Translations under genes and position numbers: made by a program
Part shown: positions 1 through 64,000 of the stretch, piece after piece
Numbering within the stretch: position 1 is the first letter of the stretch
Layout of the letters: every line of letters begins with the position of its first letter
Notes under the pieces: model-generated
What the model was told of the DNA's origin: nothing
What the model saw: the letters and a program-made list of their open reading frames with translations, nothing else
Database searches by the model: none
Assembly: GCF_000737325.1 (NCBI RefSeq)
Contig: NZ_CP011125.1
Span: forward strand, 2,046,001 to 2,110,000
Origin: Sandaracinus amylolyticus
Lineage (GTDB): Bacteria; Myxococcota_A; Polyangia; Polyangiales; Sandaracinaceae
Direction of reading: 5' to 3'
Length of the DNA: 64,000 nucleotides

Positions 1-1116
1 GCGGAAGAGCAGCTCCTCGCCGAGCGGCGCGAGCACCGCGCCCGCGACGAACGTCATCACCAGCGCGATCGGCGCGCGATCACCCCCCAGCACCTCGCCG
101 AGCGCCTCCGACCCGCCCTCGACGCCCAGCGCGCGCGCCGCCGCGAAGAGCGGCATCGCGAGCACGAGCACGCGCGGCACCCACGTCGCGACGTACATCA
201 CGCCGAGCGCCACGACGCGCGGCACCGACATCGGCGGATCGCCGTCGAGCGTCGGCGTGTCGCCTTCCCATCTACGCGATGCCAGCCACACCGCGCCCGC
301 GGCCATCGCGACGAGCACGATCTCCGAGCCCAGGAGCGCGATCTCGAGCACCAGGTCTTCGCCCCCGAACCGGCACGCGAGCACCGCGATCCCGCTCCCC
401 ACGAGCGCACCGAGCGGCGGGATCGCCACGAACGGCACGAGGGTGGGCACGCCGCCGCGCACGCCGCGCCGCCATCCGAGCACCGCGAGCGCCATCGCGC
501 CGAGCAGCACCACGCCGTACGACACCAGCGATCCGAGCCCGGGCACGAGATCGGCCGCGCGCACCTCGCCACATCGCTCGCGCGCGCCGAGCGCGCCTTC
601 CACCGGCGCGACCTCCACGCGCTCGATCGCATCGCCGCGACGTAGCTCGATCGCGACGTCACCCTCGCTCGCACCCAGCGCGCCTCGCAGCGCCTCGAGC
701 GACGCGATCGGCGCGCCGTTCGCGCGCAAGAGCACATCGCCCGCGACGATCCCCGCGTCGTCGGCGGGCGACCCTTCCAGCACGTCTGCGACGCGGAGCC
801 CTTCGCCGGTGTGCGCCTCGTCGATCGCGACCCCGATCCGCGGCCCGCTCGGCGCGAGCGTCTGCTCCGCCGCGGGCAATACGCCGAGCGACGTCGCGAC
901 CACCACGACCGCCGCGATCACATCGATCGCGAGCAGCCCCGAGAGCCGCTTCGCCCAGCGCCGCTCGCGCGCGTCCCGCCCCTGCGACGCGCGCCACGCG
1001 ACCGCCGTCGCGAGCGCCACGATCGGCAGCCCCAGGACCGGCAGCACCCCCGCGATCAGCGCGGCGTGGAAGAGCCACGACCCCGAGGGCGGCGCGCCCT
1101 CGTCCGCATCGCTCAC
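1..1116 (-). CDS. PDZ-domain CPBP-family intramembrane protease (C-terminus cut by window edge)
   Basis: The reading frame begins with GTG at 1116 (a second GTG lies at 1119) and runs off the left edge, so only about 372 residues are visible. An N-terminal hydrophobic pair of segments is followed by a PDZ-like domain (about residues 80-160, with GSPADDAGIVAGDVLLRANG as the carboxylate-binding-loop region), several further membrane segments, and at the very edge GEELLFR, which matches motif 1 (EExxxR) of the CPBP/ABI (CAAX-like) membrane protease family. CPBP enzymes cleave within or near membranes with Glu/His active sites. The remaining His motifs would lie outside the window. The PDZ insertion before the catalytic core suggests substrate tethering. 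Family assignment is good; the substrate is unknown. Confidence 0.72.
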   Translation of the reverse strand, partial: MSDADEGAPPSGSWLFHAALIAGVLPVLGLPIVALATAVAWRASQGRDARERRWAKRLSGLLAIDVIAAVVVVATSLGVLPAAEQTLAPSGPRIGVAIDEAHTGEGLRVADVLEGSPADDAGIVAGDVLLRANGAPIASLEALRGALGASEGDVAIELRRGDAIERVEVAPVEGALGARERCGEVRAADLVPGLGSLVSYGVVLLGAMALAVLGWRRGVRGGVPTLVPFVAIPPLGALVGSGIAVLACRFGGEDLVLEIALLGSEIVLVAMAAGAVWLASRRWEGDTPTLDGDPPMSVPRVVALGVMYVATWVPRVLVLAMPLFAAARALGVEGGSEALGEVLGGDRAPIALVMTFVAGAVLAPLGEELLFR

Positions 1117-1164
1117 CACGCCGCCCTCACTCGACGCGACATAGGCCCAGCGGGCCCGTGTCGC

Positions 1165-2613
1165 TCACCGCGCCCAGCGCGGCGCGCGATCGCTGAACGT
1201 CCCGCTCCACTGGTCCACGAGCGTCGGCGCCGCCGAGCGCGCGTCCCAGCGCACCGAGAGCAGCATCTGCGCGCCCGGATCGGAGCGACGCGAGTCCGGC
1301 GGACGCTCCGCGCGGACCAGCAGCGTCGAGTTCGGCTGCTGCGTCACCGTGACCACCGCATCGCGCGCGATCTCCTGGGGCACGGTGCCCAGCGCGATCT
1401 CGTTGCCGCCGACGCGCGCCGACACGCTCAGCGAGGGACCCGCGGGCGTCACCACGATCTCGATCCGCGGCCCACCGCGCGGGCTCCACACCGCGAACGT
1501 CGCCGACGACATGCCCGGCCCGAACAGCGTGACCGGGATGCGCGGCTGGAGGTCCACCATCGTGACCTCACCGCGCGGCGGCTGCGGCGGAGGCTGGGGC
1601 GGCGGCGCCACCACCACGCCACCACCGCCACCGCCGACCAAGTGCCCCGGACCGACGTGCGGGTACTCGGTCACGCCGAACGTGTACGGCCCGGCGCGAC
1701 CGCTCGAGTAGCTGCCGACCCACACGCGGATCGGTCCCGGCCCGGTCGGCCCCTCGATCAGCGGGTTCAGCGAGCCCGCGCCGTCGTCGTTGCACGCGAT
1801 GCGGCCGTCCGGGTACTGCACGACGAGCGTCGTGTCGTGCCCCGCCGAAACCAGCATGCGCAGGTTCGGGAAGCCCGACTGCGCCATGACCACGTGGCTC
1901 GGCTGAGGGGTGATCCAGCCGCGGCAGCTGCTGTCGAGCATGCTCGCGTCGATCGGCCCGCCCGCCGAGCCCGTCAGCACGACGGGGTCCGGCTGGAAGC
2001 CCTGGCGCACGCCGGTGTTGCCGAAGAGCGGAGGCGCGCCCGGCGTGATCCCACCGACGACCGGCGGGCGCCCGGGCGGCGGCGTCACCACCACGCCACC
2101 ACCGCTGCCCGGCGGTCCGAGCTGCTGCGCGCGGATCCCGGGGTTGTTCGAGAGCCCGAGCCGGTACGGCCCGCCGCCGCTCGACGAGTACGCGCCGACC
2201 CACACCCGGATCGCGCCCGGCGGCGAGCTGATCTCGACGCGGGGCAGCAGCCCGTCGGTGTCGTCGTTGCAGTACACCTGCCCGTCGGGCGTCTGCACCA
2301 TCAGCGTCGAGTCGAACGACGAGTTCACCATGATCGCGAGGAAGCGCAGGCCCGACTGCGCCATGATCACGTGGCTCGGCGCGCTCTGCGCGTACCCGCG
2401 GCAGCTCGAATTCGCGCCCGAGAGCGAGACCGGCCCGCCCGCGACGCCGTCGGCGACCGTCGGATCCGGCGCCACCCCGCCGCGCACCTGCAGCACGCCG
2501 TACTGGGGTGGCGCGCCCGGCATCACGTACTGCGCGTCGGCGCGGTTCGCGACGCCTCCGAGCAACGCGCTCGCGATCGCCATCGTCGCCAGCGCTCCAC
2601 GCATCGAGCTCAT
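1165..2613 (-). CDS. Secreted protein with two tandem pre-peptidase-like repeats
   Basis: A 482-residue protein. The ATG at 2613 follows a GGAGG-type ribosome binding site and opens a signal peptide (MSSMRGALATM..., cleavage near ANRADAQ). Two homologous units of about 130 residues follow. Each has a conserved S/D-SSCRG block, an SHV(I/V)MAQSG block, a D(T)TL(M/V)VQ(T/Y)PDG block, a CNDD pair and an IRVWVG(A/S)YSS strand, joined by Gly/Pro-rich linkers (GGGVVV-PPP). A third, different beta-rich region forms the C-terminus. The repeated CNDD.. IRVWVG pattern resembles the beta-sandwich modules attached to secreted bacterial proteins, and the acidic pairs could bind metal. No enzyme signature is visible. 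It is probably an exported structural or binding protein. Function unknown. Confidence 0.75.
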   Translation of the reverse strand: MSSMRGALATMAIASALLGGVANRADAQYVMPGAPPQYGVLQVRGGVAPDPTVADGVAGGPVSLSGANSSCRGYAQSAPSHVIMAQSGLRFLAIMVNSSFDSTLMVQTPDGQVYCNDDTDGLLPRVEISSPPGAIRVWVGAYSSSGGGPYRLGLSNNPGIRAQQLGPPGSGGGVVVTPPPGRPPVVGGITPGAPPLFGNTGVRQGFQPDPVVLTGSAGGPIDASMLDSSCRGWITPQPSHVVMAQSGFPNLRMLVSAGHDTTLVVQYPDGRIACNDDGAGSLNPLIEGPTGPGPIRVWVGSYSSGRAGPYTFGVTEYPHVGPGHLVGGGGGGVVVAPPPQPPPQPPRGEVTMVDLQPRIPVTLFGPGMSSATFAVWSPRGGPRIEIVVTPAGPSLSVSARVGGNEIALGTVPQEIARDAVVTVTQQPNSTLLVRAERPPDSRRSDPGAQMLLSVRWDARSAAPTLVDQWSGTFSDRAPRWAR

Positions 2614-2802
2614 CCTGCCTCCCCGCCGCTTGGGTCCCCGTGTCGTACGGAGACGGAGCAGAAGTCCTGTCTCATTCAAAACGAAGCGGGCCGAGTATGC
2701 CCCGCTCCGGACGTCGACCGCCAGCGACGCGGCGGCCTTGGACGTCTCGGGCTCCCGTGCTCCAATGCGCGCCCCGAAACTCACAACGAGGAAGCAGCAG
2801 AC

Positions 2803-4719
2803 ATGCGTCGCACCCTCCGACTTCTCCTCGTGCTCGGGCTCGCCGGCTGCGGCGGCGCGTCGAGCACGCCGACCACCGTTGCCGAGCCCGCGCCCACCAC
2901 CGCCACCGCCGAGCCCGGCCCCGAGGCCGCCCCCGCGTCGCCCTGGGCGAGCATCACCGACGAAGAGCTGATCGATCGTGTCCGCGCCGGCGCCGTCGCG
3001 CGCATCCGCGAGGCCGATCCCCAGCTCGCGATCGACGGCTTCCAGGCGTGGCGCCGCGACCCCGCGAGCGCGCCCCCGCTCGGCGATCGCGTGTGCGAGC
3101 AGATGCTCTACCTCGCCGCCGCCGACTTCGCGGCGGGCGACCTCGAGGGCGCCGCGCAGACCGTGCGCCTCGTCCGCGCGAAGGCCCGCAACCGCAACAT
3201 GGCGTACGTCGGGACCACGCTGCTCTCGGTGATCGCGCGCCGCTCTGCAGGGGAAGACCCCGCCGCCCAGCGTACGGCCGTCGAGGCGGTGCTGAACGAG
3301 CTGCCGCGCGCCCGCTTCGGCGCGTCGACCGTCGTCTTCCAGCTCTACCAGGAGCGCACCCAGATCGACGCGTCGCTCGAGCAGACGCGCCAGCAGCTCC
3401 TGACGCTCGAGACCGCCGCGAGCTACCTCTTCACCTCGCACGTGCTCGCCGACGCGGTGGCGAACCGCCCGGTCTACCTCGAGGCGATCACGAACGTCCG
3501 CACCGCGCACGACGCGCGCCCGGCCGATCGCGACTACCGCTTCTCCACGGTCGACCTGGCCCGCGCCCGCGACGCGCAGCCGGTGCTGGTCGGCGTGTGG
3601 GACACCGGCACCGCGGGCGACCTGTTCCCGCAGCAGCTCTTCACGAACCCGAACGAGCAGCCGAACGGCCAGGACGACGACGGAAACGGCCTCGTCGACG
3701 ACGTGCACGGCGTGGTCTCCGACCCCGACGCCGCGCAGACCGGCCTGACCTACGACCCGGGCGCCGAGGTGATCACCCAGTACGCGCCGTTCCTCCGCGG
3801 CGTGATGGATCTGCGCGCGGGCATGGCGTCGACCGAGGCGGCCCAGCGCGTGCTCACGCTGATGCGCGGCGCGACCGACGCCGCGAGCCTCGAGGTCCTC
3901 GAGTCGAACCTCGACGCGGTCGGCGAGTGGGCCCACGGCACGCACGTCGCGGGCATCCTGGTGCAGGGCCTGCCCCAGGCGCGCGTCGCGGTGTTCCGCA
4001 GCGCGTGGGCGGGCGAGACGCGCGTCTACCGTCATCGCGGCCCGACCGACGCGGAGCTCGCGGCCGAGCGCGCGAACGTCGAGGCGATCGCCGACTTCAT
4101 CAACACGCACCACGTGCGCGTCGTGAACGCGTCGCTCGGGTTCGCGCAGGACTACCTCGAGGCCGAGCTCGGCCACGAGTCGAGCGTCTACACGAGCGAC
4201 GAGCAGGTCCGCCGTCGCGCCGCTGAGATCCACGCGCGCCGTCGCGCGAACTGGCAGTGGATCTTCGAGCACTGCCCCGAGACGCTCTTCGTGATCGCGG
4301 CGGGCAACTCGAACCGCGACGTCGTCGAGTACGGCGACGTGCCCGCCTCGATCCAGTCGCCGAACGTGCTGGTCGTCGGCGCGGTCGATCGCTTCGGGAA
4401 CTGGGCGACGTTCACGAACTCGAGCCCGGATCGCGTGCGCCTCTTCGACTTCGGCGTCGAGGTGGACTCGCTGATCCCGAACGGCGAGCACGTGCCGCTC
4501 TCGGGCACGTCGATGGCGTCGCCGAACGCGGCGAACCTCGCGGCGAAGATGATCTCGGTCGACCCGGCGCTGACCCCGGCGCGCACGATCGAGATCATGC
4601 TCGGCACCGGCGACGCGATCGCCGCGCCGTTCGGTGGCGTGATCGCGAACGAGGAGCGCGCGCTGCAGCGTGTTCGTCGCGAGCGCCCGCGCGCAGGACG
4701 CGTCGCGTCGGCGCGCTGA
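2803..4719 (+). CDS. Subtilisin-like (S8) serine protease lipoprotein
   Basis: A 638-residue protein starting at ATG 2803 behind a GAGGAAG ribosome binding site. The N-terminus is a lipoprotein signal (MRRTLRLLLVLGLAGCGG, lipobox LAGC) followed by a Pro/Thr/Ala-rich linker. After an alpha-helical prodomain-like region of about 200 residues come the S8 family motifs in order: the Asp block VGVWDTGT, the His block HGTHVAGILVQG, an oxyanion Asn in IAAGNSNRD, and the Ser block SGTSMASPNAANLAAKM. An extra acidic loop (GQDDDGNGLVDDVHG) just after the catalytic Asp is typical of large S8 peptidases. A membrane-anchored extracellular or periplasmic endoprotease is the likely role. Its C-terminus faces a 16-bp hairpin shared with the convergent SDR gene. 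Confidence 0.88.
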   Translation: MRRTLRLLLVLGLAGCGGASSTPTTVAEPAPTTATAEPGPEAAPASPWASITDEELIDRVRAGAVARIREADPQLAIDGFQAWRRDPASAPPLGDRVCEQMLYLAAADFAAGDLEGAAQTVRLVRAKARNRNMAYVGTTLLSVIARRSAGEDPAAQRTAVEAVLNELPRARFGASTVVFQLYQERTQIDASLEQTRQQLLTLETAASYLFTSHVLADAVANRPVYLEAITNVRTAHDARPADRDYRFSTVDLARARDAQPVLVGVWDTGTAGDLFPQQLFTNPNEQPNGQDDDGNGLVDDVHGVVSDPDAAQTGLTYDPGAEVITQYAPFLRGVMDLRAGMASTEAAQRVLTLMRGATDAASLEVLESNLDAVGEWAHGTHVAGILVQGLPQARVAVFRSAWAGETRVYRHRGPTDAELAAERANVEAIADFINTHHVRVVNASLGFAQDYLEAELGHESSVYTSDEQVRRRAAEIHARRRANWQWIFEHCPETLFVIAAGNSNRDVVEYGDVPASIQSPNVLVVGAVDRFGNWATFTNSSPDRVRLFDFGVEVDSLIPNGEHVPLSGTSMASPNAANLAAKMISVDPALTPARTIEIMLGTGDAIAAPFGGVIANEERALQRVRRERPRAGRVASAR

Positions 4720-4764
4720 GCTCGGCTCGCGCTGACTCGGCTCGCTCTGACTCGGCTCGCTCCG

Positions 4765-4808
4765 CGCTCGGCTTCGCTCGGGTCGATCGACGCGAGCGAA
4801 GCCGAGCG
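4765..4808. terminator. Bidirectional hairpin between convergent genes
   Basis: Two 16-nt arms (4765-4780 and 4793-4808) are perfectly complementary around a 12-nt loop. The hairpin sits between the stop of the S8 protease (4719) and the stop of the convergent SDR (4815). There is no T-run, so it is a candidate bidirectional terminator or 3'-end stabiliser by position and stem strength only. Confidence 0.55.
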
Positions 4809-4814
4809 AGCCCG

Positions 4815-5633
4815 TCAGCCGGCGAGCGAGGCGACCAGGTCGTGCACCTCGCGCGCTCGATGCAGGTGCGGGATCGCCGCCGGTCGGCCGCGATGGAGGA
4901 ACGCGCCGCGCGGGAGCCCTCCGCGCGCCGCGTCGAGCACCCGCGCCGCGCCGTGCTTCGGGTCTCGGAAGAGGATGGGCACCAGCACGCGCAGCCAGCC
5001 GGGCATGCCCGCGCCGCGCGTCATCGGCGTGTCGTTCGCGCCCGGGCACACGCTGCGCATCTCGACTCCGCCGGGGAGCAATGCGGCCATCTCGTGGGTC
5101 CAGAGCGAGAGCGCGAGCTTCGACGCGGCGTAGCTCCCGAAGAGCTTGGTGAACCGCGTCGGGCGCATCAGCTCGTCGAGATCGAGCTCCTTCACCTGGA
5201 GCAGCGCGTTCGACGACACGTTCAGGATCGTCCGGTGCTCGCCCTTCGCGACGTTCGGCGCGAGCGCGCGAGCGATGACGTACGGCGCGAGCACGTTCAC
5301 GTCGAAGTGCACGTCGCGCCCGCTCGCCGCGGCCCGCGGCGCGTCGAGCGACACACCCGCGTTGTTCACGAGGAGATCGATCCGCGGCTCGGCGGCGGCG
5401 ATCCCCTCGAGCGCGCGCGCGAGCCCGCGCAGGTCGGCGAGATCCGCGTGGTGCGCGCGCAGCCTGCCCTCCGCGCGCGCCGCGGCGAGCGCGGGGTCGT
5501 GCTGGGGAAGGGGCGAGCGCGTGAGCGTGACGACGCTCCAGCGCTCGGCGAGGAGCCGCGAGGTGAGCGCGAGCCCGACGCCCGAGCTGGCGCCGGTGAC
5601 GAGCGCGACCGGAGAGCGTGACGTGGTATCCAT
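4815..5633 (-). CDS. Short-chain dehydrogenase/reductase (SDR)
   Basis: A 272-residue classical SDR. Visible motifs are the nucleotide-binding TGASSGVG at residues 14-21, the NNAG motif (LLVNNAG), a catalytic Ser in NVSSNALLQ, and the active-site YAASK (Tyr-x-x-x-Lys). An SVCPGANDTPM segment follows, as expected for the NAD(P)-binding/substrate loop. The family catalyses NAD(P)(H)-dependent oxidoreduction of alcohols, ketones or similar substrates; specificity cannot be read from sequence. The gene is divergent from an HxlR-type regulator 51 bp away, with an inverted repeat between them, so regulation by that neighbour is likely. SDR genes beside HxlR regulators are a common arrangement for electrophile or aldehyde responses. 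Confidence 0.9.
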   Translation of the reverse strand: MDTTSRSPVALVTGASSGVGLALTSRLLAERWSVVTLTRSPLPQHDPALAAARAEGRLRAHHADLADLRGLARALEGIAAAEPRIDLLVNNAGVSLDAPRAAASGRDVHFDVNVLAPYVIARALAPNVAKGEHRTILNVSSNALLQVKELDLDELMRPTRFTKLFGSYAASKLALSLWTHEMAALLPGGVEMRSVCPGANDTPMTRGAGMPGWLRVLVPILFRDPKHGAARVLDAARGGLPRGAFLHRGRPAAIPHLHRAREVHDLVASLAG

Positions 5634-5644
5634 TCGAAACCGAG

Positions 5645-5671
5645 TGTGGAGACGTGACTACGGGCTCCACA
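5645..5671. promoter_or_regulatory. Candidate HxlR operator (TGTGGAG inverted repeat)
   Basis: Perfect 7-bp arms TGTGGAG (5645-5651) and CTCCACA (5665-5671) are separated by 13 bp, so the half-site centres are 20 bp apart (two helical turns). The repeat fills most of the 51-bp gap between the divergent SDR and HxlR genes and ends just before the AAGGAGG ribosome binding site of the regulator. A dimeric winged-helix regulator could bind here and control both genes. Confidence 0.5.
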
Positions 5672-5684
5672 AGGAGGCACTTTC

Positions 5685-6071
5685 GTGAAACCAAGTCACC
5701 TCGGTCTCCCTCACGACGTCTGCCGGGCCGTCGGGGGCGTGCTCGATCACATCGGCGACAAGTGGGCGATCCTGGTGATCCGCATGCTGTCGGACGGGCC
5801 GCTCCGGTTCAGCGAGCTCAAGCGCGACATCGGGTCGGTCTCCCAGAAGATGCTCACGTCGACGCTGCGCAACCTCGAGCGCGACGGCTTCGTCACGCGC
5901 CACGTGACCCCGAGCATCCCGCCGCGCGTCGACTACGAGCTCACCGCGATGGGCCGCGACGTGATGGTCCCGCTCAACGCGCTCGCGGAGTGGGCGCTCC
6001 GGAACCGAGCTCGGGTGGAGCGCTCACGGCGCAGCTTCGACACCAAGCGAGCGCGCGCCACGAAGGAGTGA
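5685..6071 (+). CDS. HxlR-family winged helix-turn-helix transcriptional regulator
   Basis: A 128-residue protein starting at GTG 5685, 8 nt behind a strong AAGGAGG site. It carries the HxlR signature: an N-terminal Cys (DVCRAVGGVLDHIGDKWAILVI), LRFSELKRDIGSVSQKMLTSTLRNLERDGFV recognition region (described here in parts), and the wing with VDYELTAMGRDV. The single Cys early in the protein is the redox/electrophile-sensing residue in several characterised HxlR proteins (for example HypR and QorR). A basic tail (RSRRSFDTKRARATKE) closes it. It is divergent from the SDR and probably represses the pair in response to an electrophile or redox signal, which is an inference from family and context. 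Confidence 0.9.
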   Translation: MKPSHLGLPHDVCRAVGGVLDHIGDKWAILVIRMLSDGPLRFSELKRDIGSVSQKMLTSTLRNLERDGFVTRHVTPSIPPRVDYELTAMGRDVMVPLNALAEWALRNRARVERSRRSFDTKRARATKE

Positions 6072-6121
6072 GCGCGGCGCGGCTGGTCGTCCGAGGGCCG
6101 AGGGCGCACGCTGCGAGGACC

Positions 6122-6610
6122 GTGGTCTACGAGTTCGAGCTCACCGACGAGGAGTTCCGCCGTGCGTGGCTCGCCGAGTACTTCCGGCGCCCCGCGCTCC
6201 CGATCCTGCGCGGGCTCGCGGGGCTCGTGCTCATCGGGCTCGGCATCCAGACGTCGCAGGGCGCGACCGAGCTGACCGCGCGCGGCATCGGGATGGCCGC
6301 GATCGTGCTCGGGATGTGGCAGCTGCTGCGGCCTTTCCTCCTGGTGCGCGCGCTGCTGCGAGCCCGGCGCGACAAGGGCGCGGCGTCGCAGCGGATGCGG
6401 GTCCGCATCGACGAGTCCGGGGTGGGGGTCTCGGACGGCGCGAAGGAGACGCAGCTCGACTGGGGCGCGATCACCGCGGCCGGGCGCGGGAAGGGCTACG
6501 TCTGGTTCGAGGTCCGCGGCTCGGCGCGAGGGACGATCCCGACCCGCGTGATCGACGACGACGCCGCGCTCGTCGAGGTGTTCACGCGCCACGGGACGTG
6601 GCGCGGCTGA
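6122..6610 (+). CDS. YcxB-like membrane protein
   Basis: A 162-residue protein if started at GTG 6122 (GAGGA lies upstream). An in-frame GTG at 6068 overlapping the HxlR stop is an alternative start that would couple the two genes. It begins YEFELTDEEFRRAWLAEYFRRP, then has two hydrophobic segments (residues about 27-45 and 55-75), then a cytoplasmic beta-rich domain with the phrase LDWGAITAAGRGKGYVWFEV, which is the pattern of YcxB-like C-terminal domains (strand-W-x-x-I plus pleckstrin-homology-like fold). Proteins of this type have no established biochemical role. The gene is immediately followed, 12 bp after its stop, by the palindromic tandem array. Confidence 0.7.
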   Translation: MVYEFELTDEEFRRAWLAEYFRRPALPILRGLAGLVLIGLGIQTSQGATELTARGIGMAAIVLGMWQLLRPFLLVRALLRARRDKGAASQRMRVRIDESGVGVSDGAKETQLDWGAITAAGRGKGYVWFEVRGSARGTIPTRVIDDDAALVEVFTRHGTWRG

Positions 6611-6622
6611 AGGTCGGGCCCC

Positions 6623-7346
6623 GATGGGTCGGACCCATCGTCGGCGAGCTCGAAGTCGACCTGGATGGGTCGGACCCATCGCCGGCGAGCTGGAAGTCGA
6701 CCTGGATGGGTCGGACCCATCGTCGGCGAGCTGGAAGTCGATCGGGAAGGGTCGGACCCATCGCCGGCGAGCTGGAAGTCGACCTGGATGGGTCGGACCC
6801 ATCGGCGGCGAGCTGGAAGTCGACCTTGGATGGGTCGGACCCATCGTCGGCGAGCTGGAAGTCGACCTTGGATGGGTCGGACCCATCGCCGGCGAGCTGG
6901 AAGTCGACCGGGATGGGTCGGACCCATCGGCGGCGAGTTGGAAGTCGACCTTGGATGGGTCGGACCCATCGGCGGCGAGCTGGAAGTCGACCTTGGATGG
7001 GTCGGACCCATCGTCGGCGAGCTGGAAGTCGACCTTGGATGGGTCGGACCCATCGTCGGCGAGCTGGAAGTCGACCTTGGATGGGTCGGACCCATCGGCG
7101 ATGGAGTTTGAAGTCGATCTTGGATGGGTCGGACCCATCGGCGATGGAGTTTGAAGTCGACCTCGATGGGTCGGACCCATCGCTCGGCGAGCTTGAAGTC
7201 GACCTTGGATGGGTCGGACCCATCGCCGGCGAGCTTGAAGTCGACCTCGATGGGTCGGACCCATCGCTGGCGACTTCGAAGGCGATCCGGATGGGTCGGA
7301 CCCATCGCCGGCGAGTTGGAAGTCGATCGGGAGGGTCGGACCCATC
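6623..7346. repeat. 18-copy tandem array of a 41-43 bp unit with a 17-bp palindrome
   Basis: The palindrome GATGGGTCGGACCCATC recurs with starts at 6623, 6664, 6705, 6746, 6787, 6829, 6871, 6912, 6954, 6996, 7038, 7080, 7123, 7165, 7208, 7249, 7290 and 7331. Period is 41-43 bp. The linker is also conserved (CGGCGAGCTGGAAGTCGACC with GTCGAC as a second small palindrome). Central units are nearly identical. Copies 4 and 18 carry a damaged left arm (GAAGGGTC and GAGGGTC) while the right arm stays intact. The period is not a multiple of three and varies, so both strands stay open without a stable protein repeat; it is treated as non-coding. It begins 12 bp after the YcxB-like stop. Confidence 0.95.
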
Positions 7347-7352
7347 GGCTGG

Positions 7353-7384
7353 GACCCCTCCGCCGGGGCGACGCGATCTTTTTT
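7353..7384 (+). terminator. Possible terminator after the array (weak hairpin plus T-run)
   Basis: A short CCCC/GGGG stem around 7355-7368 is followed, about 11 bases later, by TTTTTT at 7379-7384, one of few T-runs in this GC-rich window. The spacing is longer than in a canonical intrinsic terminator, so this is tentative. Confidence 0.3.
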
Positions 7385-7408
7385 CGCCGCCATCCGTCCT
7401 GTGCGTCA

Positions 7409-7498
7409 GTTCAGTGGTGGCCCCCGCGTCGGGAGCAGGCCTGAACGGAGCGCGGGGCCTGCCATCACCCCGCCTCCGTTCAGGGCCCAACACTGAAC
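7409..7498. repeat. Nested inverted repeats upstream of a small unknown gene
   Basis: Outer arms GTTCAGTG (7409-7416) and CACTGAAC (7491-7498) enclose inner arms CCTGAACGGAG (7440-7450) and CTCCGTTCAGG (7474-7484), which continue as GCGGGG (7452-7457) and CCCCGC (7468-7473). The inner element is a 17-bp stem with one bulged base and a 10-nt loop. The motif TGAAC/GTTCA occurs in both outer and inner arms. It lies 63 bp upstream of the gene at 7561 and could be an RNA structure, a cruciform or a remnant of a miniature mobile element. Confidence 0.7.
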
Positions 7499-7560
7499 GA
7501 ACCACCGGTGTCGGCCCGTCGACGGGTCGTCATCGGGGGTGTCGGGAGACGGCGAGCCCC

Positions 7561-8088
7561 ATGTCCAGCACCGCGCGCAAGATCGAGATCCAGCACGATT
7601 CCGCAGAGTTGCAGCAGCCGACGCGGGTCCGTCGGGCGCGTCGGGCGGCGAAGCTGCTCCGGATCGAGCGTCCGCGCCTCGGCGAGGAGCGGGTGTGGGA
7701 GACGGAGGTGCGGAGCCTTCCTGCCCACATGCTCGCGTCCCTCCCGCTGCCGCCCACGCTGCGCCTCGAGGTGCCCGGTCACGACGGGATCGTCTCGGTC
7801 GCGACGTCGCCCGAGGTGGTCCAGAGTGAGCGCGAGTCGGGCACCGTCGTCTTCGACGCGGCGGAGTGGAGCGCGCTGGTGACCGGGGCGGAGTCGGACC
7901 GCGTGTTCCCGGCCGAGCTCCGCGACTTCTGCGCCCGCAAGGCGAAGCAGCCGCGGTGGTCGCTCGACCTCGACGTGGCGCTGTCCGGCGCGCGCGCCTC
8001 GGCCCCGGTGGGCTGGACGGTGGGCGCGGTGCTCGACCGCCTCGGGGTGCGGCTGGTCGCGGCCGAGGCTGGAGGTGCGGAGAGTTGA
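7561..8088 (+). CDS. Small protein of unknown function
   Basis: A 175-residue protein starting at ATG 7561 with no strong ribosome binding site. It has a polar, basic N-terminus (TRVRRARRAAKLLRIERPRL) and then a beta-rich mid part (LRLEVPGHDGIVSVATSP) and a short amphipathic C-terminus. No signal peptide, membrane segment or catalytic motif is visible and I do not recognise a family. Codon usage (G/C in third positions, protein-like composition) and the lack of a competing frame support it as a real gene. It ends 12 bp from the stop of the convergent sthA and is preceded by the nested inverted repeat. Confidence 0.6.
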   Translation: MSSTARKIEIQHDSAELQQPTRVRRARRAAKLLRIERPRLGEERVWETEVRSLPAHMLASLPLPPTLRLEVPGHDGIVSVATSPEVVQSERESGTVVFDAAEWSALVTGAESDRVFPAELRDFCARKAKQPRWSLDLDVALSGARASAPVGWTVGAVLDRLGVRLVAAEAGGAES

Positions 8089-8100
8089 GGCGCGGAGAGA

Positions 8101-9501
8101 TCAGCGGCGCTTCGCGAGCTCGCCGAGCGCGCTGTAGGCGGCGTACTTGAACGACTCGGAGAGCGTCGGGTAGTTGAAGACCATCTCGATGAACGTGTCG
8201 ACCGTCCCGCCGAGGTGCATCACGGCTTGCCCGATGTGCACCAGCTCGGAGGCGCGCTCGCCGATCACGTGGGTGCCGATCAGCCGCCGCGTCTTCGTGT
8301 GCACGACCAGCTTGGTCATGCCCTCGAGATCTCCGGTGATCAGCCCGCGCGCGTTCTCGCGATAGAGCGCGCGGCCGACGACGTAGTCGACCCCTTGCTC
8401 CTTGCAGCTCTCCTCGGTCTCGCCGACGCAGCTGACCTCGGGGATCGTGTAGATGCCGTAGGGCAGCATGGGCCCGATCGACTGCTTGTAGTCGATGCCG
8501 AACGCGTGACAGACGGCGACCCGCGCCTGCTCCATCGACGTCGAGGCGAGCGCCGGGAACCCGATCACGTCGCCCGCCGCGTAGACGTGCGGCACCGCGG
8601 TGCGGTAGTGGCGATCCACCTTCAGCGCGCCGCGATCGTCCGCGGTGAGCCCGACGTGCTCGAGGCCGAGCCCGGCGGTGTTCCCCACGCGCCCCGCGGC
8701 GAACAGCAAGGTCTCGCTCTCGAGCACCGAGCCGTCGGCGAGGTCGCAGAGGATCCGCCCGTTGGCGGCGCGGTGGATGCGTCCCCACCGGTGTCCTTTG
8801 CGGATCTCGATGCCGAGGTGCTGCATCGCCGACTCGAGCCGGCGCCCGACCTCGTGATCGAGGAACGGAAGGAACTGGGTGCGCGCCTCGACCAGCACGA
8901 CCTGCACCCCGAGCGCGGCGAACATGCACGCGTACTCGCACCCGATCACGCCGGCGCCGAGCACGACCATCGACTTCGGCAGGTGGCTCAGCGCGAGGAT
9001 CTCGTCGCTGTCGTAGACGTCGGGCTCGTGGATCGGCACGTCCGGCGGGTTCCGCGGGGACGAGCCGGTCGCGATCAGGAAGTACCGACCGTCGATGCGC
9101 CGAGCGCCCTCGGGCGTCCGCACCTCGATCGTGTGGGGCGAGACGAAGCGCGCGTCGCCCCGCACCAGCTCGACGTCGTGCCGCGCGAGGTTGTGCCGGA
9201 TGCGCTCGGACTCCTGGCGCGCGATCGCGTCCTTGCGTGCGATCAGCCGCGGGACGGCGGCGTGGGGATCGTCGAGCCGGACCGAGACGCCGTACAGATC
9301 GCGCGCCCGGAACCCGGAGAGGTAGAGGGCGGTCTCGCGCAGCGTCTTGCTGGGCAGCGTGCCGGTGTGGACGGCGGCGCCGCCGGGCTCGGGCGCCTTC
9401 TCCACGACGACCACGCGATGACCGAAGTACGCGGCCTGTACCGCTCCCTTCTCGCCCGCTGGGCCAGAGCCCAGGACGACGAGGTCGTGAGGAGCTTCCA
9501 C
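8101..9501 (-). CDS. sthA: Soluble pyridine nucleotide transhydrogenase
   Basis: A 466-residue flavoprotein with GTG start at 9501, the same length as the Escherichia coli enzyme. It interconverts NADPH + NAD+ and NADP+ + NADH in the cytoplasm. Visible motifs are the FAD-binding GSGPAGEKGA, the region GTLPSKTLRE that in this family replaces the redox-active disulfide of dihydrolipoamide dehydrogenases (no Cys pair is present), a second Rossmann site VLGAGVIGCEYA, the FAD motif HVYAAGDVIGFPALAS and a C-terminal dimerisation region with HIGQAVMHLGGTVDTF. The lack of the Cys pair is what separates it from disulfide reductases. It is divergent from citrate synthase, linking NADPH balance to TCA entry. 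Confidence 0.92.
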   Translation of the reverse strand: MEAPHDLVVLGSGPAGEKGAVQAAYFGHRVVVVEKAPEPGGAAVHTGTLPSKTLRETALYLSGFRARDLYGVSVRLDDPHAAVPRLIARKDAIARQESERIRHNLARHDVELVRGDARFVSPHTIEVRTPEGARRIDGRYFLIATGSSPRNPPDVPIHEPDVYDSDEILALSHLPKSMVVLGAGVIGCEYACMFAALGVQVVLVEARTQFLPFLDHEVGRRLESAMQHLGIEIRKGHRWGRIHRAANGRILCDLADGSVLESETLLFAAGRVGNTAGLGLEHVGLTADDRGALKVDRHYRTAVPHVYAAGDVIGFPALASTSMEQARVAVCHAFGIDYKQSIGPMLPYGIYTIPEVSCVGETEESCKEQGVDYVVGRALYRENARGLITGDLEGMTKLVVHTKTRRLIGTHVIGERASELVHIGQAVMHLGGTVDTFIEMVFNYPTLSESFKYAAYSALGELAKRR

Positions 9502-9686
9502 GCCCAGGATTCTACACGGGCGAGCACGCGTCCGTTGCCGGCGCGAAACGACAGGATCCCGCTGGACAGGGCCCCGATGGCTCTCCAGAATCGGCGCGCC
9601 CGCGGCACGAGGTCGCGCTCCCGAAGGGAGCGCCCGTCGCGGGCCCAACCCAGTGCGCGTCGCAGGTGGGGGCCGAGGAGCAGGAC

Positions 9687-10973
9687 ATGGCGAAGGACAC
9701 GCTGACCATCACCGACAACCGGACCGGCAAGACCTACGAAGTCCCGATCACGAACGGGACGATCCGGGCGATGGACCTGCGCCAGATCAAGACCGACGCG
9801 AACGACTTCGGGATGATGTCCTACGACCCGGCGTTCACGAACACCGCCAGCTGTTCATCGAAGATCACGTTCATCGACGGCGACGCGGGCATCCTTCGTT
9901 ACCGCGGGTACCCCATCGAGCAGCTCGCGGAGGGCGCGTCGTTCCTCGAGGTCGTGTACCTCCTGATGAACGGCGAGCTCCCGCAGAAGAAGGCGCTCGA
10001 CACGTTCGCGCACGAGATCGTGATGCACACGATGGTGCACGAGAACATCCGCGAGCTCATGGACGGGTTCCGCTACGACGCGCACCCGATGGGCATGCTG
10101 ATCAGCACCGTCAGCGCGCTCAGCACGTTCTACCCCGAGGCCAAGAAGATCGAGGACGCGGAGAACCGCCGCCTCCAGATGGTCCGGATGATCGCGAAGA
10201 TCCCGACGCTCGCGGCGTACGCGTACCGCCATCGTCGTGGGCTGCCGGTCGTCTACCCGGACAACGACCTCAGCTACGCCGGGAACTTCTTGAACATGAT
10301 GTTCAAGATGACCGAGACGAAGTACAAGCCGAACCCCGCCGTGGAGAACGCGCTCGACGTGCTCTTCACCCTGCACGCCGATCACGAGCAGAACTGCTCG
10401 GCGAACGCGATGCGCGGCGTCGGCAGCTCGAAGGTGGATCCCTACTCGGCCCTCGCGGCGGCCTGCGCGGCGCTCTACGGCCCGCTGCACGGCGGCGCGA
10501 ACGAGGAGGTCATCCACATGCTCCACAAGATCGGGAGCAAGTCGAAGGTCCCCGAGTTCATCGAGAGCGTGAAGAAGGGCGAGGGCCGCCTGATGGGCTT
10601 CGGCCACCGCGTCTACAAGAACTACGACCCGCGCGCGAAGGTCATCAAGCGCCTGGCGGACGAGGTGTTCGACGCGATCGGCAAGAACCCGCTGATCGAC
10701 ATCGCGGTCGAGCTCGAGCGCATCGCGCTGGAGGACGAGTACTTCGTCAAGCGCAAGCTCTACCCGAACGTCGACTTCTACTCGGGCCTCATCTACCAGG
10801 CGATGGGCCTGCCGATGGACATGTACCCGGTGCTCTTCGCGATCGGCCGCACGCCGGGCTGGCTCGCGCAGTGGGAGGAGATGCTGCTCGACAGCGAGCA
10901 GAAGATCGCCCGCCCGCGCCAGGTCTACCTCGGGTACGACCAGCGCGACTTCGTGGCGATCGACAAGCGCTGA
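9687..10973 (+). CDS. gltA: Citrate synthase
   Basis: A 428-residue protein starting at ATG 9687. It condenses acetyl-CoA with oxaloacetate to citrate, the entry step of the TCA cycle. The family signatures are clear: an N-terminal beta region with ITFIDGDAGILRYRGYPIEQL, the catalytic His in GPLHGGANEEV, the second His in GFGHRVYKNYDPRAK, and the catalytic Asp in NVDFYSGLIYQAMG. The N-terminal extension and length match the type II (NADH-sensitive, hexameric) enzymes typical of Gram-negative bacteria, although allostery cannot be proven from sequence. A 15-bp hairpin follows 23 bp after the stop. The upstream 185-bp divergent region presumably holds promoters for gltA and sthA. Confidence 0.96.
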   Translation: MAKDTLTITDNRTGKTYEVPITNGTIRAMDLRQIKTDANDFGMMSYDPAFTNTASCSSKITFIDGDAGILRYRGYPIEQLAEGASFLEVVYLLMNGELPQKKALDTFAHEIVMHTMVHENIRELMDGFRYDAHPMGMLISTVSALSTFYPEAKKIEDAENRRLQMVRMIAKIPTLAAYAYRHRRGLPVVYPDNDLSYAGNFLNMMFKMTETKYKPNPAVENALDVLFTLHADHEQNCSANAMRGVGSSKVDPYSALAAACAALYGPLHGGANEEVIHMLHKIGSKSKVPEFIESVKKGEGRLMGFGHRVYKNYDPRAKVIKRLADEVFDAIGKNPLIDIAVELERIALEDEYFVKRKLYPNVDFYSGLIYQAMGLPMDMYPVLFAIGRTPGWLAQWEEMLLDSEQKIARPRQVYLGYDQRDFVAIDKR

Positions 10974-10996
10974 GGGCGCGTCGACCGGCGACGAAC

Positions 10997-11030
10997 CGAA
11001 GGCCGCTGCGAGCGATCGCAGCGGCCTTCG
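10997..11030 (+). terminator. gltA terminator hairpin
   Basis: A perfect 15-bp stem, 10997-11011 paired with 11016-11030, closed by the tetraloop GCGA, begins 23 bases after the gltA stop. There is no T-run beyond TCGTT, but stem strength and position fit a transcription terminator. Confidence 0.7.
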
Positions 11031-11076
11031 TCGTTCCGCTCGCCGGAGCGCGCGTTCGACACCAGCTTCCGGGAGG

Positions 11077-11583
11077 ATGAGCCGCGAGACTCCGGCGCTC
11101 TCGTACTACCGCGCCTGCGCCGGCGCGTGGCGCGGCGACGTGACGTTCGCGATCAGCGATCCCGCGCGCTTCGCGGCGGCGTCGCTCTCGGCGATCGACC
11201 GCGCGCGCGTGCGCGCGACGTGCGCGATCCGGGCGCGCATCGATACGAGCGTCACCGTGCTCTCCGAGCGCGAGGTGCTGCACACGACGCGCATCACGCA
11301 GCTCGGGATGCCGTCGCTCGTCGGGCGCGAGGTGATCACGCTGCGCGAGGACGGGCGCACCTTCACGATGCACGTGCACCATCGCATGGCGCCCTTCTTC
11401 GTCGCGCGCGAGAGCGGGCCCTTCGAGGGCGAGGTGGACGCGGACGGACGCCGCGCCACGTACCACCTCGCGCTCTTCGGAGTGCCGATGCTGCAGGTCG
11501 GGTCGCGCGATGGAGATCACGTCACGCTGGTGCAGACGACCGCGTGGTCGACCAGCGATCAGCGCCTCGCGCGCGTGCGCTGA
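11077..11583 (+). CDS. Small protein of unknown function
   Basis: A 168-residue protein starting at ATG 11077 directly behind GGGAGG. It is rich in beta-strand patterns (RVRATCAIRARIDTSVTVLS, then LREDGRTFTMHVHHRMAPFF) and has no signal peptide or membrane segment. The composition suggests a small lipocalin-like or START-like beta barrel, but no diagnostic motif is visible, so no function is assigned. Its stop codon at 11581-11583 abuts the stop of the convergent MerR-family gene with no intervening base. Confidence 0.65.
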   Translation: MSRETPALSYYRACAGAWRGDVTFAISDPARFAAASLSAIDRARVRATCAIRARIDTSVTVLSEREVLHTTRITQLGMPSLVGREVITLREDGRTFTMHVHHRMAPFFVARESGPFEGEVDADGRRATYHLALFGVPMLQVGSRDGDHVTLVQTTAWSTSDQRLARVR

Positions 11584-12522
11584 TCAGCGCTCGAGCAGGA
11601 CGCCGCGCGTCGCCTCACCGAGCCACTGCTGGTCCGCGAAGCCGTCCGAGGGCTGCGCGCCGCCCATGATGGCGACCAGCTCCCAGTAGCGCTCGGCGCG
11701 CCGATCGTACTGCGCGCGCAGCCGCGCGAGCATCGTCGCCTCGTCGGCGTCGCCCGATGCCGCCGCCGTGCGCGCCACGTACCCGCGGACCAGCGCGCGC
11801 GCTTCGTCGGAGCGCGGGTCGACGCCGCGCGCACGCGCGTCGGACGCGGCGCGCACGATCTCCGATTGGATCGCGCGCAGCGCCGCGACGTCGACGTCCT
11901 GCGCCCAGAAGCTCGCCGCGTTCACGCGCATCGCGGCGACGAACTCGGGATCGTCGAGCATCGACGCGAGCTCGATCCACGCGTCGAGCTGCTCGGCGCT
12001 CGGCTCGTCGGGGAGCTCGGGCGTGCTCGTCGCGACCATGTGATCGATCCACTCGGCGGGCACCGGCGCGCCCTCCATCACCTTCGTGTAGAAGCGCTCG
12101 ATCGCGCGCTTCCTCTCCTCGAACGACAGCTTCGTCACCATCGACAACCTCCTCAGGTCTTCTTCGCGGATGTCCGGTGCGTCCGAGGAGGCTCGCGATC
12201 GCAGCGCCGCGCGGATCGCTCCCGCGACGCGCGTGAGCGACGTGACGTGCGCCTCGATCGTGCGGAGGCGGATGCGCAGCGCCTCCTCGATCGTGAGCTC
12301 GCGGTCCAGCACGCGCGCGATCGTCTCGAGACCGATGCCGGCGTCGCGCAGCGTGCGGATCAGATCGATGCGCACGACCTGCGCCTCGTCGTAGAGGCGG
12401 TAGCCGCTGCGGGTCCGCCCGGCGGGAGGCAGGAGCCCCTCGTCCGAATAGAACCGCAGCGTCTTCACCGAGACGCCGGTGCGCCGCGAGAGCGCTCCGA
12501 TCGTGAGCTTCCTCGACACCAC
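11584..12522 (-). CDS. MerR-family transcriptional regulator with long helical effector domain
   Basis: About 312 residues. The N-terminus is a clear MerR winged helix: KLTIGALSRRTGVSVKTLRF, then YSDEGLLPPAGRTRSGYRLY, followed by a dimerisation helix (IDLIRTLRDAGIGLETIARV). The remaining roughly 200 residues are helical and Trp/Tyr-containing (RAIERFYTKVMEG, ASFWAQDVDVAAL, YDRRAERYWELVAIMGG), recalling TipA-type ligand-binding domains without a firm match. No Cys triad for metal binding is visible, so a metal sensor is unlikely. I chose GTG 12522 (or 12519) rather than the open-frame TTG at 12558 because that TTG is the -35 element of a 19-bp-spacer promoter. The mRNA could then be leaderless. 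Confidence 0.85.
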   Translation of the reverse strand: MVSRKLTIGALSRRTGVSVKTLRFYSDEGLLPPAGRTRSGYRLYDEAQVVRIDLIRTLRDAGIGLETIARVLDRELTIEEALRIRLRTIEAHVTSLTRVAGAIRAALRSRASSDAPDIREEDLRRLSMVTKLSFEERKRAIERFYTKVMEGAPVPAEWIDHMVATSTPELPDEPSAEQLDAWIELASMLDDPEFVAAMRVNAASFWAQDVDVAALRAIQSEIVRAASDARARGVDPRSDEARALVRGYVARTAAASGDADEATMLARLRAQYDRRAERYWELVAIMGGAQPSDGFADQQWLGEATRGVLLER

Positions 12523-12527
12523 GCGCG

Positions 12528-12558
12528 ACCCTGCGGTCTCCCCCTGATGGAGAGTCAA
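12528..12558 (-). promoter_or_regulatory. MerR-type autoregulatory promoter with 19-bp spacer
   Basis: Read on the minus strand, TTGACT (12558-12553) is a good -35, CAGGGT (12533-12528) is a plausible -10, and the spacer is exactly 19 bp, the over-long spacing characteristic of MerR-activated promoters. The spacer contains the inverted repeat TCTCC (12553-12549) / GGAGA (12541-12537). The GTG start at 12522 lies six bases below the -10, implying a leaderless or nearly leaderless transcript. Confidence 0.6.
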
Positions 12559-12565
12559 GGCGCCA

Positions 12566-13471
12566 TCAAGGCGTCGTCGGACGAGAGGCGTCGCGAGGTC
12601 GCTCGAAGAGGAAGCGCGACAGCAGCTCGAAGTCCTGACGCAGCAGCTGCAGCTCGGCCTCGAGCTGCTCGAGCACGAGCTCGCGGGTGCGGAGCGCCTC
12701 GCGGTCGTAGCGCCCGCCGTTCCCGAAGAGGAGCGCGGGCATGTCGTCGTCGACGAGCGCGAACGTGTCGGACCAGCGACGCTCGAGCTCGTCGCGCGGG
12801 CTCGGTCCGTCGACGCGCGGCGCCACGAGCAGGCGCATGACGAAGGGCGCGCGCATCACGTCCTCGGCGTCGCGCGCGTCGCGCACCACGCGGAGCACGT
12901 TGCGCTCGTGGTCGAGCGTGACCGACTCGTCGGGCGGGAAGAACGCGATCACACCGAGCGCCGTCGCGCCCACGCCGCCGACGATCTGGATGATCGGCGA
13001 CGAGATGTCGTCGTCGCTCACGAGATCGATCACGCCCGACGCGATCGCGGTGAGCGCGCCGACGCCGATCGACACGAGCGTGAGCGTCAGCGAGAACGCG
13101 CTCTCGCGCTCGGCGAGCTCGCTCTGGAGATCCTCGAGCTGATCGGAGAGACAGTCGACCTCGGCGATCGCGCCGCCGAGATCGGCGTGGAGCACGAGCA
13201 GGTGCTCCACGAGCACGACCTGATCGCCGAGCATCGCGTCGTCGAGACGCGCGGCGTCGGCGACGCGACGCACGTCGTCGGGCATCGCCTCGACGCGCGT
13301 GCGGTCCGCGCCCGCCGCGCGATCGAGCGCGGTCCACGGCACGTCGGTGATCCGCGCGCACGAGGCGGCGCGTCGCACCGGCTCGAGGTGCCGCACGCGA
13401 TCGAGCGACCCTCCGCAGCCGGCCAGCACCGCGACGAGGAGCACCGAGCGCGCGCATGGAGCGAGCCGCAT
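12566..13471 (-). CDS. Membrane-associated lipoprotein of unknown function
   Basis: About 301 residues from ATG 13471, opening with a lipoprotein signal (MRLAPCARSVLLVAVLAGCGG). A helical region with heptad-like Leu spacing follows (VLVEHLLVLHADLGGAIAEV, then LSDQLEDLQSELAERES), then two hydrophobic segments (LTLTLVSIGVGALTAIASGV and IIQIVGGVGATALGVIAFF) and a C-terminal coiled-coil-like helix (LELEQLEAELQLLRQDFELL region). No catalytic motif is visible. The coiled coil plus two membrane hairpin segments suggests an envelope scaffold. It is divergent from the Ser/Thr kinase at 13546, so the two may share a regulatory region. Confidence 0.7.
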   Translation of the reverse strand: MRLAPCARSVLLVAVLAGCGGSLDRVRHLEPVRRAASCARITDVPWTALDRAAGADRTRVEAMPDDVRRVADAARLDDAMLGDQVVLVEHLLVLHADLGGAIAEVDCLSDQLEDLQSELAERESAFSLTLTLVSIGVGALTAIASGVIDLVSDDDISSPIIQIVGGVGATALGVIAFFPPDESVTLDHERNVLRVVRDARDAEDVMRAPFVMRLLVAPRVDGPSPRDELERRWSDTFALVDDDMPALLFGNGGRYDREALRTRELVLEQLEAELQLLRQDFELLSRFLFERPRDASRPTTP

Positions 13472-13545
13472 GCTGCGATGCGTAGGCGCCGCCGCGTCCA
13501 TCGCATCGACGCGCCGAGCTGGGGGGCACCGCTCGGAGGGGGCGC

Positions 13546-15663
13546 GTGATAGGGTCGCCCCGCGTGCTCGGTGCGGGGAGCGTGATCGCCGGGAAGTACC
13601 GGCTGGAGAGCCCGATCGGGAAGGGCGGGATGGGCGCGGTGTGGCGCGCCACGCACCTGACGCTGGGCCGCGCGGTCGCGGTGAAGATGGTGCTCGGTGA
13701 CGCGCCGCCGCCCGAGACCCTGCAGCGGTTCCTGCGGGAGGCGCGCAGCCTCGCGTCGGTGCGGCACCGCAACGTCGTCGACGTGATCGACTTCGGCGAG
13801 GAGCACGGCCGCCCGTTCCTCGTGATGGAGTGCCTCGACGGCGAGAGCCTCGCGCAGCGGCTCGAGCGCACGCCGGCGCCGACGCTCGCGGAGATCACCG
13901 AGTGGATCGCGGGCGCGCTCGGAGGGCTCGCCGCGATCCACGACGCGGGGCTCGTGCATCGCGACCTCAAGCCCGCGAACCTGTTCCTCGCGCGCGACGC
14001 GGACGGCGTGATCCCGAAGGTGCTCGACTTCGGCATCGCGCGATCGAGCGAGGCCGAGGGCGCGACGATCACGCACTCGATGCAGACGCTCGGGACGCCG
14101 CACTACATGAGCCCCGAGCAGGTGCGCAGCGCGAAGAAGGTCGACGCGCGCAGCGACCTCTACGCGATGGGCGTGATCCTCTACCAAGCGCTCACCGGAC
14201 GGCTGCCGTTCGACGGACCGAGCGCGACCGCGGTGATCGCGGCGATCGTCACCGACGATCCCGAGCGCGTCGCGACGCTGCGGCCCGATCTGCCGCGCGG
14301 CGTCGCGGAGCTCGTGCATCGCGCGATGGCGCGCGATCCGTCGTTCCGGTTCCCCGACGCGCGCACGATGCGCCAGGCGCTCACGCGCGCCGCGCAGGGG
14401 CACGACGTCGACGCGGTGACCGCGGCCGACGCAGCGAGCGCGCCGACGATGCCCGCGGTGTCGCTGGGCAGCGCGGTCGGCATCGCGCCCGCGCCGGCGA
14501 AGCGCACCGGACGGCGCGGGTTCTTCGCGGTGCTCGGGATGCTCTCGACGATCCTCGTGGTGGGGATCGCCGGGTCGATGACGATGTCGGGCGGTGGCCC
14601 CGACGTCGCGGTCGCGCCCGCGCCGATGGCGCCGACGACCTCGCCCACGCCCGCGATCGCGCCTCCGGGCGCGCCCGCTGCGATCCAGCCCGTCGCGCCG
14701 AGCGGGACGCCGCGCTTCGTGTCGGCGCCGTCGTCGCTCGCGACGCTCGCGCTGCGCGCGCGCGAGCTCTCGGCGGAGCAGCGCGGCTGCGTGCGCATCG
14801 CGCCTCGTGGGAGCGCGTGGGCGGCGCTCTCGATCGCGTCGTGCGAGGCGCACGCCTCGGCGCTGCGCGCGGCGTTCGGCGCCGAGAGCGCGGAGGGCGA
14901 GCCCGACGCGACCCAGCTCGCAGCGGCGCTCGAGCCCGTGGTGCTGCGCACGACCACGCGCTCGAACCTGCGCGAGGGCGCGGGCCCCGAGCACGCGCTG
15001 ATCACGACGTTGCCCGACGAGACGCTCGTCGTCGGGCTCTACGGCGACGTCGGCGCGATGCGCTCCGAGGCCGGCGGGCGCGGGACCTGGACGCGCGTCG
15101 TCGCGGCCGAGGGCGTCGAAGGCTGGATCGGCTCGGGCCTGCTGCGCGGCTGGGAGCGCTGCGTGCCGCGCACCGGCGACGTGGGCGGCGAGCGCGTGGT
15201 GATCGCGTGGGCGCGCCTCGACGAGGAGGGCGAGGGCGCGAGCGACGCGCTGGTGCTCTTCGAGCCTGCGTCGTCGCGCGTGCGGATGGTGCGCGCGGAC
15301 GCGTCGTGTGGAGCGTCGGAGCTCTTCGAGGTGCCGCGCGCGGGTGCGGAGATCGTCGAGGATCTCTTCGTCACGCGCACCGCGGCGGAGGGCGGGCGGA
15401 CGCTGCTCGTCGTCGGCACGCGCGCCGGGCGCGACGGGCGCATGCGGTGGTCGGCGTATCCGATCGGGGCGCAGCAGTCGGCGTGGACGATCGAGCTGCG
15501 CAGCGGACAGCAGCTTCCGGAGACGCGCCGCGAGCACATCGGCGGGCCGATGACGCAGGGCGAGGGCGACGTGCCCGGGTTCTGGCCGCTGCGGGTGCGC
15601 CGGCTGGGCGGCGAGCGCACCTGGTACCGCTGGGACGGCGCGACGCTGGTGCCCGACGCGTGA
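13546..15663 (+). CDS. Membrane Ser/Thr protein kinase with extracytoplasmic SH3-like domain
   Basis: 705 residues from GTG 13546. The kinase domain (about 15-275) has the Gly loop GKGGMGAV, the ATP Lys in AVKMVL (K47), the catalytic loop HRDLKPANL (near 138), DFG (DFGIAR near 160) and the activation-segment GTPHYMSPEQV. A single membrane helix (about 325-345, FFAVLGMLSTILVVGIAG) follows a basic RTGRRG stop-transfer patch. The extracytoplasmic part has a Pro/Ala linker and a bacterial SH3-like module near 465-530 (RSNLREGAGPEHALITTLPD.. VEGWIGSGLL), then a beta-rich end. Such modules usually read cell-wall or ligand cues. The kinase is PknB-like in architecture but with SH3 instead of PASTA repeats. 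It precedes ppk2. Confidence 0.9.
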   Translation: MIGSPRVLGAGSVIAGKYRLESPIGKGGMGAVWRATHLTLGRAVAVKMVLGDAPPPETLQRFLREARSLASVRHRNVVDVIDFGEEHGRPFLVMECLDGESLAQRLERTPAPTLAEITEWIAGALGGLAAIHDAGLVHRDLKPANLFLARDADGVIPKVLDFGIARSSEAEGATITHSMQTLGTPHYMSPEQVRSAKKVDARSDLYAMGVILYQALTGRLPFDGPSATAVIAAIVTDDPERVATLRPDLPRGVAELVHRAMARDPSFRFPDARTMRQALTRAAQGHDVDAVTAADAASAPTMPAVSLGSAVGIAPAPAKRTGRRGFFAVLGMLSTILVVGIAGSMTMSGGGPDVAVAPAPMAPTTSPTPAIAPPGAPAAIQPVAPSGTPRFVSAPSSLATLALRARELSAEQRGCVRIAPRGSAWAALSIASCEAHASALRAAFGAESAEGEPDATQLAAALEPVVLRTTTRSNLREGAGPEHALITTLPDETLVVGLYGDVGAMRSEAGGRGTWTRVVAAEGVEGWIGSGLLRGWERCVPRTGDVGGERVVIAWARLDEEGEGASDALVLFEPASSRVRMVRADASCGASELFEVPRAGAEIVEDLFVTRTAAEGGRTLLVVGTRAGRDGRMRWSAYPIGAQQSAWTIELRSGQQLPETRREHIGGPMTQGEGDVPGFWPLRVRRLGGERTWYRWDGATLVPDA

Positions 15664-15835
15664 TCCGCTCGTGATCGCGGCGGATCGCTGGCCGCCCGTC
15701 GCGGTGAGTCGCCACCCGCGTGGCGTGCGATGCGGCGATCACACGTCGGTCTCGCGATCCGAGCGTGCGGGGCGAAGATCACGAGGGCGGCGCGCTGCCC
15801 GATGCGCGACGACGACCAGGAGAAGCGGTGCCCTC

Positions 15836-16633
15836 ATGAGCAAGGACGACCGGGCGAAGGACAAGCTCGCGCGCAAGGACTTCGAGAAGGAGCTGAAGAA
15901 GCTCCACGGCGAGCTGGTCGCGCTCCAGCAATGGGTCGTGCGCGAGGGGCTCAAGGTCTGCATCGTGTTCGAGGGCCGCGACGGCGCCGGCAAGGGCGGC
16001 TGCATCAAGGCGATCACCGAGCGCGTGAGCCCGCGTGTGTTCCGCGTGATCGCGCTGCCCTCACCCAGCTCGCGCGAGCGCAGCCAGATGTACATCCAGC
16101 GCTACATCCCGCACCTGCCGGCGGCCGGCGAGATCGTGATCTTCGATCGCAGCTGGTACAACCGCGCCGGCGTGGAGCGCGTGATGGGCTTCACGAAGAT
16201 GGACGACGTCGAGCGCTTCCTCCGCATCGTTCCGTCGGTCGAGAAGGCGATCGTCGAGTCCGGTGTCGTCCTCATCAAGCTCTGGCTCGAGGTCAGCGAG
16301 GAGGAGCAGACCCGGCGCCTGCAGGATCGCATCGATGATCCGCGGAAGATCTGGAAGCTCTCGCCGATGGATCTCGACTCGTACAGCCGCTGGTACGACT
16401 ACTCGCGCGCGCGCGACGACATGTTCGCGGCCACCGACTCGCCGCACGCGCCCTGGTACGTGGTGCCCAGCGACGACAAGCGGCGCGCTCGGCTCAACGT
16501 GATCCACCACATCCTGAGGACCGTGCCGTACGAGTCGCCGCCGAGGGAGAAGATCAAGCTCCCGAAGCGCCAGAAGCGCGGCGGCTACCACGAGCCGAGC
16601 CACCCGTACCGGTACGTCGAGCCGGTGTTCTGA
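15836..16633 (+). CDS. ppk2: Polyphosphate kinase 2
   Basis: 265 residues from ATG 15836 (AGGAGA lies about 14 bases upstream). PPK2 enzymes transfer phosphate between polyphosphate and nucleotides, mostly making nucleoside di- or triphosphates from polyphosphate. Visible are the Walker A loop FEGRDGAGKGGCI, the lid/Arg region SSRERSQMYIQRYIPHLPAAGE, the Walker B FDRSWYNRAGVERVMGF and the C-terminal YEPPSR-like basic end (PREKIKLPKRQKRGGYHEPS). The length is typical of single-domain class I PPK2. Its stop is one base from the stop of the convergent VOC-SGNH gene. It may form part of a stress or energy response near the kinase upstream, but they are separated by 172 bp. Confidence 0.93.
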   Translation: MSKDDRAKDKLARKDFEKELKKLHGELVALQQWVVREGLKVCIVFEGRDGAGKGGCIKAITERVSPRVFRVIALPSPSSRERSQMYIQRYIPHLPAAGEIVIFDRSWYNRAGVERVMGFTKMDDVERFLRIVPSVEKAIVESGVVLIKLWLEVSEEEQTRRLQDRIDDPRKIWKLSPMDLDSYSRWYDYSRARDDMFAATDSPHAPWYVVPSDDKRRARLNVIHHILRTVPYESPPREKIKLPKRQKRGGYHEPSHPYRYVEPVF

Positions 16634-16634
16634 G

Positions 16635-17855
16635 TCAGCTCGAGATCGCGGCGAGCAGCGCGGGGCCGATGCGCGTGAGCACCTGACGCGCGCCGCGCGT
16701 CGAGAGGTGCACGCCGTCGATCGTGTCGCCCGCGCGCACCGGCGCGTCGCTCCGCGGGTCGAGCACGATCCCGCAGCGCGTCCCGCGCACGCCCGCGGCC
16801 TGCGCCTCCTGCACGCGCGCGATGCGATCCGCCCAGCCCTCGCGGTCGCCGTCGGCAGGGAGCACCACGATCGCGCGGCTCACGCCCGCGTCGCAGATCG
16901 CGTCGACGAACGTGCGCACCCGCGCCGTGTAGAGCTCGCGCCAGCGCGCCTCGTCGCGCCACGCGACCCACGACGCCGGACCGCGATCGCGCGACTCCTC
17001 GGGCCGCAGCCGCAGCGCCATCGTGTCGTTGCCGCCCATCATCACCACGACCGCGCGCGCCTCGCCGAGCCCGCGCACCCGACCGAGCTCGCGCTGCCAG
17101 TCGAAGAAGTCGGGGCGCGCGAAGCCGGTCGAGCGATGCGAGTGACGGCGCACGCGGAGGCCCGCGGCCTCGAGCTGCTCCTCCATCAGGCGTCCGAACG
17201 GGCCGAACACCGACGACGAGCCGATCACCAGCACGTCGGCGGGCGCGCGCTGCGCGCTGACCGGCAGCGCGCTCCCGACGAAGGCGAGCAGCGCGAGCGA
17301 GAGCGTCACCAGCGCCGCGAGCCGCGAGGTGACGCCCGAGGGCGCGCCGCCTTCGAGCGCGCGATCCGGGCCGATCTCGATCGCCGACGCGCTCGTGGGC
17401 TCGCTCGGCGGGGGCGGCGGCTGCGAGCCGCGCGCGACGACCGCCTCCGCGATCGCGTGAGGATAGTGGCTGAGCGCGACGATCGCGCCCTCGGGGTCGC
17501 GCACGTAGAGCGTGTAGGGCGTCTCGCGCACCACCGGGTGCCCGCGGGACGTCAGGCGCGCGCGCCAGGTCTCGCGCTCGCTCGCGTCGATGCCGAGCGC
17601 GACGCAGTGCCAGCCGGGCGAGCCGTCGATGCGCTGCGGCTGCGCCTCTTCGGCGCGCTCGACCGCGAGGAACGCGCCGTCGTGCAGCGAGAGCCAGATC
17701 GAGCGCGGCGTGCCGTCGTCGGCCTCCTGGCGGCGGATGATCGGGAGCCCGAGCGCGCCCGCGTAGAACGACTCGGCGCGCGCGAGGTCGCGGACCTTCA
17801 CCGCGAGGTGGTGGACCCGGAGGGAGGGAGAACGAGCTGCGTCCTCGGCGGACAT
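16635..17855 (-). CDS. VOC-domain / membrane segment / SGNH-hydrolase fusion protein
   Basis: 406 residues in one uninterrupted frame from ATG 17855. Residues about 10-130 form a vicinal-oxygen-chelate (glyoxalase-like) domain, beginning LRVHHLAVKVRDLARAESFY and ending YTLYVRDPEGAIVALSHYPH. After a Pro-rich linker comes a hydrophobic segment that looks like a signal peptide (AALVTLSLALLAFVGSALPV, then SAQ). The rest is an SGNH/GDSL-type hydrolase of the DUF459 kind: VLVIGSSSVFGPFG (Ser block), VVMMGGNDTM (Asn block) and DGVHLSTRGARQV (Asp-x-x-His block). The Val before TSRLAAL is GTC, so no good internal start creates a separate secreted gene. A cytoplasmic VOC, one membrane anchor and a periplasmic esterase-like domain is the simplest reading. 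Confidence 0.8.
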   Translation of the reverse strand: MSAEDAARSPSLRVHHLAVKVRDLARAESFYAGALGLPIIRRQEADDGTPRSIWLSLHDGAFLAVERAEEAQPQRIDGSPGWHCVALGIDASERETWRARLTSRGHPVVRETPYTLYVRDPEGAIVALSHYPHAIAEAVVARGSQPPPPPSEPTSASAIEIGPDRALEGGAPSGVTSRLAALVTLSLALLAFVGSALPVSAQRAPADVLVIGSSSVFGPFGRLMEEQLEAAGLRVRRHSHRSTGFARPDFFDWQRELGRVRGLGEARAVVVMMGGNDTMALRLRPEESRDRGPASWVAWRDEARWRELYTARVRTFVDAICDAGVSRAIVVLPADGDREGWADRIARVQEAQAAGVRGTRCGIVLDPRSDAPVRAGDTIDGVHLSTRGARQVLTRIGPALLAAISS

Positions 17856-17918
17856 GGCGACACAGCGTAGAGGCCGATCGTCGCGCCGTCGATTTCCGGG
17901 GACCGGCCCCGGAGCGGC

Positions 17919-18347
17919 TCAGTGCGCGTGGCCGCGGTGGCTCGCGCGCAGGTTCACGAGGTGCGCGCTCGCGATCAGCGCGACGCCGCTGACCGTCCCG
18001 ACCAGCTCGAGCACGTGGCTGTCGACCGTGCGCACCGCCGCGACGAACCCCAGCCCGACCACGAAGAGCACCAGCGGCCACGCGCTGCGGTGCTCGCGCA
18101 GGTACGCGGGCACCAGCGCGAACGCGCCGACGCCCAGCGCGATCCAGAGCAGCGCCGTCTCGAGCCACTCGAAGCCCTCGCCGAGCCCTGGCGCCGCCGT
18201 CGCCGCGAACGCAGGCGCCGCCGCGAGCAGCGCCGCGAGCACGCAGTGGATCGCGCACGCGAGCGAGACGCCGATTCCGATGCGATCGAGGACGCTCCGG
18301 CGCCCAGGGCTCGCTGCGATCGTGTCGTTGTTGCAACCGGGTTGCAC
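17919..18347 (-). CDS. MerC-domain membrane protein
   Basis: 142 residues with GTG start at 18347. Four hydrophobic segments are visible. The first carries the Cys-His-Cys pattern LACAIHCVLAALLAAAPAF, the region that in MerC proteins binds thiophilic metal for transport across the inner membrane, and the tail is His-rich (SAHLVNLRASHRGHAH). MerC-like proteins outside mer operons are common and some are linked to zinc or other metal uptake. No mer genes are nearby. A perfect 7+1+7 palindrome overlaps the start codon and could be a metal-regulator operator. It lies 50 bp downstream of the RCC1 lipoprotein gene on the same strand. Confidence 0.78.
   Translation of the reverse strand: MQPGCNNDTIAASPGRRSVLDRIGIGVSLACAIHCVLAALLAAAPAFAATAAPGLGEGFEWLETALLWIALGVGAFALVPAYLREHRSAWPLVLFVVGLGFVAAVRTVDSHVLELVGTVSGVALIASAHLVNLRASHRGHAH
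18332..18346. promoter_or_regulatory. Palindrome TGCAACCGGGTTGCA at the MerC start (possible Fur/Zur-type operator)
   Basis: Perfect 7-bp arms TGCAACC and GGTTGCA flank a single G. The site abuts the GTG start of the MerC-like gene at 18347, so a bound dimeric repressor would block initiation there. A Fur-superfamily metalloregulator fits the size and context, but the binding protein is unproven. Confidence 0.42.
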
Positions 18348-18397
18348 GGGAAGCGCAGTCGTACCTCAGACGCCTCGCTGCGTCGAGCCCGTGCCGC

Positions 18398-19810
18398 TCA
18401 GCGCGTGTTGCGGACCGCGACGGGGACCATCTCGGCCCCGCCGGAGCGGCCCAGCCCCAGCTGCCCGAAGTCGTTCAGGCCCCAGCAGTAGACCGACGCG
18501 ACGTCGGCCTCCTCGTCGCGCGCGTAGGCCAGCGCGCACGCGTGCCCGTCCCCGAGCGCGACCGAGCGCAGTCCCTCGGGCAGCCCCTCGATCACGATGG
18601 GCTCGAGCGCGCACGGCACGTCCTCGCCCGCGACGCCCTCGCACCGCGAGCGCGGCTGGATCCCCGTCCCGAGGCGCCCGTCGCGCGCCAGGCCCCAGCA
18701 CGACGCGCGACCGCGCACGTCCAGCCCGCACCCGAACCCGCGACCGACCGCGACGCTCGTCAGGCTCGACACGTCGACGCGCGGGCTCGGCGCGCACCAC
18801 GCCGCGCCGTCGTCGCAGGGCTCGGCCTCGATCGGCGGGATGCCGAGCACGCCGCTCGTCGCGTCGCCCCAGCGCGCCGCCGTCCCCGAGGACTGCAGCG
18901 CGATCGACGTCGCGCCGCCCAGCGCGAGCTCGCGGATCGCGCCCAGCGGCCCGTCCTCCGCCATCACCACGCCCGGCGTCGCGCGCGACTCGCCGGGGAT
19001 CCCGTCGCCGAGCTGCCCGAGATCGTCGCGGCCCCAGCACCACACGTTCCCGCCGCTCACCGCGCACGTGTGGTAGTCGCCCGCGACGATGCGCTCGACC
19101 GGCGCTCCGTCGAGCCCTTCGACCAGCGCGGGCATCGACGCGCACGCGACGTCGCGCACGCTCTCGTCGACGCCCAGCGCCACGTGCTTGCCCTCCGGGA
19201 TCGCGCACCGCTCGGGCGCGGCGCGGCCGAGCTGACCGTGCTCGCCGAGGCCCCAGCAGCGCACGCGGTGATCAGCGCCGAGCACGCACGCGTGGTGGCG
19301 GCCGACCGCGATGTCGAGCGCGTCCTCGAGCACGCGGCTGGGATCGGAGTGCCGCTCGAGATCGCTCGCGGTCCCGTCGCCGCGCTCGCCGAAGCGGTTG
19401 CTGCCCCAGCAGGACACCACGCCGAGCGTGCTGCGCGCGCACGCGAACGCCTCGCCCGCGTCGACCTCGGCGACGCGCGCGATCGTCTCGAGCACGACCG
19501 GCGCCGTCGCGCAGTAGAGCCCGTCGCAGCGCTCGCCGAGGCGCACCGTGATGTCGATGCCGAGCTGGCCATGGGTGTCCGAGCCCCAGCACGCGACGTC
19601 GCCGTCGTGCAGCAGCGCGCACGAGAAGTCGGTGCCCATCGCGAGCTCGCGCACGAGGATCGGCGCCATCTCGTCGGGGCGCGTGCCGCCGCCGTCGACT
19701 CCGTCCCCGGCGTCGATCGGGAGGCGATCACATGCCGCGCACACGAGCGTCACCAGCGCTGCGACGAGCGCAGCCGTGGATCGGCGTCGGTGGAGGGCGG
19801 CGTGCAGCAT
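18398..19810 (-). CDS. RCC1-repeat secreted lipoprotein
   Basis: 470 residues from ATG 19810. A lipoprotein-type signal (STAALVAALVTLVCAAC) is followed by at least six RCC1/alpha-tubulin-suppressor repeats. Each repeat shows the CAL/CAV..., W-x-C-WG(x)n-GQLG pattern, for example FSCALLHDGDVACWGSDTHG, HACVLGADHRVRCWGLGEHG and HTCAVSGGNVWCWGRDDLG. Paired Cys residues in every blade suggest disulfide-stabilised propeller repeats outside the cytoplasm. RCC1 folds are seven-bladed beta-propellers used for protein contacts; secreted Cys-rich versions are expanded in myxobacteria. Binding partner is unknown. Its stop is 50 bp upstream of the MerC-like gene. Confidence 0.88.
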   Translation of the reverse strand: MLHAALHRRRSTAALVAALVTLVCAACDRLPIDAGDGVDGGGTRPDEMAPILVRELAMGTDFSCALLHDGDVACWGSDTHGQLGIDITVRLGERCDGLYCATAPVVLETIARVAEVDAGEAFACARSTLGVVSCWGSNRFGERGDGTASDLERHSDPSRVLEDALDIAVGRHHACVLGADHRVRCWGLGEHGQLGRAAPERCAIPEGKHVALGVDESVRDVACASMPALVEGLDGAPVERIVAGDYHTCAVSGGNVWCWGRDDLGQLGDGIPGESRATPGVVMAEDGPLGAIRELALGGATSIALQSSGTAARWGDATSGVLGIPPIEAEPCDDGAAWCAPSPRVDVSSLTSVAVGRGFGCGLDVRGRASCWGLARDGRLGTGIQPRSRCEGVAGEDVPCALEPIVIEGLPEGLRSVALGDGHACALAYARDEEADVASVYCWGLNDFGQLGLGRSGGAEMVPVAVRNTR

Positions 19811-19820
19811 CCGCGCGAAG

Positions 19821-20723
19821 CTAGGGTGTGCTCGGGTCTCTCGGCGTGCCAGGGGGGCTCTCACGGAGCGTCGCGTCGATCGCCGCCTGGAGCGGTGATC
19901 CCGGGAAGCGCCGGCGGAAGCGCGCGGCGCGCTCGCGCGCGGCGTCGTGATCGCCCGCGGCGACCAGGGCCGAGATCCAGAGCGCCTCGCGCTCCTCGCG
20001 GAGCTGGCCCTCGGGGTGTCGCGCGTCGTGCTCGCGCAGCGCGGAGATCGCGAGCTCCGGCGCGCCGCGCGCCAGCGCGGACTGGGCGCGCGCGAGGAGC
20101 GCCGACTCGCGGGCCAGCGTGGTCGGCGCGCCCGCGTCGGGGCGACGCCCGGCCGCGCGCTCGGCGATCTCGGGGCGGGCGGCCGGCGCGACCTCGGCCG
20201 CGACGGGCTCCGCCTCCTCGACCAGCGCGTCGTCGACCGGCGCCTCGGCGACCGGCGCCTCGGCGATCGGCGCCTCGGCGATCGGCGCCTCGGCGATCGC
20301 GATCCGCGGCTCCGCCTCGGGCGCCGGCGCCGCCGGGCCCGCGTCGACGACCACCTCGCGCACCACGACGCGCACCTCGGGCGGCGTGAGCGTCGCATGG
20401 AGCACCGCGCCCGCGGCCATGCCGATCACCAGCGCGAGCCCGCCGACCAGCGCCGGGTGCGCGAACGCCGCGCCGCCCGCCGCACCGCCGCCCGCCGCAC
20501 CGCCACCCGCCGCGCCGCCACCCGCGGCACCGCCTCCGCCGCCGGTCGGCGCCGGAGGCGCACCCGCGCCGGGCACCGGCCCGACCGCCGCGATGATGCG
20601 CGCGTACAGGCGATCCGCCTCCGGGCCCTCGCCCGCGCGCTCGGGGCGCGCGCGCTCGGCCTCGAGCAGCCGATCGAGCTCGGGGTCGAGCGGCTCGTCG
20701 CCGAAGTCCTCGGGGCGCGTCAC
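19821..20723 (-). CDS. Single-pass membrane protein, probable anti-sigma partner of the ECF factor
   Basis: 300 residues from GTG 20723, which overlaps the stop of the sigma factor by four bases (GTGA), implying translational coupling. The N-terminal cytoplasmic part is short and acidic (PEDFGDEPLDPELDRLLEAE), then a Gly/Ala-rich stretch with repeated GGGAA units, one membrane helix (ALVGGLALVIGMAAGAVLHA), an Ala/Glu/Pro segment with repeated APIAE units, and a C-terminal TPR-like helical domain (LARAQSALARGAPELAISAL, then a second helix set). Position right after an ECF sigma factor plus a single membrane helix argues for an anti-sigma or sigma-modulating role. No zinc-binding HxxxCxxC motif is present, so it is not a classic ZAS-type anti-sigma factor. 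Confidence 0.72.
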   Translation of the reverse strand: MTRPEDFGDEPLDPELDRLLEAERARPERAGEGPEADRLYARIIAAVGPVPGAGAPPAPTGGGGGAAGGGAAGGGAAGGGAAGGAAFAHPALVGGLALVIGMAAGAVLHATLTPPEVRVVVREVVVDAGPAAPAPEAEPRIAIAEAPIAEAPIAEAPVAEAPVDDALVEEAEPVAAEVAPAARPEIAERAAGRRPDAGAPTTLARESALLARAQSALARGAPELAISALREHDARHPEGQLREEREALWISALVAAGDHDAARERAARFRRRFPGSPLQAAIDATLRESPPGTPRDPSTP

Positions 20724-21262
20724 GCCTGCTCCTGCGCGCGCAGTCGCTCGACCGCGCGTCGGAAGTCCGCCCTCGCCAGCCGGAGCCGCGAGTAGGCGGT
20801 GTTGAGCGGGATGGAGAGCGACTCCGCGATGGCGGGCATGGCGATGCCGTCGATGTCGTGGAGCACCAGCACCGGGCGTCGCTCCTCCTGCACTTCCTGG
20901 AGCGCGCTCAGCACGAGCGCGCGGGTCTGCTTCTCGGCCAGCGCGTCGTCGGCGCCGCCCTGGGGGTCCACCACTTCGATCGTGTCGTCCGCGAACTCCC
21001 GCCGGACGTGGGCGCGCCGGCGGTGGTCCGAGGCGACACGGTACGCGATCCCGCCCAGCCACGCGCGCACCGGGCGCGCCGGGTCGTAGTCGGCGAGCCG
21101 CCGATGGAACGTCACGAAGACGTCGTGCGCTGCATCCTCCACGTCCGCCTCCCGCACGCCCAAACGCCGCAGCGTGTTGCACACCCAGCCCAGCTCGGCG
21201 CGGAACACCGCCCGGAAATCCACTTCAGCCGAGGATTGGTCGCGACTCCCGGGATCCGTCAC
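20720..21262 (-). CDS. ECF-type RNA polymerase sigma factor
   Basis: 180 residues from GTG 21262. Region 2 is visible as DVEDAAHDVFVTFHRRLADY followed by the -10 recognition helix (RAWLGGIAYRVASDHRRRA), and region 4 as VLVLHDIDGIAMPAIAESLS followed by IPLNTAYSRLRLARADF. This is a typical two-domain (sigma2-sigma4) ECF factor. The start overlaps the stop of the upstream surface-protein gene by four bases and its own stop overlaps the next start by four bases, so all three genes are probably translationally coupled. It likely directs RNA polymerase to envelope-related promoters, an inference from the coupled membrane and secreted proteins. Confidence 0.92.
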   Translation of the reverse strand: MTDPGSRDQSSAEVDFRAVFRAELGWVCNTLRRLGVREADVEDAAHDVFVTFHRRLADYDPARPVRAWLGGIAYRVASDHRRRAHVRREFADDTIEVVDPQGGADDALAEKQTRALVLSALQEVQEERRPVLVLHDIDGIAMPAIAESLSIPLNTAYSRLRLARADFRRAVERLRAQEQA

Positions 21263-22293
21263 CGCAGCCTCGCTCCCACGCCGACGCCCAGCGCCAGCCC
21301 TACCGCGGGGGTCTCCCACGCACGCGTCCCGCCGAGCTGCAGGGTCGCGCCCACCACCGGCACCGTCAGCTCGCCGTGGAGCCGCAGGGCCAGCTCGGCC
21401 CCGAGCGGCACCGCCACCAACGCCCGTGCTCCGAGCGCGACGTACGGCGCGAACCCCGAGCGCGCCGACGGCACGTCCACACCCTCGCCCCAGAACACCC
21501 CGGCGGAGACGATCCCGCAGAGCCCCACGATGTCGAGGTGCCCGCAGGGCACCACCGACGCCACGTAGGGCGCGCCGCGCACCGAGGACTCGACCGTCGG
21601 GAGCTCGCCGCGCAGCTCGAGCGCGACCGAGAACGCGTCCACGTGGACGCCCGCGCCGAGGACCAGCCCCGCCGACACCCCGGGCGCGATCCCGTACGAC
21701 GCGAGCAGCGTCGCGGTCAGCAGCAGCGCCGGGCCGTCGCCCTCGTCCTGGGCGTTGGCCGCGTCGGGCGGAGGGCCGGCGTCGGGCGCGACGGGTGGCG
21801 CGGCGTCCACCCCGGCGTCGGCGATCGGGGGCCCGGCGTCGGGCGCTTCGACGACGCCCGCGTCGGCGATCGCCTCGGGGTTCGCCTCGGGGCGAGGCGG
21901 CGGGCGGAGCAGGCTCGCGGGGTCCACGGTGAGGCTCAGCGCGAGGGCGAGCGCGTCGCCGAGATCGCGGCAGTCGTCGCGCTCGGAGGTCAGCTCGCGG
22001 CGGCCGGGCTCGCCGCCCTCGCTCGCGGTGTCGACCCGCGCGACGTAGCCGCGCCGCGCCCGCTCGATGCGCACCGTGATCGAGAGCGGCGCCTCGTCGA
22101 CGAAGGGATCGCGTCCGAGGCGCGCGGCGACGAGCTCGCGCAGGGACTCCTCGTCGAGGCACGCCCCGGCGTCGTCGGCGCGCTCGACGCGCAGCGTCGC
22201 GACCGGCGCGTCGTGCTGGGCGAGCACGAGGATCGGCGCGAGCGCGAGCAGCAGAGCGAGCCCGGCGACGGCGCCGGCGAGCGGGAGACGCAC
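21259..22293 (-). CDS. Secreted/outer-membrane protein with Ala/Asp/Pro linker, first gene of the ECF operon
   Basis: 344 residues from GTG 22293. It starts with a signal peptide (RLPLAGAVAGLALLLALAPI, cleavage near VLAQ). The N-terminal domain (about 30-140) alternates strands and acidic loops (SITVRIERARRGYVARVDTA), with one Cys pair (ACLDEES.., DDCRDLGDAL). A linker rich in Ala-Asp-Ala-Gly repeats (DAGPP, DAGVD) leads to a C-terminal region of amphipathic strands (GLVLGAGVHVDAFSVALELR, ALRLHGELTVPVVGATLQLG) ending GVGVGARLR, resembling an outer-membrane beta-barrel. Its stop overlaps the sigma-factor start. An envelope protein placed first in a sigma operon may act as the signal input or be the main regulated product. 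Confidence 0.75.
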   Translation of the reverse strand: MRLPLAGAVAGLALLLALAPILVLAQHDAPVATLRVERADDAGACLDEESLRELVAARLGRDPFVDEAPLSITVRIERARRGYVARVDTASEGGEPGRRELTSERDDCRDLGDALALALSLTVDPASLLRPPPRPEANPEAIADAGVVEAPDAGPPIADAGVDAAPPVAPDAGPPPDAANAQDEGDGPALLLTATLLASYGIAPGVSAGLVLGAGVHVDAFSVALELRGELPTVESSVRGAPYVASVVPCGHLDIVGLCGIVSAGVFWGEGVDVPSARSGFAPYVALGARALVAVPLGAELALRLHGELTVPVVGATLQLGGTRAWETPAVGLALGVGVGARLR

Positions 22294-22427
22294 GTGCGGC
22301 AGGGTAGGACGGGGCGCGCGAGGAGGCCAACCAGACCGGAAAGATCGGAAAACAGCCGAGCCGCAGAGCACGGCGGCCCCGAGGCGGGGACTACCAGCGC
22401 TCCTGTGCGCTTGGCAGCCTCCGCGCC

Positions 22428-23111
22428 ATGCAGATCCCCACGTCCGATCTCTCGTCGTCCATCCTCCTCGCGCTCGGGCGCTGGCACCTCGCCGCGCTCG
22501 CCGTCCGGCCCGAGCACGCGGATCTCCTCGCGGCGTTCCAGCCGATGCACGACCAGCTCTCCGCGCGCCTCGCCGCGCGCGACGCCGCCGACGCGTCGGC
22601 GGTGCAGCCACGCGTGCTCGTGCGTTTCACCGAGATCGACCTCGAGCGCGAGATCCGCGCGCTCGCGGCCGGCGCCAACGCGCTCGACGGCAAGCGCGGC
22701 GGCCCGGTGTTCGGCGCGCTCTTCCCGAACGGCCTCGACGCCGAGGTGCGCACGCGCGGCCAGGGCCAGCTCGACGCCGCGACGCGCGTGCTCAACCGGC
22801 TGAGCGCGACCACCAGCGCCGCGCCCCTGCGCGTCGAGCACACGCCCCGGCTCACGGCTGCGAAGGACGCGTTCGCCGCGGCGCTCACCGCGCGCCAGCG
22901 GGCGGCGGAGACGGCGGGCAGCGCGTTCGGCCTCGAGCTCGCGGCGCGCGAGGACTTCTGCCGCGCGTACGACGCCAGCGCCGGCGCCCTTCGCCAGCGC
23001 TACCCGAAGGACCGCGACCAGCAGGACCTGTTCTTCGACACGTTCCGCAGCAGCGGCCGGAGCACGGCGGAGGACGAGGGCGGCGACCCGGCGTCCCCGC
23101 CGGCGACCTGA
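22428..23111 (+). CDS. Protein of unknown function
   Basis: 227 residues from ATG 22428. Mostly helical, with an ordered N-terminal segment (PTSDLSSSILLALGRWHLAA), a middle part rich in Ala/Arg/Glu helices (LVRFTEIDLEREIRALAAGA), and a long helical hairpin (AAKDAFAAALTARQRAAETA) containing FGLELAAREDFCRAYDASAG. The end is polar and disordered (STAEDEGGDPASPPAT). No signal peptide or membrane segment. No family recognised. It is divergent from the ECF operon (131-bp gap) and is followed 36 bp after its stop by the first palindromic array of the 23-kb intergenic region. Confidence 0.65.
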   Translation: MQIPTSDLSSSILLALGRWHLAALAVRPEHADLLAAFQPMHDQLSARLAARDAADASAVQPRVLVRFTEIDLEREIRALAAGANALDGKRGGPVFGALFPNGLDAEVRTRGQGQLDAATRVLNRLSATTSAAPLRVEHTPRLTAAKDAFAAALTARQRAAETAGSAFGLELAAREDFCRAYDASAGALRQRYPKDRDQQDLFFDTFRSSGRSTAEDEGGDPASPPAT

Positions 23112-23146
23112 GCGCGTCGACCCGTCGTGGCGCCGGCCCGCGGGGC

Positions 23147-23380
23147 GATCCGCACTGTGCGGATCGGGGGTGGAGCCGGCCCGAGGCGCGATCCCCAGTG
23201 TGGGGATCGGGGGTAGAGCCGGCCCGAGGCACGATCCGCAGCGTGGGGATCGGGGGTGGAGCGGACGCCATGGGCGATCCTCAGTGTGGGGATCGGGGGT
23301 GGAGCCGGCGCGACCCCCGATCCTCGGTGTGGGGATCGGGGGTGGAGCCGGCGCGACCCCCGATCGTCACAGTGAAGATC
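23147..23380. repeat. Six-copy, 43-bp-period array of 19-bp hairpins with compensatory changes
   Basis: Hairpin elements start at 23147, 23190, 23233, 23276, 23319 and 23362, exactly 43 bp apart. Copy 1 is GATCCGCACTGTGCGGATC and copy 2 is GATCCCCAGTGTGGGGATC: both are perfect stems although the arm bases differ, so paired positions changed together. Copies 4 and 5 keep pairing through a G-T wobble. Copy 6 (GATCGTCACAGTGAAGATC) has a different stem with one mismatch. The linkers (GGGGGTGGAGCCGG core) are similar. Between copies 4-5 and 5-6 a second, overlapping stem exists, GATCGGGGGT against ACCCCCGATC. The region lies between convergent genes and is non-coding. Confidence 0.92.
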
Positions 23381-23592
23381 GGCGTGTGGGCGCGCTCTAC
23401 CCCGACCCGACGACCCGCGACCGCCGCGCGCGTCCAGGACCCGCCCGCGCGCTCGTGATCCCGGCGAAAGCACCGAGCATTTCGCGCCATCGCCCGCACC
23501 GCGCATCGCGCGTCCCGCCCGGCCACGACCCTCCGAAACGTCACCGTACACGGAGGTCCCCGCTCCACCCCCGTCGCCGCCCCGCGCTAACG

Positions 23593-23894
23593 CGCGTGCC
23601 GTCGCCTCCGCTCTCCCGACCGTCGCCGTCCCGCGCTCCGCGCGTGCCGTCGCCTCCGCTCTCCCGACCGTCGCCGTCCCGCGCTCCGCGCGTGCCGTCG
23701 CCTCCGCTCTCCCGACCGTCGCCGTCCCGCGCTCCGCGCGCGCCGTCGCCTCCGCTCTCCGGACCGTCGCCGTCCCGCGCTCCACGCGTGCCGTCGCCTC
23801 GGCTCTCCCGACCGTCGCCGTCCCGCGCTCCGCGCGTGCCGTCGCCTCCGCTCTCCGGACCGTCGCCGTCCCGCGCTCCGCGCGTGCCGTCGCC
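23593..23894. repeat. 48-bp direct tandem repeat, six copies plus a partial
   Basis: Units begin at 23593, 23641, 23689, 23737, 23785, 23833 and (partial) 23881, with the core CGCGTGCCGTCGCCTCCGCT and then TCCCGACCGTCGCCGTCCCG. Copies differ at only a few positions (for example CTCTCC-G versus CTCTCCCG junctions). Because 48 is a multiple of three, open frames repeat a 16-residue motif on both strands: a Pro/Ser/Arg-rich one on the plus strand and an Ala/Thr/Arg/Glu-rich one on the minus strand. Neither has a convincing start or flanking domain, so it is annotated as repeat DNA. Confidence 0.9.
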
Positions 23895-23980
23895 ACCGCG
23901 ATCGAGAGGCAGCCCGCGAGCACTCAGGCCGCCAGACCCACCCCCTCCCGCCTCACGCCGAAGCGCCTCATGCCGAGCCC

Positions 23981-26107
23981 TCAGCCGGGTCCATCACCCG
24001 CGGGCACCACGACGTAGACCGCCCGAGAGTCCAACACCGTCACCCCGTCTCCCCGCAGGTCGATCCACGTCACGAACACCTCGGGGTGCGGCCCGCCGCG
24101 GTGCACCTCGTTCGCGAGCTCGACCTGGAAGCGCACCGTCGTGCCCGGGATCACCTCGGTGAAGCCCTCGTCGGTCACCTCGCCGACCGCGCGGTCGTGG
24201 GGGATGCCGTCCGGCGCGTCCCAGCACGGCTCGATCGGCGGCGTCGCGCGGCAGCCGGGGCGACGGTCGCGCACGAACGCGCGCGGATCGATCTCGGGGC
24301 GCGGCGAGGGCTCGGCGCGCAGCGCGGTGTCGATGTCGAACGGGATGCGCGTCGCGACCGTGTCGATCGCTTCGGTCACCGTGTCGACGAACTCCTGGGT
24401 GCTCGTCGCGCCCTGCGGCATGTCGTAGACGAGCGCGCGCCCGTCGAGGTCGACGGTGCCGGTCGCGATCGCGGTCTGGTGCATGAAGAAGCACGGCGCG
24501 CTCTCGGCGGGCCCGGGCTCGTCCTCGCAGTGCGACTCGCCGGCGTTGATGCCGACGTAGCGCATGGCGCGCGCGTTCATCGCCGCGATCGCGTCGCTCC
24601 AGGTCGCCGGCGCGGGCGTGAAGCCCTGGTACGGCGAGCACGACGCGTGATCGCCGGGCGGCCCGTTGTGCGCGCACGCGTCGCTGAAGTGCACGACGAT
24701 CGGCAGCGCGTTCGAGCGGAAGCAGGGCGCGCCCCAGCGTCCGTCCTCGCAGTCCTCGGAGAGGCGCGGGATCGTGTAGAAGTAGCCGTTCATCGACCAC
24801 GCGCCGCCGCGCCCGGTCGCGACCTGGAGCAGCGCCTCGCTGTTCGACTCGGGCCAGTCGCCGCCGACGTGGATCTGCAGCGCCTCGAACGCGGCCTGCA
24901 CGTCGGCCGCGCGCTCGGGCGGGCTCATCTCGATCGCGATGCCGAAGACGCGATCGTCGCCGCTGCCGTAGATACCGAGCGGGAAGTCGTCGTGGTAGCC
25001 GCCCCCGAGCCACGCGCTCGGCACGCGGTCGCGGATGCGATCGATCAGGCCGGTGCCCGGCACCGCGACGGTGTCCTGGATGTGCTCGAGCACGCGCCCC
25101 ATCGAGCCGGTGGTGTCGGCGAGGAGCAGCACGTCGGCGACGCGCAGCAGCGTCGAGAGCTCGAGCTCGCGCACCACGCTCGGCGCCTCGTACGGGAGCA
25201 CGACGTAGTAGTCGTCGCTCGGGATCCCGCAGTCGGGATCGATCGCGCAGCCGCACGCCTCCTCGGTGCCGTCCTCGCACTCGACGTCGTGGCGCGCGTA
25301 CTCGACGAGATCGCCGAAGCCGTCGTCGTCGCTGTCGGGATCGCAGGGGTCCATCCCGGCGTCGCGCTCGTCGCCGTCGCGCACTCCGTCGCCGTCGCGA
25401 TCGACGTCGAGCGCGTCGACGAGCTCGTCGTCCGCGGGCTCGCCGGTCGCGACGTCGATCTCGTCGTCGCAGGTGATCGGCGGCGTGGTGAGCTCGCCGT
25501 CGCCGGCCTCGTCGGCGTCGAGGATGCCGTCGCCGTCGGCGTCGAGATCGCGGAACGAGGGCACGTCGTCGGCGTCGGGATCGCCCGCGGCCTCGTGGGC
25601 GTCGGAGATGGTGTCGCCGTCGCTGTCGGGATCGAGCGCGTCGGGCGTGCCGTCGTCGTCGGTGTCGACGGGCTCGCTCGCGTCCTGCTCGATCGTGTTC
25701 GCGATGCCGTCGCCGTCGGTGTCGGTGTCGAGGCCGTCGACGACGTCGTCGCCGTCGAGGTCGGTCTCCCACTGCGTCGCGTCGAGGACGCTGTCGTCGT
25801 TGCCGTCGACGTCGCGCACGTCGGGCACGCCGTCGCCGTCGCGATCGGGCAGCGAGACGCAGGGCGTGTCGCCCGCCTCGAGCGCGTCGTCGCGTCCGTC
25901 GCCGTCGCTGTCGGTCTCGTCGGCGTCGGAGACGAAGTCGCGATCGGTGTCGAGCAGCTCCTCGAGCACGTCGGGCACTCCGTCGCCGTCGCGATCGGGG
26001 CTCTGCTCGCACGCGCCGGGACCGCCGTCGCCGGGGGGCGTGTCGCGAGGGACGGTGCACGCGGGGAGCGCGAGCGCGAGGAGCAACGCGAGACGGAGGT
26101 GGTGCAT
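23981..26107 (-). CDS. Secreted lipoprotein with TSP3 calcium-binding repeats and a von Willebrand A-like domain
   Basis: 708 residues from ATG 26107. After a lipoprotein signal (LALLLALALPAC) come about ten thrombospondin type-3-like calcium repeats (DRDGDGVPDVLEE, DSDGDGRDDALEAGD, DTDGDGIANTIEQD and so on). A Cys-containing spacer leads to a von Willebrand A-like domain beginning LRVADVLLLADTTGSMGRVL. The MIDAS Asp-x-Thr-Gly-Ser (DTTGS) is a permitted variant of DxSxS. Several Cys residues in the domain suggest disulfides. The C-terminus has a beta-sandwich (TTVRFQVELANEVHRGG). It is probably a calcium-stiffened adhesion protein on the cell surface. It forms a three-gene cluster with the next two lipoproteins (8- and 18-bp gaps). 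Confidence 0.88.
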   Translation of the reverse strand: MHHLRLALLLALALPACTVPRDTPPGDGGPGACEQSPDRDGDGVPDVLEELLDTDRDFVSDADETDSDGDGRDDALEAGDTPCVSLPDRDGDGVPDVRDVDGNDDSVLDATQWETDLDGDDVVDGLDTDTDGDGIANTIEQDASEPVDTDDDGTPDALDPDSDGDTISDAHEAAGDPDADDVPSFRDLDADGDGILDADEAGDGELTTPPITCDDEIDVATGEPADDELVDALDVDRDGDGVRDGDERDAGMDPCDPDSDDDGFGDLVEYARHDVECEDGTEEACGCAIDPDCGIPSDDYYVVLPYEAPSVVRELELSTLLRVADVLLLADTTGSMGRVLEHIQDTVAVPGTGLIDRIRDRVPSAWLGGGYHDDFPLGIYGSGDDRVFGIAIEMSPPERAADVQAAFEALQIHVGGDWPESNSEALLQVATGRGGAWSMNGYFYTIPRLSEDCEDGRWGAPCFRSNALPIVVHFSDACAHNGPPGDHASCSPYQGFTPAPATWSDAIAAMNARAMRYVGINAGESHCEDEPGPAESAPCFFMHQTAIATGTVDLDGRALVYDMPQGATSTQEFVDTVTEAIDTVATRIPFDIDTALRAEPSPRPEIDPRAFVRDRRPGCRATPPIEPCWDAPDGIPHDRAVGEVTDEGFTEVIPGTTVRFQVELANEVHRGGPHPEVFVTWIDLRGDGVTVLDSRAVYVVVPAGDGPG

Positions 26108-26115
26108 GACGGCTC

Positions 26116-27024
26116 TCAGCGCGCGGCGGGGATCGGCTCGCACTCGGTCACGTACTCGGCCTCGCAGCCCGCGCGGTCGGTGCCCTCGACGCGCCAGCAC
26201 GAGGTGCCGTCGCAGCTGCACCCGACGAGCTCCACGCACGCGGTGCCGTCCCAGCGCCACCCGATGCTCGAGGGCTCGTCGCATCCGGTGGTGACCGCCG
26301 CGGCGTCCTGCGCCTGACAGCGGTGCGCGATGCAGGTCTCGGATCCGACGCGGCACGCGTCGCGGCTCGCGAAGAGGCTCGGGCAGAAGGTGCCGGTGCA
26401 GGTGCAGCCGACGACGGGCGCGCAGGTGTTGCCGTCCCACTTCCAGCCGAGCTCGGTGGTGCAGCCCTCGCCCTCGCCCCACGCGTCGTCGCCGTTGCAC
26501 ACGCTGGGCGGCGGGCACTCGCCTTCCATGACGACCTCGAAGCCGGCGCGGTGCGCCTCGCACGCGTTGTCGTAGGTCGTGCCGTTGCACGCGCAGACGG
26601 GCTGCTCGGGCTGCTCGTCGCACGACGTCGGGCGCTCACGGCAGAGCCCGACCTCGTCGAGCGCGCCGCACGCGCCCTCGATGTAGAAGTCGCAGTACTC
26701 GTCGCTCGCGCAGCGTCCGTGGAAGAGACTGCCGCACATCCGCGACGGGTCGGGACAGACGATCTCGCCGCACGACTCCGTCGCGCAGTCGCGACCTTCG
26801 TAGTGGCACTCGGGCGGGAGCTCGACGCAGTCGAGCTCGCAGCCGCCGGCGTCCGGCTCGTCGGTGTCGCCGGCGTCGCTTCCGGCGTCGACGACGAGCG
26901 TCTGGGCGTCGACGCCGGCGTCGGTCGGGGCACCGGAGTCGGTGTCGGTGTCGTCGCCGCGGCCGGTGCATCCGGACACGAGCGCGAGCGTGAGCGTCAG
27001 AGTCAGCGTGCGAGTCATCGACAT
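26116..27024 (-). CDS. Cys-rich lipoprotein with a Kazal-like module
   Basis: 302 residues from ATG 27024 behind a GAGGGGG site. A lipoprotein signal (LTLTLALVSGC) precedes an Asp/Ala/Gly linker. A Kazal-type pattern follows: CDEQPEQPVCACNGTTYDNA then CEAHRAGFEVVMEGEC, matching the consensus C-PVC-x-NG-x-TY-x-N-x-C-x-A---G---G-C. The rest is two related Cys-rich units (GWKWDGNTCAPVVGCTCTGT and GWRWDGTACVELVGCSCDGT). Kazal domains inhibit serine proteases; secreted inhibitors beside the proteases at 2.8, 38.9 and 40.8 kb would make sense for a predatory or lytic bacterium, but this is an inference. Its start lies 18 bp from the TolB-like gene stop. Confidence 0.8.
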   Translation of the reverse strand: MSMTRTLTLTLTLALVSGCTGRGDDTDTDSGAPTDAGVDAQTLVVDAGSDAGDTDEPDAGGCELDCVELPPECHYEGRDCATESCGEIVCPDPSRMCGSLFHGRCASDEYCDFYIEGACGALDEVGLCRERPTSCDEQPEQPVCACNGTTYDNACEAHRAGFEVVMEGECPPPSVCNGDDAWGEGEGCTTELGWKWDGNTCAPVVGCTCTGTFCPSLFASRDACRVGSETCIAHRCQAQDAAAVTTGCDEPSSIGWRWDGTACVELVGCSCDGTSCWRVEGTDRAGCEAEYVTECEPIPAAR

Positions 27025-27042
27025 GCCCCCTCGTGATTCGAG

Positions 27043-28926
27043 TCAGATCGGCGGAGCGGTACAGATGCCTTCATCGGTGCACTCTCCGGAGCAGCACTCC
27101 GATCCATCCGCGCACGACTGGCCTCCTCCGCGGCACGACTCCGGCGCCCAATAGGCAGCGACGTTGTCGTAGTCGCGCTCTTGGCCGGGCAGCCAGACGG
27201 GCGGATGCGAAGCGTCGACTCCGTCGTCGGGATCGGCGTCGACCGCGGTGATCCAGAGCTGCCGGATGCGGCGGCCCCAGGTGCCGGCGCGCGCGTTGCC
27301 GTAGTCGCGGCGCGAGTGGAACGCGACCCAGTAGAAGCGTCGATCGTCGGCCTCGTCGGTGACGTAGGGCGAGACCGTGGGCCAGAACGCGTCGGTGCCG
27401 CCGCTCGCCGCGTCGAGGCGCGCGGTGTGTCCGTCCTCGACGCGCGCGAGGTAGAGCGCGGCGCGCGCGCCGGGCGCGCCGGAGGTGAACGCCTGCGCGC
27501 CGTGCTGGAAGACGAGGAAGCGATCGTCGGGCGTCCAGCTCGGGAGCGCGTCGCGCGAGCCACCCTCGGGCGCGCTCGAGAGATCGGCCCCGGCGTGCAG
27601 CGCGCGCGAGGTCGCGAAGGCGCTGGTGTCGGCGTCCTCGCGGGTCGCGACGTGCAGCGTGGAGGGCGCGTCGCTCTCGCTCGCGTCGGCGACGATCCAC
27701 GCGGCGAGATCACCCGAGGGCGACCACGTCGGCATCGAGGCGAGCGTGGTGGGCAGGCCGCTGCTCGCGACCTCGAGCCCGGTGCGCGCGTCGACGACGA
27801 AGAGGCGGCCTTCCCACGCCGCGAGGAGGCGCTCGCCGGTGGGATCGAAGGACGCGGTGTCGATCCCGGGGCGCGGCTCGTAGCGCATCGGCGGGGGATC
27901 GGTCGTCGTGTCCTCGGCGAGATCGACGATCCAGCTCGCGTCGTCGTCGAAGCGGCGCCCGAAGAGCCAGCGCCCGTTGCGCGAGACGGTGTGGCAGGCC
28001 ATGCAGCGCTGGCCGCCGGCGTCGGCGCGCGGCGGGTTCGGCACGACGTCGCGCGGGGTCGCGGTCTGGGGATCGATCGCGAGGATGCGGCCGCGCTCGA
28101 GCGCCCAGTAGTAGACCTCGCCGAGCACGCCCCCGCGCGCGACGTGCATCGTCACCGGCGCGGCGCCACGCACCACGCGCTCGTGGGCGGCCTGCCAGCG
28201 ATCGATCTCGAACGTGATCGGCGCGTCGGGATCGGCGTCCGCGAGCAAGCGCCATCGTTCTTGAGCGATCGTCCAAGAATGCTCGAACGTGTCGCTGCTG
28301 CGCAGGTACGTGACGAGCTCGACGTGGGTGCTGCGCGCGCGGACGCGATAGAGGTCGCCGTCGCCGGTCTGCGGCTGCCACTGGACGACCGGCGCGCGGA
28401 GGTTGCGCGGCATCACCGCGCCCTCGAGCGGGTAGAGGATGCGCGGCGCGGCTGCGGCGTCGACGACCGGCTCGGCGTCGAAGCGCGCGACCTCGTCGTC
28501 GGTGAGATCGCCGCGGGTGCGCCGCTCGATGCGCGCGACGAGGCGACCCTCGCCGACGATCGTGGTCACGCCGCGGTCGAGCCGCGCGAGCACCGCGCTC
28601 TCGCCGCCGCGCGAGCCGTCGATCGTCGCGACCCCCTCGGGCGTGATCGTCGCGAGCGAGGGCGAGCCGAGGATCCAGGTGATGCCCTCGGCGGGACGCT
28701 CGTCGCCGTCGGCCTCGATCGCGATGGCGCGCACGGTGCCGCTCGCAGGCTCGCCGTCGCGCGAGAGGAGCTCGAGGCGCTCGGGCTCGACGCGGATCGC
28801 GACGACCGCGTTCGGATCGCCCGCGTCGCCGGTGGACGCGTCGAGCGTGGGCGCGACGGGATCGTTCGAGCACGCGGCGAGGAGGACGCCGGCGAAGGCG
28901 GCGCGCGCGCGGAGACGAGTGAGCAT
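27043..28926 (-). CDS. Secreted TolB-like propeller lipoprotein with a CxxCH motif
   Basis: 627 residues from ATG 28926. A lipoprotein signal (MLTRLRARAAFAGVLLAAC) is followed by an Ig-like domain, then beta-propeller blades of the PD40/TolB kind (PGIDTASFDPTGERLLAAWE, SMPTWSPSGDLAAWIVADAS, DALPSWTPDDRFLVFQHGAQ). Within the region preceding the blades is RADAGGQRCMACHTVSRNG, a CxxCH haem-attachment signature with a downstream His/Met context, so a covalently bound c-type haem is possible. Cys-rich residues end it (SCADGSECCSGECTDEGIC). The protein may couple electron transfer to a propeller-based binding function at the envelope. It begins a cluster of three lipoproteins. Confidence 0.78.
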   Translation of the reverse strand: MLTRLRARAAFAGVLLAACSNDPVAPTLDASTGDAGDPNAVVAIRVEPERLELLSRDGEPASGTVRAIAIEADGDERPAEGITWILGSPSLATITPEGVATIDGSRGGESAVLARLDRGVTTIVGEGRLVARIERRTRGDLTDDEVARFDAEPVVDAAAAPRILYPLEGAVMPRNLRAPVVQWQPQTGDGDLYRVRARSTHVELVTYLRSSDTFEHSWTIAQERWRLLADADPDAPITFEIDRWQAAHERVVRGAAPVTMHVARGGVLGEVYYWALERGRILAIDPQTATPRDVVPNPPRADAGGQRCMACHTVSRNGRWLFGRRFDDDASWIVDLAEDTTTDPPPMRYEPRPGIDTASFDPTGERLLAAWEGRLFVVDARTGLEVASSGLPTTLASMPTWSPSGDLAAWIVADASESDAPSTLHVATREDADTSAFATSRALHAGADLSSAPEGGSRDALPSWTPDDRFLVFQHGAQAFTSGAPGARAALYLARVEDGHTARLDAASGGTDAFWPTVSPYVTDEADDRRFYWVAFHSRRDYGNARAGTWGRRIRQLWITAVDADPDDGVDASHPPVWLPGQERDYDNVAAYWAPESCRGGGQSCADGSECCSGECTDEGICTAPPI

Positions 28927-28984
28927 TCGGCGGGGCTCCGGGGAAGGATTGGGCGGCCCCCGCCGCATCCGTCACGCCTGGCGC

Positions 28985-29674
28985 TCAGCCGTTCGGCGGG
29001 GTCACCAGGCGGCCGTCCGCCATCGCGATCGCGCGGTCGACGCGGGGGTCGTCGGCGAGGCGGGGATCGTGGGTCGCGCAGACGATCGCGCGGCCCTCGT
29101 CGCGCAGCGCCGCGAGCAGCGCGACGACCTCGGTGGCGTTCGCGGCGTCGAGGTGCGCGGTGGGCTCGTCGAGGAGGAGCACGCGGGGATCGCGCACCAG
29201 CGCGCGCACGATCGCGCCGCGCTGGCGCTCGCCGCCCGAGAGCTTGCTCGCGCGCGCCTTCGCCTTGCTCGCGAGGCCGAAGCGCTCGAGCAGGGAGGTC
29301 GCGCGGGCGCGCTCGTCGCGCGTCGCGCCGCCGGTGGGGACGAGCGGCAGGAGCACGTTCTCGTCGAGCGTCATGTCCGGGACGAGCGCGAGCTCCTGGA
29401 AGACGAAGCCGATCTTGGTGCGGCGCAGCTCGGTGCGATGGCGATCGCGCAGGTGGACGATCGACTCGCCCTCGACGCGCACGTCGCCGCTCGTCGGTGC
29501 GATCATGCCGCCGAGGAGGCCGAGCAGCGTGGTCTTGCCCGAGCCGCTCGGGCCGCGCAGCGCGACGAGCGAGCCCGCGTCGATCGTGATCGAGACGCGA
29601 TCGACGGCGAGGTGACGACGCTCGCCATCGAGGTAGCGCTTGGTGACGTCGACGGTCTCGAGCAGCGCGCTCAC
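28985..29674 (-). CDS. MacB/LolD-type ABC transporter ATPase
   Basis: 229 residues from GTG 29674, chosen because GGGAGG sits just upstream; a longer form from 29713 would overlap the permease. It has Walker A (GPSGSGKTTLLGLLGG), Q-loop (VFQELALVPDMTL), ABC signature (KLSGGERQRGAIVRALVRDP), Walker B (VLLLDEPTAHLDAAN) and the H-switch (AIVCATHDPRLAD). The closest group is the LolD/MacB/FtsE class, whose partners are FtsX-type permeases, and an FtsX-type permease precedes it. It is the last gene of the overlapping operon starting at 32528, which also holds a MlaE-type permease. Confidence 0.93.
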   Translation of the reverse strand: MSALLETVDVTKRYLDGERRHLAVDRVSITIDAGSLVALRGPSGSGKTTLLGLLGGMIAPTSGDVRVEGESIVHLRDRHRTELRRTKIGFVFQELALVPDMTLDENVLLPLVPTGGATRDERARATSLLERFGLASKAKARASKLSGGERQRGAIVRALVRDPRVLLLDEPTAHLDAANATEVVALLAALRDEGRAIVCATHDPRLADDPRVDRAIAMADGRLVTPPNG

Positions 29675-29702
29675 CGCGGCCTCCCGACCTGGTCGATGGC
29701 GC

Positions 29703-30872
29703 TCACGCGCCACCCCGCAGCAAGCGATCGGGATCGAGCATCGCGGCGCGCCACGCGGGCACGACGCTCACCGCGACGAAGGGCACGACCACCGCGCTCA
29801 CGATCGCGAGCACCTGCGCGAGATCGACCGCGGGCGCGAGCGCGAGATCGGCGTGGAGCACGCTCCATCCGAAGAGCGCGTCGGCGATGCCGGGCGCGCC
29901 GAGCCAGAACGCGTGCACGTAGCCGAGCACGACGCCCGCGACCGAGCCCACGAGCGCGACCAGGCCCGACTCCCACATCCGTGCCGTGAGCACGTCATGG
30001 GTGCTCCAGCCCGTCGCCTTGAGCACGCCGATCTCGCGGCGCTCCGCTTCGCCGAGCCCGGTGAGGCGATCCCACGCGAGCAGGAGCAGCGCGAGCAGCG
30101 CCGGGACCAGCATCGCGCCCACCAGCCCGGCGCGCGCGTCGAACGTGAGCTCGTACGTGCGCTCGAGCAGCTGCCGATCGATCACCCGCGCGCCGCTGAT
30201 CGCCTGCGCGATCTCGGCGGTGACCACCGCGGCTTCTTCGTCGCGCGCGAGGTCGATCGCGAGGTCGGTCGCCATCGCGTCGGGTACGCCGAGCAGCGAG
30301 CGCGCGCGGGTGTCGGTCGCGATCACGAGATCGCTCCCGAGCGCTGCGGTGCGCGCGTCGAGCACGCCGGAGATCGTCAGCACGACGGGCGTCGCGCCCT
30401 CGGTCGCGGTGAGCGCGATCTGATCGCCGGCGCGCGCGCCGAGCAGCCGCGCGATGCCCGAGCCCACGACGATCTCGTCGTCGCGCTCGGGCCACCGCCC
30501 ATCGACGATGTCGGCGTCGTCGCGCGCGCCCATCCCGATCACCACGACGTTGCCCTCGATCGGCGCGACGAAGAGATAGCCCCACACCCGCGGGCGCACG
30601 CTGCGCACGCCGGGCAGATCGAGCGCCTCGATCGTCTGCGCTTCGCTCTCCGCGATCAGCGCGGGACGTCCGGCGATCAAGCGCTGCACCGTGAGATCGG
30701 GGAGCCCCTCCGCGAGCGCGCGGTACTCGGCGCGCATCGCCTCGGCGAGGAACGCCGTCGATCCGAAGAGCGCGACGACCGCGGCGAGCCCGACCACGAT
30801 CGCGGCGTTGCGCCCGGCGCGGCGCCGCAGCGCGCCCAGCGCGTGATCGAGCAGCGCGAGCTGGCGCTTCAT
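29703..30872 (-). CDS. FtsX/MacB-type ABC permease
   Basis: 389 residues from ATG 30872. One N-terminal membrane helix (NAAIVVGLAAVVALFGSTAF) is followed by a large periplasmic domain of about 200 residues, then three C-terminal membrane helices (LVGAMLVPALLALLLLAWDR, LVALVGSVAGVVLGYVHAFW and VLAIVSAVVVPFVAVSVVP), with the coupling sequence GEAERREIGVLKATGWSTHDVL that is typical of FtsX permeases contacting the ATPase. Its start overlaps the stop of the small gene at 30869 by four bases. Such pairs export lipoproteins, peptides or substrates across or through the envelope. It is likely the partner of the ATPase at 28985. Confidence 0.9.
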   Translation of the reverse strand: MKRQLALLDHALGALRRRAGRNAAIVVGLAAVVALFGSTAFLAEAMRAEYRALAEGLPDLTVQRLIAGRPALIAESEAQTIEALDLPGVRSVRPRVWGYLFVAPIEGNVVVIGMGARDDADIVDGRWPERDDEIVVGSGIARLLGARAGDQIALTATEGATPVVLTISGVLDARTAALGSDLVIATDTRARSLLGVPDAMATDLAIDLARDEEAAVVTAEIAQAISGARVIDRQLLERTYELTFDARAGLVGAMLVPALLALLLLAWDRLTGLGEAERREIGVLKATGWSTHDVLTARMWESGLVALVGSVAGVVLGYVHAFWLGAPGIADALFGWSVLHADLALAPAVDLAQVLAIVSAVVVPFVAVSVVPAWRAAMLDPDRLLRGGA

Positions 30873-31186
30873 CGCCGCTCGAGCCTTCCGGTCGCGCCTG
30901 CGCGCAGCACCTCGCGCGGCGGTGCGATCCACGCGCCGGCGGGATCGACGTCGAGCGCGCCCGGCGCGTCGGAGAGCGCGCCCGCGGGCTCGACCTGCGA
31001 GGGATGACGCAGCCACCGCGCACCGCTCGAGAGCGCGAGATCGGGCAGCCCGATCGTCCTCGCGAGCGCGACACGCTGCGCGCGTCCCGCGGCGTCGTCG
31101 GCGCGCCGCCGCACTGCATCGATCACCACGCCCGCGATCATCAGCGCGAGCACCGTGAGCGCAGCCGCGAGCACGCGCAGGCGCAT
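30869..31186 (-). CDS. Small single-pass membrane protein inside the MlaE/FtsX operon
   Basis: 105 residues from ATG 31186. One membrane helix near the N-terminus (VLAAALTVLALMIAGVVIDA) with a periplasmic Arg-rich, then disordered tail (LSSGARWLRHPSQVEPAGAL). No family recognised. Its start ATG shares one base with the stop of the MlaE-type gene and its stop overlaps the FtsX-permease start by four bases, so the three are likely translated together. It could be an accessory anchor or a fused-out remnant of a larger subunit such as an MlaD-like domain, but no MCE signature is visible. Confidence 0.65.
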   Translation of the reverse strand: MRLRVLAAALTVLALMIAGVVIDAVRRRADDAAGRAQRVALARTIGLPDLALSSGARWLRHPSQVEPAGALSDAPGALDVDPAGAWIAPPREVLRAGATGRLERR

Positions 31187-32007
31187 CACCGCGTCATGAA
31201 CTGCATGAAGAACTGGGTGAGCAGCGCGTCGGCGATCAGGATGCTGATCGCGACGACCACGACCGACGTCGTCGTCGCGCGCCCGACGCCCTCGGTGCCG
31301 CCGCGCGTCGTGATGCCGTAGTACGAGCCGAGCACCGCGATCAAGAACCCGAAGAACGGCGTCTTGCCGATGCCCGAGAGGAAGTCCTCGACCCAGATCG
31401 AATCGAGCGCGCTGGTCACGAAGAACGGGATCGCCATCCCGAACGAGAGGTTGCAGACGATCGCCGCGCTGCCGATGCCGAGCACCAGCGCGAACACGGT
31501 GAGCATCGGCATCATCACGATGCCCGCGAGCATGCGCGGCACGACGAGCTTCTTGATCGGGTCGGCGCCGAGCGCGCGGATCGCGTCGATCTGCTCGGTG
31601 ACCGCCATCGATCCGAGCTCCGCCGCGATGCCCGCGCCGATGCGGCACCCGACGACGAGCGCGGTGAGCGAGGGCGCGAGCTCGCGCGCCTCGGACAGGC
31701 CGACGATGCGTCCCGTGCTCTCGCGCGCGCCGAAGCGCTCGAGCGAGAACGCGAACTGGATCGCCATGACGATGCCGACGAAGATCGCGGTCGCCGCGGC
31801 GATGCCGAACGACTTCACGCCCATCTGCTCGAGCTGGTAGAGGAACGAGCGCATCTCGAAGCGCGTCGTGAAGAGCGCGCGGAACGCGCGGAGCGTCATC
31901 GCCGCGATGCCGCCCATCTGGTTCATCGCGCGGATCATCCGCGCGCCCTGCGCCTCGATCGCGCGGACGACGAGCGACTTCTCGGCCGGCGTCGGCTGCG
32001 CGCTCAC
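31186..32007 (-). CDS. MlaE-family lipid ABC permease
   Basis: 273 residues from GTG 32007. The MlaE/YrbE signatures are clear: AMTLRAFRALFTTRFEMRSF, then LYQLEQMGVKSFGIAAATA and a hydrophobic stretch with GIVMAIQFAFSLERFGA, the conserved ELAPSLTALVVGCRIGAGIA block followed by AELGSMAVTEQIDAIRALGA, and the DPIKKLVVPRMLAGIVMMPM region, ending GITTRGGTEGVGRATTTSVV. MlaE proteins form the transmembrane core of lipid-transport ABC complexes of the Mla/MCE type. Unusually, no MlaF-type ATPase or MCE (MlaD) gene is adjacent; the nearby ATPase is of the MacB type. Its start overlaps the lipoprotein stop by four bases. Confidence 0.92.
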   Translation of the reverse strand: MSAQPTPAEKSLVVRAIEAQGARMIRAMNQMGGIAAMTLRAFRALFTTRFEMRSFLYQLEQMGVKSFGIAAATAIFVGIVMAIQFAFSLERFGARESTGRIVGLSEARELAPSLTALVVGCRIGAGIAAELGSMAVTEQIDAIRALGADPIKKLVVPRMLAGIVMMPMLTVFALVLGIGSAAIVCNLSFGMAIPFFVTSALDSIWVEDFLSGIGKTPFFGFLIAVLGSYYGITTRGGTEGVGRATTTSVVVVAISILIADALLTQFFMQFMTR

Positions 32008-32528
32008 CGGACCTCCGTCGTGAACTCCGACACGAAGCGCTCGAACGCGGGCTGCGCGCCGCCGAAGGGCGTGCCCGGCGGCGTGATCAGCGCGAAGTCG
32101 TAGACGCAGTCGTCCTTCTTGAGCACGACGAAGAGCAGCTCGCGGGGGACTCCGTCGAGGGTCGCGACCGCATGGGTGCGCAGCGCCTCGCGCGCGTCCA
32201 TCGGCACGAACTCCTGCTCGACGATCTCGCGCTCGCGGAACCCGATGAGCAGGTGGTTCGTGAGCGCGGTGAGCGGGACGTCGCGCGACGGATCGCAGGT
32301 CGCGTTCACCTGCACGATCGCGCCGAGCGACTCGTTGTGCCACGCGAGGTCGTTCTGCCCCGCGACCGAGAGCTGCGACCAGCCCGGCCCGAGATCGCCG
32401 ATGCGATAGTGAGCTTCTGCGTCGCGGAACACGCCGCCCTGCAATGTGGGTCCGCCGCACGCGCTGACCAGCGCCGCGACGCAGACGGAGCAGAGCTGGG
32501 CGGAGATGGCCCGACCGGGGGCTGGCAC
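32004..32528 (-). CDS. Lipoprotein heading the MlaE/FtsX operon
   Basis: 174 residues from GTG 32528; GTG 32555 in the same frame is an alternative. Signal with lipobox LVSAC (AISAQLCSVCVAALVSACGG). The mature part is small and beta-rich (AHYRIGDLGPGWSQLSVAGQ, LAWHNESLGAIVQVNATCDP, LDGVPRELLFVVLKKDDCVY) with a disulfide pair possible between the two later Cys. Its stop is overlapped by the MlaE-type start (GTGA), so the two are probably coupled. It may be a lipid-binding or anchoring partner of the transporter; no family match is certain. Confidence 0.72.
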   Translation of the reverse strand: MPAPGRAISAQLCSVCVAALVSACGGPTLQGGVFRDAEAHYRIGDLGPGWSQLSVAGQNDLAWHNESLGAIVQVNATCDPSRDVPLTALTNHLLIGFREREIVEQEFVPMDAREALRTHAVATLDGVPRELLFVVLKKDDCVYDFALITPPGTPFGGAQPAFERFVSEFTTEVR

Positions 32529-32569
32529 GGCCGCGGTATAAGGGCGGATCTCCACGGTTGCAACGAGGA

Positions 32570-34600
32570 TCAGCTCAGCCCGGCTTCGTCCATGCGGCGC
32601 ATTCCTTCGAGGAGGAGCGCCTCCGTGCTCTCGTTGATCACGCGCGCGGCGGGCTTGAACGCGGGGTCGAGCGAGAACTCGCCCTCTTTGAGCGCGAGCA
32701 TCGCGTAGATCGCCTCTTGCCGCGCGCTCTGTCCGAAGCGCGCGTCGGCGACCGCGCCCTCGAGGAAGTGGATCTCGCCGATCGTGCCGCCCGCCGAGAC
32801 GTGCAGGAGCCCCGTCTTGCGGCCGTTGCCGAGCGCCTGGATCACGTCGGGCAGCGAGATGTCGCGCAGGTTCCCCGCGAGCCCTCCGCCGCGCCGGCGT
32901 ACGCCCGCCTCGATCAGCTGCGCGGTCTTCGCGACCACGAGCTCCGCCGACGCGGGCTTCATCAGGAAGTCCGCCGCGCCGAGCTCGAGCCCGCGCGCCA
33001 CCGACTCGCGATCCGCCTTGCGCGTGAGGAACACGAACGGGATCTCGGCCGCGCTCGGCTCCGCGCGCAGCGCGGCGAGGAGCGTGAAGCCGTCGTCGCC
33101 GCCGAGCTCGAGCTCCGAGACGATCAGCTGGAAGCGCTCCTTCGCGATCGCCGCGATCGCCTCGGCGCGATCGCGCACCACGACGACGCCGTGGCCCGCC
33201 TCGGCGAGGCGCAGCTCGAGGATCGTGGTCTCCTCGCGATCGGGATCGACGATCAGCACGCGCGTGCGCGCGCCGTTCTTGCCGCTGGTCTCGTCGCCGA
33301 CGACGACCTGCCGCAGCGCGCCGACCAGCCCGGGATCGAAGAGCTGCGATCCGAGCTGTCGCAGCACGTCGAGCGCCTCGCGCGGCGTGAGCGTACGGCG
33401 ATACGGGTTCTTCGGATTGACCGTGAGGTCGCAGTAGGTCTCGACGAGCGACACGATGCGCGCGCCGATCGGGATCGCGTTGCCCGCCTGGCGATCGGGG
33501 AAGCCCTGACCGTCGTAGCGCTCGTAGAGGTGCGTGAGCGCGTCGATCGTCGCGGGGGGAAGGCGCGCGGACTCGAGCATGCGCAGCGGCGTGAGGTAGC
33601 TGCGCTGCGCCTGCAGGCGATGGCCGTCGAAGCGCGAGACGTTGAGCGCGGTGAGGTGGTAGCTGCTCGCCTTGCCCACGTCGTGGAGGTGCGCGGCGAG
33701 CACGATCGCGTGGCGATCGCCGCCGCTGATCGAGAGCCGATCGGCGAGCTGTCCGCAGAGGCGCGCGACCTGCGACGAGTGGCCGCGCAGCTCCGCGCGC
33801 GAGCCGTCGAGCACGGTGACCAGCACGTTCACGGTCTCGAGGTACGCGGCCCAGTCGGGCGCGACCTCGAAGCGCGGCATCTCGATCTTCAGCTCGGGCG
33901 GCGTCGGGGGCGCGGCGCCGCGCGCGGGCGCAGCAGGACGCGGGGCCACCGGCGGAGCGGGCGCGAACCCGAGCGCGGGCGTGCGATCGTCGAGCTCGAG
34001 ATCGATCCCGACGCCGCGCGGCGAAGGATCGAGCGAGATCGAGGGCCCGCCGCCGCTGCCGCGCTCGAACGCGTCGAGCCCGAGCGCGTAGCTCGTCGGC
34101 GCGCCCTGCACCTGCGCGAACGCGTGGGGATCGCCGCCGTAGAAGCGACGCAGCGCCGCGCGCACCGTCGCCGGCCGCGCCGCGAACACGCGCACCTCGC
34201 GCGCGCCGGTCGCGACCGCGAGCTGCTTTCCGACGTCCTCCTCGAGCTCGTAGGTGACGACCGAGAGCACCTGCGCGCGCCGGTCGTAGAGGATCGGCAC
34301 GCACTGCAGGCGCTCCGCGATGCGCCGGGGCACGAGGTCGAGCGTGGCGCGATCGATCTCCGCCTTCGAGAGGCGCTCGGTCGAGACGAAGCGCGTCTTG
34401 TAGAGCGACGCGACGAACTTGAGCAGGTCGGCCTCGGTCATCGCGCCGGACTCGAGGATCGACTCCTCGACGCGCTCTCCGGTGCGCTTCGCCTGGTGGT
34501 AGAAGCTCTCGTACTGCGGCGCGGTGATGCGCCCCTCGTCGCGCAGTCGATCGAGGATGCGTACGCCGCCGGGGCTCCCCTTGCTCGCCGTGGTCGTCAC
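32570..34600 (-). CDS. MshEN / HD-GYP / receiver / DUF4388 multidomain signalling protein
   Basis: 676 residues from GTG 34600. Domains in order: an MshEN-like c-di-GMP-binding module (about 1-155, ILDRLRDEGRITAPQYESFY); an HD-GYP-like domain (about 270-440) with HLHDVGKASSYHL and ERYDGQGFPDRQAG; a receiver (about 455-575) with acidic VDPD, the phosphoacceptor position as Glu (QLIVSELELGGDDG, E496), Thr in VFLTRK and Lys in LMKPA; and a C-terminal DUF4388/PATAN-like domain (GNLRDISLPDVIQALGNGRK). Canonical HD-GYP has HHE and VAD; here the segments read THLYE and LVETYCDLT, so phosphodiesterase activity is doubtful. It may be a c-di-GMP-responsive or scaffold protein with a phosphomimetic receiver. 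Confidence 0.85.
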   Translation of the reverse strand: MTTTASKGSPGGVRILDRLRDEGRITAPQYESFYHQAKRTGERVEESILESGAMTEADLLKFVASLYKTRFVSTERLSKAEIDRATLDLVPRRIAERLQCVPILYDRRAQVLSVVTYELEEDVGKQLAVATGAREVRVFAARPATVRAALRRFYGGDPHAFAQVQGAPTSYALGLDAFERGSGGGPSISLDPSPRGVGIDLELDDRTPALGFAPAPPVAPRPAAPARGAAPPTPPELKIEMPRFEVAPDWAAYLETVNVLVTVLDGSRAELRGHSSQVARLCGQLADRLSISGGDRHAIVLAAHLHDVGKASSYHLTALNVSRFDGHRLQAQRSYLTPLRMLESARLPPATIDALTHLYERYDGQGFPDRQAGNAIPIGARIVSLVETYCDLTVNPKNPYRRTLTPREALDVLRQLGSQLFDPGLVGALRQVVVGDETSGKNGARTRVLIVDPDREETTILELRLAEAGHGVVVVRDRAEAIAAIAKERFQLIVSELELGGDDGFTLLAALRAEPSAAEIPFVFLTRKADRESVARGLELGAADFLMKPASAELVVAKTAQLIEAGVRRRGGGLAGNLRDISLPDVIQALGNGRKTGLLHVSAGGTIGEIHFLEGAVADARFGQSARQEAIYAMLALKEGEFSLDPAFKPAARVINESTEALLLEGMRRMDEAGLS

Positions 34601-34643
34601 GTGCGCGCCCGATGATAGCGGGTTCCGCGGTCGCGATCGCCGC

Positions 34644-35453
34644 TCACGTGGCGACCGTCCGCTCCCACGCGCGCAGGAGGAAGAACGCCACGAGCGCGAC
34701 CGCCGCGAGGAGCATCGCGACGCTCACCCGCACCGCGCGGCGCGACGCCGACGGCAGCTCCCCCGCGCGCGGCGCGCGGAGCCGCGGCCCCACGAACGCG
34801 GCGAGCCCGATCGACCCCGCCGCCGCGCCGACGATCGACGCGAGCACCGTCGCCTCGTCCGCCGACTCGCCCCAGGTGCGCACCAGCGTCGCGCGCGCGC
34901 CGATCGCCGGCGCGACCACGGCCGCGAGCAGCGCGCCCCCGGTCACGCCACCGAGGGTCGCGCGCCGCAGCCAGCGTCGCAGCGGTGGCTCGCTCGCCGG
35001 CTGCGCCGTCGCGAGGCCCTGCGCGCTCGACGTCCGCAGCACCACCGGTCTTCCGCACGCCTCCGCGCTCACGGCGCCGTACGCGAGCAGCGAGATCGAC
35101 GCGACGAGCAGGCCCAGCGGTCCCCACGCGTCGCGATCCGCGAGGTCGGCGCGCGACGCGATCGCGCCCGCGAGCGTGATCGGGAACGCGAAGAGCAACG
35201 TCGAGACCGCGAGCCCGCGCTGCGCGACCGGTGACAGGCGCGGCACACCTGCCGCGAGGGCGCGCGCGCCGATCGCGAGCGGCACGAGCGGCAAGAGCAC
35301 GATCACCGCGTCGAGCGCGCCGCGTGCGCCGCCGTGCAGCACCGGCAGGAGGAGCGCGACCGCCCAGAGGTTCGCCCCGAGCGCCGCCGCGCGCAGCGCT
35401 TCGGTCGAGCCCGCGGCGCGGAAGGAGCGCGGAGTCGCGGCAGCGGACTTCAT
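34644..35453 (-). CDS. Polytopic membrane protein of unknown function
   Basis: 269 residues from ATG 35453. It has about seven hydrophobic helices (ALGANLWAVALLLPVLHG, VIVLLPLVPLAIGARALAAG, VSTLLFAFPITLAGAIA, LGLLVASISLLAYGAVS, GGVTGGALLAAVVAPAIGAR, VLASIVGAAAGSIGLAAFVG, VSVAMLLAAVALVAFFLL) and basic cytoplasmic loops. There is no transporter or enzyme motif that I recognise. It precedes the HD-GYP-like gene on the same strand (43-bp gap), so the two may be cotranscribed, and it is divergent from the zinc-ribbon kinase. Confidence 0.7.
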   Translation of the reverse strand: MKSAAATPRSFRAAGSTEALRAAALGANLWAVALLLPVLHGGARGALDAVIVLLPLVPLAIGARALAAGVPRLSPVAQRGLAVSTLLFAFPITLAGAIASRADLADRDAWGPLGLLVASISLLAYGAVSAEACGRPVVLRTSSAQGLATAQPASEPPLRRWLRRATLGGVTGGALLAAVVAPAIGARATLVRTWGESADEATVLASIVGAAAGSIGLAAFVGPRLRAPRAGELPSASRRAVRVSVAMLLAAVALVAFFLLRAWERTVAT

Positions 35454-35600
35454 CGCGCGCGCAGCGTAGCGCGGCACCCGTCCGCGCGTCGCGTGTCGTC
35501 GTGGAGCAGCACGCGACGCGCGCGATTGGCTCCGTACCGAGAGTGCTGGGGAATCGACGTCCGAAGCGATCACGATGTACGGCGTCGATCGCGTTCCGGT

Positions 35601-38663
<3,063 letters not shown>

Positions 38664-38904
38664 CACCGCGAGATCACCGACCTCGCGACCATCGGCGCAG
38701 CATGGCGTCGATCGGCGCGCATCCATTCGCACGCGCACCCCAGCGTGAGCCGACTCACGTCCGAGTAAGCCGATTGACGACCCTATGAACACGCGCGTTC
38801 GCGCCCTGACACTCATTGGCGCGACTGGCCGTAAGTTGCGCAGATCCCGCCGACCGAGGCGGGCCTGCAGCTTGCACAGGGGGCGCGCCGCCCGAGGCCC
38901 TACG
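38664..38904. other. Intergenic region with no recognised element
   Basis: About 240 bp between the kinase-AAA gene and the first trypsin-like protease gene. It contains TTGACG near 38774 and a mildly AT-richer stretch that could hold the protease promoter, but no -10 at the right spacing, no clear hairpin and no small gene was found. Confidence 0.4.
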
Positions 38905-40731
38905 ATGATTCGACGACCGTCCTTCCTCGCCGTCCCATTCCTCCTCGCGCTCGCGCTCGCGGGCTGCGCGAACCCCGGCCCCGACGCGCGCCTCGCCGAG
39001 AGCGCGATCGTCGACGGAACCCGCGGCGGCGACCCCGCGGTGGTCTGGATCTACAGCCGCGACAGCGGCGGCCTCTGCACCGGCACGCTGATCGAGCCGC
39101 GCGTCGTCCTGACCGCGAAGCACTGCGTGCAGGAGCCCGGCGCCGACGGTCCCTCGAGCGCGAGCGCGATCATCGCCGGCATCGGCGACCGCGCGGGCAG
39201 CGGCACGACGCTGCGCGTCCAGTCGGTGTACACGACGCCCGGCTCGTATCGCGACGACGGGCGCCTCAGCGGGCTCGTCGGCCAGGACGTCGCCGTGCTC
39301 GTCCTCGTCAGCGGCGTGACCGACGTCGAGCCGATCCCGGTGCGCCGCACGCCGCCCGACGATCTCCGCGGCCAGACCGTCACGGCGATCGGCTTCGGCC
39401 AGATCCCCTCGGGCAGCTCGGGCACGAAGTACACCGCGACCGGCAGCGTCACCTACGTCGCCGACGACGTCATCTACGTCGGCTCGCTGATCTGCCAGGG
39501 CGACTCCGGCGGCCCGATGGTCACCGAGAGCCGCGAGGTCGCGGCGGTCGTCTCGTTCGGCAACGGCAGCTGCGGCAGCGGTCAGGGCGGCTACAACGCG
39601 ATCTACAACTTCCTCGATCTCATCGACATGGCGATCGAGGAGGGCGGCGGCTGCGTCAACGACGGCGCCGAGGTCTGCGACGCGCGCGACAACGACTGCA
39701 ACGGCGCCGTCGACGAGGGCTGCACGCCGATCGGCGGCAGCTGCGCGAGCGACGACATCTGCGTCGGCAACCACTGCCGCGACACCATCGCGGGCCGCAT
39801 CTGCACCGAGCCGTGCGACGCGCGTCGCCCCGAGCTCGGGTGCGGCGAGGGCTTCTACTGCGCGCGCGAGGGCGCGGTCTCGTGCGGCGGCTTCTGCGTG
39901 CCGCGCACCGGCGACGCGTCGCTCGCGAACGATCGCCCCTGCGAGCGCGACGACGAGTGCGCGTCGTTCTTCTGCACCGATCCCGGCGACGGCGTGCGGC
40001 GGTGCCTCACGCCCTGCGAGGGCGACTCGGGCATGTGCCTCGCGGGCGAGGCGTGCGTCGCGGGCCCCGGCTCGTGCGGCGCGTGCGTCGACGCCGATCT
40101 CGTGAGCGGGCTGCGCGCCGGCCTCGGCGAGCCCTGCGGCGACGCGGCGGACTGCGCGTCGGGCAGCTGCATCGACGACGGCGACGCGCGCTACTGCAGC
40201 CGCGCGTGCGACGGCGAGATCGGGTGCCCGAGCGGCTACCACTGCCGCGACGCGATGTGCGTGCGCGGGACGCTCGGCGGCATCGGCGAGACCTGCGTCA
40301 ACAACGCCGACTGCGGCAGCGGCACGTTCTGCGCGGTGCAGGGCGATCGCGGGTGGTGCACCAGCCTCTGCGGCAGCGCCGAGCAGTGCCCCGACGGGTT
40401 CGCGTGCGTCGCGGCGGGCGGCGTGATGGTCTGCGCGCCCGAGGTCGGCCTCGTCGGCGACGCGTGCGCCACCGGCACCGACTGCTTCTCGGGCGTCTGC
40501 GGCGACGCCGGCGTCTGCACGCGCGAGTGCGGCGTCGACGCGCCGTGCGGCCCCGGCTTCGAGTGCCGCCGCGGCGCCGACGGCACGAGCGCCGCGTGCG
40601 TCGCGCCGCGTGCCGAGACGAGCGGCGGTGGCTGCGCGGTCGGCGTCGGCGCGCGTCCCGGCGTCACGCCGGTGCTCGTGCTGATCGCGCTCGGCACGAT
40701 CGTGTTCGCGCGGCGCCGTCGCCGCGGGTGA
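38905..40731 (+). CDS. Trypsin-like (S1) serine protease lipoprotein with Cys-rich tail and MYXO-CTERM-like anchor
   Basis: 608 residues from ATG 38905. Lipoprotein signal (SFLAVPFLLALALAGCANPG), then an S1-type protease domain with the His block VLTAKHC, the Asp in LVGQDVAVLVLV and the Ser block CQGDSGGPMV. A MopE-like motif (EVCDARDNDCNGAVDEGC) follows, then several Cys-rich units (for example TCVNNADCGSGTFCAVQGDR) of a kind seen in surface proteins. The C-terminus is GGGCAVGVGARPG, a membrane helix and RRRRRG, the MYXO-CTERM-like pattern recognised by rhombosortase/myxosortase-type processing. It is probably displayed on the cell surface. The next gene is a paralogue in tandem. Confidence 0.9.
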   Translation: MIRRPSFLAVPFLLALALAGCANPGPDARLAESAIVDGTRGGDPAVVWIYSRDSGGLCTGTLIEPRVVLTAKHCVQEPGADGPSSASAIIAGIGDRAGSGTTLRVQSVYTTPGSYRDDGRLSGLVGQDVAVLVLVSGVTDVEPIPVRRTPPDDLRGQTVTAIGFGQIPSGSSGTKYTATGSVTYVADDVIYVGSLICQGDSGGPMVTESREVAAVVSFGNGSCGSGQGGYNAIYNFLDLIDMAIEEGGGCVNDGAEVCDARDNDCNGAVDEGCTPIGGSCASDDICVGNHCRDTIAGRICTEPCDARRPELGCGEGFYCAREGAVSCGGFCVPRTGDASLANDRPCERDDECASFFCTDPGDGVRRCLTPCEGDSGMCLAGEACVAGPGSCGACVDADLVSGLRAGLGEPCGDAADCASGSCIDDGDARYCSRACDGEIGCPSGYHCRDAMCVRGTLGGIGETCVNNADCGSGTFCAVQGDRGWCTSLCGSAEQCPDGFACVAAGGVMVCAPEVGLVGDACATGTDCFSGVCGDAGVCTRECGVDAPCGPGFECRRGADGTSAACVAPRAETSGGGCAVGVGARPGVTPVLVLIALGTIVFARRRRRG

Positions 40732-40769
40732 TGATTCGCTTTGGCTGCATTGCGCGAGGTGAGGGCGTG

Positions 40770-42623
40770 ATGGGAATGACGACGTCGAAGGGGCTGGTCG
40801 CGACGCTCGCCGCCGCGGCGCTGCTCGGTGCGTGCGCGCCGATCGCGCCCGAGGCCGAGGTGATCACCGAGGAGATCGTCGACGGGACCGCGGAGACCGG
40901 GTTCCCGTCGGTGATGCTCCTCTACAACCAGTCGGGCGGCATGTGCACCGCGTCGCTCATCACGCCGCGCGTCATGCTCACGGCGCGTCACTGCGTGATG
41001 CGCGCCGACGGCGACACCCAGGCGTCGGCCTCGTCGATCAGCTTCTACGTCGGCAGCTCGCAGCGCGCGATCACCGCGCAGTACCGCGCGCGCGCCATCT
41101 ATCTGATCCCCGGCAGCACCAGCAACATCGGCGACGGGCGCGCGACCGACCTCGCGCTCGTCGAGCTCGCGACGCCCGCGCGCGAGACCCCGATGGAGAT
41201 CGCGCTCGGCTCGCCGGGCACGCTCAACGGCCAGCAGATCACGGCGATCGGCTACGGCCAGACGCCCTCGGGCCAGACCGGCACGAAGTACCGCACCAGC
41301 GCCGCGGTCACCGGCCTCCAGCAGGGCCTCATCTTCGTCGACCCAGCGGTCTGTCAGGGCGACTCGGGCGGTCCGGTGATCGGCCCCGACGGGCTCATCT
41401 ACGGCGTCGCGAGCTTCATCTTCAGCCCCGACGGCCGCACCGAGCCGCGCTGCGGCACCGCGCCCGGCGCGTACAACGAGCTCTACCGTCACATGGATTG
41501 GGTGCAGAGCGTCCTCGAGATGGTCGGCGACGCGTGCTTCCCCGACGAGGGCGGCGAGGTCTGCGACGGCGTCGACAACGACTGCAACGGCGAGGCGGAC
41601 GAGGGCTGCATGCCGCTCGGCAGCGCGTGCACCGAGAGCGCCACGTGCATCGGCGGCCTCTGCGCGACGACGCAGGCGGGCCAGATCTGCACCCAGGAGT
41701 GCGATCCGATGCGTCCCGACGTCGGCTGTCCGCCGGGCTTCTTCTGCGGCTCGACGGGCTGCGCCGGTCACTGCGTGCCGGGCGCTCCCGGCGGCGCCCC
41801 GATCGGCGCGTCGTGCGCGGCGGACACCGACTGCGCGTCGCTCTTCTGCGCGGATCCCGGCGACGGCATGCAGCGCTGCCTCCCGCCGTGCCGCCTCGAC
41901 GCGGGACGCTGTCTCGCGGGCGAGATCTGCGTGCCGCTCGGCGACGCGTGCGGCGGCTGCGTCGATCAGGACATCGTCGGCGGCCTCGGACACGGCCTCG
42001 GCGAGCCGTGCAGCGAGGGCGCGGACTGCCGCAGCGGCGCGTGCGCCGAGCGCGGCGGCGTGTCCGAGTGCACCGCGCCGTGCGGCGCGGACGGAAGCTG
42101 CCCCGAGGGCTTCTCGTGCCGCGAGGGCGCGTGCATGCGCACCCGCGGCGTCGGCGACCGCGGCACGGTGCGCGTCGGCAGCGCGTGTCTCGACAACAGC
42201 GACTGCCCCGGCGGCATCTGCGCGATCCTCGGTGATCGCAACTGGTGCACGATCACGTGCGACGGCGCGACGCCGTGCCCCGCGGGCTTCGGCTGCGCGG
42301 CGGCGGGCGGCGTGAACGTGTGCGCGCCGATGGGCAGCCTCGTCGGCGAGGAGTGCGACACGAACGAGGAGTGCGCGAGCGGCCTGTGCGCGCGCGTCGG
42401 CGGCAGCAGCGTGTGCACCGAGCCGTGCAGCGCCGATCGCGTGTGCGGCGTCGGTCTCGAGTGCCGTCGCACGGCGGACGGCGCGGCGTCGGTGTGCACG
42501 GCGGTCGGGTCGAGCGCCGGCGGGTGCTCGGTGTCGGTCGGGGCGCGGTCGTCGTCGTCGATGTGGATGGTGCTCGTGGGGATCGCGATTGCGATGGTGA
42601 TCGGTCGTCGCCGCGCGCGGTGA
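40770..42623 (+). CDS. Second trypsin-like surface protease, paralogue of the preceding gene
   Basis: 617 residues from ATG 40770 (ATG 40776 also possible). It repeats the domain order of its neighbour: lipoprotein signal (ATLAAAALLGAC), S1 protease with VMLTARHCV, the Asp in ATDLALVELA and CQGDSGGPVI, a MopE-like motif (EVCDGVDNDCNGEADEGC), Cys-rich units and the tail GGCSVSVGARSSSS, a hydrophobic helix and RRRAR. The protease domains differ in loops (SGQTGTKYRTSAAVT versus SGSSGTKYTATGSVT), suggesting different specificities after duplication. Only 38 bp separates the genes, so they are likely cotranscribed. Confidence 0.9.
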   Translation: MGMTTSKGLVATLAAAALLGACAPIAPEAEVITEEIVDGTAETGFPSVMLLYNQSGGMCTASLITPRVMLTARHCVMRADGDTQASASSISFYVGSSQRAITAQYRARAIYLIPGSTSNIGDGRATDLALVELATPARETPMEIALGSPGTLNGQQITAIGYGQTPSGQTGTKYRTSAAVTGLQQGLIFVDPAVCQGDSGGPVIGPDGLIYGVASFIFSPDGRTEPRCGTAPGAYNELYRHMDWVQSVLEMVGDACFPDEGGEVCDGVDNDCNGEADEGCMPLGSACTESATCIGGLCATTQAGQICTQECDPMRPDVGCPPGFFCGSTGCAGHCVPGAPGGAPIGASCAADTDCASLFCADPGDGMQRCLPPCRLDAGRCLAGEICVPLGDACGGCVDQDIVGGLGHGLGEPCSEGADCRSGACAERGGVSECTAPCGADGSCPEGFSCREGACMRTRGVGDRGTVRVGSACLDNSDCPGGICAILGDRNWCTITCDGATPCPAGFGCAAAGGVNVCAPMGSLVGEECDTNEECASGLCARVGGSSVCTEPCSADRVCGVGLECRRTADGAASVCTAVGSSAGGCSVSVGARSSSSMWMVLVGIAIAMVIGRRRAR

Positions 42624-42715
42624 GGCTGCGGAGAGGGGCGCGGGGAGGGGGCTCGCGCTCGGACGGTGCTCGGAGCGGCGTCCTGCCGCGCGCGTGAAGG
42701 CTGGGTAGGTGAGTG

Positions 42716-42749
42716 AGAAGGCGCTGCGCTTCGCGCGGCGCCTTTTCTC
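42716..42749 (+). terminator. Intrinsic terminator after the protease pair
   Basis: A 12-bp stem, 42718-42729 against 42733-42744 with one mismatch (T/G), has a TTC loop and is followed by TTTTCTC-like sequence (the CCTTTTCTC tail). The position, 93 bp after the second protease stop, fits a rho-independent terminator. Confidence 0.6.
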
Positions 42750-42765
42750 GCATTCGGGGCGCTGC

Positions 42766-42832
42766 CGACACGGACGCGGACGCCGACGCCGACGCCGACG
42801 CGGACTCGGTCTCGGTCTCGGTCCCGACCCGG
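42766..42832. repeat. Imperfect hexanucleotide repeat upstream of the superoxide reductase
   Basis: Tandem GACGCG/GACGCC hexamers (about six copies) pass into GGTCTC/GGTCCC hexamers. The stretch lies immediately upstream of the ATG at 42850, leaving no room for a normal ribosome binding site, and its two halves (GAC-rich and GTC-rich) are partly complementary, so it may fold. Replication slippage is likely to vary its length. Confidence 0.7.
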
Positions 42833-42849
42833 TCTACACTCGCTCGATC

Positions 42850-43329
42850 ATGGAGCGACGTCGTTTCCTGCGAGGCTCGATCGTCGGCGCTGCCACGCTG
42901 GCGCTTCCTTCCGCCGCGGTCGCACAGCGCGGACGCGGCACGAGCGCATGCCCACCCGCGCGCGCCGAGTGGTCCGCCGAAGGCGCTCTGACCGGGACCC
43001 AGGTCGCCGACGCGTCCGCGCTCACCGAGGACGAGCGCACCCATGCCCCCGTGCTCACGCTGCCCGAGCGCGTCCGCGCCGGGCGCCCGTTCGACCTCGT
43101 CGTGCAGGTCGGCGTGCGCCCTCACGAGATGAGCGTCGAGCACCGCATCGAGTGGCTCGAGGTGCGGCTCGACGATCGCGTCGTGTGGGTCGCCGATCTC
43201 TCGCCCGACGTCGCGTACCCGATCGTCCGCGTGCCGCTCGCGCTGCGCGAGCCCTCGCAGCTGATCGCGCGCGCTCGCTGCAACCAGCACGGCGTGTGGA
43301 TGACCCGCCGCGCGATCCAGGTGACGTGA
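42850..43329 (+). CDS. Tat-exported superoxide reductase (desulfoferrodoxin-like)
   Basis: 159 residues from ATG 42850. A twin-arginine signal starts MERRRFLRGSIVGAATLALP. The mature part has the iron site of class II superoxide reductases: H65 (THAPVLTL), H92 and H98 (VGVRPHEMSVEHRIEWLEV), and C144 and H147 (CNQHGVW). These are the four His and one Cys that hold the square-pyramidal Fe(II) centre that reduces superoxide to peroxide. The conserved Lys of the EKH motif is replaced (ERTHAP), and no desulforedoxin-type N-terminal domain is present. Export by Tat suggests folding and iron loading before secretion. It overlaps the next gene by four bases. Confidence 0.85.
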   Translation: MERRRFLRGSIVGAATLALPSAAVAQRGRGTSACPPARAEWSAEGALTGTQVADASALTEDERTHAPVLTLPERVRAGRPFDLVVQVGVRPHEMSVEHRIEWLEVRLDDRVVWVADLSPDVAYPIVRVPLALREPSQLIARARCNQHGVWMTRRAIQVT

Positions 43330-44369
43330 TCCCCGCGCTCGTCGGCGCCGCGGTCGTCACCACGATCGCGCTCGCCGCGCTCCATGCGAGACGTCGCCGC
43401 GCTCGCGCGTGGCTCGAGGTCGGACGACGCCTCGGTCTGACGCAGCGCGACGCGCCGAATCACGACGAGCTCGAGGGCTCGCTCGAGGGCGTCCCCGTGA
43501 CGCTGCGTCGCTTGGGCGATCACGGATGTGTCCTCACCGTCCCGATCACACCGCCGCTCGGCCCCGGCCTCACGTTCTCGACGTGCGCCGCGCCCTCCGC
43601 GATCGCGTCGTCGAGCCTCCCCCTCGAGCTCGCCGCGCTGCACTGCGCTGCGCGCGCGATCGATCCCGACGCTGCACGCGCGCTGCTCGCGCACGCGAGC
43701 GCCGCGATCGCGCAGCACGCGCGCGAGGACGTCCACGTCACCGATGACGCCGTGCGCATCGTCGTCCGCGGCGAGCCCAGCGACGTGCGCTTCGTGCACG
43801 CGGCGCGCATCGCGAAGCACCTCGCGGACGTGCTCGTCGTGGCGGCGCGTGCGGTCCGCGCCCGGTCGTGGCGCGAGACGATGCTCGAGCGCTGGCTCGC
43901 CCAAGGCGTGGCGATCGAGAGCGCGGACGGTCTCCTGCTCACCGGCCGCCACGGCGCGCGCGCGTTCGTGATCGAGCTCCCGGCCGCCGCGGTTCCCTCG
44001 GATCTCGTCGTGCGCGTCGAGCTCGCGCTGCCCGTGCCGCTGACCGCGACCCTCCTCCGCGCAGGGGACGTCGAGGTGACGCTCCGAGCCGCCGCCGGCG
44101 ATCGCGTCGCCGAGCTCGGCGTCCCTCGCGACGATCCCTTCGTCGCGGTCGACTCCGCGCCCCCAGCTCCGCTGCCGCGCGCCGTCCTCGACCTGCTCGC
44201 GACCACGCCCGATGGCCTGTGGCGCGTCGCGGTCGAGGGCGCGCTCGTGCTCAGCATCGCGATCGAAGCGGCGCGCGACATCGCGCCGTGGCTCGATCAC
44301 GCGATCGAGCTCGCGCGCGCCCTCGAGACCTCGACGCGCGAGGGTGGCCCCTACCGCTCGCGCGGCTGA
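43326..44369 (+). CDS. Membrane-anchored protein coupled to superoxide reductase
   Basis: 347 residues from GTG 43326, overlapping the superoxide reductase stop by four bases (GTGA), so likely translationally coupled. One N-terminal membrane helix (LVGAAVVTTIALAALHAR) is followed by a basic patch and a large soluble part with alternating strands (LEGVPVTLRRLGDHGCVLTV, DVLVVAARAVRARSWRETML, LLLTGRHGARAFVIELPA). It has no recognised catalytic motif. Codon usage and composition argue for a true protein; the coupling suggests a role with the exported oxidant-defence enzyme, but this is inference. Confidence 0.65.
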   Translation: MIPALVGAAVVTTIALAALHARRRRARAWLEVGRRLGLTQRDAPNHDELEGSLEGVPVTLRRLGDHGCVLTVPITPPLGPGLTFSTCAAPSAIASSSLPLELAALHCAARAIDPDAARALLAHASAAIAQHAREDVHVTDDAVRIVVRGEPSDVRFVHAARIAKHLADVLVVAARAVRARSWRETMLERWLAQGVAIESADGLLLTGRHGARAFVIELPAAAVPSDLVVRVELALPVPLTATLLRAGDVEVTLRAAAGDRVAELGVPRDDPFVAVDSAPPAPLPRAVLDLLATTPDGLWRVAVEGALVLSIAIEAARDIAPWLDHAIELARALETSTREGGPYRSRG

Positions 44370-44394
44370 CGGCGCGCCTGCGCGACGTCCGCGT

Positions 44395-44892
44395 TCACTC
44401 GCTCGGCGTGGGCTCGCTCGGCTTCTTCGACTCGCGCGCGAAGAGCTCGCTCATGTGCTCGAACGCGCCCGCGAGCTCGGGCGCGGTGCGCATCTGCGCC
44501 TTCGCCACGCCGTAGAGCGCGAGCGTCGTGCTCCACACCTCGTGCTCCGCGAGCATGCGCGCGTCGGTGAGCGCGCGGAGCTGCTCCTCCGCCTTCTGCT
44601 GGAACGCGCGCTCCTTCTCGGCGGCCTGCTCCGCCTTGCGCAGCATCGACGCGAGCTGCGCGGGCGTGCGGTTCGCGAGCTTCAGCACCGTGCGGTTGTC
44701 GTTCCACGCCTCGATCGTGTCGCTCACCGCGTCCGAGTAGCCCGCCGGCACGCGCAGCAAGCTGCGTCGCTGCTCGCTCGAGAGCGGGTTCACCACGATC
44801 TTCGTCCGCTTCTTCGCTGGCGCGGTCCGCTTCGCCGCCTTCGCGCTCTTCTTCGCCGTCTTCTTGGCCGTGGTCTTCTTCTTCGTCGCCAT
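44395..44892 (-). CDS. Histone H1-like Lys-rich DNA-binding protein
   Basis: 165 residues from ATG 44892. The N-terminus is a Lys/Ala/Thr tail (MATKKKTTAKKTAKKSAKAA, then KRTAPAKKRTK) like the H1-type basic tails of bacterial HU/H1 proteins. The remaining about 130 residues are helical (TPAQLASMLRKAEQAAEKER, LRALTDARMLAEHEVWSTTL), with no known fold recognised. Nucleoid-associated or RNA-binding function is inferred from the tail. It is convergent with the gene at 43326 (25-bp gap). Confidence 0.75.
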   Translation of the reverse strand: MATKKKTTAKKTAKKSAKAAKRTAPAKKRTKIVVNPLSSEQRRSLLRVPAGYSDAVSDTIEAWNDNRTVLKLANRTPAQLASMLRKAEQAAEKERAFQQKAEEQLRALTDARMLAEHEVWSTTLALYGVAKAQMRTAPELAGAFEHMSELFARESKKPSEPTPSE

Positions 44893-45183
44893 GATCGAGC
44901 CCCCTCGCGCGAAGATCGCGCGAACACGCGCGCGAGTCGAGCCCGAGATCGCCAGTTTTTCCGAGCAAAACCGCCGATCGCGCGATTGGGGTCGATCCAC
45001 CCCAATCGTGCCCACGATCCTGGCCTCGCGCGCCCACGATCCTGGCCTCGCGTGCCCACCGCGCAGCCACCCGCGCCCCCGACCCGGCCAGGCGCGCCCC
45101 GAAGCTGGCCTCGCGAGCCCCCGACCGAGCCTCACGACCCCGCGCCGGCTCGCTCTCGGCCGCCTCGGCGGCGCACGACCACA
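44893..45183. other. Intergenic region with a 22-bp direct repeat
   Basis: Two adjacent copies of GCCCACGATCCTGGCCTCGC plus two bases (45010-45031 and 45032-45053) are seen. The rest shows a short TTTTT run near 44956 and no other clear signal. No gene fits. Confidence 0.6.
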
Positions 45184-45744
45184 TCAGTGCTCGCGCGCGC
45201 CGAGCCAGCTCGCGATGCGCGTCGAGAGCTCCTGGATCTCCGGGCAACGGCTCACGAGGCGACGCCAGTTCCCCGCCAGCTCGCGCATCGCGGCCTTCCT
45301 TCCACGCCCCGGGCTGCTGCTCCCACGGGCCGCCAAGAAGGGCTCCACGTAACGTTCCTTGGGATCGCAGTGCTCGCGGATCTCGCGCCAGCTCGCGGGC
45401 AGTGTGTCGGAGAGCGCGAGCAGCCAGCACTCTACTTCCTCGACCGCGAGGCACCCGATGAGCTTGTCCGGGTGCTCGGCCACCCTCGCCGCCAGCTTCG
45501 AGACGTGAGCGTCCCGATCACAGTCGCGGTCGACGATCAGGAGGAAGAGATCCGTCATCGGGTTGTCCCGGACGATCGCCGCGATGGTCTGCGGATCGAG
45601 AGCTTGTGACGAGCCGCGCAACCTGGGCTCGGGGAGCACGTCGATGCGCGCTGGCCGAGCGAGCTCCGCGAACAGGCGCTCGACGACGGGCTTCAGTACG
45701 TAGCGGTCGAGCTCCTGATCCTCGGGGATGATCAAGACCTTCAC
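45184..45744 (-). CDS. TOPRIM-like nuclease-type protein, partner of the AAA ATPase
   Basis: 186 residues from ATG 45744, overlapping the stop of the AAA gene by four bases (ATGA). A TOPRIM-type core is suggested by the Glu in LIIPEDQELDRYVL and the DxD motif in LFLLIVDRDCDRDAHV. The segment LAVEEVECWLLALSDTLPAS resembles a conserved helix of RloB/DUF4276-type proteins, although the family is not certain. TOPRIM proteins paired with OLD-like ATPases act as nucleases in antiphage systems such as PARIS, AbiL-type and Gabija (where the domains are fused). The tight overlap and partner support a two-component module. Confidence 0.65.
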   Translation of the reverse strand: MKVLIIPEDQELDRYVLKPVVERLFAELARPARIDVLPEPRLRGSSQALDPQTIAAIVRDNPMTDLFLLIVDRDCDRDAHVSKLAARVAEHPDKLIGCLAVEEVECWLLALSDTLPASWREIREHCDPKERYVEPFLAARGSSSPGRGRKAAMRELAGNWRRLVSRCPEIQELSTRIASWLGAREH

Positions 45745-46967
45745 AGCGCGCGCTCCAGCCAGCCGGTGGCAATCAGGTGATCGCGCTGCTCACTGTCACG
45801 GAGCAGCGGGTAATGCGGGAGTGTCCCGACGCGCTTGGCGATCGACCAGCCCGTCGACGGGTCGCGATCAAACGCGATCACGTTCGCGAGTACCTCGTCG
45901 GAGAGGTGCGCGAGCAGGATCGGCGAGTGCGTCGTCGCGAGCACCTGGATGTTTCGCTCGCGCGGCACGCTCTCGAGGATCTCCGCGAGCAAATGGACGC
46001 GAGCCGGGTGCAGGCCCACGTCGGGCTCCTCGAGGACGATGAGACTCCCTTCGGGTGCGGTGAGCAGCGCGACGAGGATTCCGAGGAAGCGCAGCGTTCC
46101 ATCGCTGAGGCTGCGCGCCGAGATGCGCGCCCCGCTCTGCTCGCGGAGGAAGAAGTAGACCTCGCGTACCGACTCGACCACGTCGAAGTCGATCGCGCCG
46201 ACGCGCGGCGCGCACAGCTCCGAGATCCAGTCGACGAGATCGGCGCGCTGAGCGTCGCTCATCGAGTGCAGCACCGCCGCGACGTGCTCGCCGGACGCGC
46301 CCATCTGCTTCCAGTGGAGCGGCGCGGGGTCTCGCATCAACTGCGGATGGATCTCGACGTGCGTGATGCCGCGCAGGCGCGCGCGCACCGCGCGCGCGTT
46401 CTCGACCACGCGAGGATCGACGCGCTCGGTGATTTCGATCTGCCCGAGCAAGCTGCGGCTCGCGGAGTACGTGGCGCTCACGTTGCGTCCGCCGGCGCCG
46501 GTCGCGCGAATTGCCACCGCGATCGCGCCGCCCGCCTGCAACCCCTTGCGCTCGCCGAGCGTCTTCGCGTGCGTGTCGAACCAGTAGCGCACGCGCCCAT
46601 CGCCATCGAAGAGAGCTTCCTCCGCGAGCGCGACCTCCGGTCGCGTCTGCACGCACACCCCGTGCTCGATCTTGCTCGACGCATCGGACCACGCGGTGCC
46701 GAGCGTGAAACGCCCGGCTCCGACGTGGGCTGCTTCGACCTCCGCGCCGCGGATGCCAGGCCACACCTGGCGGCCGCCGTCCCAGCTGCCGCGGAGGACG
46801 TCGGTGAGCGGAAGGTCGAGCGCAATCCCCTGGAGAAAACGGATCGCGTCGAGCACGTTGCTCTTGCCGGACGCGTTGGGCCCGACGAGCAGCGTGGTCC
46901 GTGCGAGCGGGAGCTCGACGAGCGCGCCGAAGCTCTTCCAGCCCTCAAGCGCCAGCGTGGTCAGCAT
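45741..46967 (-). CDS. OLD/RecF-like AAA ATPase
   Basis: 408 residues from ATG 46967. It begins LTTLALEGWKSFGALVELPL, the RecF/OLD start, then has Walker A VGPNASGKSNVLDAIRF, the signature-like motif SLSDGTLRFLGILVALL, Walker B LIVLEEPDVGLHPARVH and the H-loop LATTHSPILLAHLSDE. This matches the AAA_21/SMC-like ATPases that pair with TOPRIM or nuclease partners. It is followed by the TOPRIM-like gene with a four-base overlap. Only 49 bp separates it from tsaD on the same strand, which may simply be a shared promoter. A defence module is the leading hypothesis; a housekeeping repair role is the alternative. Confidence 0.85.
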   Translation of the reverse strand: MLTTLALEGWKSFGALVELPLARTTLLVGPNASGKSNVLDAIRFLQGIALDLPLTDVLRGSWDGGRQVWPGIRGAEVEAAHVGAGRFTLGTAWSDASSKIEHGVCVQTRPEVALAEEALFDGDGRVRYWFDTHAKTLGERKGLQAGGAIAVAIRATGAGGRNVSATYSASRSLLGQIEITERVDPRVVENARAVRARLRGITHVEIHPQLMRDPAPLHWKQMGASGEHVAAVLHSMSDAQRADLVDWISELCAPRVGAIDFDVVESVREVYFFLREQSGARISARSLSDGTLRFLGILVALLTAPEGSLIVLEEPDVGLHPARVHLLAEILESVPRERNIQVLATTHSPILLAHLSDEVLANVIAFDRDPSTGWSIAKRVGTLPHYPLLRDSEQRDHLIATGWLERAL

Positions 46968-47016
46968 CGCGATGAGTGTGCGCGTATGACCGAGCGGGCT
47001 CCAGATCCCGACCGCG

Positions 47017-48069
47017 TCAGCGCTCCAGGATCTTCCCGCGCCGCAGGTCGGGGCTCTTCGAGTACGCGGTCACGTCGAGCGCGTCGCGCTCGCCGCGCGC
47101 CAGGCGCAGATAGCCCGCGTACGCGATCATCGCCGCGTTGTCGGTGCAGCTCGCGATCGGCGGCACGAACACCTTCACGCCGACGCTCGTCGCGAGCTGG
47201 GTCGTGCGCGCCCGCAGCCCCGCGTTCGCCGCGACGCCGCCCGCGAGCACGAGCCGCGGGATGCGGCGCTGCTTGCACGCCGCGACGCTCTTGCGCGCGA
47301 GCACCTCGACCACCGCGTGCTGGAACGCCGCGCACACGTCGGCGAGCTCGCGCTCGTCCTTCGGCGCGCCGTGCTTCTCGACGTGCCGCGCGATCGCGGT
47401 CTTGAGCCCCGAGAACGAGAAGTCGAGGCGCTTCGTGCTCGGCATCGGCAGCGGCAGCTCGACCTTCGATCGATCACCCAGCTTCGCGAGCCGATCGATG
47501 ACCGGGCCGCCCGGATAGCCGAGCCCGAGCAGCTTCGCCGCCTTGTCGAACGCCTCGCCCGCCGCGTCGTCGCGCGTCTGTCCGATCAGCTCGACGTCGT
47601 CGTGCGCGCGCACCTCGTAGATCGCGGTGTGCCCGCCGCTCGCGAGCAGCGCGACGAAAGGCATCTCGGGCGTCGCGACCTCTTGGCCGGGCTGCAGGTC
47701 GCGCTGCAGGTAGACCGCGAGCAAGTGCGCGACGAGGTGATCGACGTAGACGATCGGCAGGTTGCGCGACCAGGCCATCGCCTTGCCCGCGCTCATGCCG
47801 ACGAGCAGCGCGCCGAGCAACCCGGGCCCGCGCGTGACCGCGATGCCGTCGATCGCGTCGAGCCCACCGGGCACTGCCTCGAGCGCCTTCGCGATCACCG
47901 GCGCGACGTTCGCGAGGTGCGCGCGCGACGCGAGCTCGGGCACCACGCCGCCGTAGGGCGCGTGCACCGCGACCTGGCTCGCGACCACGTCGGCGATCAC
48001 GCGACCGCCGTCCTCCACGATCGCCGCCGCGGTCTCGTCGCACGACGACTCGATGCCCAACACTCGCAT
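47017..48069 (-). CDS. tsaD: tRNA threonylcarbamoyladenosine (t6A) synthesis protein TsaD
   Basis: 350 residues from ATG 48069. TsaD transfers the threonylcarbamoyl group to A37 of ANN-decoding tRNAs. Signatures include MRVLGIESSCDETAAAIVED, GGVVPELASRAHL, the metal-binding His pair HLVAH in VDHLVAHLLAVYL, and the nucleotide-binding ASGGHTAIYEV, with GGVAANAGLRARTTQLA and PIASCTDNAAMIAYAGY near the end. All motifs expected for an active enzyme are present and the length is typical. A 28-bp near-perfect hairpin lies upstream of its start. Confidence 0.96.
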   Translation of the reverse strand: MRVLGIESSCDETAAAIVEDGGRVIADVVASQVAVHAPYGGVVPELASRAHLANVAPVIAKALEAVPGGLDAIDGIAVTRGPGLLGALLVGMSAGKAMAWSRNLPIVYVDHLVAHLLAVYLQRDLQPGQEVATPEMPFVALLASGGHTAIYEVRAHDDVELIGQTRDDAAGEAFDKAAKLLGLGYPGGPVIDRLAKLGDRSKVELPLPMPSTKRLDFSFSGLKTAIARHVEKHGAPKDERELADVCAAFQHAVVEVLARKSVAACKQRRIPRLVLAGGVAANAGLRARTTQLATSVGVKVFVPPIASCTDNAAMIAYAGYLRLARGERDALDVTAYSKSPDLRRGKILER

Positions 48070-48090
48070 CTCTTACTCCTGGGTGCCTCC

Positions 48091-48158
48091 GCGCGGTCGC
48101 ATGGAGGATCGCTCGAGGCCAGACGACGGACCTCGAGCGATCCTCCACGCGACCGCGC
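48091..48158. terminator. 28-bp near-perfect inverted repeat between genes
   Basis: Arms 48091-48118 and 48131-48158 are complementary except for one A/C mismatch, with a 12-nt loop. It lies between the stop of the lipoprotein gene (48162) and the start of tsaD (48069), both on the minus strand. It could terminate the lipoprotein transcript or attenuate entry into tsaD. No T-run follows on either strand. Confidence 0.65.
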
Positions 48159-48161
48159 TCG

Positions 48162-48737
48162 TCACCGATCCACTCGCGTCATGCGGAAGAGCCCGAAGTG
48201 ATCGCCGCTCGCCTCGTCGCCCGCGCCGGCGATGACGCGCACCTCGACGCCGCCGTCGTCGAGCAGCGAGACGAACACCATCGCGTCGCGCCCCGCGAGC
48301 GGGCCGGACTCGGGGCGCACGACGTAGAGGTAGTTGCGCACGCGCCCGCCGCCCGGGAAGTCGTACTCGCTGAGCAGGTCGTGCTGGAGCGGCGCGATCG
48401 AGCGCAGCGGCGTCGCGTCGAACACGCGCTCGCCGCTCGTGGGATCGGGGCTCGAGGTGAGCGTGCCGGGCTGCGGCACGTCGGGCGTCGTGGGGTCGAA
48501 CTCGAGGTCGAGCGAGGTGCCCGGCGCGAAGCCGCGCCGCAGGAACGACTCGCCCTCGTCGCCGACGACGTCGCCGCGATAGAGGCTCTCGCCGTCGGTG
48601 CGGAAGCGCGAGAGGTCGTCGCACGCACACAGCGCGACGAGAGACAGCAGCGGAGCGAGGGCGCGCAACGCGAGACGGTATAGCAGCGGCGGCCCGGGAT
48701 TGCGCCGAGCGCCGCTCGCGTGTGATTGTCGCCGCAA
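48162..48737 (-). CDS. Lipoprotein of unknown function
   Basis: 191 residues if started at TTG 48737, with lipobox ALCAC (LAPLLSLVALCACDD). The start is uncertain, as no ATG or GTG precedes the signal; TTG 48668 is another option and would give a shorter signal peptide. The mature protein is beta-rich and acidic (SLYRGDVVGDEGESFLRRGF, TSLDLEFDPTTPDVPQPGTL, VRNYLYVVRPESGPLAGRDA). No family recognised. It is divergent from the large Cys-rich lipoprotein at 48800. Confidence 0.62.
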   Translation of the reverse strand: MRRQSHASGARRNPGPPLLYRLALRALAPLLSLVALCACDDLSRFRTDGESLYRGDVVGDEGESFLRRGFAPGTSLDLEFDPTTPDVPQPGTLTSSPDPTSGERVFDATPLRSIAPLQHDLLSEYDFPGGGRVRNYLYVVRPESGPLAGRDAMVFVSLLDDGGVEVRVIAGAGDEASGDHFGLFRMTRVDR

Positions 48738-48799
48738 CTTTCATTGCGGGCGTCTCTCCTGGGCTTCGCATCGCGAGGCCGAGAGATCGAGGAGTCACG

Positions 48800-51700
48800 A
48801 TGCGGACGCGCTTCGGCTTGGTGGTGCTCGTGCTGGCGTGTGGCGCGGCGGTGGGCGGTTGCGCCGATGGCGGCATGGACCGCGGACGCGACGGCGGCCC
48901 GGCAGGCGACGCGGCTCGGCAATTCGACGGAGGGGGCATGCCGCCGCCGGACGCCGGAGGTCCGCTCGCCGACGCCGGGACCGACGGCGGCCCGGTCGAC
49001 CTGGTGCCGCTGTGCGGTGAGTGCGTCGTCGACGCGCAGTGCGGCTCGGTCGCGCGCTGCGGCCCGCTGAGCGGCGGCGAGCGCGTGTGCCTGCGCCTCT
49101 GCGTCCCCGAGTTCAACGACTGCCCGCGCGGCTTCGAGTGCGCTGCGTACGCGCCGCTCGACTTCGCCGAGGTGTGTCTGCCGGTCGGCTCGGCGTGCTG
49201 CATCGACGAGGACGCCGACGGCTACGGCATCGGCGGGAGCTGCCTCGGCCTCGACTGCGACGACGACGACATCGCGCGTCATCCCGAGGCGGCCGAGCTC
49301 TGCGACAGCGCGGACCAGGACTGCGACACCCACGTCGACGAGCAGTTCACGGACTGCCCGGTCCAGCGCTGCGACGCGGTCGGCAGCGGGACCTACGAGG
49401 AGCGCGGCGAGGCGGCGTGCACCGACGGCGCGTGCGTCAATCCCGCGGCCGTCGCGTGCGGTCTCTACACGTGCGACGGGGGCGAGGACCGCGGTGACTT
49501 CTGCGCGACCGCGTGCGCGCCGGAGGGTGGCCCCGAGGACGACACGCGCTGCATCCCGGCCGCGCACTGCGACGGGACCGGCTGCGAGGAGGACTACGCG
49601 AACGGCACGGCGTGCGACGAGGACAGCGACTGCGCGTCGAGCAACTGCGAGAACGGGTTCTGCTGCGGCGCGGGGCACGTGTGCTGCGCCGCCGACGCGC
49701 ACTGTCCCGGCTATCCCGGCGTGGGCACGGTCTGCGGCGACCCCGACGAGTGCCAGGGCACGCGCGGGATGGTGTCGTGCAACCCGACGACGTTCGAGTG
49801 CGAGACGATCACCGGCACGCCCGACGACAGCGCGTGCACGTCGAGCGTCGTCGCCGACGCGTGCGGGCTCTACCGCGACGTCGTGTGCACCGGCGCCGCG
49901 GATCAGCCCGACCCCGCGTGCCCGACGAGCTGCGCCAACGACGCGGCGTGCGACGACGTCGCGCACTGCGACGCGGTGGGCGGCTCGGGCTTCTGCTTCC
50001 CCGACCTGCCCGACGGCGAGGCCTGCGACGAGGCGAGCGACTGCGCGAGCGGCCACTGCCAGAACGGGTTCTGCTGCGCGACCGGCGACTGCTGCCGCTT
50101 CGCGAGCGAGTGCCCGGCGAGGTACGGGACCGCGCCGACGTGCGACGACCAGCGGGCCTGCCAGGGCACGCGCGACGCCGCGGTCTGCCTGAACAGTCAG
50201 TGCGGCACCCAGGTCGACGTCGCCGACGACAGCGCGTGCACGACCGGCGTCGTCGCCGACGCGTGCGGGCTGTATCCGACGGTGCGCTGCACCGGCGCGT
50301 ACGAGCAGAGCGCGCCGGTCTGCGCGAGCGGCTGCACCGGGGACACCGAGTGCGACGAGAGCGCGCACTGCGACGGCGGCGCGTGCGTCGCCGATCAGCC
50401 CGCGGGCACCGCGTGCGACGAGGCGAGCGACTGCTCGAGCGGCTACTGCAGCAACGGGTTCTGCTGCGGCAGCGGCGACTGCTGCGCCCAGGCGAGCGAC
50501 TGTCCGGCGAGCTACCGGCAGGCGTCGCAGTGCAGCACGCCCGGCAGCTGCCAGGGCACGCGCCGCGACGCGGTGTGCAACGCCGCGTCGAGCTGCCAGA
50601 TCGGCGATCCGGTGCCCGACGACAGCGGATGCGCGGGCCTCGAGTCGAGCTCCTGCGGGCTCTTCCCGTCGGTGCGCTGCACGTCGGCGAGCGACCAGAC
50701 CTCGGACCAGGGCTCGCTCTGCGACGTGGAGTGCCTCGCCGACACCGAGTGCGATCCCGGCGCGTTCTGCAACGCGATGCACACGTGCCAGTCGCAGGGC
50801 AATCCCGGCGACTCGTGCGCGGTCTCGAGCCAGTGCCAGTCGGGCCTGAGCTGTGTCGACGGCGTCTGCTGCAGCAGCGCGTGCACCGGGCTGTGCGAGG
50901 CGTGCAACGTGCCGGGCAGCGTCGGCACCTGCGCGCCGGTGCCCGCGGGCCAGGATCCTGCGAGCGAGTGCGGCGGCTTCGACTGCTCGAGCTACTTCGC
51001 GGGATGGACGAGCGACGTCTGCCGCGAGCGCTCGCCGGCCGGCGGGGCCGCCGTGAGCTGCGACGGCTCGCGCGCGTGCCAGACGCCGGCCCAGGTCTGT
51101 CCGCTGCAGCCGGCCGGCGACTCGCGCCAGACCTGTGACGACAACTGTCAGAACCCGCGCAGCGGCTCGTGCGCGGCGACGACCCCGCCGGTCTGCGACA
51201 ACGTCGACGCGGGCACCACGAGCTGCGGCGTCGGCCAGTGTCGCCGCACCGGCGTCCCGATCTGCGTGGGCGGCGCCGACAACGTCTGCACGCCCGGCGC
51301 GCCCGCGGCGGAGGTGTGCAACGACCTCGACGACGACTGCAACGGCGTCGCCGACGACAACATCACCGCGAGCTCGGTGCGCGCGCACGAGCCGAACAAC
51401 AGCGGCGGCCAGGCGAGCGCGCTCACGACGATCACCACCGACGGCGCGAGCGGCAGCCGCTCCAGCAGCGCGGTCTCGCAGCTCTACTACGACGGCGACG
51501 TCGACTACTTCAGCGTCCGCGTGAACGAAGACGGCGGCTCGGACTGCGTCACCACGTGCTTCGACAACGAGCACAGCACGCTCACCGTGCGCTTCAGCGT
51601 TCCGGCGGGCGCCGGCTCGTACCGGCTCTGCTACGCGAGCAGCGCCACCGGGACCTACGGGAACTGCATCACCGTCAACGGCGGCACGACGGGCCAGGTC

Positions 51701-51841
51701 ACGTTCCACGGGCCGAGCGCGGGCTGCGTCGGGAGCACCAACAACAGCCACACGTTCTATCTCCGCGTCGACGGAGTCGGGGCGCCGCGCTGGGAGTGCA
51801 CCAACTACCAGCTCGAGTACAGCGGCGACGAGGCCTGCTGA
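48800..51841 (+). CDS. Large Cys-rich surface lipoprotein with MopE-like motifs
   Basis: 1013 residues from ATG 48800 behind GAGGAG. Lipoprotein signal (FGLVVLVLACGAAVGGC). Two MopE-like metal-binding motifs are seen (AELCDSADQDCDTHVDEQF and EVCNDLDDDCNGVADDNIT). Between them lie at least three related Cys-rich modules of about 110 residues, each with CDEASDC-(S/A)SG-C-x-NGFCC and a CQGTR block (for example ACDEASDCASGHCQNGFCC). The C-terminal domain is beta-rich with no Cys clusters at first (AVSQLYYDGDVDYFSVRVNE), resembling a pre-peptidase C-type domain. Likely a disulfide-stiffened surface protein for binding or adhesion. Function not established. Confidence 0.85.
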   Translation: MRTRFGLVVLVLACGAAVGGCADGGMDRGRDGGPAGDAARQFDGGGMPPPDAGGPLADAGTDGGPVDLVPLCGECVVDAQCGSVARCGPLSGGERVCLRLCVPEFNDCPRGFECAAYAPLDFAEVCLPVGSACCIDEDADGYGIGGSCLGLDCDDDDIARHPEAAELCDSADQDCDTHVDEQFTDCPVQRCDAVGSGTYEERGEAACTDGACVNPAAVACGLYTCDGGEDRGDFCATACAPEGGPEDDTRCIPAAHCDGTGCEEDYANGTACDEDSDCASSNCENGFCCGAGHVCCAADAHCPGYPGVGTVCGDPDECQGTRGMVSCNPTTFECETITGTPDDSACTSSVVADACGLYRDVVCTGAADQPDPACPTSCANDAACDDVAHCDAVGGSGFCFPDLPDGEACDEASDCASGHCQNGFCCATGDCCRFASECPARYGTAPTCDDQRACQGTRDAAVCLNSQCGTQVDVADDSACTTGVVADACGLYPTVRCTGAYEQSAPVCASGCTGDTECDESAHCDGGACVADQPAGTACDEASDCSSGYCSNGFCCGSGDCCAQASDCPASYRQASQCSTPGSCQGTRRDAVCNAASSCQIGDPVPDDSGCAGLESSSCGLFPSVRCTSASDQTSDQGSLCDVECLADTECDPGAFCNAMHTCQSQGNPGDSCAVSSQCQSGLSCVDGVCCSSACTGLCEACNVPGSVGTCAPVPAGQDPASECGGFDCSSYFAGWTSDVCRERSPAGGAAVSCDGSRACQTPAQVCPLQPAGDSRQTCDDNCQNPRSGSCAATTPPVCDNVDAGTTSCGVGQCRRTGVPICVGGADNVCTPGAPAAEVCNDLDDDCNGVADDNITASSVRAHEPNNSGGQASALTTITTDGASGSRSSSAVSQLYYDGDVDYFSVRVNEDGGSDCVTTCFDNEHSTLTVRFSVPAGAGSYRLCYASSATGTYGNCITVNGGTTGQVTFHGPSAGCVGSTNNSHTFYLRVDGVGAPRWECTNYQLEYSGDEAC

Positions 51842-51911
51842 GCACGGATCGGAGCACGGCGCGCAGCGAGCGTGCGCGCGAGCGCCGCGCCGTGCGACGC
51901 TGCGCGCCATC

Positions 51912-53294
51912 ATGCTCGTCACGATCACCACCACGCACGTCCCCGCGACCGACCTCGGGTACCTGCTGCACAAACATCCGGAGCGCGTGACCTCGGTCGA
52001 TCTCTCGTTCGGCGTCGCGCACGTGCTCTATCCCGAGGCGAGCGAGTCACGCTGCACCGCAGCGCTCTTGCTCGACGTCGACCCGATCGGTCTGGTGCGT
52101 GATCGCGAGGGCGAGCCGCTCGCGGCGTACGTGAGCGATCGGCCCTACGTCGCGTCGTCGTTCGTGTCGGTCGCGATCTCGCGCGCGTTCGGGACCGCGC
52201 TCGGTGGGCGCAGCAAGGAGCGGCAGGAGCTCGCGGAGCGCGCGATCGCGCTCGAGGCGACCGTGTCGGTGGTCGCGGCGCGCGGCGGTGAGTCGCTCGC
52301 GCGGCGCTTGTTCGAGCCGCTCGGATGGACCGTGGAGATCGAGCGCATCGCGCTCGACGAGCTGCACCCGGAGTGGGGGGAGGGGCGCGCGCTGCGGCTC
52401 GCGCTGCGCGGCACGCAGACGGTCGCGTCGTTGCTCGCGCACCTCTACGTGCTCCTGCCGGTGCTCGACGACGACAAACACTACTGGGTCGACGCCGCGG
52501 AGATCGACAAGCTGCTGCGGCACGGCGAGGGTTGGCTCGAGGCGCACCCCGAGCGCGAGCTCGTGACGCGTCGTTATCTGCGTCATCAGCGCTCGCTGGT
52601 GCGCGCGGCGCTCGAGCGGCTCGAGCCGCTGCTCGACGAGGAGAGCGAGGCGCGCGCGGCGGCGGGCGAGGACGCGCTCGAGCGGCCGCTCTCGCTCGAT
52701 GCGCGGCGTCGTGCGTTCGTGCGCGAGACGCTGCGCGAGGCGGGCGTGCGCACGGTCGCGGACCTCGGGTGCGGCGAGGGCAAGCTCGTCGCGGAGCTCG
52801 CGAAGGAGCGCTTCGAGCGCGTCGTCGGTGTCGACGTGAACGCGCGCGCGCTGGAGATCGCGGGCGAGCGCATCGCGAAGCTGCCCGAGCACGCGCGTCG
52901 TCGCGTGGAGCTGATGACGGGCTCGCTGGTCTATCGCGACGCGCGGCTCGTCGGGCTCGATGCGGCGACGTGCGTCGAGGTGATCGAGCACCTCGAGCCG
53001 GAGCGGCTCGACGCGTTCGAGCGCGCGCTCTTCGTCGCGGCGCGCCCCGGGCTCGTGGTGGTGACGACGCCGAACCGCGAGCACAACGCGCTCTTCCCGA
53101 GCCTCGCGCACGGCGCGCTCCGTCACTCGGATCACCGCTTCGAGTGGACGCGCGCCGAGCTGGAAGCCTGGGCGCGCGGGGCCGCGGAGCGACGCGGCTA
53201 CGACGTGCGCTTCGCGCCGATCGGCGACGAGCACCCGGAGCACGGCGCGCCGACACAGGCCGCGATCTTCACGCGGAAGGACGGTGCAGCGTGA
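51912..53294 (+). CDS. hen1: Bacterial Hen1 RNA 3'-terminal 2'-O-methyltransferase
   Basis: 460 residues from ATG 51912. The N-terminal half is the Hen1 N-terminal domain (MLVTITTTHVPATDLGYLLH, then KHPERVTSVDLSFGVAHVLY). The C-terminal half is a SAM methyltransferase with the binding loop VADLGCGEGKLVAELAKE and the Hen1-type metal site (CVEVIEHLEPERL, HSDHRFEWTRAEL). The enzyme marks repaired RNA 3' ends with a 2'-O-methyl group to protect them from recleavage. Its stop overlaps the Pnkp start by four bases, and Hen1/Pnkp pairs form a characterised RNA repair system. Confidence 0.93.
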   Translation: MLVTITTTHVPATDLGYLLHKHPERVTSVDLSFGVAHVLYPEASESRCTAALLLDVDPIGLVRDREGEPLAAYVSDRPYVASSFVSVAISRAFGTALGGRSKERQELAERAIALEATVSVVAARGGESLARRLFEPLGWTVEIERIALDELHPEWGEGRALRLALRGTQTVASLLAHLYVLLPVLDDDKHYWVDAAEIDKLLRHGEGWLEAHPERELVTRRYLRHQRSLVRAALERLEPLLDEESEARAAAGEDALERPLSLDARRRAFVRETLREAGVRTVADLGCGEGKLVAELAKERFERVVGVDVNARALEIAGERIAKLPEHARRRVELMTGSLVYRDARLVGLDAATCVEVIEHLEPERLDAFERALFVAARPGLVVVTTPNREHNALFPSLAHGALRHSDHRFEWTRAELEAWARGAAERRGYDVRFAPIGDEHPEHGAPTQAAIFTRKDGAA

Positions 53295-55849
53295 CGCGTC
53301 GCATCGAGATCCCCGAGCTGTCGCTGGTGCTCCTCGTGGGCGCGTCGAGCTCGGGCAAGAGCACGTTCGCGCGGCGGCACTTCCTCGAGAGCGAGGTGCT
53401 CTCGTCGGATCGCTTCCGCGCGTGGATCGCCGACGACGAGAACGATCAGAGCGCGACCCCGGACGCGTTCGACGCGCTCCGGTACGTCGCGGACAAGCGC
53501 CTCGCGCGCGGGCGCATCGTGGTGATCGACGCGACGAACGTGCAGCCCGAGGCGCGTCGCGATCTGATCGCGCTCGCGCGCTCGCGGGACGTGCTGCCGG
53601 TCGCGATCGTGCTCGACGTGCCGCAGGAGGTCTGCCTCGAGCGCAACATGGTGCGCGCCGATCGGCGTCTGCCCGAGGGCGCGATCCGGCGGCAGGTGCG
53701 CGACCTGCGGAGCTCGCTGCGATCGATGCAGCGCGAGGGCGTGCGACAGGTGCACGTGCTCGAGGGCGCGGCGATCGACGACGCGATCGTGGTGCGACAG
53801 CCGCTGTGGAGCGATCGGCGCGACGAGCGCGGGCCCTTCGACGTGATCGGCGACGTGCACGGGTGCCGCGAGGAGCTCGAGGCGCTGCTCGCGACGCTGG
53901 GATGGCAGCGCGACGAGCGCGCGGGGTTCGTGCACCCGCAGGGGCGCAAGGCGGTGTTCCTCGGCGACCTCGTCGATCGCGGGCCCGACTCGCCGGGCTG
54001 CATCGAGATCGCGATGCGCATGGTCGAGGGCGGCGTCGCGCTCTGCGTGCCGGGCAACCACGAGGCGCGGCTGCTGCGCAAGCTGCGCGGCAAGGACGTG
54101 AAGCTCACGCACGGGCTCGCCGAGACGATGCAGCAGCTCGAGGTGCGCGAGCCGGGGCTGCGCGATCGCATCGCGACGTTCGTCGACGATCTCGTGTCGC
54201 ACCTCGTGCTCGACGGCGGGAAGCTCGTGGTCGCGCACGCGGGGATGAAGGAGGCCTATCAAGGTCGCGCGTCGGGGCGCGTGCGCGAGTTCGCGCTCTA
54301 CGGCGAGACGACGGGCGAGATCGATGCGTACGGCTTGCCGGTGCGCGCCGACTGGGCCGCCGAGTACCGCGGGCGCGCGACGGTCGTGTACGGGCACACG
54401 CCGGTGCCGAGCGCGGAGTGGGTGAACCAGACGATCTGCATCGACACCGGGTGCGTGTTCGGCGGTGCGCTGACCGCGCTGCGATGGCCCGAGCGCGAGC
54501 TGGTGTCGGTGCCGGCGCAGCGCGCGTACGCGGAGTCGATCAAGCCGCTGGTGAAGCCGAGCGAGTCGAGGAGCGCGCAGCACGAGGCCGACGATCTGCT
54601 CGACGTGTCCGACTTCCTGTCGCGGCTGCGCGTCGACACGAAGCTCGCGGCGACGGTGATCGTGCCCGAGGCGCACGCGCGCGCAGCGCTCGAGGTCGTG
54701 AGCCGGTTCGCGGCGGATCCGCGCTGGCTCGTGCACCTGCCGCCGACGATGTCGCCGTCGGCGACGTCGTCGCGCGAGGGGCTGCTCGAGCATCCGGAGG
54801 AGGCGCTCGCGTACTACCGCGAGAACGGGGTCGCGCGCGCGATCTGCGAAGAGAAGCACATGGGCTCTCGCATCGTGCTCGTGCTGGCGCGCGACGCGCG
54901 CGCGGCGCGGGCGCGCTTCGGCGTGAGCGGCGACGAGCGCGGTGTGTGCCTGACGCGGACGGGGCGGCGCTTCTTCGGGAGTGATCGCGCGCTCGAGGCA
55001 GCGCTGATCGATCGTGTGGATGCGGCGCTCGCGAAGAGCGGTGTGTGGGACGAGCTCGCGAGCGACTGGATCGTGCTCGACGCGGAGCTGATGCCGTGGT
55101 CGGCGAAGGCGCAGCAGCTCCTGCGCGAGCAGTACGCGCTGGTGGGCTCGGTCGGCCGCGCGTCGCTCGCCGATGCGGACGCGATGCTCGATCGCGCGAT
55201 GGCTCGCGGGCTCGACGCTGCAGCCCAGGGACAACTCGGCGCGCTCGCGGAGCGAACGAAGTCGCGGCGCGCGCACCTCGAGAAGTACGTCGACTCGTAC
55301 CGTCGGTATTGCTGGCCGGTCGCGTCGATCGACGATCTGCGGCTCGCGCCGTTCCACCTGCTCGCGAGCGAAGGGCGTGTGCACGTCGATCGCGATCACC
55401 TCTGGCACATGGGGACGCTCGCGAAGCTGGCGGAGACGGGTGATCCGCTGTTCGTCGCGACGCGGCACCGCGTGGTCGAGCTCGGCGACGCGCAGTCGTG
55501 CGCGGACGCGACGCAGTGGTGGCACGCGCTGACGGACGCAGGCGGCGAGGGCATGGTGGTCAAGCCGCTCGACTATCTGGTGCGCGGCCCGAAGGGCTGG
55601 CTGCAGCCGGCGATCAAGTGTCGCGGGCCCGAGTACTTGCGGATCATCTACGGGCCCGAGTATCCGCTGCAGATCGATCGGCTGCGGCAGCGTGGGCTCG
55701 GGCGCAAGCGCGGCTTGGCGCACAAGGAGCTCGCGCTGGGGATCGAGGCGCTCGAGCGCTTCGTGCGGCGCGAGCCGCTGCGGCGAGTGCACGAGTGTGT
55801 GCTCGCGCTGCTCGCGCTGGAGAGCGAGCCGGTCGATCCGCGGCTCTGA
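53291..55849 (+). CDS. pnkp: Polynucleotide kinase-phosphatase-ligase (bacterial Pnkp)
   Basis: 852 residues from GTG 53291, overlapping hen1 by four bases. Three domains are visible. The kinase has a P-loop at 17-24 (GASSSGKS). The phosphatase is of the metallophosphoesterase type (DVIGDVHGCREELEALL, FLGDLVDRGPDSPG, VPGNHEARL). The C-terminal ligase-like adenylyltransferase has the motif EEKHMGSR, whose Lys takes AMP. Together with Hen1, it heals and seals broken RNA ends, especially tRNA cut by ribotoxins. All catalytic motifs appear intact. Confidence 0.95.
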   Translation: MTRRIEIPELSLVLLVGASSSGKSTFARRHFLESEVLSSDRFRAWIADDENDQSATPDAFDALRYVADKRLARGRIVVIDATNVQPEARRDLIALARSRDVLPVAIVLDVPQEVCLERNMVRADRRLPEGAIRRQVRDLRSSLRSMQREGVRQVHVLEGAAIDDAIVVRQPLWSDRRDERGPFDVIGDVHGCREELEALLATLGWQRDERAGFVHPQGRKAVFLGDLVDRGPDSPGCIEIAMRMVEGGVALCVPGNHEARLLRKLRGKDVKLTHGLAETMQQLEVREPGLRDRIATFVDDLVSHLVLDGGKLVVAHAGMKEAYQGRASGRVREFALYGETTGEIDAYGLPVRADWAAEYRGRATVVYGHTPVPSAEWVNQTICIDTGCVFGGALTALRWPERELVSVPAQRAYAESIKPLVKPSESRSAQHEADDLLDVSDFLSRLRVDTKLAATVIVPEAHARAALEVVSRFAADPRWLVHLPPTMSPSATSSREGLLEHPEEALAYYRENGVARAICEEKHMGSRIVLVLARDARAARARFGVSGDERGVCLTRTGRRFFGSDRALEAALIDRVDAALAKSGVWDELASDWIVLDAELMPWSAKAQQLLREQYALVGSVGRASLADADAMLDRAMARGLDAAAQGQLGALAERTKSRRAHLEKYVDSYRRYCWPVASIDDLRLAPFHLLASEGRVHVDRDHLWHMGTLAKLAETGDPLFVATRHRVVELGDAQSCADATQWWHALTDAGGEGMVVKPLDYLVRGPKGWLQPAIKCRGPEYLRIIYGPEYPLQIDRLRQRGLGRKRGLAHKELALGIEALERFVRREPLRRVHECVLALLALESEPVDPRL

Positions 55850-55866
55850 GCGCGGGACGAACGACC

Positions 55867-56002
55867 GACCACGACCACGACCACGCTCACGACGACGTCC
55901 ACGAGACACTGACGCACGCCCCGCTCCGGACGTGGACGTGGACGTGGACGTGGACGTGGACGTGGTCGTGGCCGTGGCCGTGGTCGTGGTCGTGGTCGTG
56001 GC
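55867..56002. repeat. Complementary hexanucleotide tracts flanking a (CGTGGA)n run
   Basis: GACCACGACCACGACCACG (55867-55885) is exactly complementary to CGTGGTCGTGGTCGTGGTC (55979-55997), forming a 19-bp stem over a 93-nt loop. The loop contains five CGTGGA units (55931-55960) followed by CGTGGT/CGTGGC units. In one plus-strand frame it would read (TW)n(SW)n followed by a hydrophobic helix, but no start codon precedes it. It sits between pnkp and a four-helix-bundle gene. Confidence 0.8.
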
Positions 56003-56103
56003 TCGTCCTCCCGCTCGCCTTCCTGCTCGCGGTCGTGACGTTCGAAGCACTCGCTCGAGTGCGGCGCCGATAGCGCGCTCATGCTGCATTTCCAGAGCTG
56101 GAC

Positions 56104-56418
56104 GTGTACCGCGTCGCGATCGAATTCCTCGCGCTTGCGGCCGATGTCTCGACGGCTGTTCCGCGTGGTTACGCGAGCCTCGCCGATCAGCTGCGCCGCG
56201 CGGCGACGTCGAGCCCGCTCAACATCGCCGAGGCTGCTGGGCGCGCGTCCTATCGTGACGCCGCTCGTCACTTCACCATCGCGCGAGGATCCGCGATGGA
56301 ATGTGCTGCCGTGCTCGACGCGCTCAAGGTGCTCGGCGCCATCGACGACGGAGACTACGAGCGAGGACTGGACCTCCTCACGCGACAGGTCGCGATGCTC
56401 ACGAAGCTCTGTCGCTGA
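56104..56418 (+). CDS. Four-helix-bundle protein (23S rRNA intervening-sequence type), start probably frameshifted
   Basis: 104 residues from GTG 56104, but the family start appears upstream. An ATG at 56081 reads MLHFQS and then switches frame; the family usually begins with a short leader followed by LDVYR-type sequence, which occurs here as LDVYRVAIEFLALAADVS in the frame used. One missing base between MLHFQS and LDVYRV would join them. Otherwise the protein is intact (SLADQLRRAATSSPLNIAEA, LLTRQVAMLTKLCR). Such proteins are small helical bundles found encoded within rRNA intervening sequences or free in genomes, with unclear function. Confidence 0.75.
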   Translation: MYRVAIEFLALAADVSTAVPRGYASLADQLRRAATSSPLNIAEAAGRASYRDAARHFTIARGSAMECAAVLDALKVLGAIDDGDYERGLDLLTRQVAMLTKLCR

Positions 56419-56419
56419 T

Positions 56420-57049
56420 TCATTCAGCGTCGCCGCGGCCGTAGAACGCGGCGACGCGGCGGCGCACCAGCTCGGGCTCGAGCTCGGGATCGATGTCGCC
56501 CTCGCGGCGGGCGAGCAGATCCCACCACGGGAGATCGCGCGACTCGCGCTCCAGCTTGTCGACGAGCTCCGCGACGCGGCCGACCTCGCGCGCCGGCACG
56601 CCCGCGACGATCGTCCCGGGCTCCACGTTGCGCGTCACCACCGCGCCCGCGGCGACGATCGCGTTGGGCCCGATGGTCACGCCGGGCATCACGATCGCGC
56701 CGAAGCCGATGAACACGTCGTCTCGGATGTCGATCTTGCCGACGCGATCGAGCTTCCGCTTGTACGCGCGCGAGAGCACGCCGATCGAGCCGTCGTGGCC
56801 GATCAGGGCGCACTTGCTGAGCACGACGTTGTTGCCGATGCGCGTGTACGCGGGGTCCGTGATCGTCGTGCCCGGGACGATCATCACGTCGCGCCCCATC
56901 GAGTGCAGGCCGCCGTGGCGGCGGAGGTACTCGGCGTGGTCGCGCCCGTCGTTGTTCGAGACGAGGCGCTGGTAGAGCGCGAACCCGATGCCGCGCTCCA
57001 CCGCGACGGTGCGCAACACGGCGCGGATGCGTGACCGGATCGAAGCCAT
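56420..57049 (-). CDS. Hexapeptide-repeat (LbH) acyltransferase
   Basis: 209 residues from the start at 57049. Left-handed beta-helix hexapeptide repeats are evident: IGNNVVLSKCALIGHDGSIG, then IRDDVFIGFGAIVMPGVTIG, then PNAIVAAGAVVTRNVEPGT and VAGVPAREVGRV. This pattern typifies sugar or CoA-dependent O-acetyltransferases. The N-terminal helical region (MASIRSRIRAVLRTVAVERG) and a conserved GGLHSMGRDVMIVPGTTITD region precede it. Substrate unknown; wall or exopolysaccharide modification is plausible. Its stop is 2 bp from the convergent four-helix-bundle stop. Confidence 0.88.
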   Translation of the reverse strand: MASIRSRIRAVLRTVAVERGIGFALYQRLVSNNDGRDHAEYLRRHGGLHSMGRDVMIVPGTTITDPAYTRIGNNVVLSKCALIGHDGSIGVLSRAYKRKLDRVGKIDIRDDVFIGFGAIVMPGVTIGPNAIVAAGAVVTRNVEPGTIVAGVPAREVGRVAELVDKLERESRDLPWWDLLARREGDIDPELEPELVRRRVAAFYGRGDAE

Positions 57050-57082
57050 CCGCCCCGCACTGTATCCCAGAACGCAGCTCGC

Positions 57083-57499
57083 TCAGCGCGACAGGTTCAG
57101 CTCGCAGCTCGAGACCAGCTCCCGCGGAAGGCGCGAGAGGTCCATGCTGCCATGCCCGTCCGCGCGCACGTGGGTCATGCCGAGCTCGAGGCAGTTCGTC
57201 TGCTCGAAGAGGTCGACGCAGTGCGCGAGATCGTCGTAGCTGTGGCCGCTCGCGTGGAACCGATTGCCGCCGCCCACGCAGCGCTCGACGTAGCGGTCCT
57301 CGCAGCTGTACTCGCCGTCGGTCCAGAGCGCTTCGCCGCTCGAGCAGCTGTCGATCATCCAGTTGCAGAACGTGCGGCCGACGGTCTGGCACCACTCGCC
57401 GCGCGGCACCGGATCGGGCCCGACGCGCGGCTGTCGCGCGCCGCACGACGCGACGAAGAGGAGGCAACCGAGGAGGAGGAGCGCTGGTCTCGTCGACAT
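57083..57499 (-). CDS. Small Cys-containing lipoprotein
   Basis: 138 residues from ATG 57499. Signal with lipobox VASC (MSTRPALLLLGCLLFVASC). The mature part has at least six Cys residues (RGEWCQTVGRTFCNWMIDSC, YSCEDRYVERCVGGG, DLAHCVDLFEQTNCLELGM, SSCELNLSR), suggesting disulfides. No family recognised. It is upstream of, and on the same strand as, the acyltransferase (33-bp gap). Confidence 0.7.
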   Translation of the reverse strand: MSTRPALLLLGCLLFVASCGARQPRVGPDPVPRGEWCQTVGRTFCNWMIDSCSSGEALWTDGEYSCEDRYVERCVGGGNRFHASGHSYDDLAHCVDLFEQTNCLELGMTHVRADGHGSMDLSRLPRELVSSCELNLSR

Positions 57500-57524
57500 G
57501 CGCGCGGGTGTAGCACGCACGCGA

Positions 57525-58718
57525 TCAGAGGTGCGCCGTCAGCGTGATCTCGTCGCGGTCGTGATAGAGCTGGCGCGTACGGATGCGCGTCCATCCGCCG
57601 CCCGCGACGACCTGCTTGAGGTCCTCGACGGTCTTCGCCTTCGTCTTCATCGGCAGCTTGAGGTTCGCGACGAGGATCCGCGCCCAGCGGCGGCGGCCCC
57701 ACTTCGCGAGGAGCTGCGCGACCTCGAGCGGGCGCCACGCCATGTCGCAGAAGAGCCAGTCCACCGGCTCCTCGGGCGCGAACTGGAACGCGCTCGCCTT
57801 GTGGTGGGCGACGTTGCGATGGCGCGCGATGTCGGGGCGCAGCTCCGCGGGATCGACCGCGATCACCTTCGCGCGCTTCTCGAGCAGCACCCACGTCCAG
57901 CCGCCGGGCGCGGCGCCGAGATCGACGCACACCTCGCCGGGCCCGGGCGACACGCCGAGCCACGCGAGCGCCTCCTCGACCTTGCGCGCCGCGCGCGAAG
58001 GGCGCTCTCCGCCGACGCGCATCCGGGCGCGGCCGCCCGGTGAGAAACTGAGCAAATGCTCGGTTCCGTTCGCGCCGAAGATCGCGTGGTCGCGCGCGAC
58101 GAGCGCGACCTGCAGCAGCATCGCGCCGGCGTGCGGGAGCGCGGTCATCGCGACGCGGCGCGGCGCCTGGGCGTCGAGCGTCGCCGCGAGCGCGGACTCG
58201 ATCGCGTCGGCGTCGGGCGCGAGCGGATTGAGCGCGTCGGTGTCGGGCACCCACGCGGAGATCGCGTACGTGCCCTGCGGGCGCGCCCGCTCGGCGATCG
58301 CGCTCACGATCGCAGAGCGCTCGCCGCTCGCCTCGCCCGCGATGCGGAAGCCCTGGCGCGCGAACGTGACCTCGACGCCGCCTTCCTTCGCGGTGGGCGC
58401 GCCCCTCGAGCGGACCAGCGCGGGCCCCACGCGGCGCGCGCGATCACGACCGAGCGCGATCGTCAGCTCGTCGACGAGGTCCTGCTCCGAGCCCGGGCGC
58501 GTGGTCCAGAGCCACTCGCCGTCGAGCGGCTTTCCGCGCTCGACCGGGACGCGCACGATCGACTGCGCGCGATCGTCGGGCGGCTTGCGCGCATCCGGCC
58601 TCGGACGAGCATCGGGCCGCTGCGCGCGCGCGTCGAGCGGACGCCGCGGACCTTCGGGCCGCGCTCTCGGGCGATCTCGCTCCTTGCCGCGATCGCGACG
58701 GCCTCGGGGCTTCGACAT
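57525..58718 (-). CDS. RlmM-like 23S rRNA 2'-O-methyltransferase
   Basis: 397 residues from ATG 58718. An Arg-rich N-terminal tail (MSKPRGRRDRGKERDRPRAR) precedes a THUMP-like region, then an FtsJ/RrmJ-type domain with the SAM loop DLGAAPGGWTWVLLEKRAKV and Asp VIAVDPAEL. RlmM methylates 23S rRNA C2498 in Escherichia coli; the mapping here is inferred from domain order. The K-D-K-E catalytic set is partly visible (VDWLFCDMAWRPLEVAQLLA, VANLKLPMKTKAKTVEDL). Confidence 0.82.
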   Translation of the reverse strand: MSKPRGRRDRGKERDRPRARPEGPRRPLDARAQRPDARPRPDARKPPDDRAQSIVRVPVERGKPLDGEWLWTTRPGSEQDLVDELTIALGRDRARRVGPALVRSRGAPTAKEGGVEVTFARQGFRIAGEASGERSAIVSAIAERARPQGTYAISAWVPDTDALNPLAPDADAIESALAATLDAQAPRRVAMTALPHAGAMLLQVALVARDHAIFGANGTEHLLSFSPGGRARMRVGGERPSRAARKVEEALAWLGVSPGPGEVCVDLGAAPGGWTWVLLEKRAKVIAVDPAELRPDIARHRNVAHHKASAFQFAPEEPVDWLFCDMAWRPLEVAQLLAKWGRRRWARILVANLKLPMKTKAKTVEDLKQVVAGGGWTRIRTRQLYHDRDEITLTAHL

Positions 58719-58764
58719 GCGGCGCGAGTGTATTCGACGACACCCGCGCCGCACGCGCTCGCGA

Positions 58765-61700
58765 TCACTCCTCGGCGGCGTCGGCGATCGGCTGCTCGGG
58801 CTCGCGCGCGATGCTCACCGCCTTGCGCGCGCCGCCCGGCGCGCGCGGGCGACCGAGCACCCACCGCACCCAGAAGTCCGCGGTGCGCTCGCGCAGCCCT
58901 TCCATCATCAGATAGAAGACCGGCACGACGAGCAGCGTGAGCAGTGTCGAGCTGATGACGCCGCCGATGATGCCGATCGCCATCGGCGCGCGGAACTCGC
59001 TGCCCGGGCCGTCGTTGAGCGCGGTCGGCAGCATGCCGAGCACCATCGCGGCGCTCGTCATCAGGATCGGGCGCATGCGCGACGGGCCCGCGTCGAGGAT
59101 CGCCGCGTGCGGCGACCATCCTTCCTCGCGCACCTTCGTGACGGCGTGATCGATCAACAAGATTCCGTTCTTCGTGACGAGGCCCATCAAGAGGATGAAG
59201 CCGATCGTCGCGCCCATCGACATCGACGAGTGCGAGAGGAAGAGCGCCACGAACGCGCCGACGAACGCGAGCGGCAGCGCCATCATGATCGTCACCGGGT
59301 GCATCAGCGACTCGAACTGCGACGCGAGCACCAGGTAGATGAAGACGATCCCGAGCAGCAGCGCGATCGCCATGTTCGAGTTCGACTCGTTCATCATCTT
59401 CGCCTGACCCTCGAGCTCCCAGCTCACGCCGGCGGGCATCGGGTGATCGGCGATGCGCTGCTCGAACTCGGCGAGCACGTCGCCGATCGGACGGCCCTCG
59501 GCCGATGCGGTCACGACGATGGTGCGGCGGCGATTGCTGCGCTGGATCTCCGCCGGGCCCTCGCCGCGACCGACCGTCGCGAGATCCGAGAGCGGCACGA
59601 AGCCACCCGGCGACACGATGCGCAGGTTCGCGATCAGCCCCGCGTGCGCGCGATCCTCGGGGCGCAGCCGCACGCGGATGTCGACCTCGTCGTCGCCGTC
59701 GCGGTACTGGCCCGCGACCTCGCCCTCGATCGACGCGCGTGCGGTGCGCGCGATGAGCGCGAGCGGGATGTGCAGCTGCGACGCGCGATCGCGATCGACG
59801 TGCACCTCGAGCTGCGGGCTGCCCGGCGAGTACTGGCGATCGACGTCGCGCGTGCCCGGGATGCCGCGCAGCGTGTCGTAGAAGAAGTTCGCGGTCTCCG
59901 CGATCGACGCGAAGTCGTCGCCGACGACGTGCAGCTCCATGCCGTAGTCGCGACCACCCTCGACGATGCCGGGCGGCGAGATCGCGATCTCGGCCTCCGG
60001 GATGTGCCGCAGGATCGCGTCGCGCGTGCGGTGCTCGAGCTCGACCTGCGTCACGTCACGCTCGTTCTTCGGCGGGCAGATCACGGTCCAGGTGACCATG
60101 TTCGGCGCGCCGTTCACGCCCGCGCGGACGTAGATGTTCGTGAAGAGCGGGTCCTGCCCGAGCTCGTTCTCGGCGAGCGCGGACAGGCGCGCGCTCTCCT
60201 CGAGGCGCGTGCCCGCCGGCAGCTCGATGTCGACGTTGAACTGACCGCGATCCTCCGCCGACGTGAACTCGCTGCCCATCAGCGGCACGAGCATCTGCGA
60301 GCCCACGAAGCACGCGAACGCGAGGAAGAGCACGACGGCCATGCGCCACTTCTTCCCGAGCAGCCACACGAGCAGCGACGCGTACAGCGAGTCGAGCGTC
60401 TCGTAGAAGCCGCGCAGCGGGCGCTTGATGAAGCCGAACGCGCCGTCGTCGTGGCCCGCGTGCGCGCCGCCTTCGATCTTCTTCGCGAGGCGCGCCGAGA
60501 GCATCGGGTCGAGCGTGAACGCGACCCACGCGCTGAGGACCGTCGCGGCCGCGATGGTGAGGCCGAACTCGCGGAAGAACTGACCGACCATGCCGCCGGT
60601 GAACGCGACGGGCACGAACACCGCGCAGAGCGTCGCGGTCGTCGCGAGGACGGCGAGCGTGATCTCCCGCGTGCCCTTGCTCGCGGCGACCTCGGGGTCC
60701 TCGCCGCGCTCGAGGTGCTTCATGATGTTCTCGCGCACCACGATCGAGTCGTCGATGAGCAGACCGATCGCGAGCGAGAGACCCAAGAGGGTCATCATGT
60801 TGAGCGTGAAGCCCATCAGGTACATGAAGAAGAACGCGCCGAGCACGCTGGTGGGCAGGGCGAGCGCGCTGATGAACGTGCTGCGCAGGTCCATCAGGAA
60901 CACGAGGATGATCAGGATCGCCATCGCGCCGCCGAACCACAGCGCGATCTGCACCTCGTGCGCGTTCTCGAGCACGAACTCCGCCTGATCCATCACGAGC
61001 GTCGCGTTGACGCCCGCGGGCATCGGCAGCTCCGCGAGGCGCGCGCGCACGCCCTCGCTGATCTCGACCGTGTTCGAGCCCGACGCCTTCATGATCGCGA
61101 ACACGACCGCGGGACGGCCGTTGCTGCGCACGATCGTCGTCTGATCCGCGAAGCCGTCCTCGACCGTGCCGATGTCGCCGAGGCGCACGAGTGAGCCGTC
61201 CGCGCCGGTGCCGACCGGGAGCTGGCGCAGCTCGTCGATGCTGACGAGCTCGCCGAGCGTGCGCACCGCGATGCGGCGATCACCTTCGTCGAAGCCGCCC
61301 GCGGGGACGCTGAGGTTCTCGCGCTGGATCTGCTCGACCACCGAGAGCGGCGTCATGCCGAGCGCGATCAGACGATCGACGTCGAGCTCGACGTTGATCT
61401 GGCGCTCGCGACCGCCGTTGACGCTCACGCTCGCGACGCCGTCGACCTGCTCGAGGTACGGACGGATGTCGTCCTCGGCGAAGTCGCGGAGCCGGTTGAG
61501 GTCCGCGTCGCCCGAGAGCGTGTACGTCATGATCGGCGCCGCGCTGATGTCGAGGCGCACGACCGTCGGGTCCTCGACCTCGCGCGGCAGCTGCGCGCGG
61601 ATCTGCGCGACGCGCTCGCGCACCTGGGTCGCGGCCTCGACCGGATCGACGTCGAGCTCGAAGAAGATGACGACGTTCGAGACCGAGTCGCGCGACCAGC

Positions 61701-61944
61701 TCTGGATGCGATCGATGCCGGGCAGCGAGACGATCGCGTCCTCGATCTTCTCGGTGACCTGCGTCTCCATCTCGGCCGGGCTCGCGCCGGGGTAGACGGT
61801 CGTGACCGTCACCGCGGGGAACTCGACGTCGGGGAACAGGTTCACGCCGAGGCGCGAGTACCCGAGGACCCCGAGCACGATGATCCCGAGCGAGATCATC
61901 GAGGTGAACACGGGACGCTTGATCGCGACGTCCGACAACGTCAT
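58765..61944 (-). CDS. RND-family efflux transporter (AcrB/MexB-like)
   Basis: 1059 residues from ATG 61944. Typical HAE1/RND layout: an N-terminal helix (IKRPVFTSMISLGIIVLGVL), two large periplasmic loops and twelve predicted membrane segments. The proton-relay region is LSLAIGLLIDDSIVVRENIM (paired Asp), and the conserved VPVFYLMMEG region is near the C-terminus. The family pumps hydrophobic compounds outward using the proton gradient. The adaptor gene lies 54 bp upstream on the same strand, forming a two-gene operon; no TolC-like outer-membrane partner is adjacent. Confidence 0.95.
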   Translation of the reverse strand: MTLSDVAIKRPVFTSMISLGIIVLGVLGYSRLGVNLFPDVEFPAVTVTTVYPGASPAEMETQVTEKIEDAIVSLPGIDRIQSWSRDSVSNVVIFFELDVDPVEAATQVRERVAQIRAQLPREVEDPTVVRLDISAAPIMTYTLSGDADLNRLRDFAEDDIRPYLEQVDGVASVSVNGGRERQINVELDVDRLIALGMTPLSVVEQIQRENLSVPAGGFDEGDRRIAVRTLGELVSIDELRQLPVGTGADGSLVRLGDIGTVEDGFADQTTIVRSNGRPAVVFAIMKASGSNTVEISEGVRARLAELPMPAGVNATLVMDQAEFVLENAHEVQIALWFGGAMAILIILVFLMDLRSTFISALALPTSVLGAFFFMYLMGFTLNMMTLLGLSLAIGLLIDDSIVVRENIMKHLERGEDPEVAASKGTREITLAVLATTATLCAVFVPVAFTGGMVGQFFREFGLTIAAATVLSAWVAFTLDPMLSARLAKKIEGGAHAGHDDGAFGFIKRPLRGFYETLDSLYASLLVWLLGKKWRMAVVLFLAFACFVGSQMLVPLMGSEFTSAEDRGQFNVDIELPAGTRLEESARLSALAENELGQDPLFTNIYVRAGVNGAPNMVTWTVICPPKNERDVTQVELEHRTRDAILRHIPEAEIAISPPGIVEGGRDYGMELHVVGDDFASIAETANFFYDTLRGIPGTRDVDRQYSPGSPQLEVHVDRDRASQLHIPLALIARTARASIEGEVAGQYRDGDDEVDIRVRLRPEDRAHAGLIANLRIVSPGGFVPLSDLATVGRGEGPAEIQRSNRRRTIVVTASAEGRPIGDVLAEFEQRIADHPMPAGVSWELEGQAKMMNESNSNMAIALLLGIVFIYLVLASQFESLMHPVTIMMALPLAFVGAFVALFLSHSSMSMGATIGFILLMGLVTKNGILLIDHAVTKVREEGWSPHAAILDAGPSRMRPILMTSAAMVLGMLPTALNDGPGSEFRAPMAIGIIGGVISSTLLTLLVVPVFYLMMEGLRERTADFWVRWVLGRPRAPGGARKAVSIAREPEQPIADAAEE

Positions 61945-61998
61945 CTCGAACCTCGAGGGCGGAAGTGAGCCCGACTCAGTTTTTTGCGAACGCGACGA

Positions 61999-63219
61999 TC
62001 ACAGCCCCGCGCGGGGCGGATCGGCCGGCGCGGTCTGCGACTCGACGGGGACGACGATCTGGCCTTCGCGCGCGGTCGCGGGACGCAGCACGACGCGATC
62101 CTCGGGGGCGAGCCCGTCGGTCACGAGCCACGAGCCATCGACGTCCGACTGCGCCGACACGCTGCGCGTGACGACGCGACCCTCGGCGTCGATCACGAGG
62201 ATCTCGCCGTTGGGGCGACGCGTCGTCGCGGGCAGACGCAGCGCGGGTCGCGGCGTGCCGACGACGACGCGCGCGCGGACGAGCGCGTTCGCGACGAGGT
62301 GCGTGCCCGCGTTGGGCACGAGCACCTCGACGGGCGCGCGGCGCGTCTGCGGATCGAGCGAGCGCACCGCGCTGCGGATCGTCCCGCTCACGCCCTCGTG
62401 GCCCTCGATCGACGCGGTCGCGCCGACCTCGAGCGCCTCGAGCTCCGATTGGCTCACCGTCGTGCGCAGCCGCAGCGACGACAGATCCTCGACGCGCACC
62501 AGCGTCGTGCCGGGGCCCGCGACCGCGCCGACGCCGTTCGGCACGCGCGTCACCACGCCGTCGAAGGGCGCGCGGAGCACGTGATCCGCGGACTGCGTGG
62601 CGAGCTGACGACGGCTCGCCATCGCCTGGCCGAGCTGGGCCTCGGCGACCGCGAGCTGCTGCCGCGCCGTGGTGAGCTCGCGCTCCGGCGACGCACCGCT
62701 GCGCACGAGCCCTTCGAGGAGGGTCACGCGATCACGCAGCATGTCGACGTTCGCCTGCGCGACCGCGATGGCGGCCTCGCTCTGCGCGCTCTGCGCGCCG
62801 AGGCTGGCGCGATCGAGCGACACCAGCGCCTGACCTGCGCGGACGTGCTCACCGAGCGCCACGTCGACGCGCGACACGCGGCCCGCGACCTCGAACCCGA
62901 GGTCCGCAGCCTGCACGGGCTCGAGCGTGCCCTGCAGCACGACGAGCGGCGCGAACGCGGCGGTGGTCGGACGCACCACCTCCACCTCGGGCGCACGGCC
63001 CGCCGCAGCGGCGGCTTCTTCGCGCGCCGTCGCGAACTCCGCCTGCTCCGCGGATGCCTGGCCCAGCCGCTGCGAGAGCGCGACGCCCAATCCCGCGAGG
63101 GTGAGCACCGTGAACAACAGCATCAGGCGCTTGGCGAGCGGCGGCGGGGGGCGGAGCGCCGGAGCCGGGCTCAGCGTCGATGACTGCGACGCGCGCGGTT
63201 CGTGTTCCGCGGTCGACAT
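61999..63219 (-). CDS. RND efflux periplasmic adaptor (membrane fusion protein)
   Basis: 406 residues from ATG 63219; GAGGT lies just upstream, preferred over the longer ATG at 63246. One N-terminal membrane anchor (LMLLFTVLTLAGLGVALSQR) is followed by the biotinyl-lipoyl-like hairpin (VSRVDVALGEHVRAGQALVS), coiled-coil helices (AQSEAAIAVAQANVDMLRDR, TTARQQLAVAEAQLGQAMAS) and beta-barrel regions (HVLRAPFDGVVTRVPNGVGA). It links the RND pump to an outer-membrane channel. The operon order is adaptor then pump. Confidence 0.92.
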   Translation of the reverse strand: MSTAEHEPRASQSSTLSPAPALRPPPPLAKRLMLLFTVLTLAGLGVALSQRLGQASAEQAEFATAREEAAAAAGRAPEVEVVRPTTAAFAPLVVLQGTLEPVQAADLGFEVAGRVSRVDVALGEHVRAGQALVSLDRASLGAQSAQSEAAIAVAQANVDMLRDRVTLLEGLVRSGASPERELTTARQQLAVAEAQLGQAMASRRQLATQSADHVLRAPFDGVVTRVPNGVGAVAGPGTTLVRVEDLSSLRLRTTVSQSELEALEVGATASIEGHEGVSGTIRSAVRSLDPQTRRAPVEVLVPNAGTHLVANALVRARVVVGTPRPALRLPATTRRPNGEILVIDAEGRVVTRSVSAQSDVDGSWLVTDGLAPEDRVVLRPATAREGQIVVPVESQTAPADPPRAGL

Positions 63220-63351
63220 GTTCTGACCTCGCGGCGCGGACGACATGGAGAGACGAGTGGGGGTCGTCGCGCGGCGGAGCGACTGTGGTCTCGATCATCT
63301 GGTGGGGCAAGCCACTTGCAAACGCATTCATCGGCTCGCACGCATCGCGAC

Positions 63352-63801
63352 ATGGCGAGCGAGCACGTGGCGAAGATCGAATGGAGACGCGGAAATCGGG
63401 AGCACTCGTATCCGCAGTACTCGCGCACCCACCGCGTCGAGTACGGCGGGGGCGTGGCGCACGAGATGAGCGCGGCGGCCGCGTATCTCGGGGACGCGGC
63501 GCTGCCGAACCCCGAGGAGCTCCTCGTCGCGGCGCTCGCGAGCTGTCACATGCTGACGTTCCTCGCGCTGTGCGCGCGCAAGGGCATCGTGGTCGACGCG
63601 TACGACGACGACGCGCGGGGGACGCTCGAGCGACGGCCGGGTGAGAAGACGCGCGTGACGCGCGTCGTGCTGCGCCCGCGGATCACGTTCGGTGGAGCAA
63701 CGCCCGACCACGCGATGCTCGCGTCACTGCATCGTCAGGCGCACGACGGCTGCTTCATCGCGAGCTCGGTGACGACGGAGGTGGTCGTCGAGTCGCGGTG
63801 A
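63352..63801 (+). CDS. OsmC/Ohr-family hydroperoxide reductase
   Basis: 149 residues from ATG 63352. OsmC-type motifs are LPNPEELLVAALASCHMLTF, with the catalytic Cys in ASCHM, and a second Cys in HDGCFIASSVTTEV. The family reduces organic peroxides using dithiol donors. It is divergent from the RND operon (132-bp gap). A convergent gene overlaps its 3' end. Confidence 0.9.
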   Translation: MASEHVAKIEWRRGNREHSYPQYSRTHRVEYGGGVAHEMSAAAAYLGDAALPNPEELLVAALASCHMLTFLALCARKGIVVDAYDDDARGTLERRPGEKTRVTRVVLRPRITFGGATPDHAMLASLHRQAHDGCFIASSVTTEVVVESR

Positions 63802-64000
63802 TCGACCACTCGGGACACGGATCGAAGATCGTCCACGCCGGGTCACCCGCGTCGCGATGACCGACCACCACGCGGAAACCAGTGCCGACGTGGCCGATCG
63901 CGATCGAGCGCGTCTGGAACGATTGCGTCGGCTGCAACACGACGTGCGCGCTCGGGGTCGTGCTGCCCGGCTCGTAGAGGGCGACGCGCACGCCGGCGTG
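63755..64000 (-). CDS. Partial protein of unknown function (N-terminus outside the window)
   Basis: The C-terminal part of a minus-strand frame ends at 63755, overlapping the OsmC stop by 47 bp. Visible sequence includes RVALYEPGSTTPSAHVVLQP, SFQTRSIAIGHVGTGFRVVV and PAWTIFDPCPEWSITATRRP. The first part looks protein-like; the last 20 residues are Pro/Ser/Arg-rich and may be a poor end. No family recognised; the call is tentative. Confidence 0.42.
   Translation of the reverse strand, partial: HAGVRVALYEPGSTTPSAHVVLQPTQSFQTRSIAIGHVGTGFRVVVGHRDAGDPAWTIFDPCPEWSITATRRPPPSSPSSR

Follow-up and report, generated by a model that had tools for sequence, protein, structure and literature searches.

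The closest known counterpart of the locus analyzed here is the sopABC partition system of the F plasmid, whose centromere, sopC, repeats a 43-bp unit twelve times; every unit contains a 16-bp inverted repeat to which SopB dimers bind (PMC9178275). In type II and type III plasmid partition systems (parC-parM-parR and tubC-tubZ-tubR), repeats lie upstream of an operon coding for an adaptor and an NTPase (PMC9178275). The system reported here shares with sopABC a unit of 42-43 bp in which there is one strong palindrome, the head-to-tail succession of many units, and an array that adjoins the gene for the putative binding protein and in many cases an ATPase gene as well. It differs in that its arrays are chromosomal, are divided in each genome among several classes of palindrome that all have distant arrays, have a second palindrome at half the period, and are accompanied by a HerA/DUF87-like ATPase, with no ParA-type or ParB-type protein recognized. 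With the type II/III systems it has in common this layout of a repeat array ahead of the genes for an adaptor and an NTPase; however, the repeat length and the NTPase are different, and here the array is not on a plasmid. The REP/BIME elements with their REP-associated tyrosine transposases (RAYTs) are likewise intergenic palindromes, often placed between genes, but here we see few arrays, not hundreds of dispersed copies, and these are linked to unrelated genes. The associated ATPase resembles the HerA-like and FtsK-HerA DNA translocases in matching HerA_C and DUF87, yet what accompanies it at the loci read is a palindrome array and an as yet unnamed adaptor rather than NurA or known partners from defence systems. 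The open-access literature that we searched contains no published description of such a system; our results point to a hitherto undescribed multi-copy system of DNA sites and proteins that resembles plasmid centromeres.

The array lies in a 64-kb window, the whole stretch of DNA analyzed here, taken from the genome of a soil myxobacterium, 10,327,335 bp in a single contig (hereafter G000). A first-pass annotation had reported 18 copies built on a 17-bp palindrome, and this number stands (Table 1): in a motif scan of the 64-kb window, GATGGGTCGGACCCATC is exact in 16 of the 18 units, and the remaining two, copies 4 and 18, for which loss of the left-arm pattern had been claimed, have one and two mismatches, respectively, all in that arm. 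This palindrome (P1) has an 8+1+8 geometry with a single central base; its matches in the window number 36 on both strands against 0.22 expected from dinucleotide shuffles, and the array attains a TRF score of 1071-1117. The step between units averages 41.6 bp, i.e., 3.96 helical turns, in agreement with the earlier estimate of nearly four turns, but the steps span 40-43 bp (the last being 40 bp) rather than 41-43. Similarly, the proposal that all sites face the same side of the helix is accurate locally, with neighbouring units in phase to ~1 bp, but fails for the array as a whole, over which the phase drifts by ~7 bp or two thirds of a turn. Across 30 units compared from 17 arrays in four genomes, the core GGGTCGGACCC is invariant in nearly all, and the outer pair 3/15 of P1 is either A-T or T-A. 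Between successive copies of P1, the linker has another palindrome (P2), A/T-rich and weaker than P1, whose best centre is often 12-13 bases past P1; 68% of its pair cells are paired, five of its seven pairs show changes on both sides, and its letters vary between units while the pairing tends to persist. The array starts 12 bp past the stop codon of the upstream gene, which is also its orthologous neighbour in the sister species. As previously noted, it is not coding in any stable frame, since units of 40, 41 and 43 bp shift the frame. No Rfam 15 family matches it at or above the gathering score, and the linkers are themselves repeated rather than being the unique spacers of a CRISPR.

Table 1. 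Features of the 64-kb window and their coordinates, counted from its first base.
Feature	Position	Strand	Remarks
Gene upstream of array	6122..6610	+	162-aa membrane protein, weak bacterial PH (YcxB-like) match
Tandem array	6623..7346	+	18 units of 40-43 bp; distant array of GGGTCGGACCC class
P1 palindrome GATGGGTC-G-GACCCATC	6623..6639	.	first of 18
P1 starts, copies 2-10	6664, 6705, 6746, 6787, 6829, 6871, 6912, 6954, 6996		left-arm mismatch at 6746
P1 starts, copies 11-18	7038, 7080, 7123, 7165, 7208, 7249, 7290, 7330		left-arm mismatches at 7330
P2 palindrome, example	6645..6658	.	one per linker; centre ~21 bp from P1
Gene downstream of array	7561..8088	+	175 aa, no assigned function; conserved neighbour in the sister species (G001)
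P0008	22428..23111	+	227-aa protein of second unnamed family
Second palindrome array	23127..23382	+	43-bp units with CGATCCNCANTGTGNGGATCG; 16 bp past P0008 stop

With up to two mismatches allowed, GATGGGTCGGACCCATC has 51 forward and 50 reverse matches in G000, against none for the reversed-pattern control. All the matches listed fall within four arrays, at 2.05, 3.33, 5.81 and 8.15 Mb, and there are no solitary copies among them. A sister species (G001) has three arrays, each bordered by the same genes as one of the four in G000; at the window's locus it has 8 units as against 18 in G000. The array is neither a degenerate remnant of random length nor traversed by a protein frame, the two outcomes that would have refuted the first-pass annotation. 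An uncultured Sandaracinus representing a third species (G002) has about nine arrays of this class, in most of which the arms ATGGG/CCCAT are changed to AAGGG/CCCTT. Within the family's genomes, arrays of the GGGTCGGACCC class are present in G000, G001, G002 and G004. The linkers are homogenized within each array and divergent between arrays, and the simplest explanation for a shared motif amid divergent linkers would be a common trans-acting reader of the palindrome. The arrays occupy convergent, tandem and divergent gene gaps. Seven of the ten distant arrays with both neighbours known lie between convergent genes, a configuration that accounts for 14% of gaps in the background (p = 1e-4); hence, the distant arrays are unlikely to be promoters or promoter operators.

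The array at 8.148 Mb sits 122 bp upstream of the gene for P0001, a protein of 288 aa in G000 belonging to an unnamed family, and is the gene-linked array of the GGGTCGGACCC class. An array with the same core palindrome is also found upstream of a P0001-like gene in G001 and G002, the G002 protein being only 42% identical to P0001, and in all three genomes the gene that follows codes for a HerA/DUF87-like ATPase, the partner P0002 having HerA_C and DUF87 matches above the Pfam cut-offs; at some P0001-type modules the ATPase gene is absent. In the family's genomes, P0001 relatives occur in G000, G001, G002 and G004, with a partial one in G005. In G004, the closest relative is accompanied by a degenerate array of 42 bp that contains a single GGGTCCGACCC, a core present at just one of the ten G004 family loci. 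Searches of Pfam, NCBIfam and PDB sequences recognized no DNA-binding domain in P0001 or P0008 (the second protein family described below), and the array-linked proteins had no significant match in these collections, including none to the ParB/SopB family. P0001 is also acidic (pI 5.2), unlike many DNA-binding proteins; in light of this and the lack of a recognized domain, its binding to DNA may require a partner. AlphaFold models made without an alignment were unusable (pLDDT 46 and 41), and tblastn found no match to P0001 in plasmid and phage collections or viral contigs. In the P0001 family alignment (A1), most sequences finish with a Pro-rich tail, often acidic, that has a conserved PF tip; this tail recalls the C-terminal peptide of SSB and may serve to dock a partner.

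The core motif has a wider distribution than the genes. Among 14 further genomes in which GGGTCGGACCC pairs occur, 11 gave no P0001 relative by the A1 profile; thus, the core motif alone is no marker of the system. Several matches from the genome-wide scan proved unrelated, e.g., L103, where the repeat looks protein-coding. Separately, CGGGTCSGACCCG arrays, mostly of 42 bp and in both orientations, were observed in the bins 3_bin.88 and 2_bin.46 (L060, L082, L083 and L114), genomes in which profile searches detected neither Y1_Tnp nor a P0001 relative. In Hymenobacter daecheongensis (L097 and L111), repeats containing GGGTCSGACCC have periods of 21 and 42 bp, and there is a Y1_Tnp elsewhere in the genome.

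At the paralogue loci read, nearly every P0001-like gene adjoins its own array of 40-43 bp units, each with a different palindrome. Under a fixed linkage criterion (TRF score of at least 100, period of 40-44, within 700 bp of the gene), 21 of 24 P0001-like discovery genes have an array as against 8 of 242 control genes, all of them gene calls from randomly chosen parts of G000 (Fisher p = 1e-21); in 19 of these 21 the array lies upstream of the gene. The family profile finds members in 38 of 379 Myxococcota genomes, with few genomes covered beyond this phylum. In a held-out set of relatives outside the discovery set, drawn from across Myxococcota and including three further genomes, 18 of 38 loci (17 of 37 once a duplicate is discounted) have an array, either upstream or downstream of the gene (Fisher p = 1.5e-11); about half of these relatives have no TRF-detectable array, some of them showing a 41-42-bp periodicity by autocorrelation. 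Genes in the fetched loci were called by a simple composition-based caller. Around family genes, the distribution of array periods has its maximum at 41-43, which takes in 40 of the 49 arrays. Individual paralogues have distant arrays of their own: the palindrome GAATCTCSGAGATTC of the paralogue at 8.905 Mb is found in exactly five arrays, one of them at its own gene (33 copies in G000, control 0), and GGGTSTCAGCGACCC of the paralogue at 1.046 Mb recurs in arrays at 2.308, 4.830 and 5.301 Mb in addition to that at its own gene, a pattern that also gives background matches when two mismatches are allowed. The P0001-like proteins average 41% identity between loci as against 72% for the adjacent ATPases, with the same direction in 55 of 55 pairs, as would be expected of a specificity factor working with a common motor. 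On the protein tree, the carriers of GGGTCSGACCC need two label changes, a number as low as which was reached in 5 of 500 label shuffles; this fits GGGTCSGACCC being the ancestral palindrome, later replaced in duplicated paralogues. A 464-kb sample of G000, window included, has at least seven arrays of period 38-46, several of them assignable to a class; by rough extrapolation from this small sample, the whole chromosome may hold over a hundred.

The P0008 family is likewise linked to arrays: 10 of the 13 members found in G000 and G001 have a 41-43-bp array (p = 4e-11). Therefore, the window contains a complete second module, at 22428-23382. Its palindrome CGATCCNCANTGTGNGGATCG is also present at 4.973 and 5.911 Mb, and a variant of it lies at 9.104 Mb. 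We considered the divergent G000 homologue at 6.391 Mb as the owner of CGATCCNCANTGTGNGGATCG and rejected it as its own array has another sequence; the adjacent P0008 is the better candidate. The two families may be remote relatives, the profile comparison by hhalign giving an E-value of 0.0034 but a probability of 9.5%. Directly after the P0008-linked array lies a third tandem array, at 23571-23899, with 6.8 copies of a 48-bp unit at 95% identity; in G001 (L313), a similar array of 44-52 bp precedes a P0008 paralogue.

Briefly, we advance the following mechanism, in which protein binding, cooperativity, tethering or segregation and the role of the ATPase are all read from sequence. The array of the window would be one of four chromosomal DNA sites read by the gene module to which their class is linked, and on balance we think it probable that these sites are centromere- or tether-like. 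The P0001-family protein would recognize the arrays of its own class, either directly or via a partner, often joined by the HerA/DUF87-like ATPase as a motor. The array at the module's own gene would probably also control the expression of that gene, and the further arrays of each module would lie elsewhere, mostly in convergent gaps. The period of ~42 bp, being four helical turns, together with the second palindrome at half period, might align protein dimers cooperatively; these could then build a nucleoprotein complex of the kind formed on sopC in the F plasmid, and this complex would tether, pair or move the array loci with the ATPase as motor. Several such modules would operate per genome, each with a different palindrome. 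We prefer the centromere- or tether-like reading because of the placement of distant arrays in convergent gaps, the divergence contrast between the P0001-like proteins and the ATPases, the tree pointing to an ancestral palindrome, and the sopC-like unit. Like type Ia partition loci, the system does have repeats of ~43 bp in tandem, every one containing an inverted repeat; however, Pfam, NCBIfam and PDB searches found no ParB/SopB-family protein beside the array, and the partner is HerA/DUF87-like rather than a ParA-type Walker ATPase. Hence, while the system would be partition-locus-like in its working, we do not class it as a partition locus.

The first-pass annotation had left three options, a multi-site protein-binding array, an RNA hairpin string expressed from the YcxB-side promoter, and an expanding satellite, of which the first is best supported, as suggested by the confinement of the palindrome to four arrays, one of them gene-linked, and by relatives with arrays of their own. 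Such an array might also consist of the operators of ordinary transcription regulators, with each P0001 paralogue repressing its own gene and a small regulon from multiple sites. The upstream position of most gene-linked arrays and the class-specificity of the palindromes would suit such operators, but the distant arrays are mainly in convergent gaps, often tens of bases from stop codons, the number of sites (up to 18 per array) is far beyond what an operator needs, and the domain searches found no regulator domain; we regard this version as unlikely. The hairpin string, taken as a bidirectional terminator or an mRNA 3' protector, draws on a strong predicted RNA fold on both strands (z of -8.9 and -12.2), the many arrays that follow stop codons in convergent gaps, and the both-sided changes in P1 and P2. 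Yet any palindrome array folds well, a terminator has no need of a class-specific palindrome linked to its cognate gene family, no Rfam family fits, and the arrays also occupy tandem and divergent gaps and sites upstream of genes, which speaks against a string expressed from the YcxB-side promoter; the hairpin reading is most unlikely in our estimate.

The satellite option is apt in part, in that the copy number at the same locus differs between species and the units are homogenized within arrays, as would result from neutral expansion by slippage or unequal exchange at palindromes. It leaves unexplained why arrays megabases apart have a common palindrome while their linkers diverge, why two gene families are linked to such arrays, and why the palindrome changed jointly in most arrays of the third species; hence, neutral expansion has in our view a very slight probability. 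An origin as REP/BIME-like repeats left by a RAYT, the probability of which we place slightly lower again, was suggested by GGGTCNGACCC pairs in many phyla, and the GGGTCNGACCC hairpin does stand on both sides of Y1_Tnp genes in two other bacteria. However, Y1_Tnp was found in none of the three genus genomes, as against five positives among 14 control genomes, and this origin was therefore rejected for the genus; moreover, instead of dispersed single or paired copies, the matches listed in G000 form strict head-to-tail arrays, and the Y1_Tnp loci examined in the sister genus are without the motif. In the two other bacteria, the SZAS-71 MAG (L155) and Alcaligenaceae CAII-53 (L156), GGGTCNGACCC around Y1_Tnp forms a REP/RAYT-like layout sharing the core of the window palindrome, and there the REP/RAYT reading is supported.

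Returning to the centromere- or tether-like reading, we tentatively extend it to Myxococcota at large, as a possibility on which we would not yet count: their chromosomes would carry mutually distinct sets that hold or move chosen loci, each set combining a rapidly evolving protein that confers specificity, in many cases a HerA-like motor, a 42-bp array of its own and, at a distance, several more arrays of the same palindrome, with gene duplication followed by palindrome change yielding new sets that do not cross-react. If the centromere- or tether-like reading is right, the sites and their partner proteins would form a class not described before on chromosomes, in several independent copies per genome, and could account for a large number of tandem repeats left without annotation in myxobacteria and for two of their unnamed protein families. 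They could also offer natural non-cross-reacting protein/array pairs, usable for labelling or tethering DNA, and a handle on the folding or segregation of very large bacterial chromosomes.

Two minor features of the window may be recorded. On the minus strand, 48091-48158 matches Rfam EBv-sisRNA-2 barely above the gathering score; the sequence there is repetitive and GC-rich, and the match is probably due to chance. Between the 18-unit array and the next gene, at 7405-7500, four TGAAC/GTTCA motifs form two nested inverted repeats in the order GTTCAGT ... CTGAACGGAG ... CTCCGTTCAG ... ACTGAAC; this region looks like an operator region, and its inverted repeats are largely kept in the sister species (L032).
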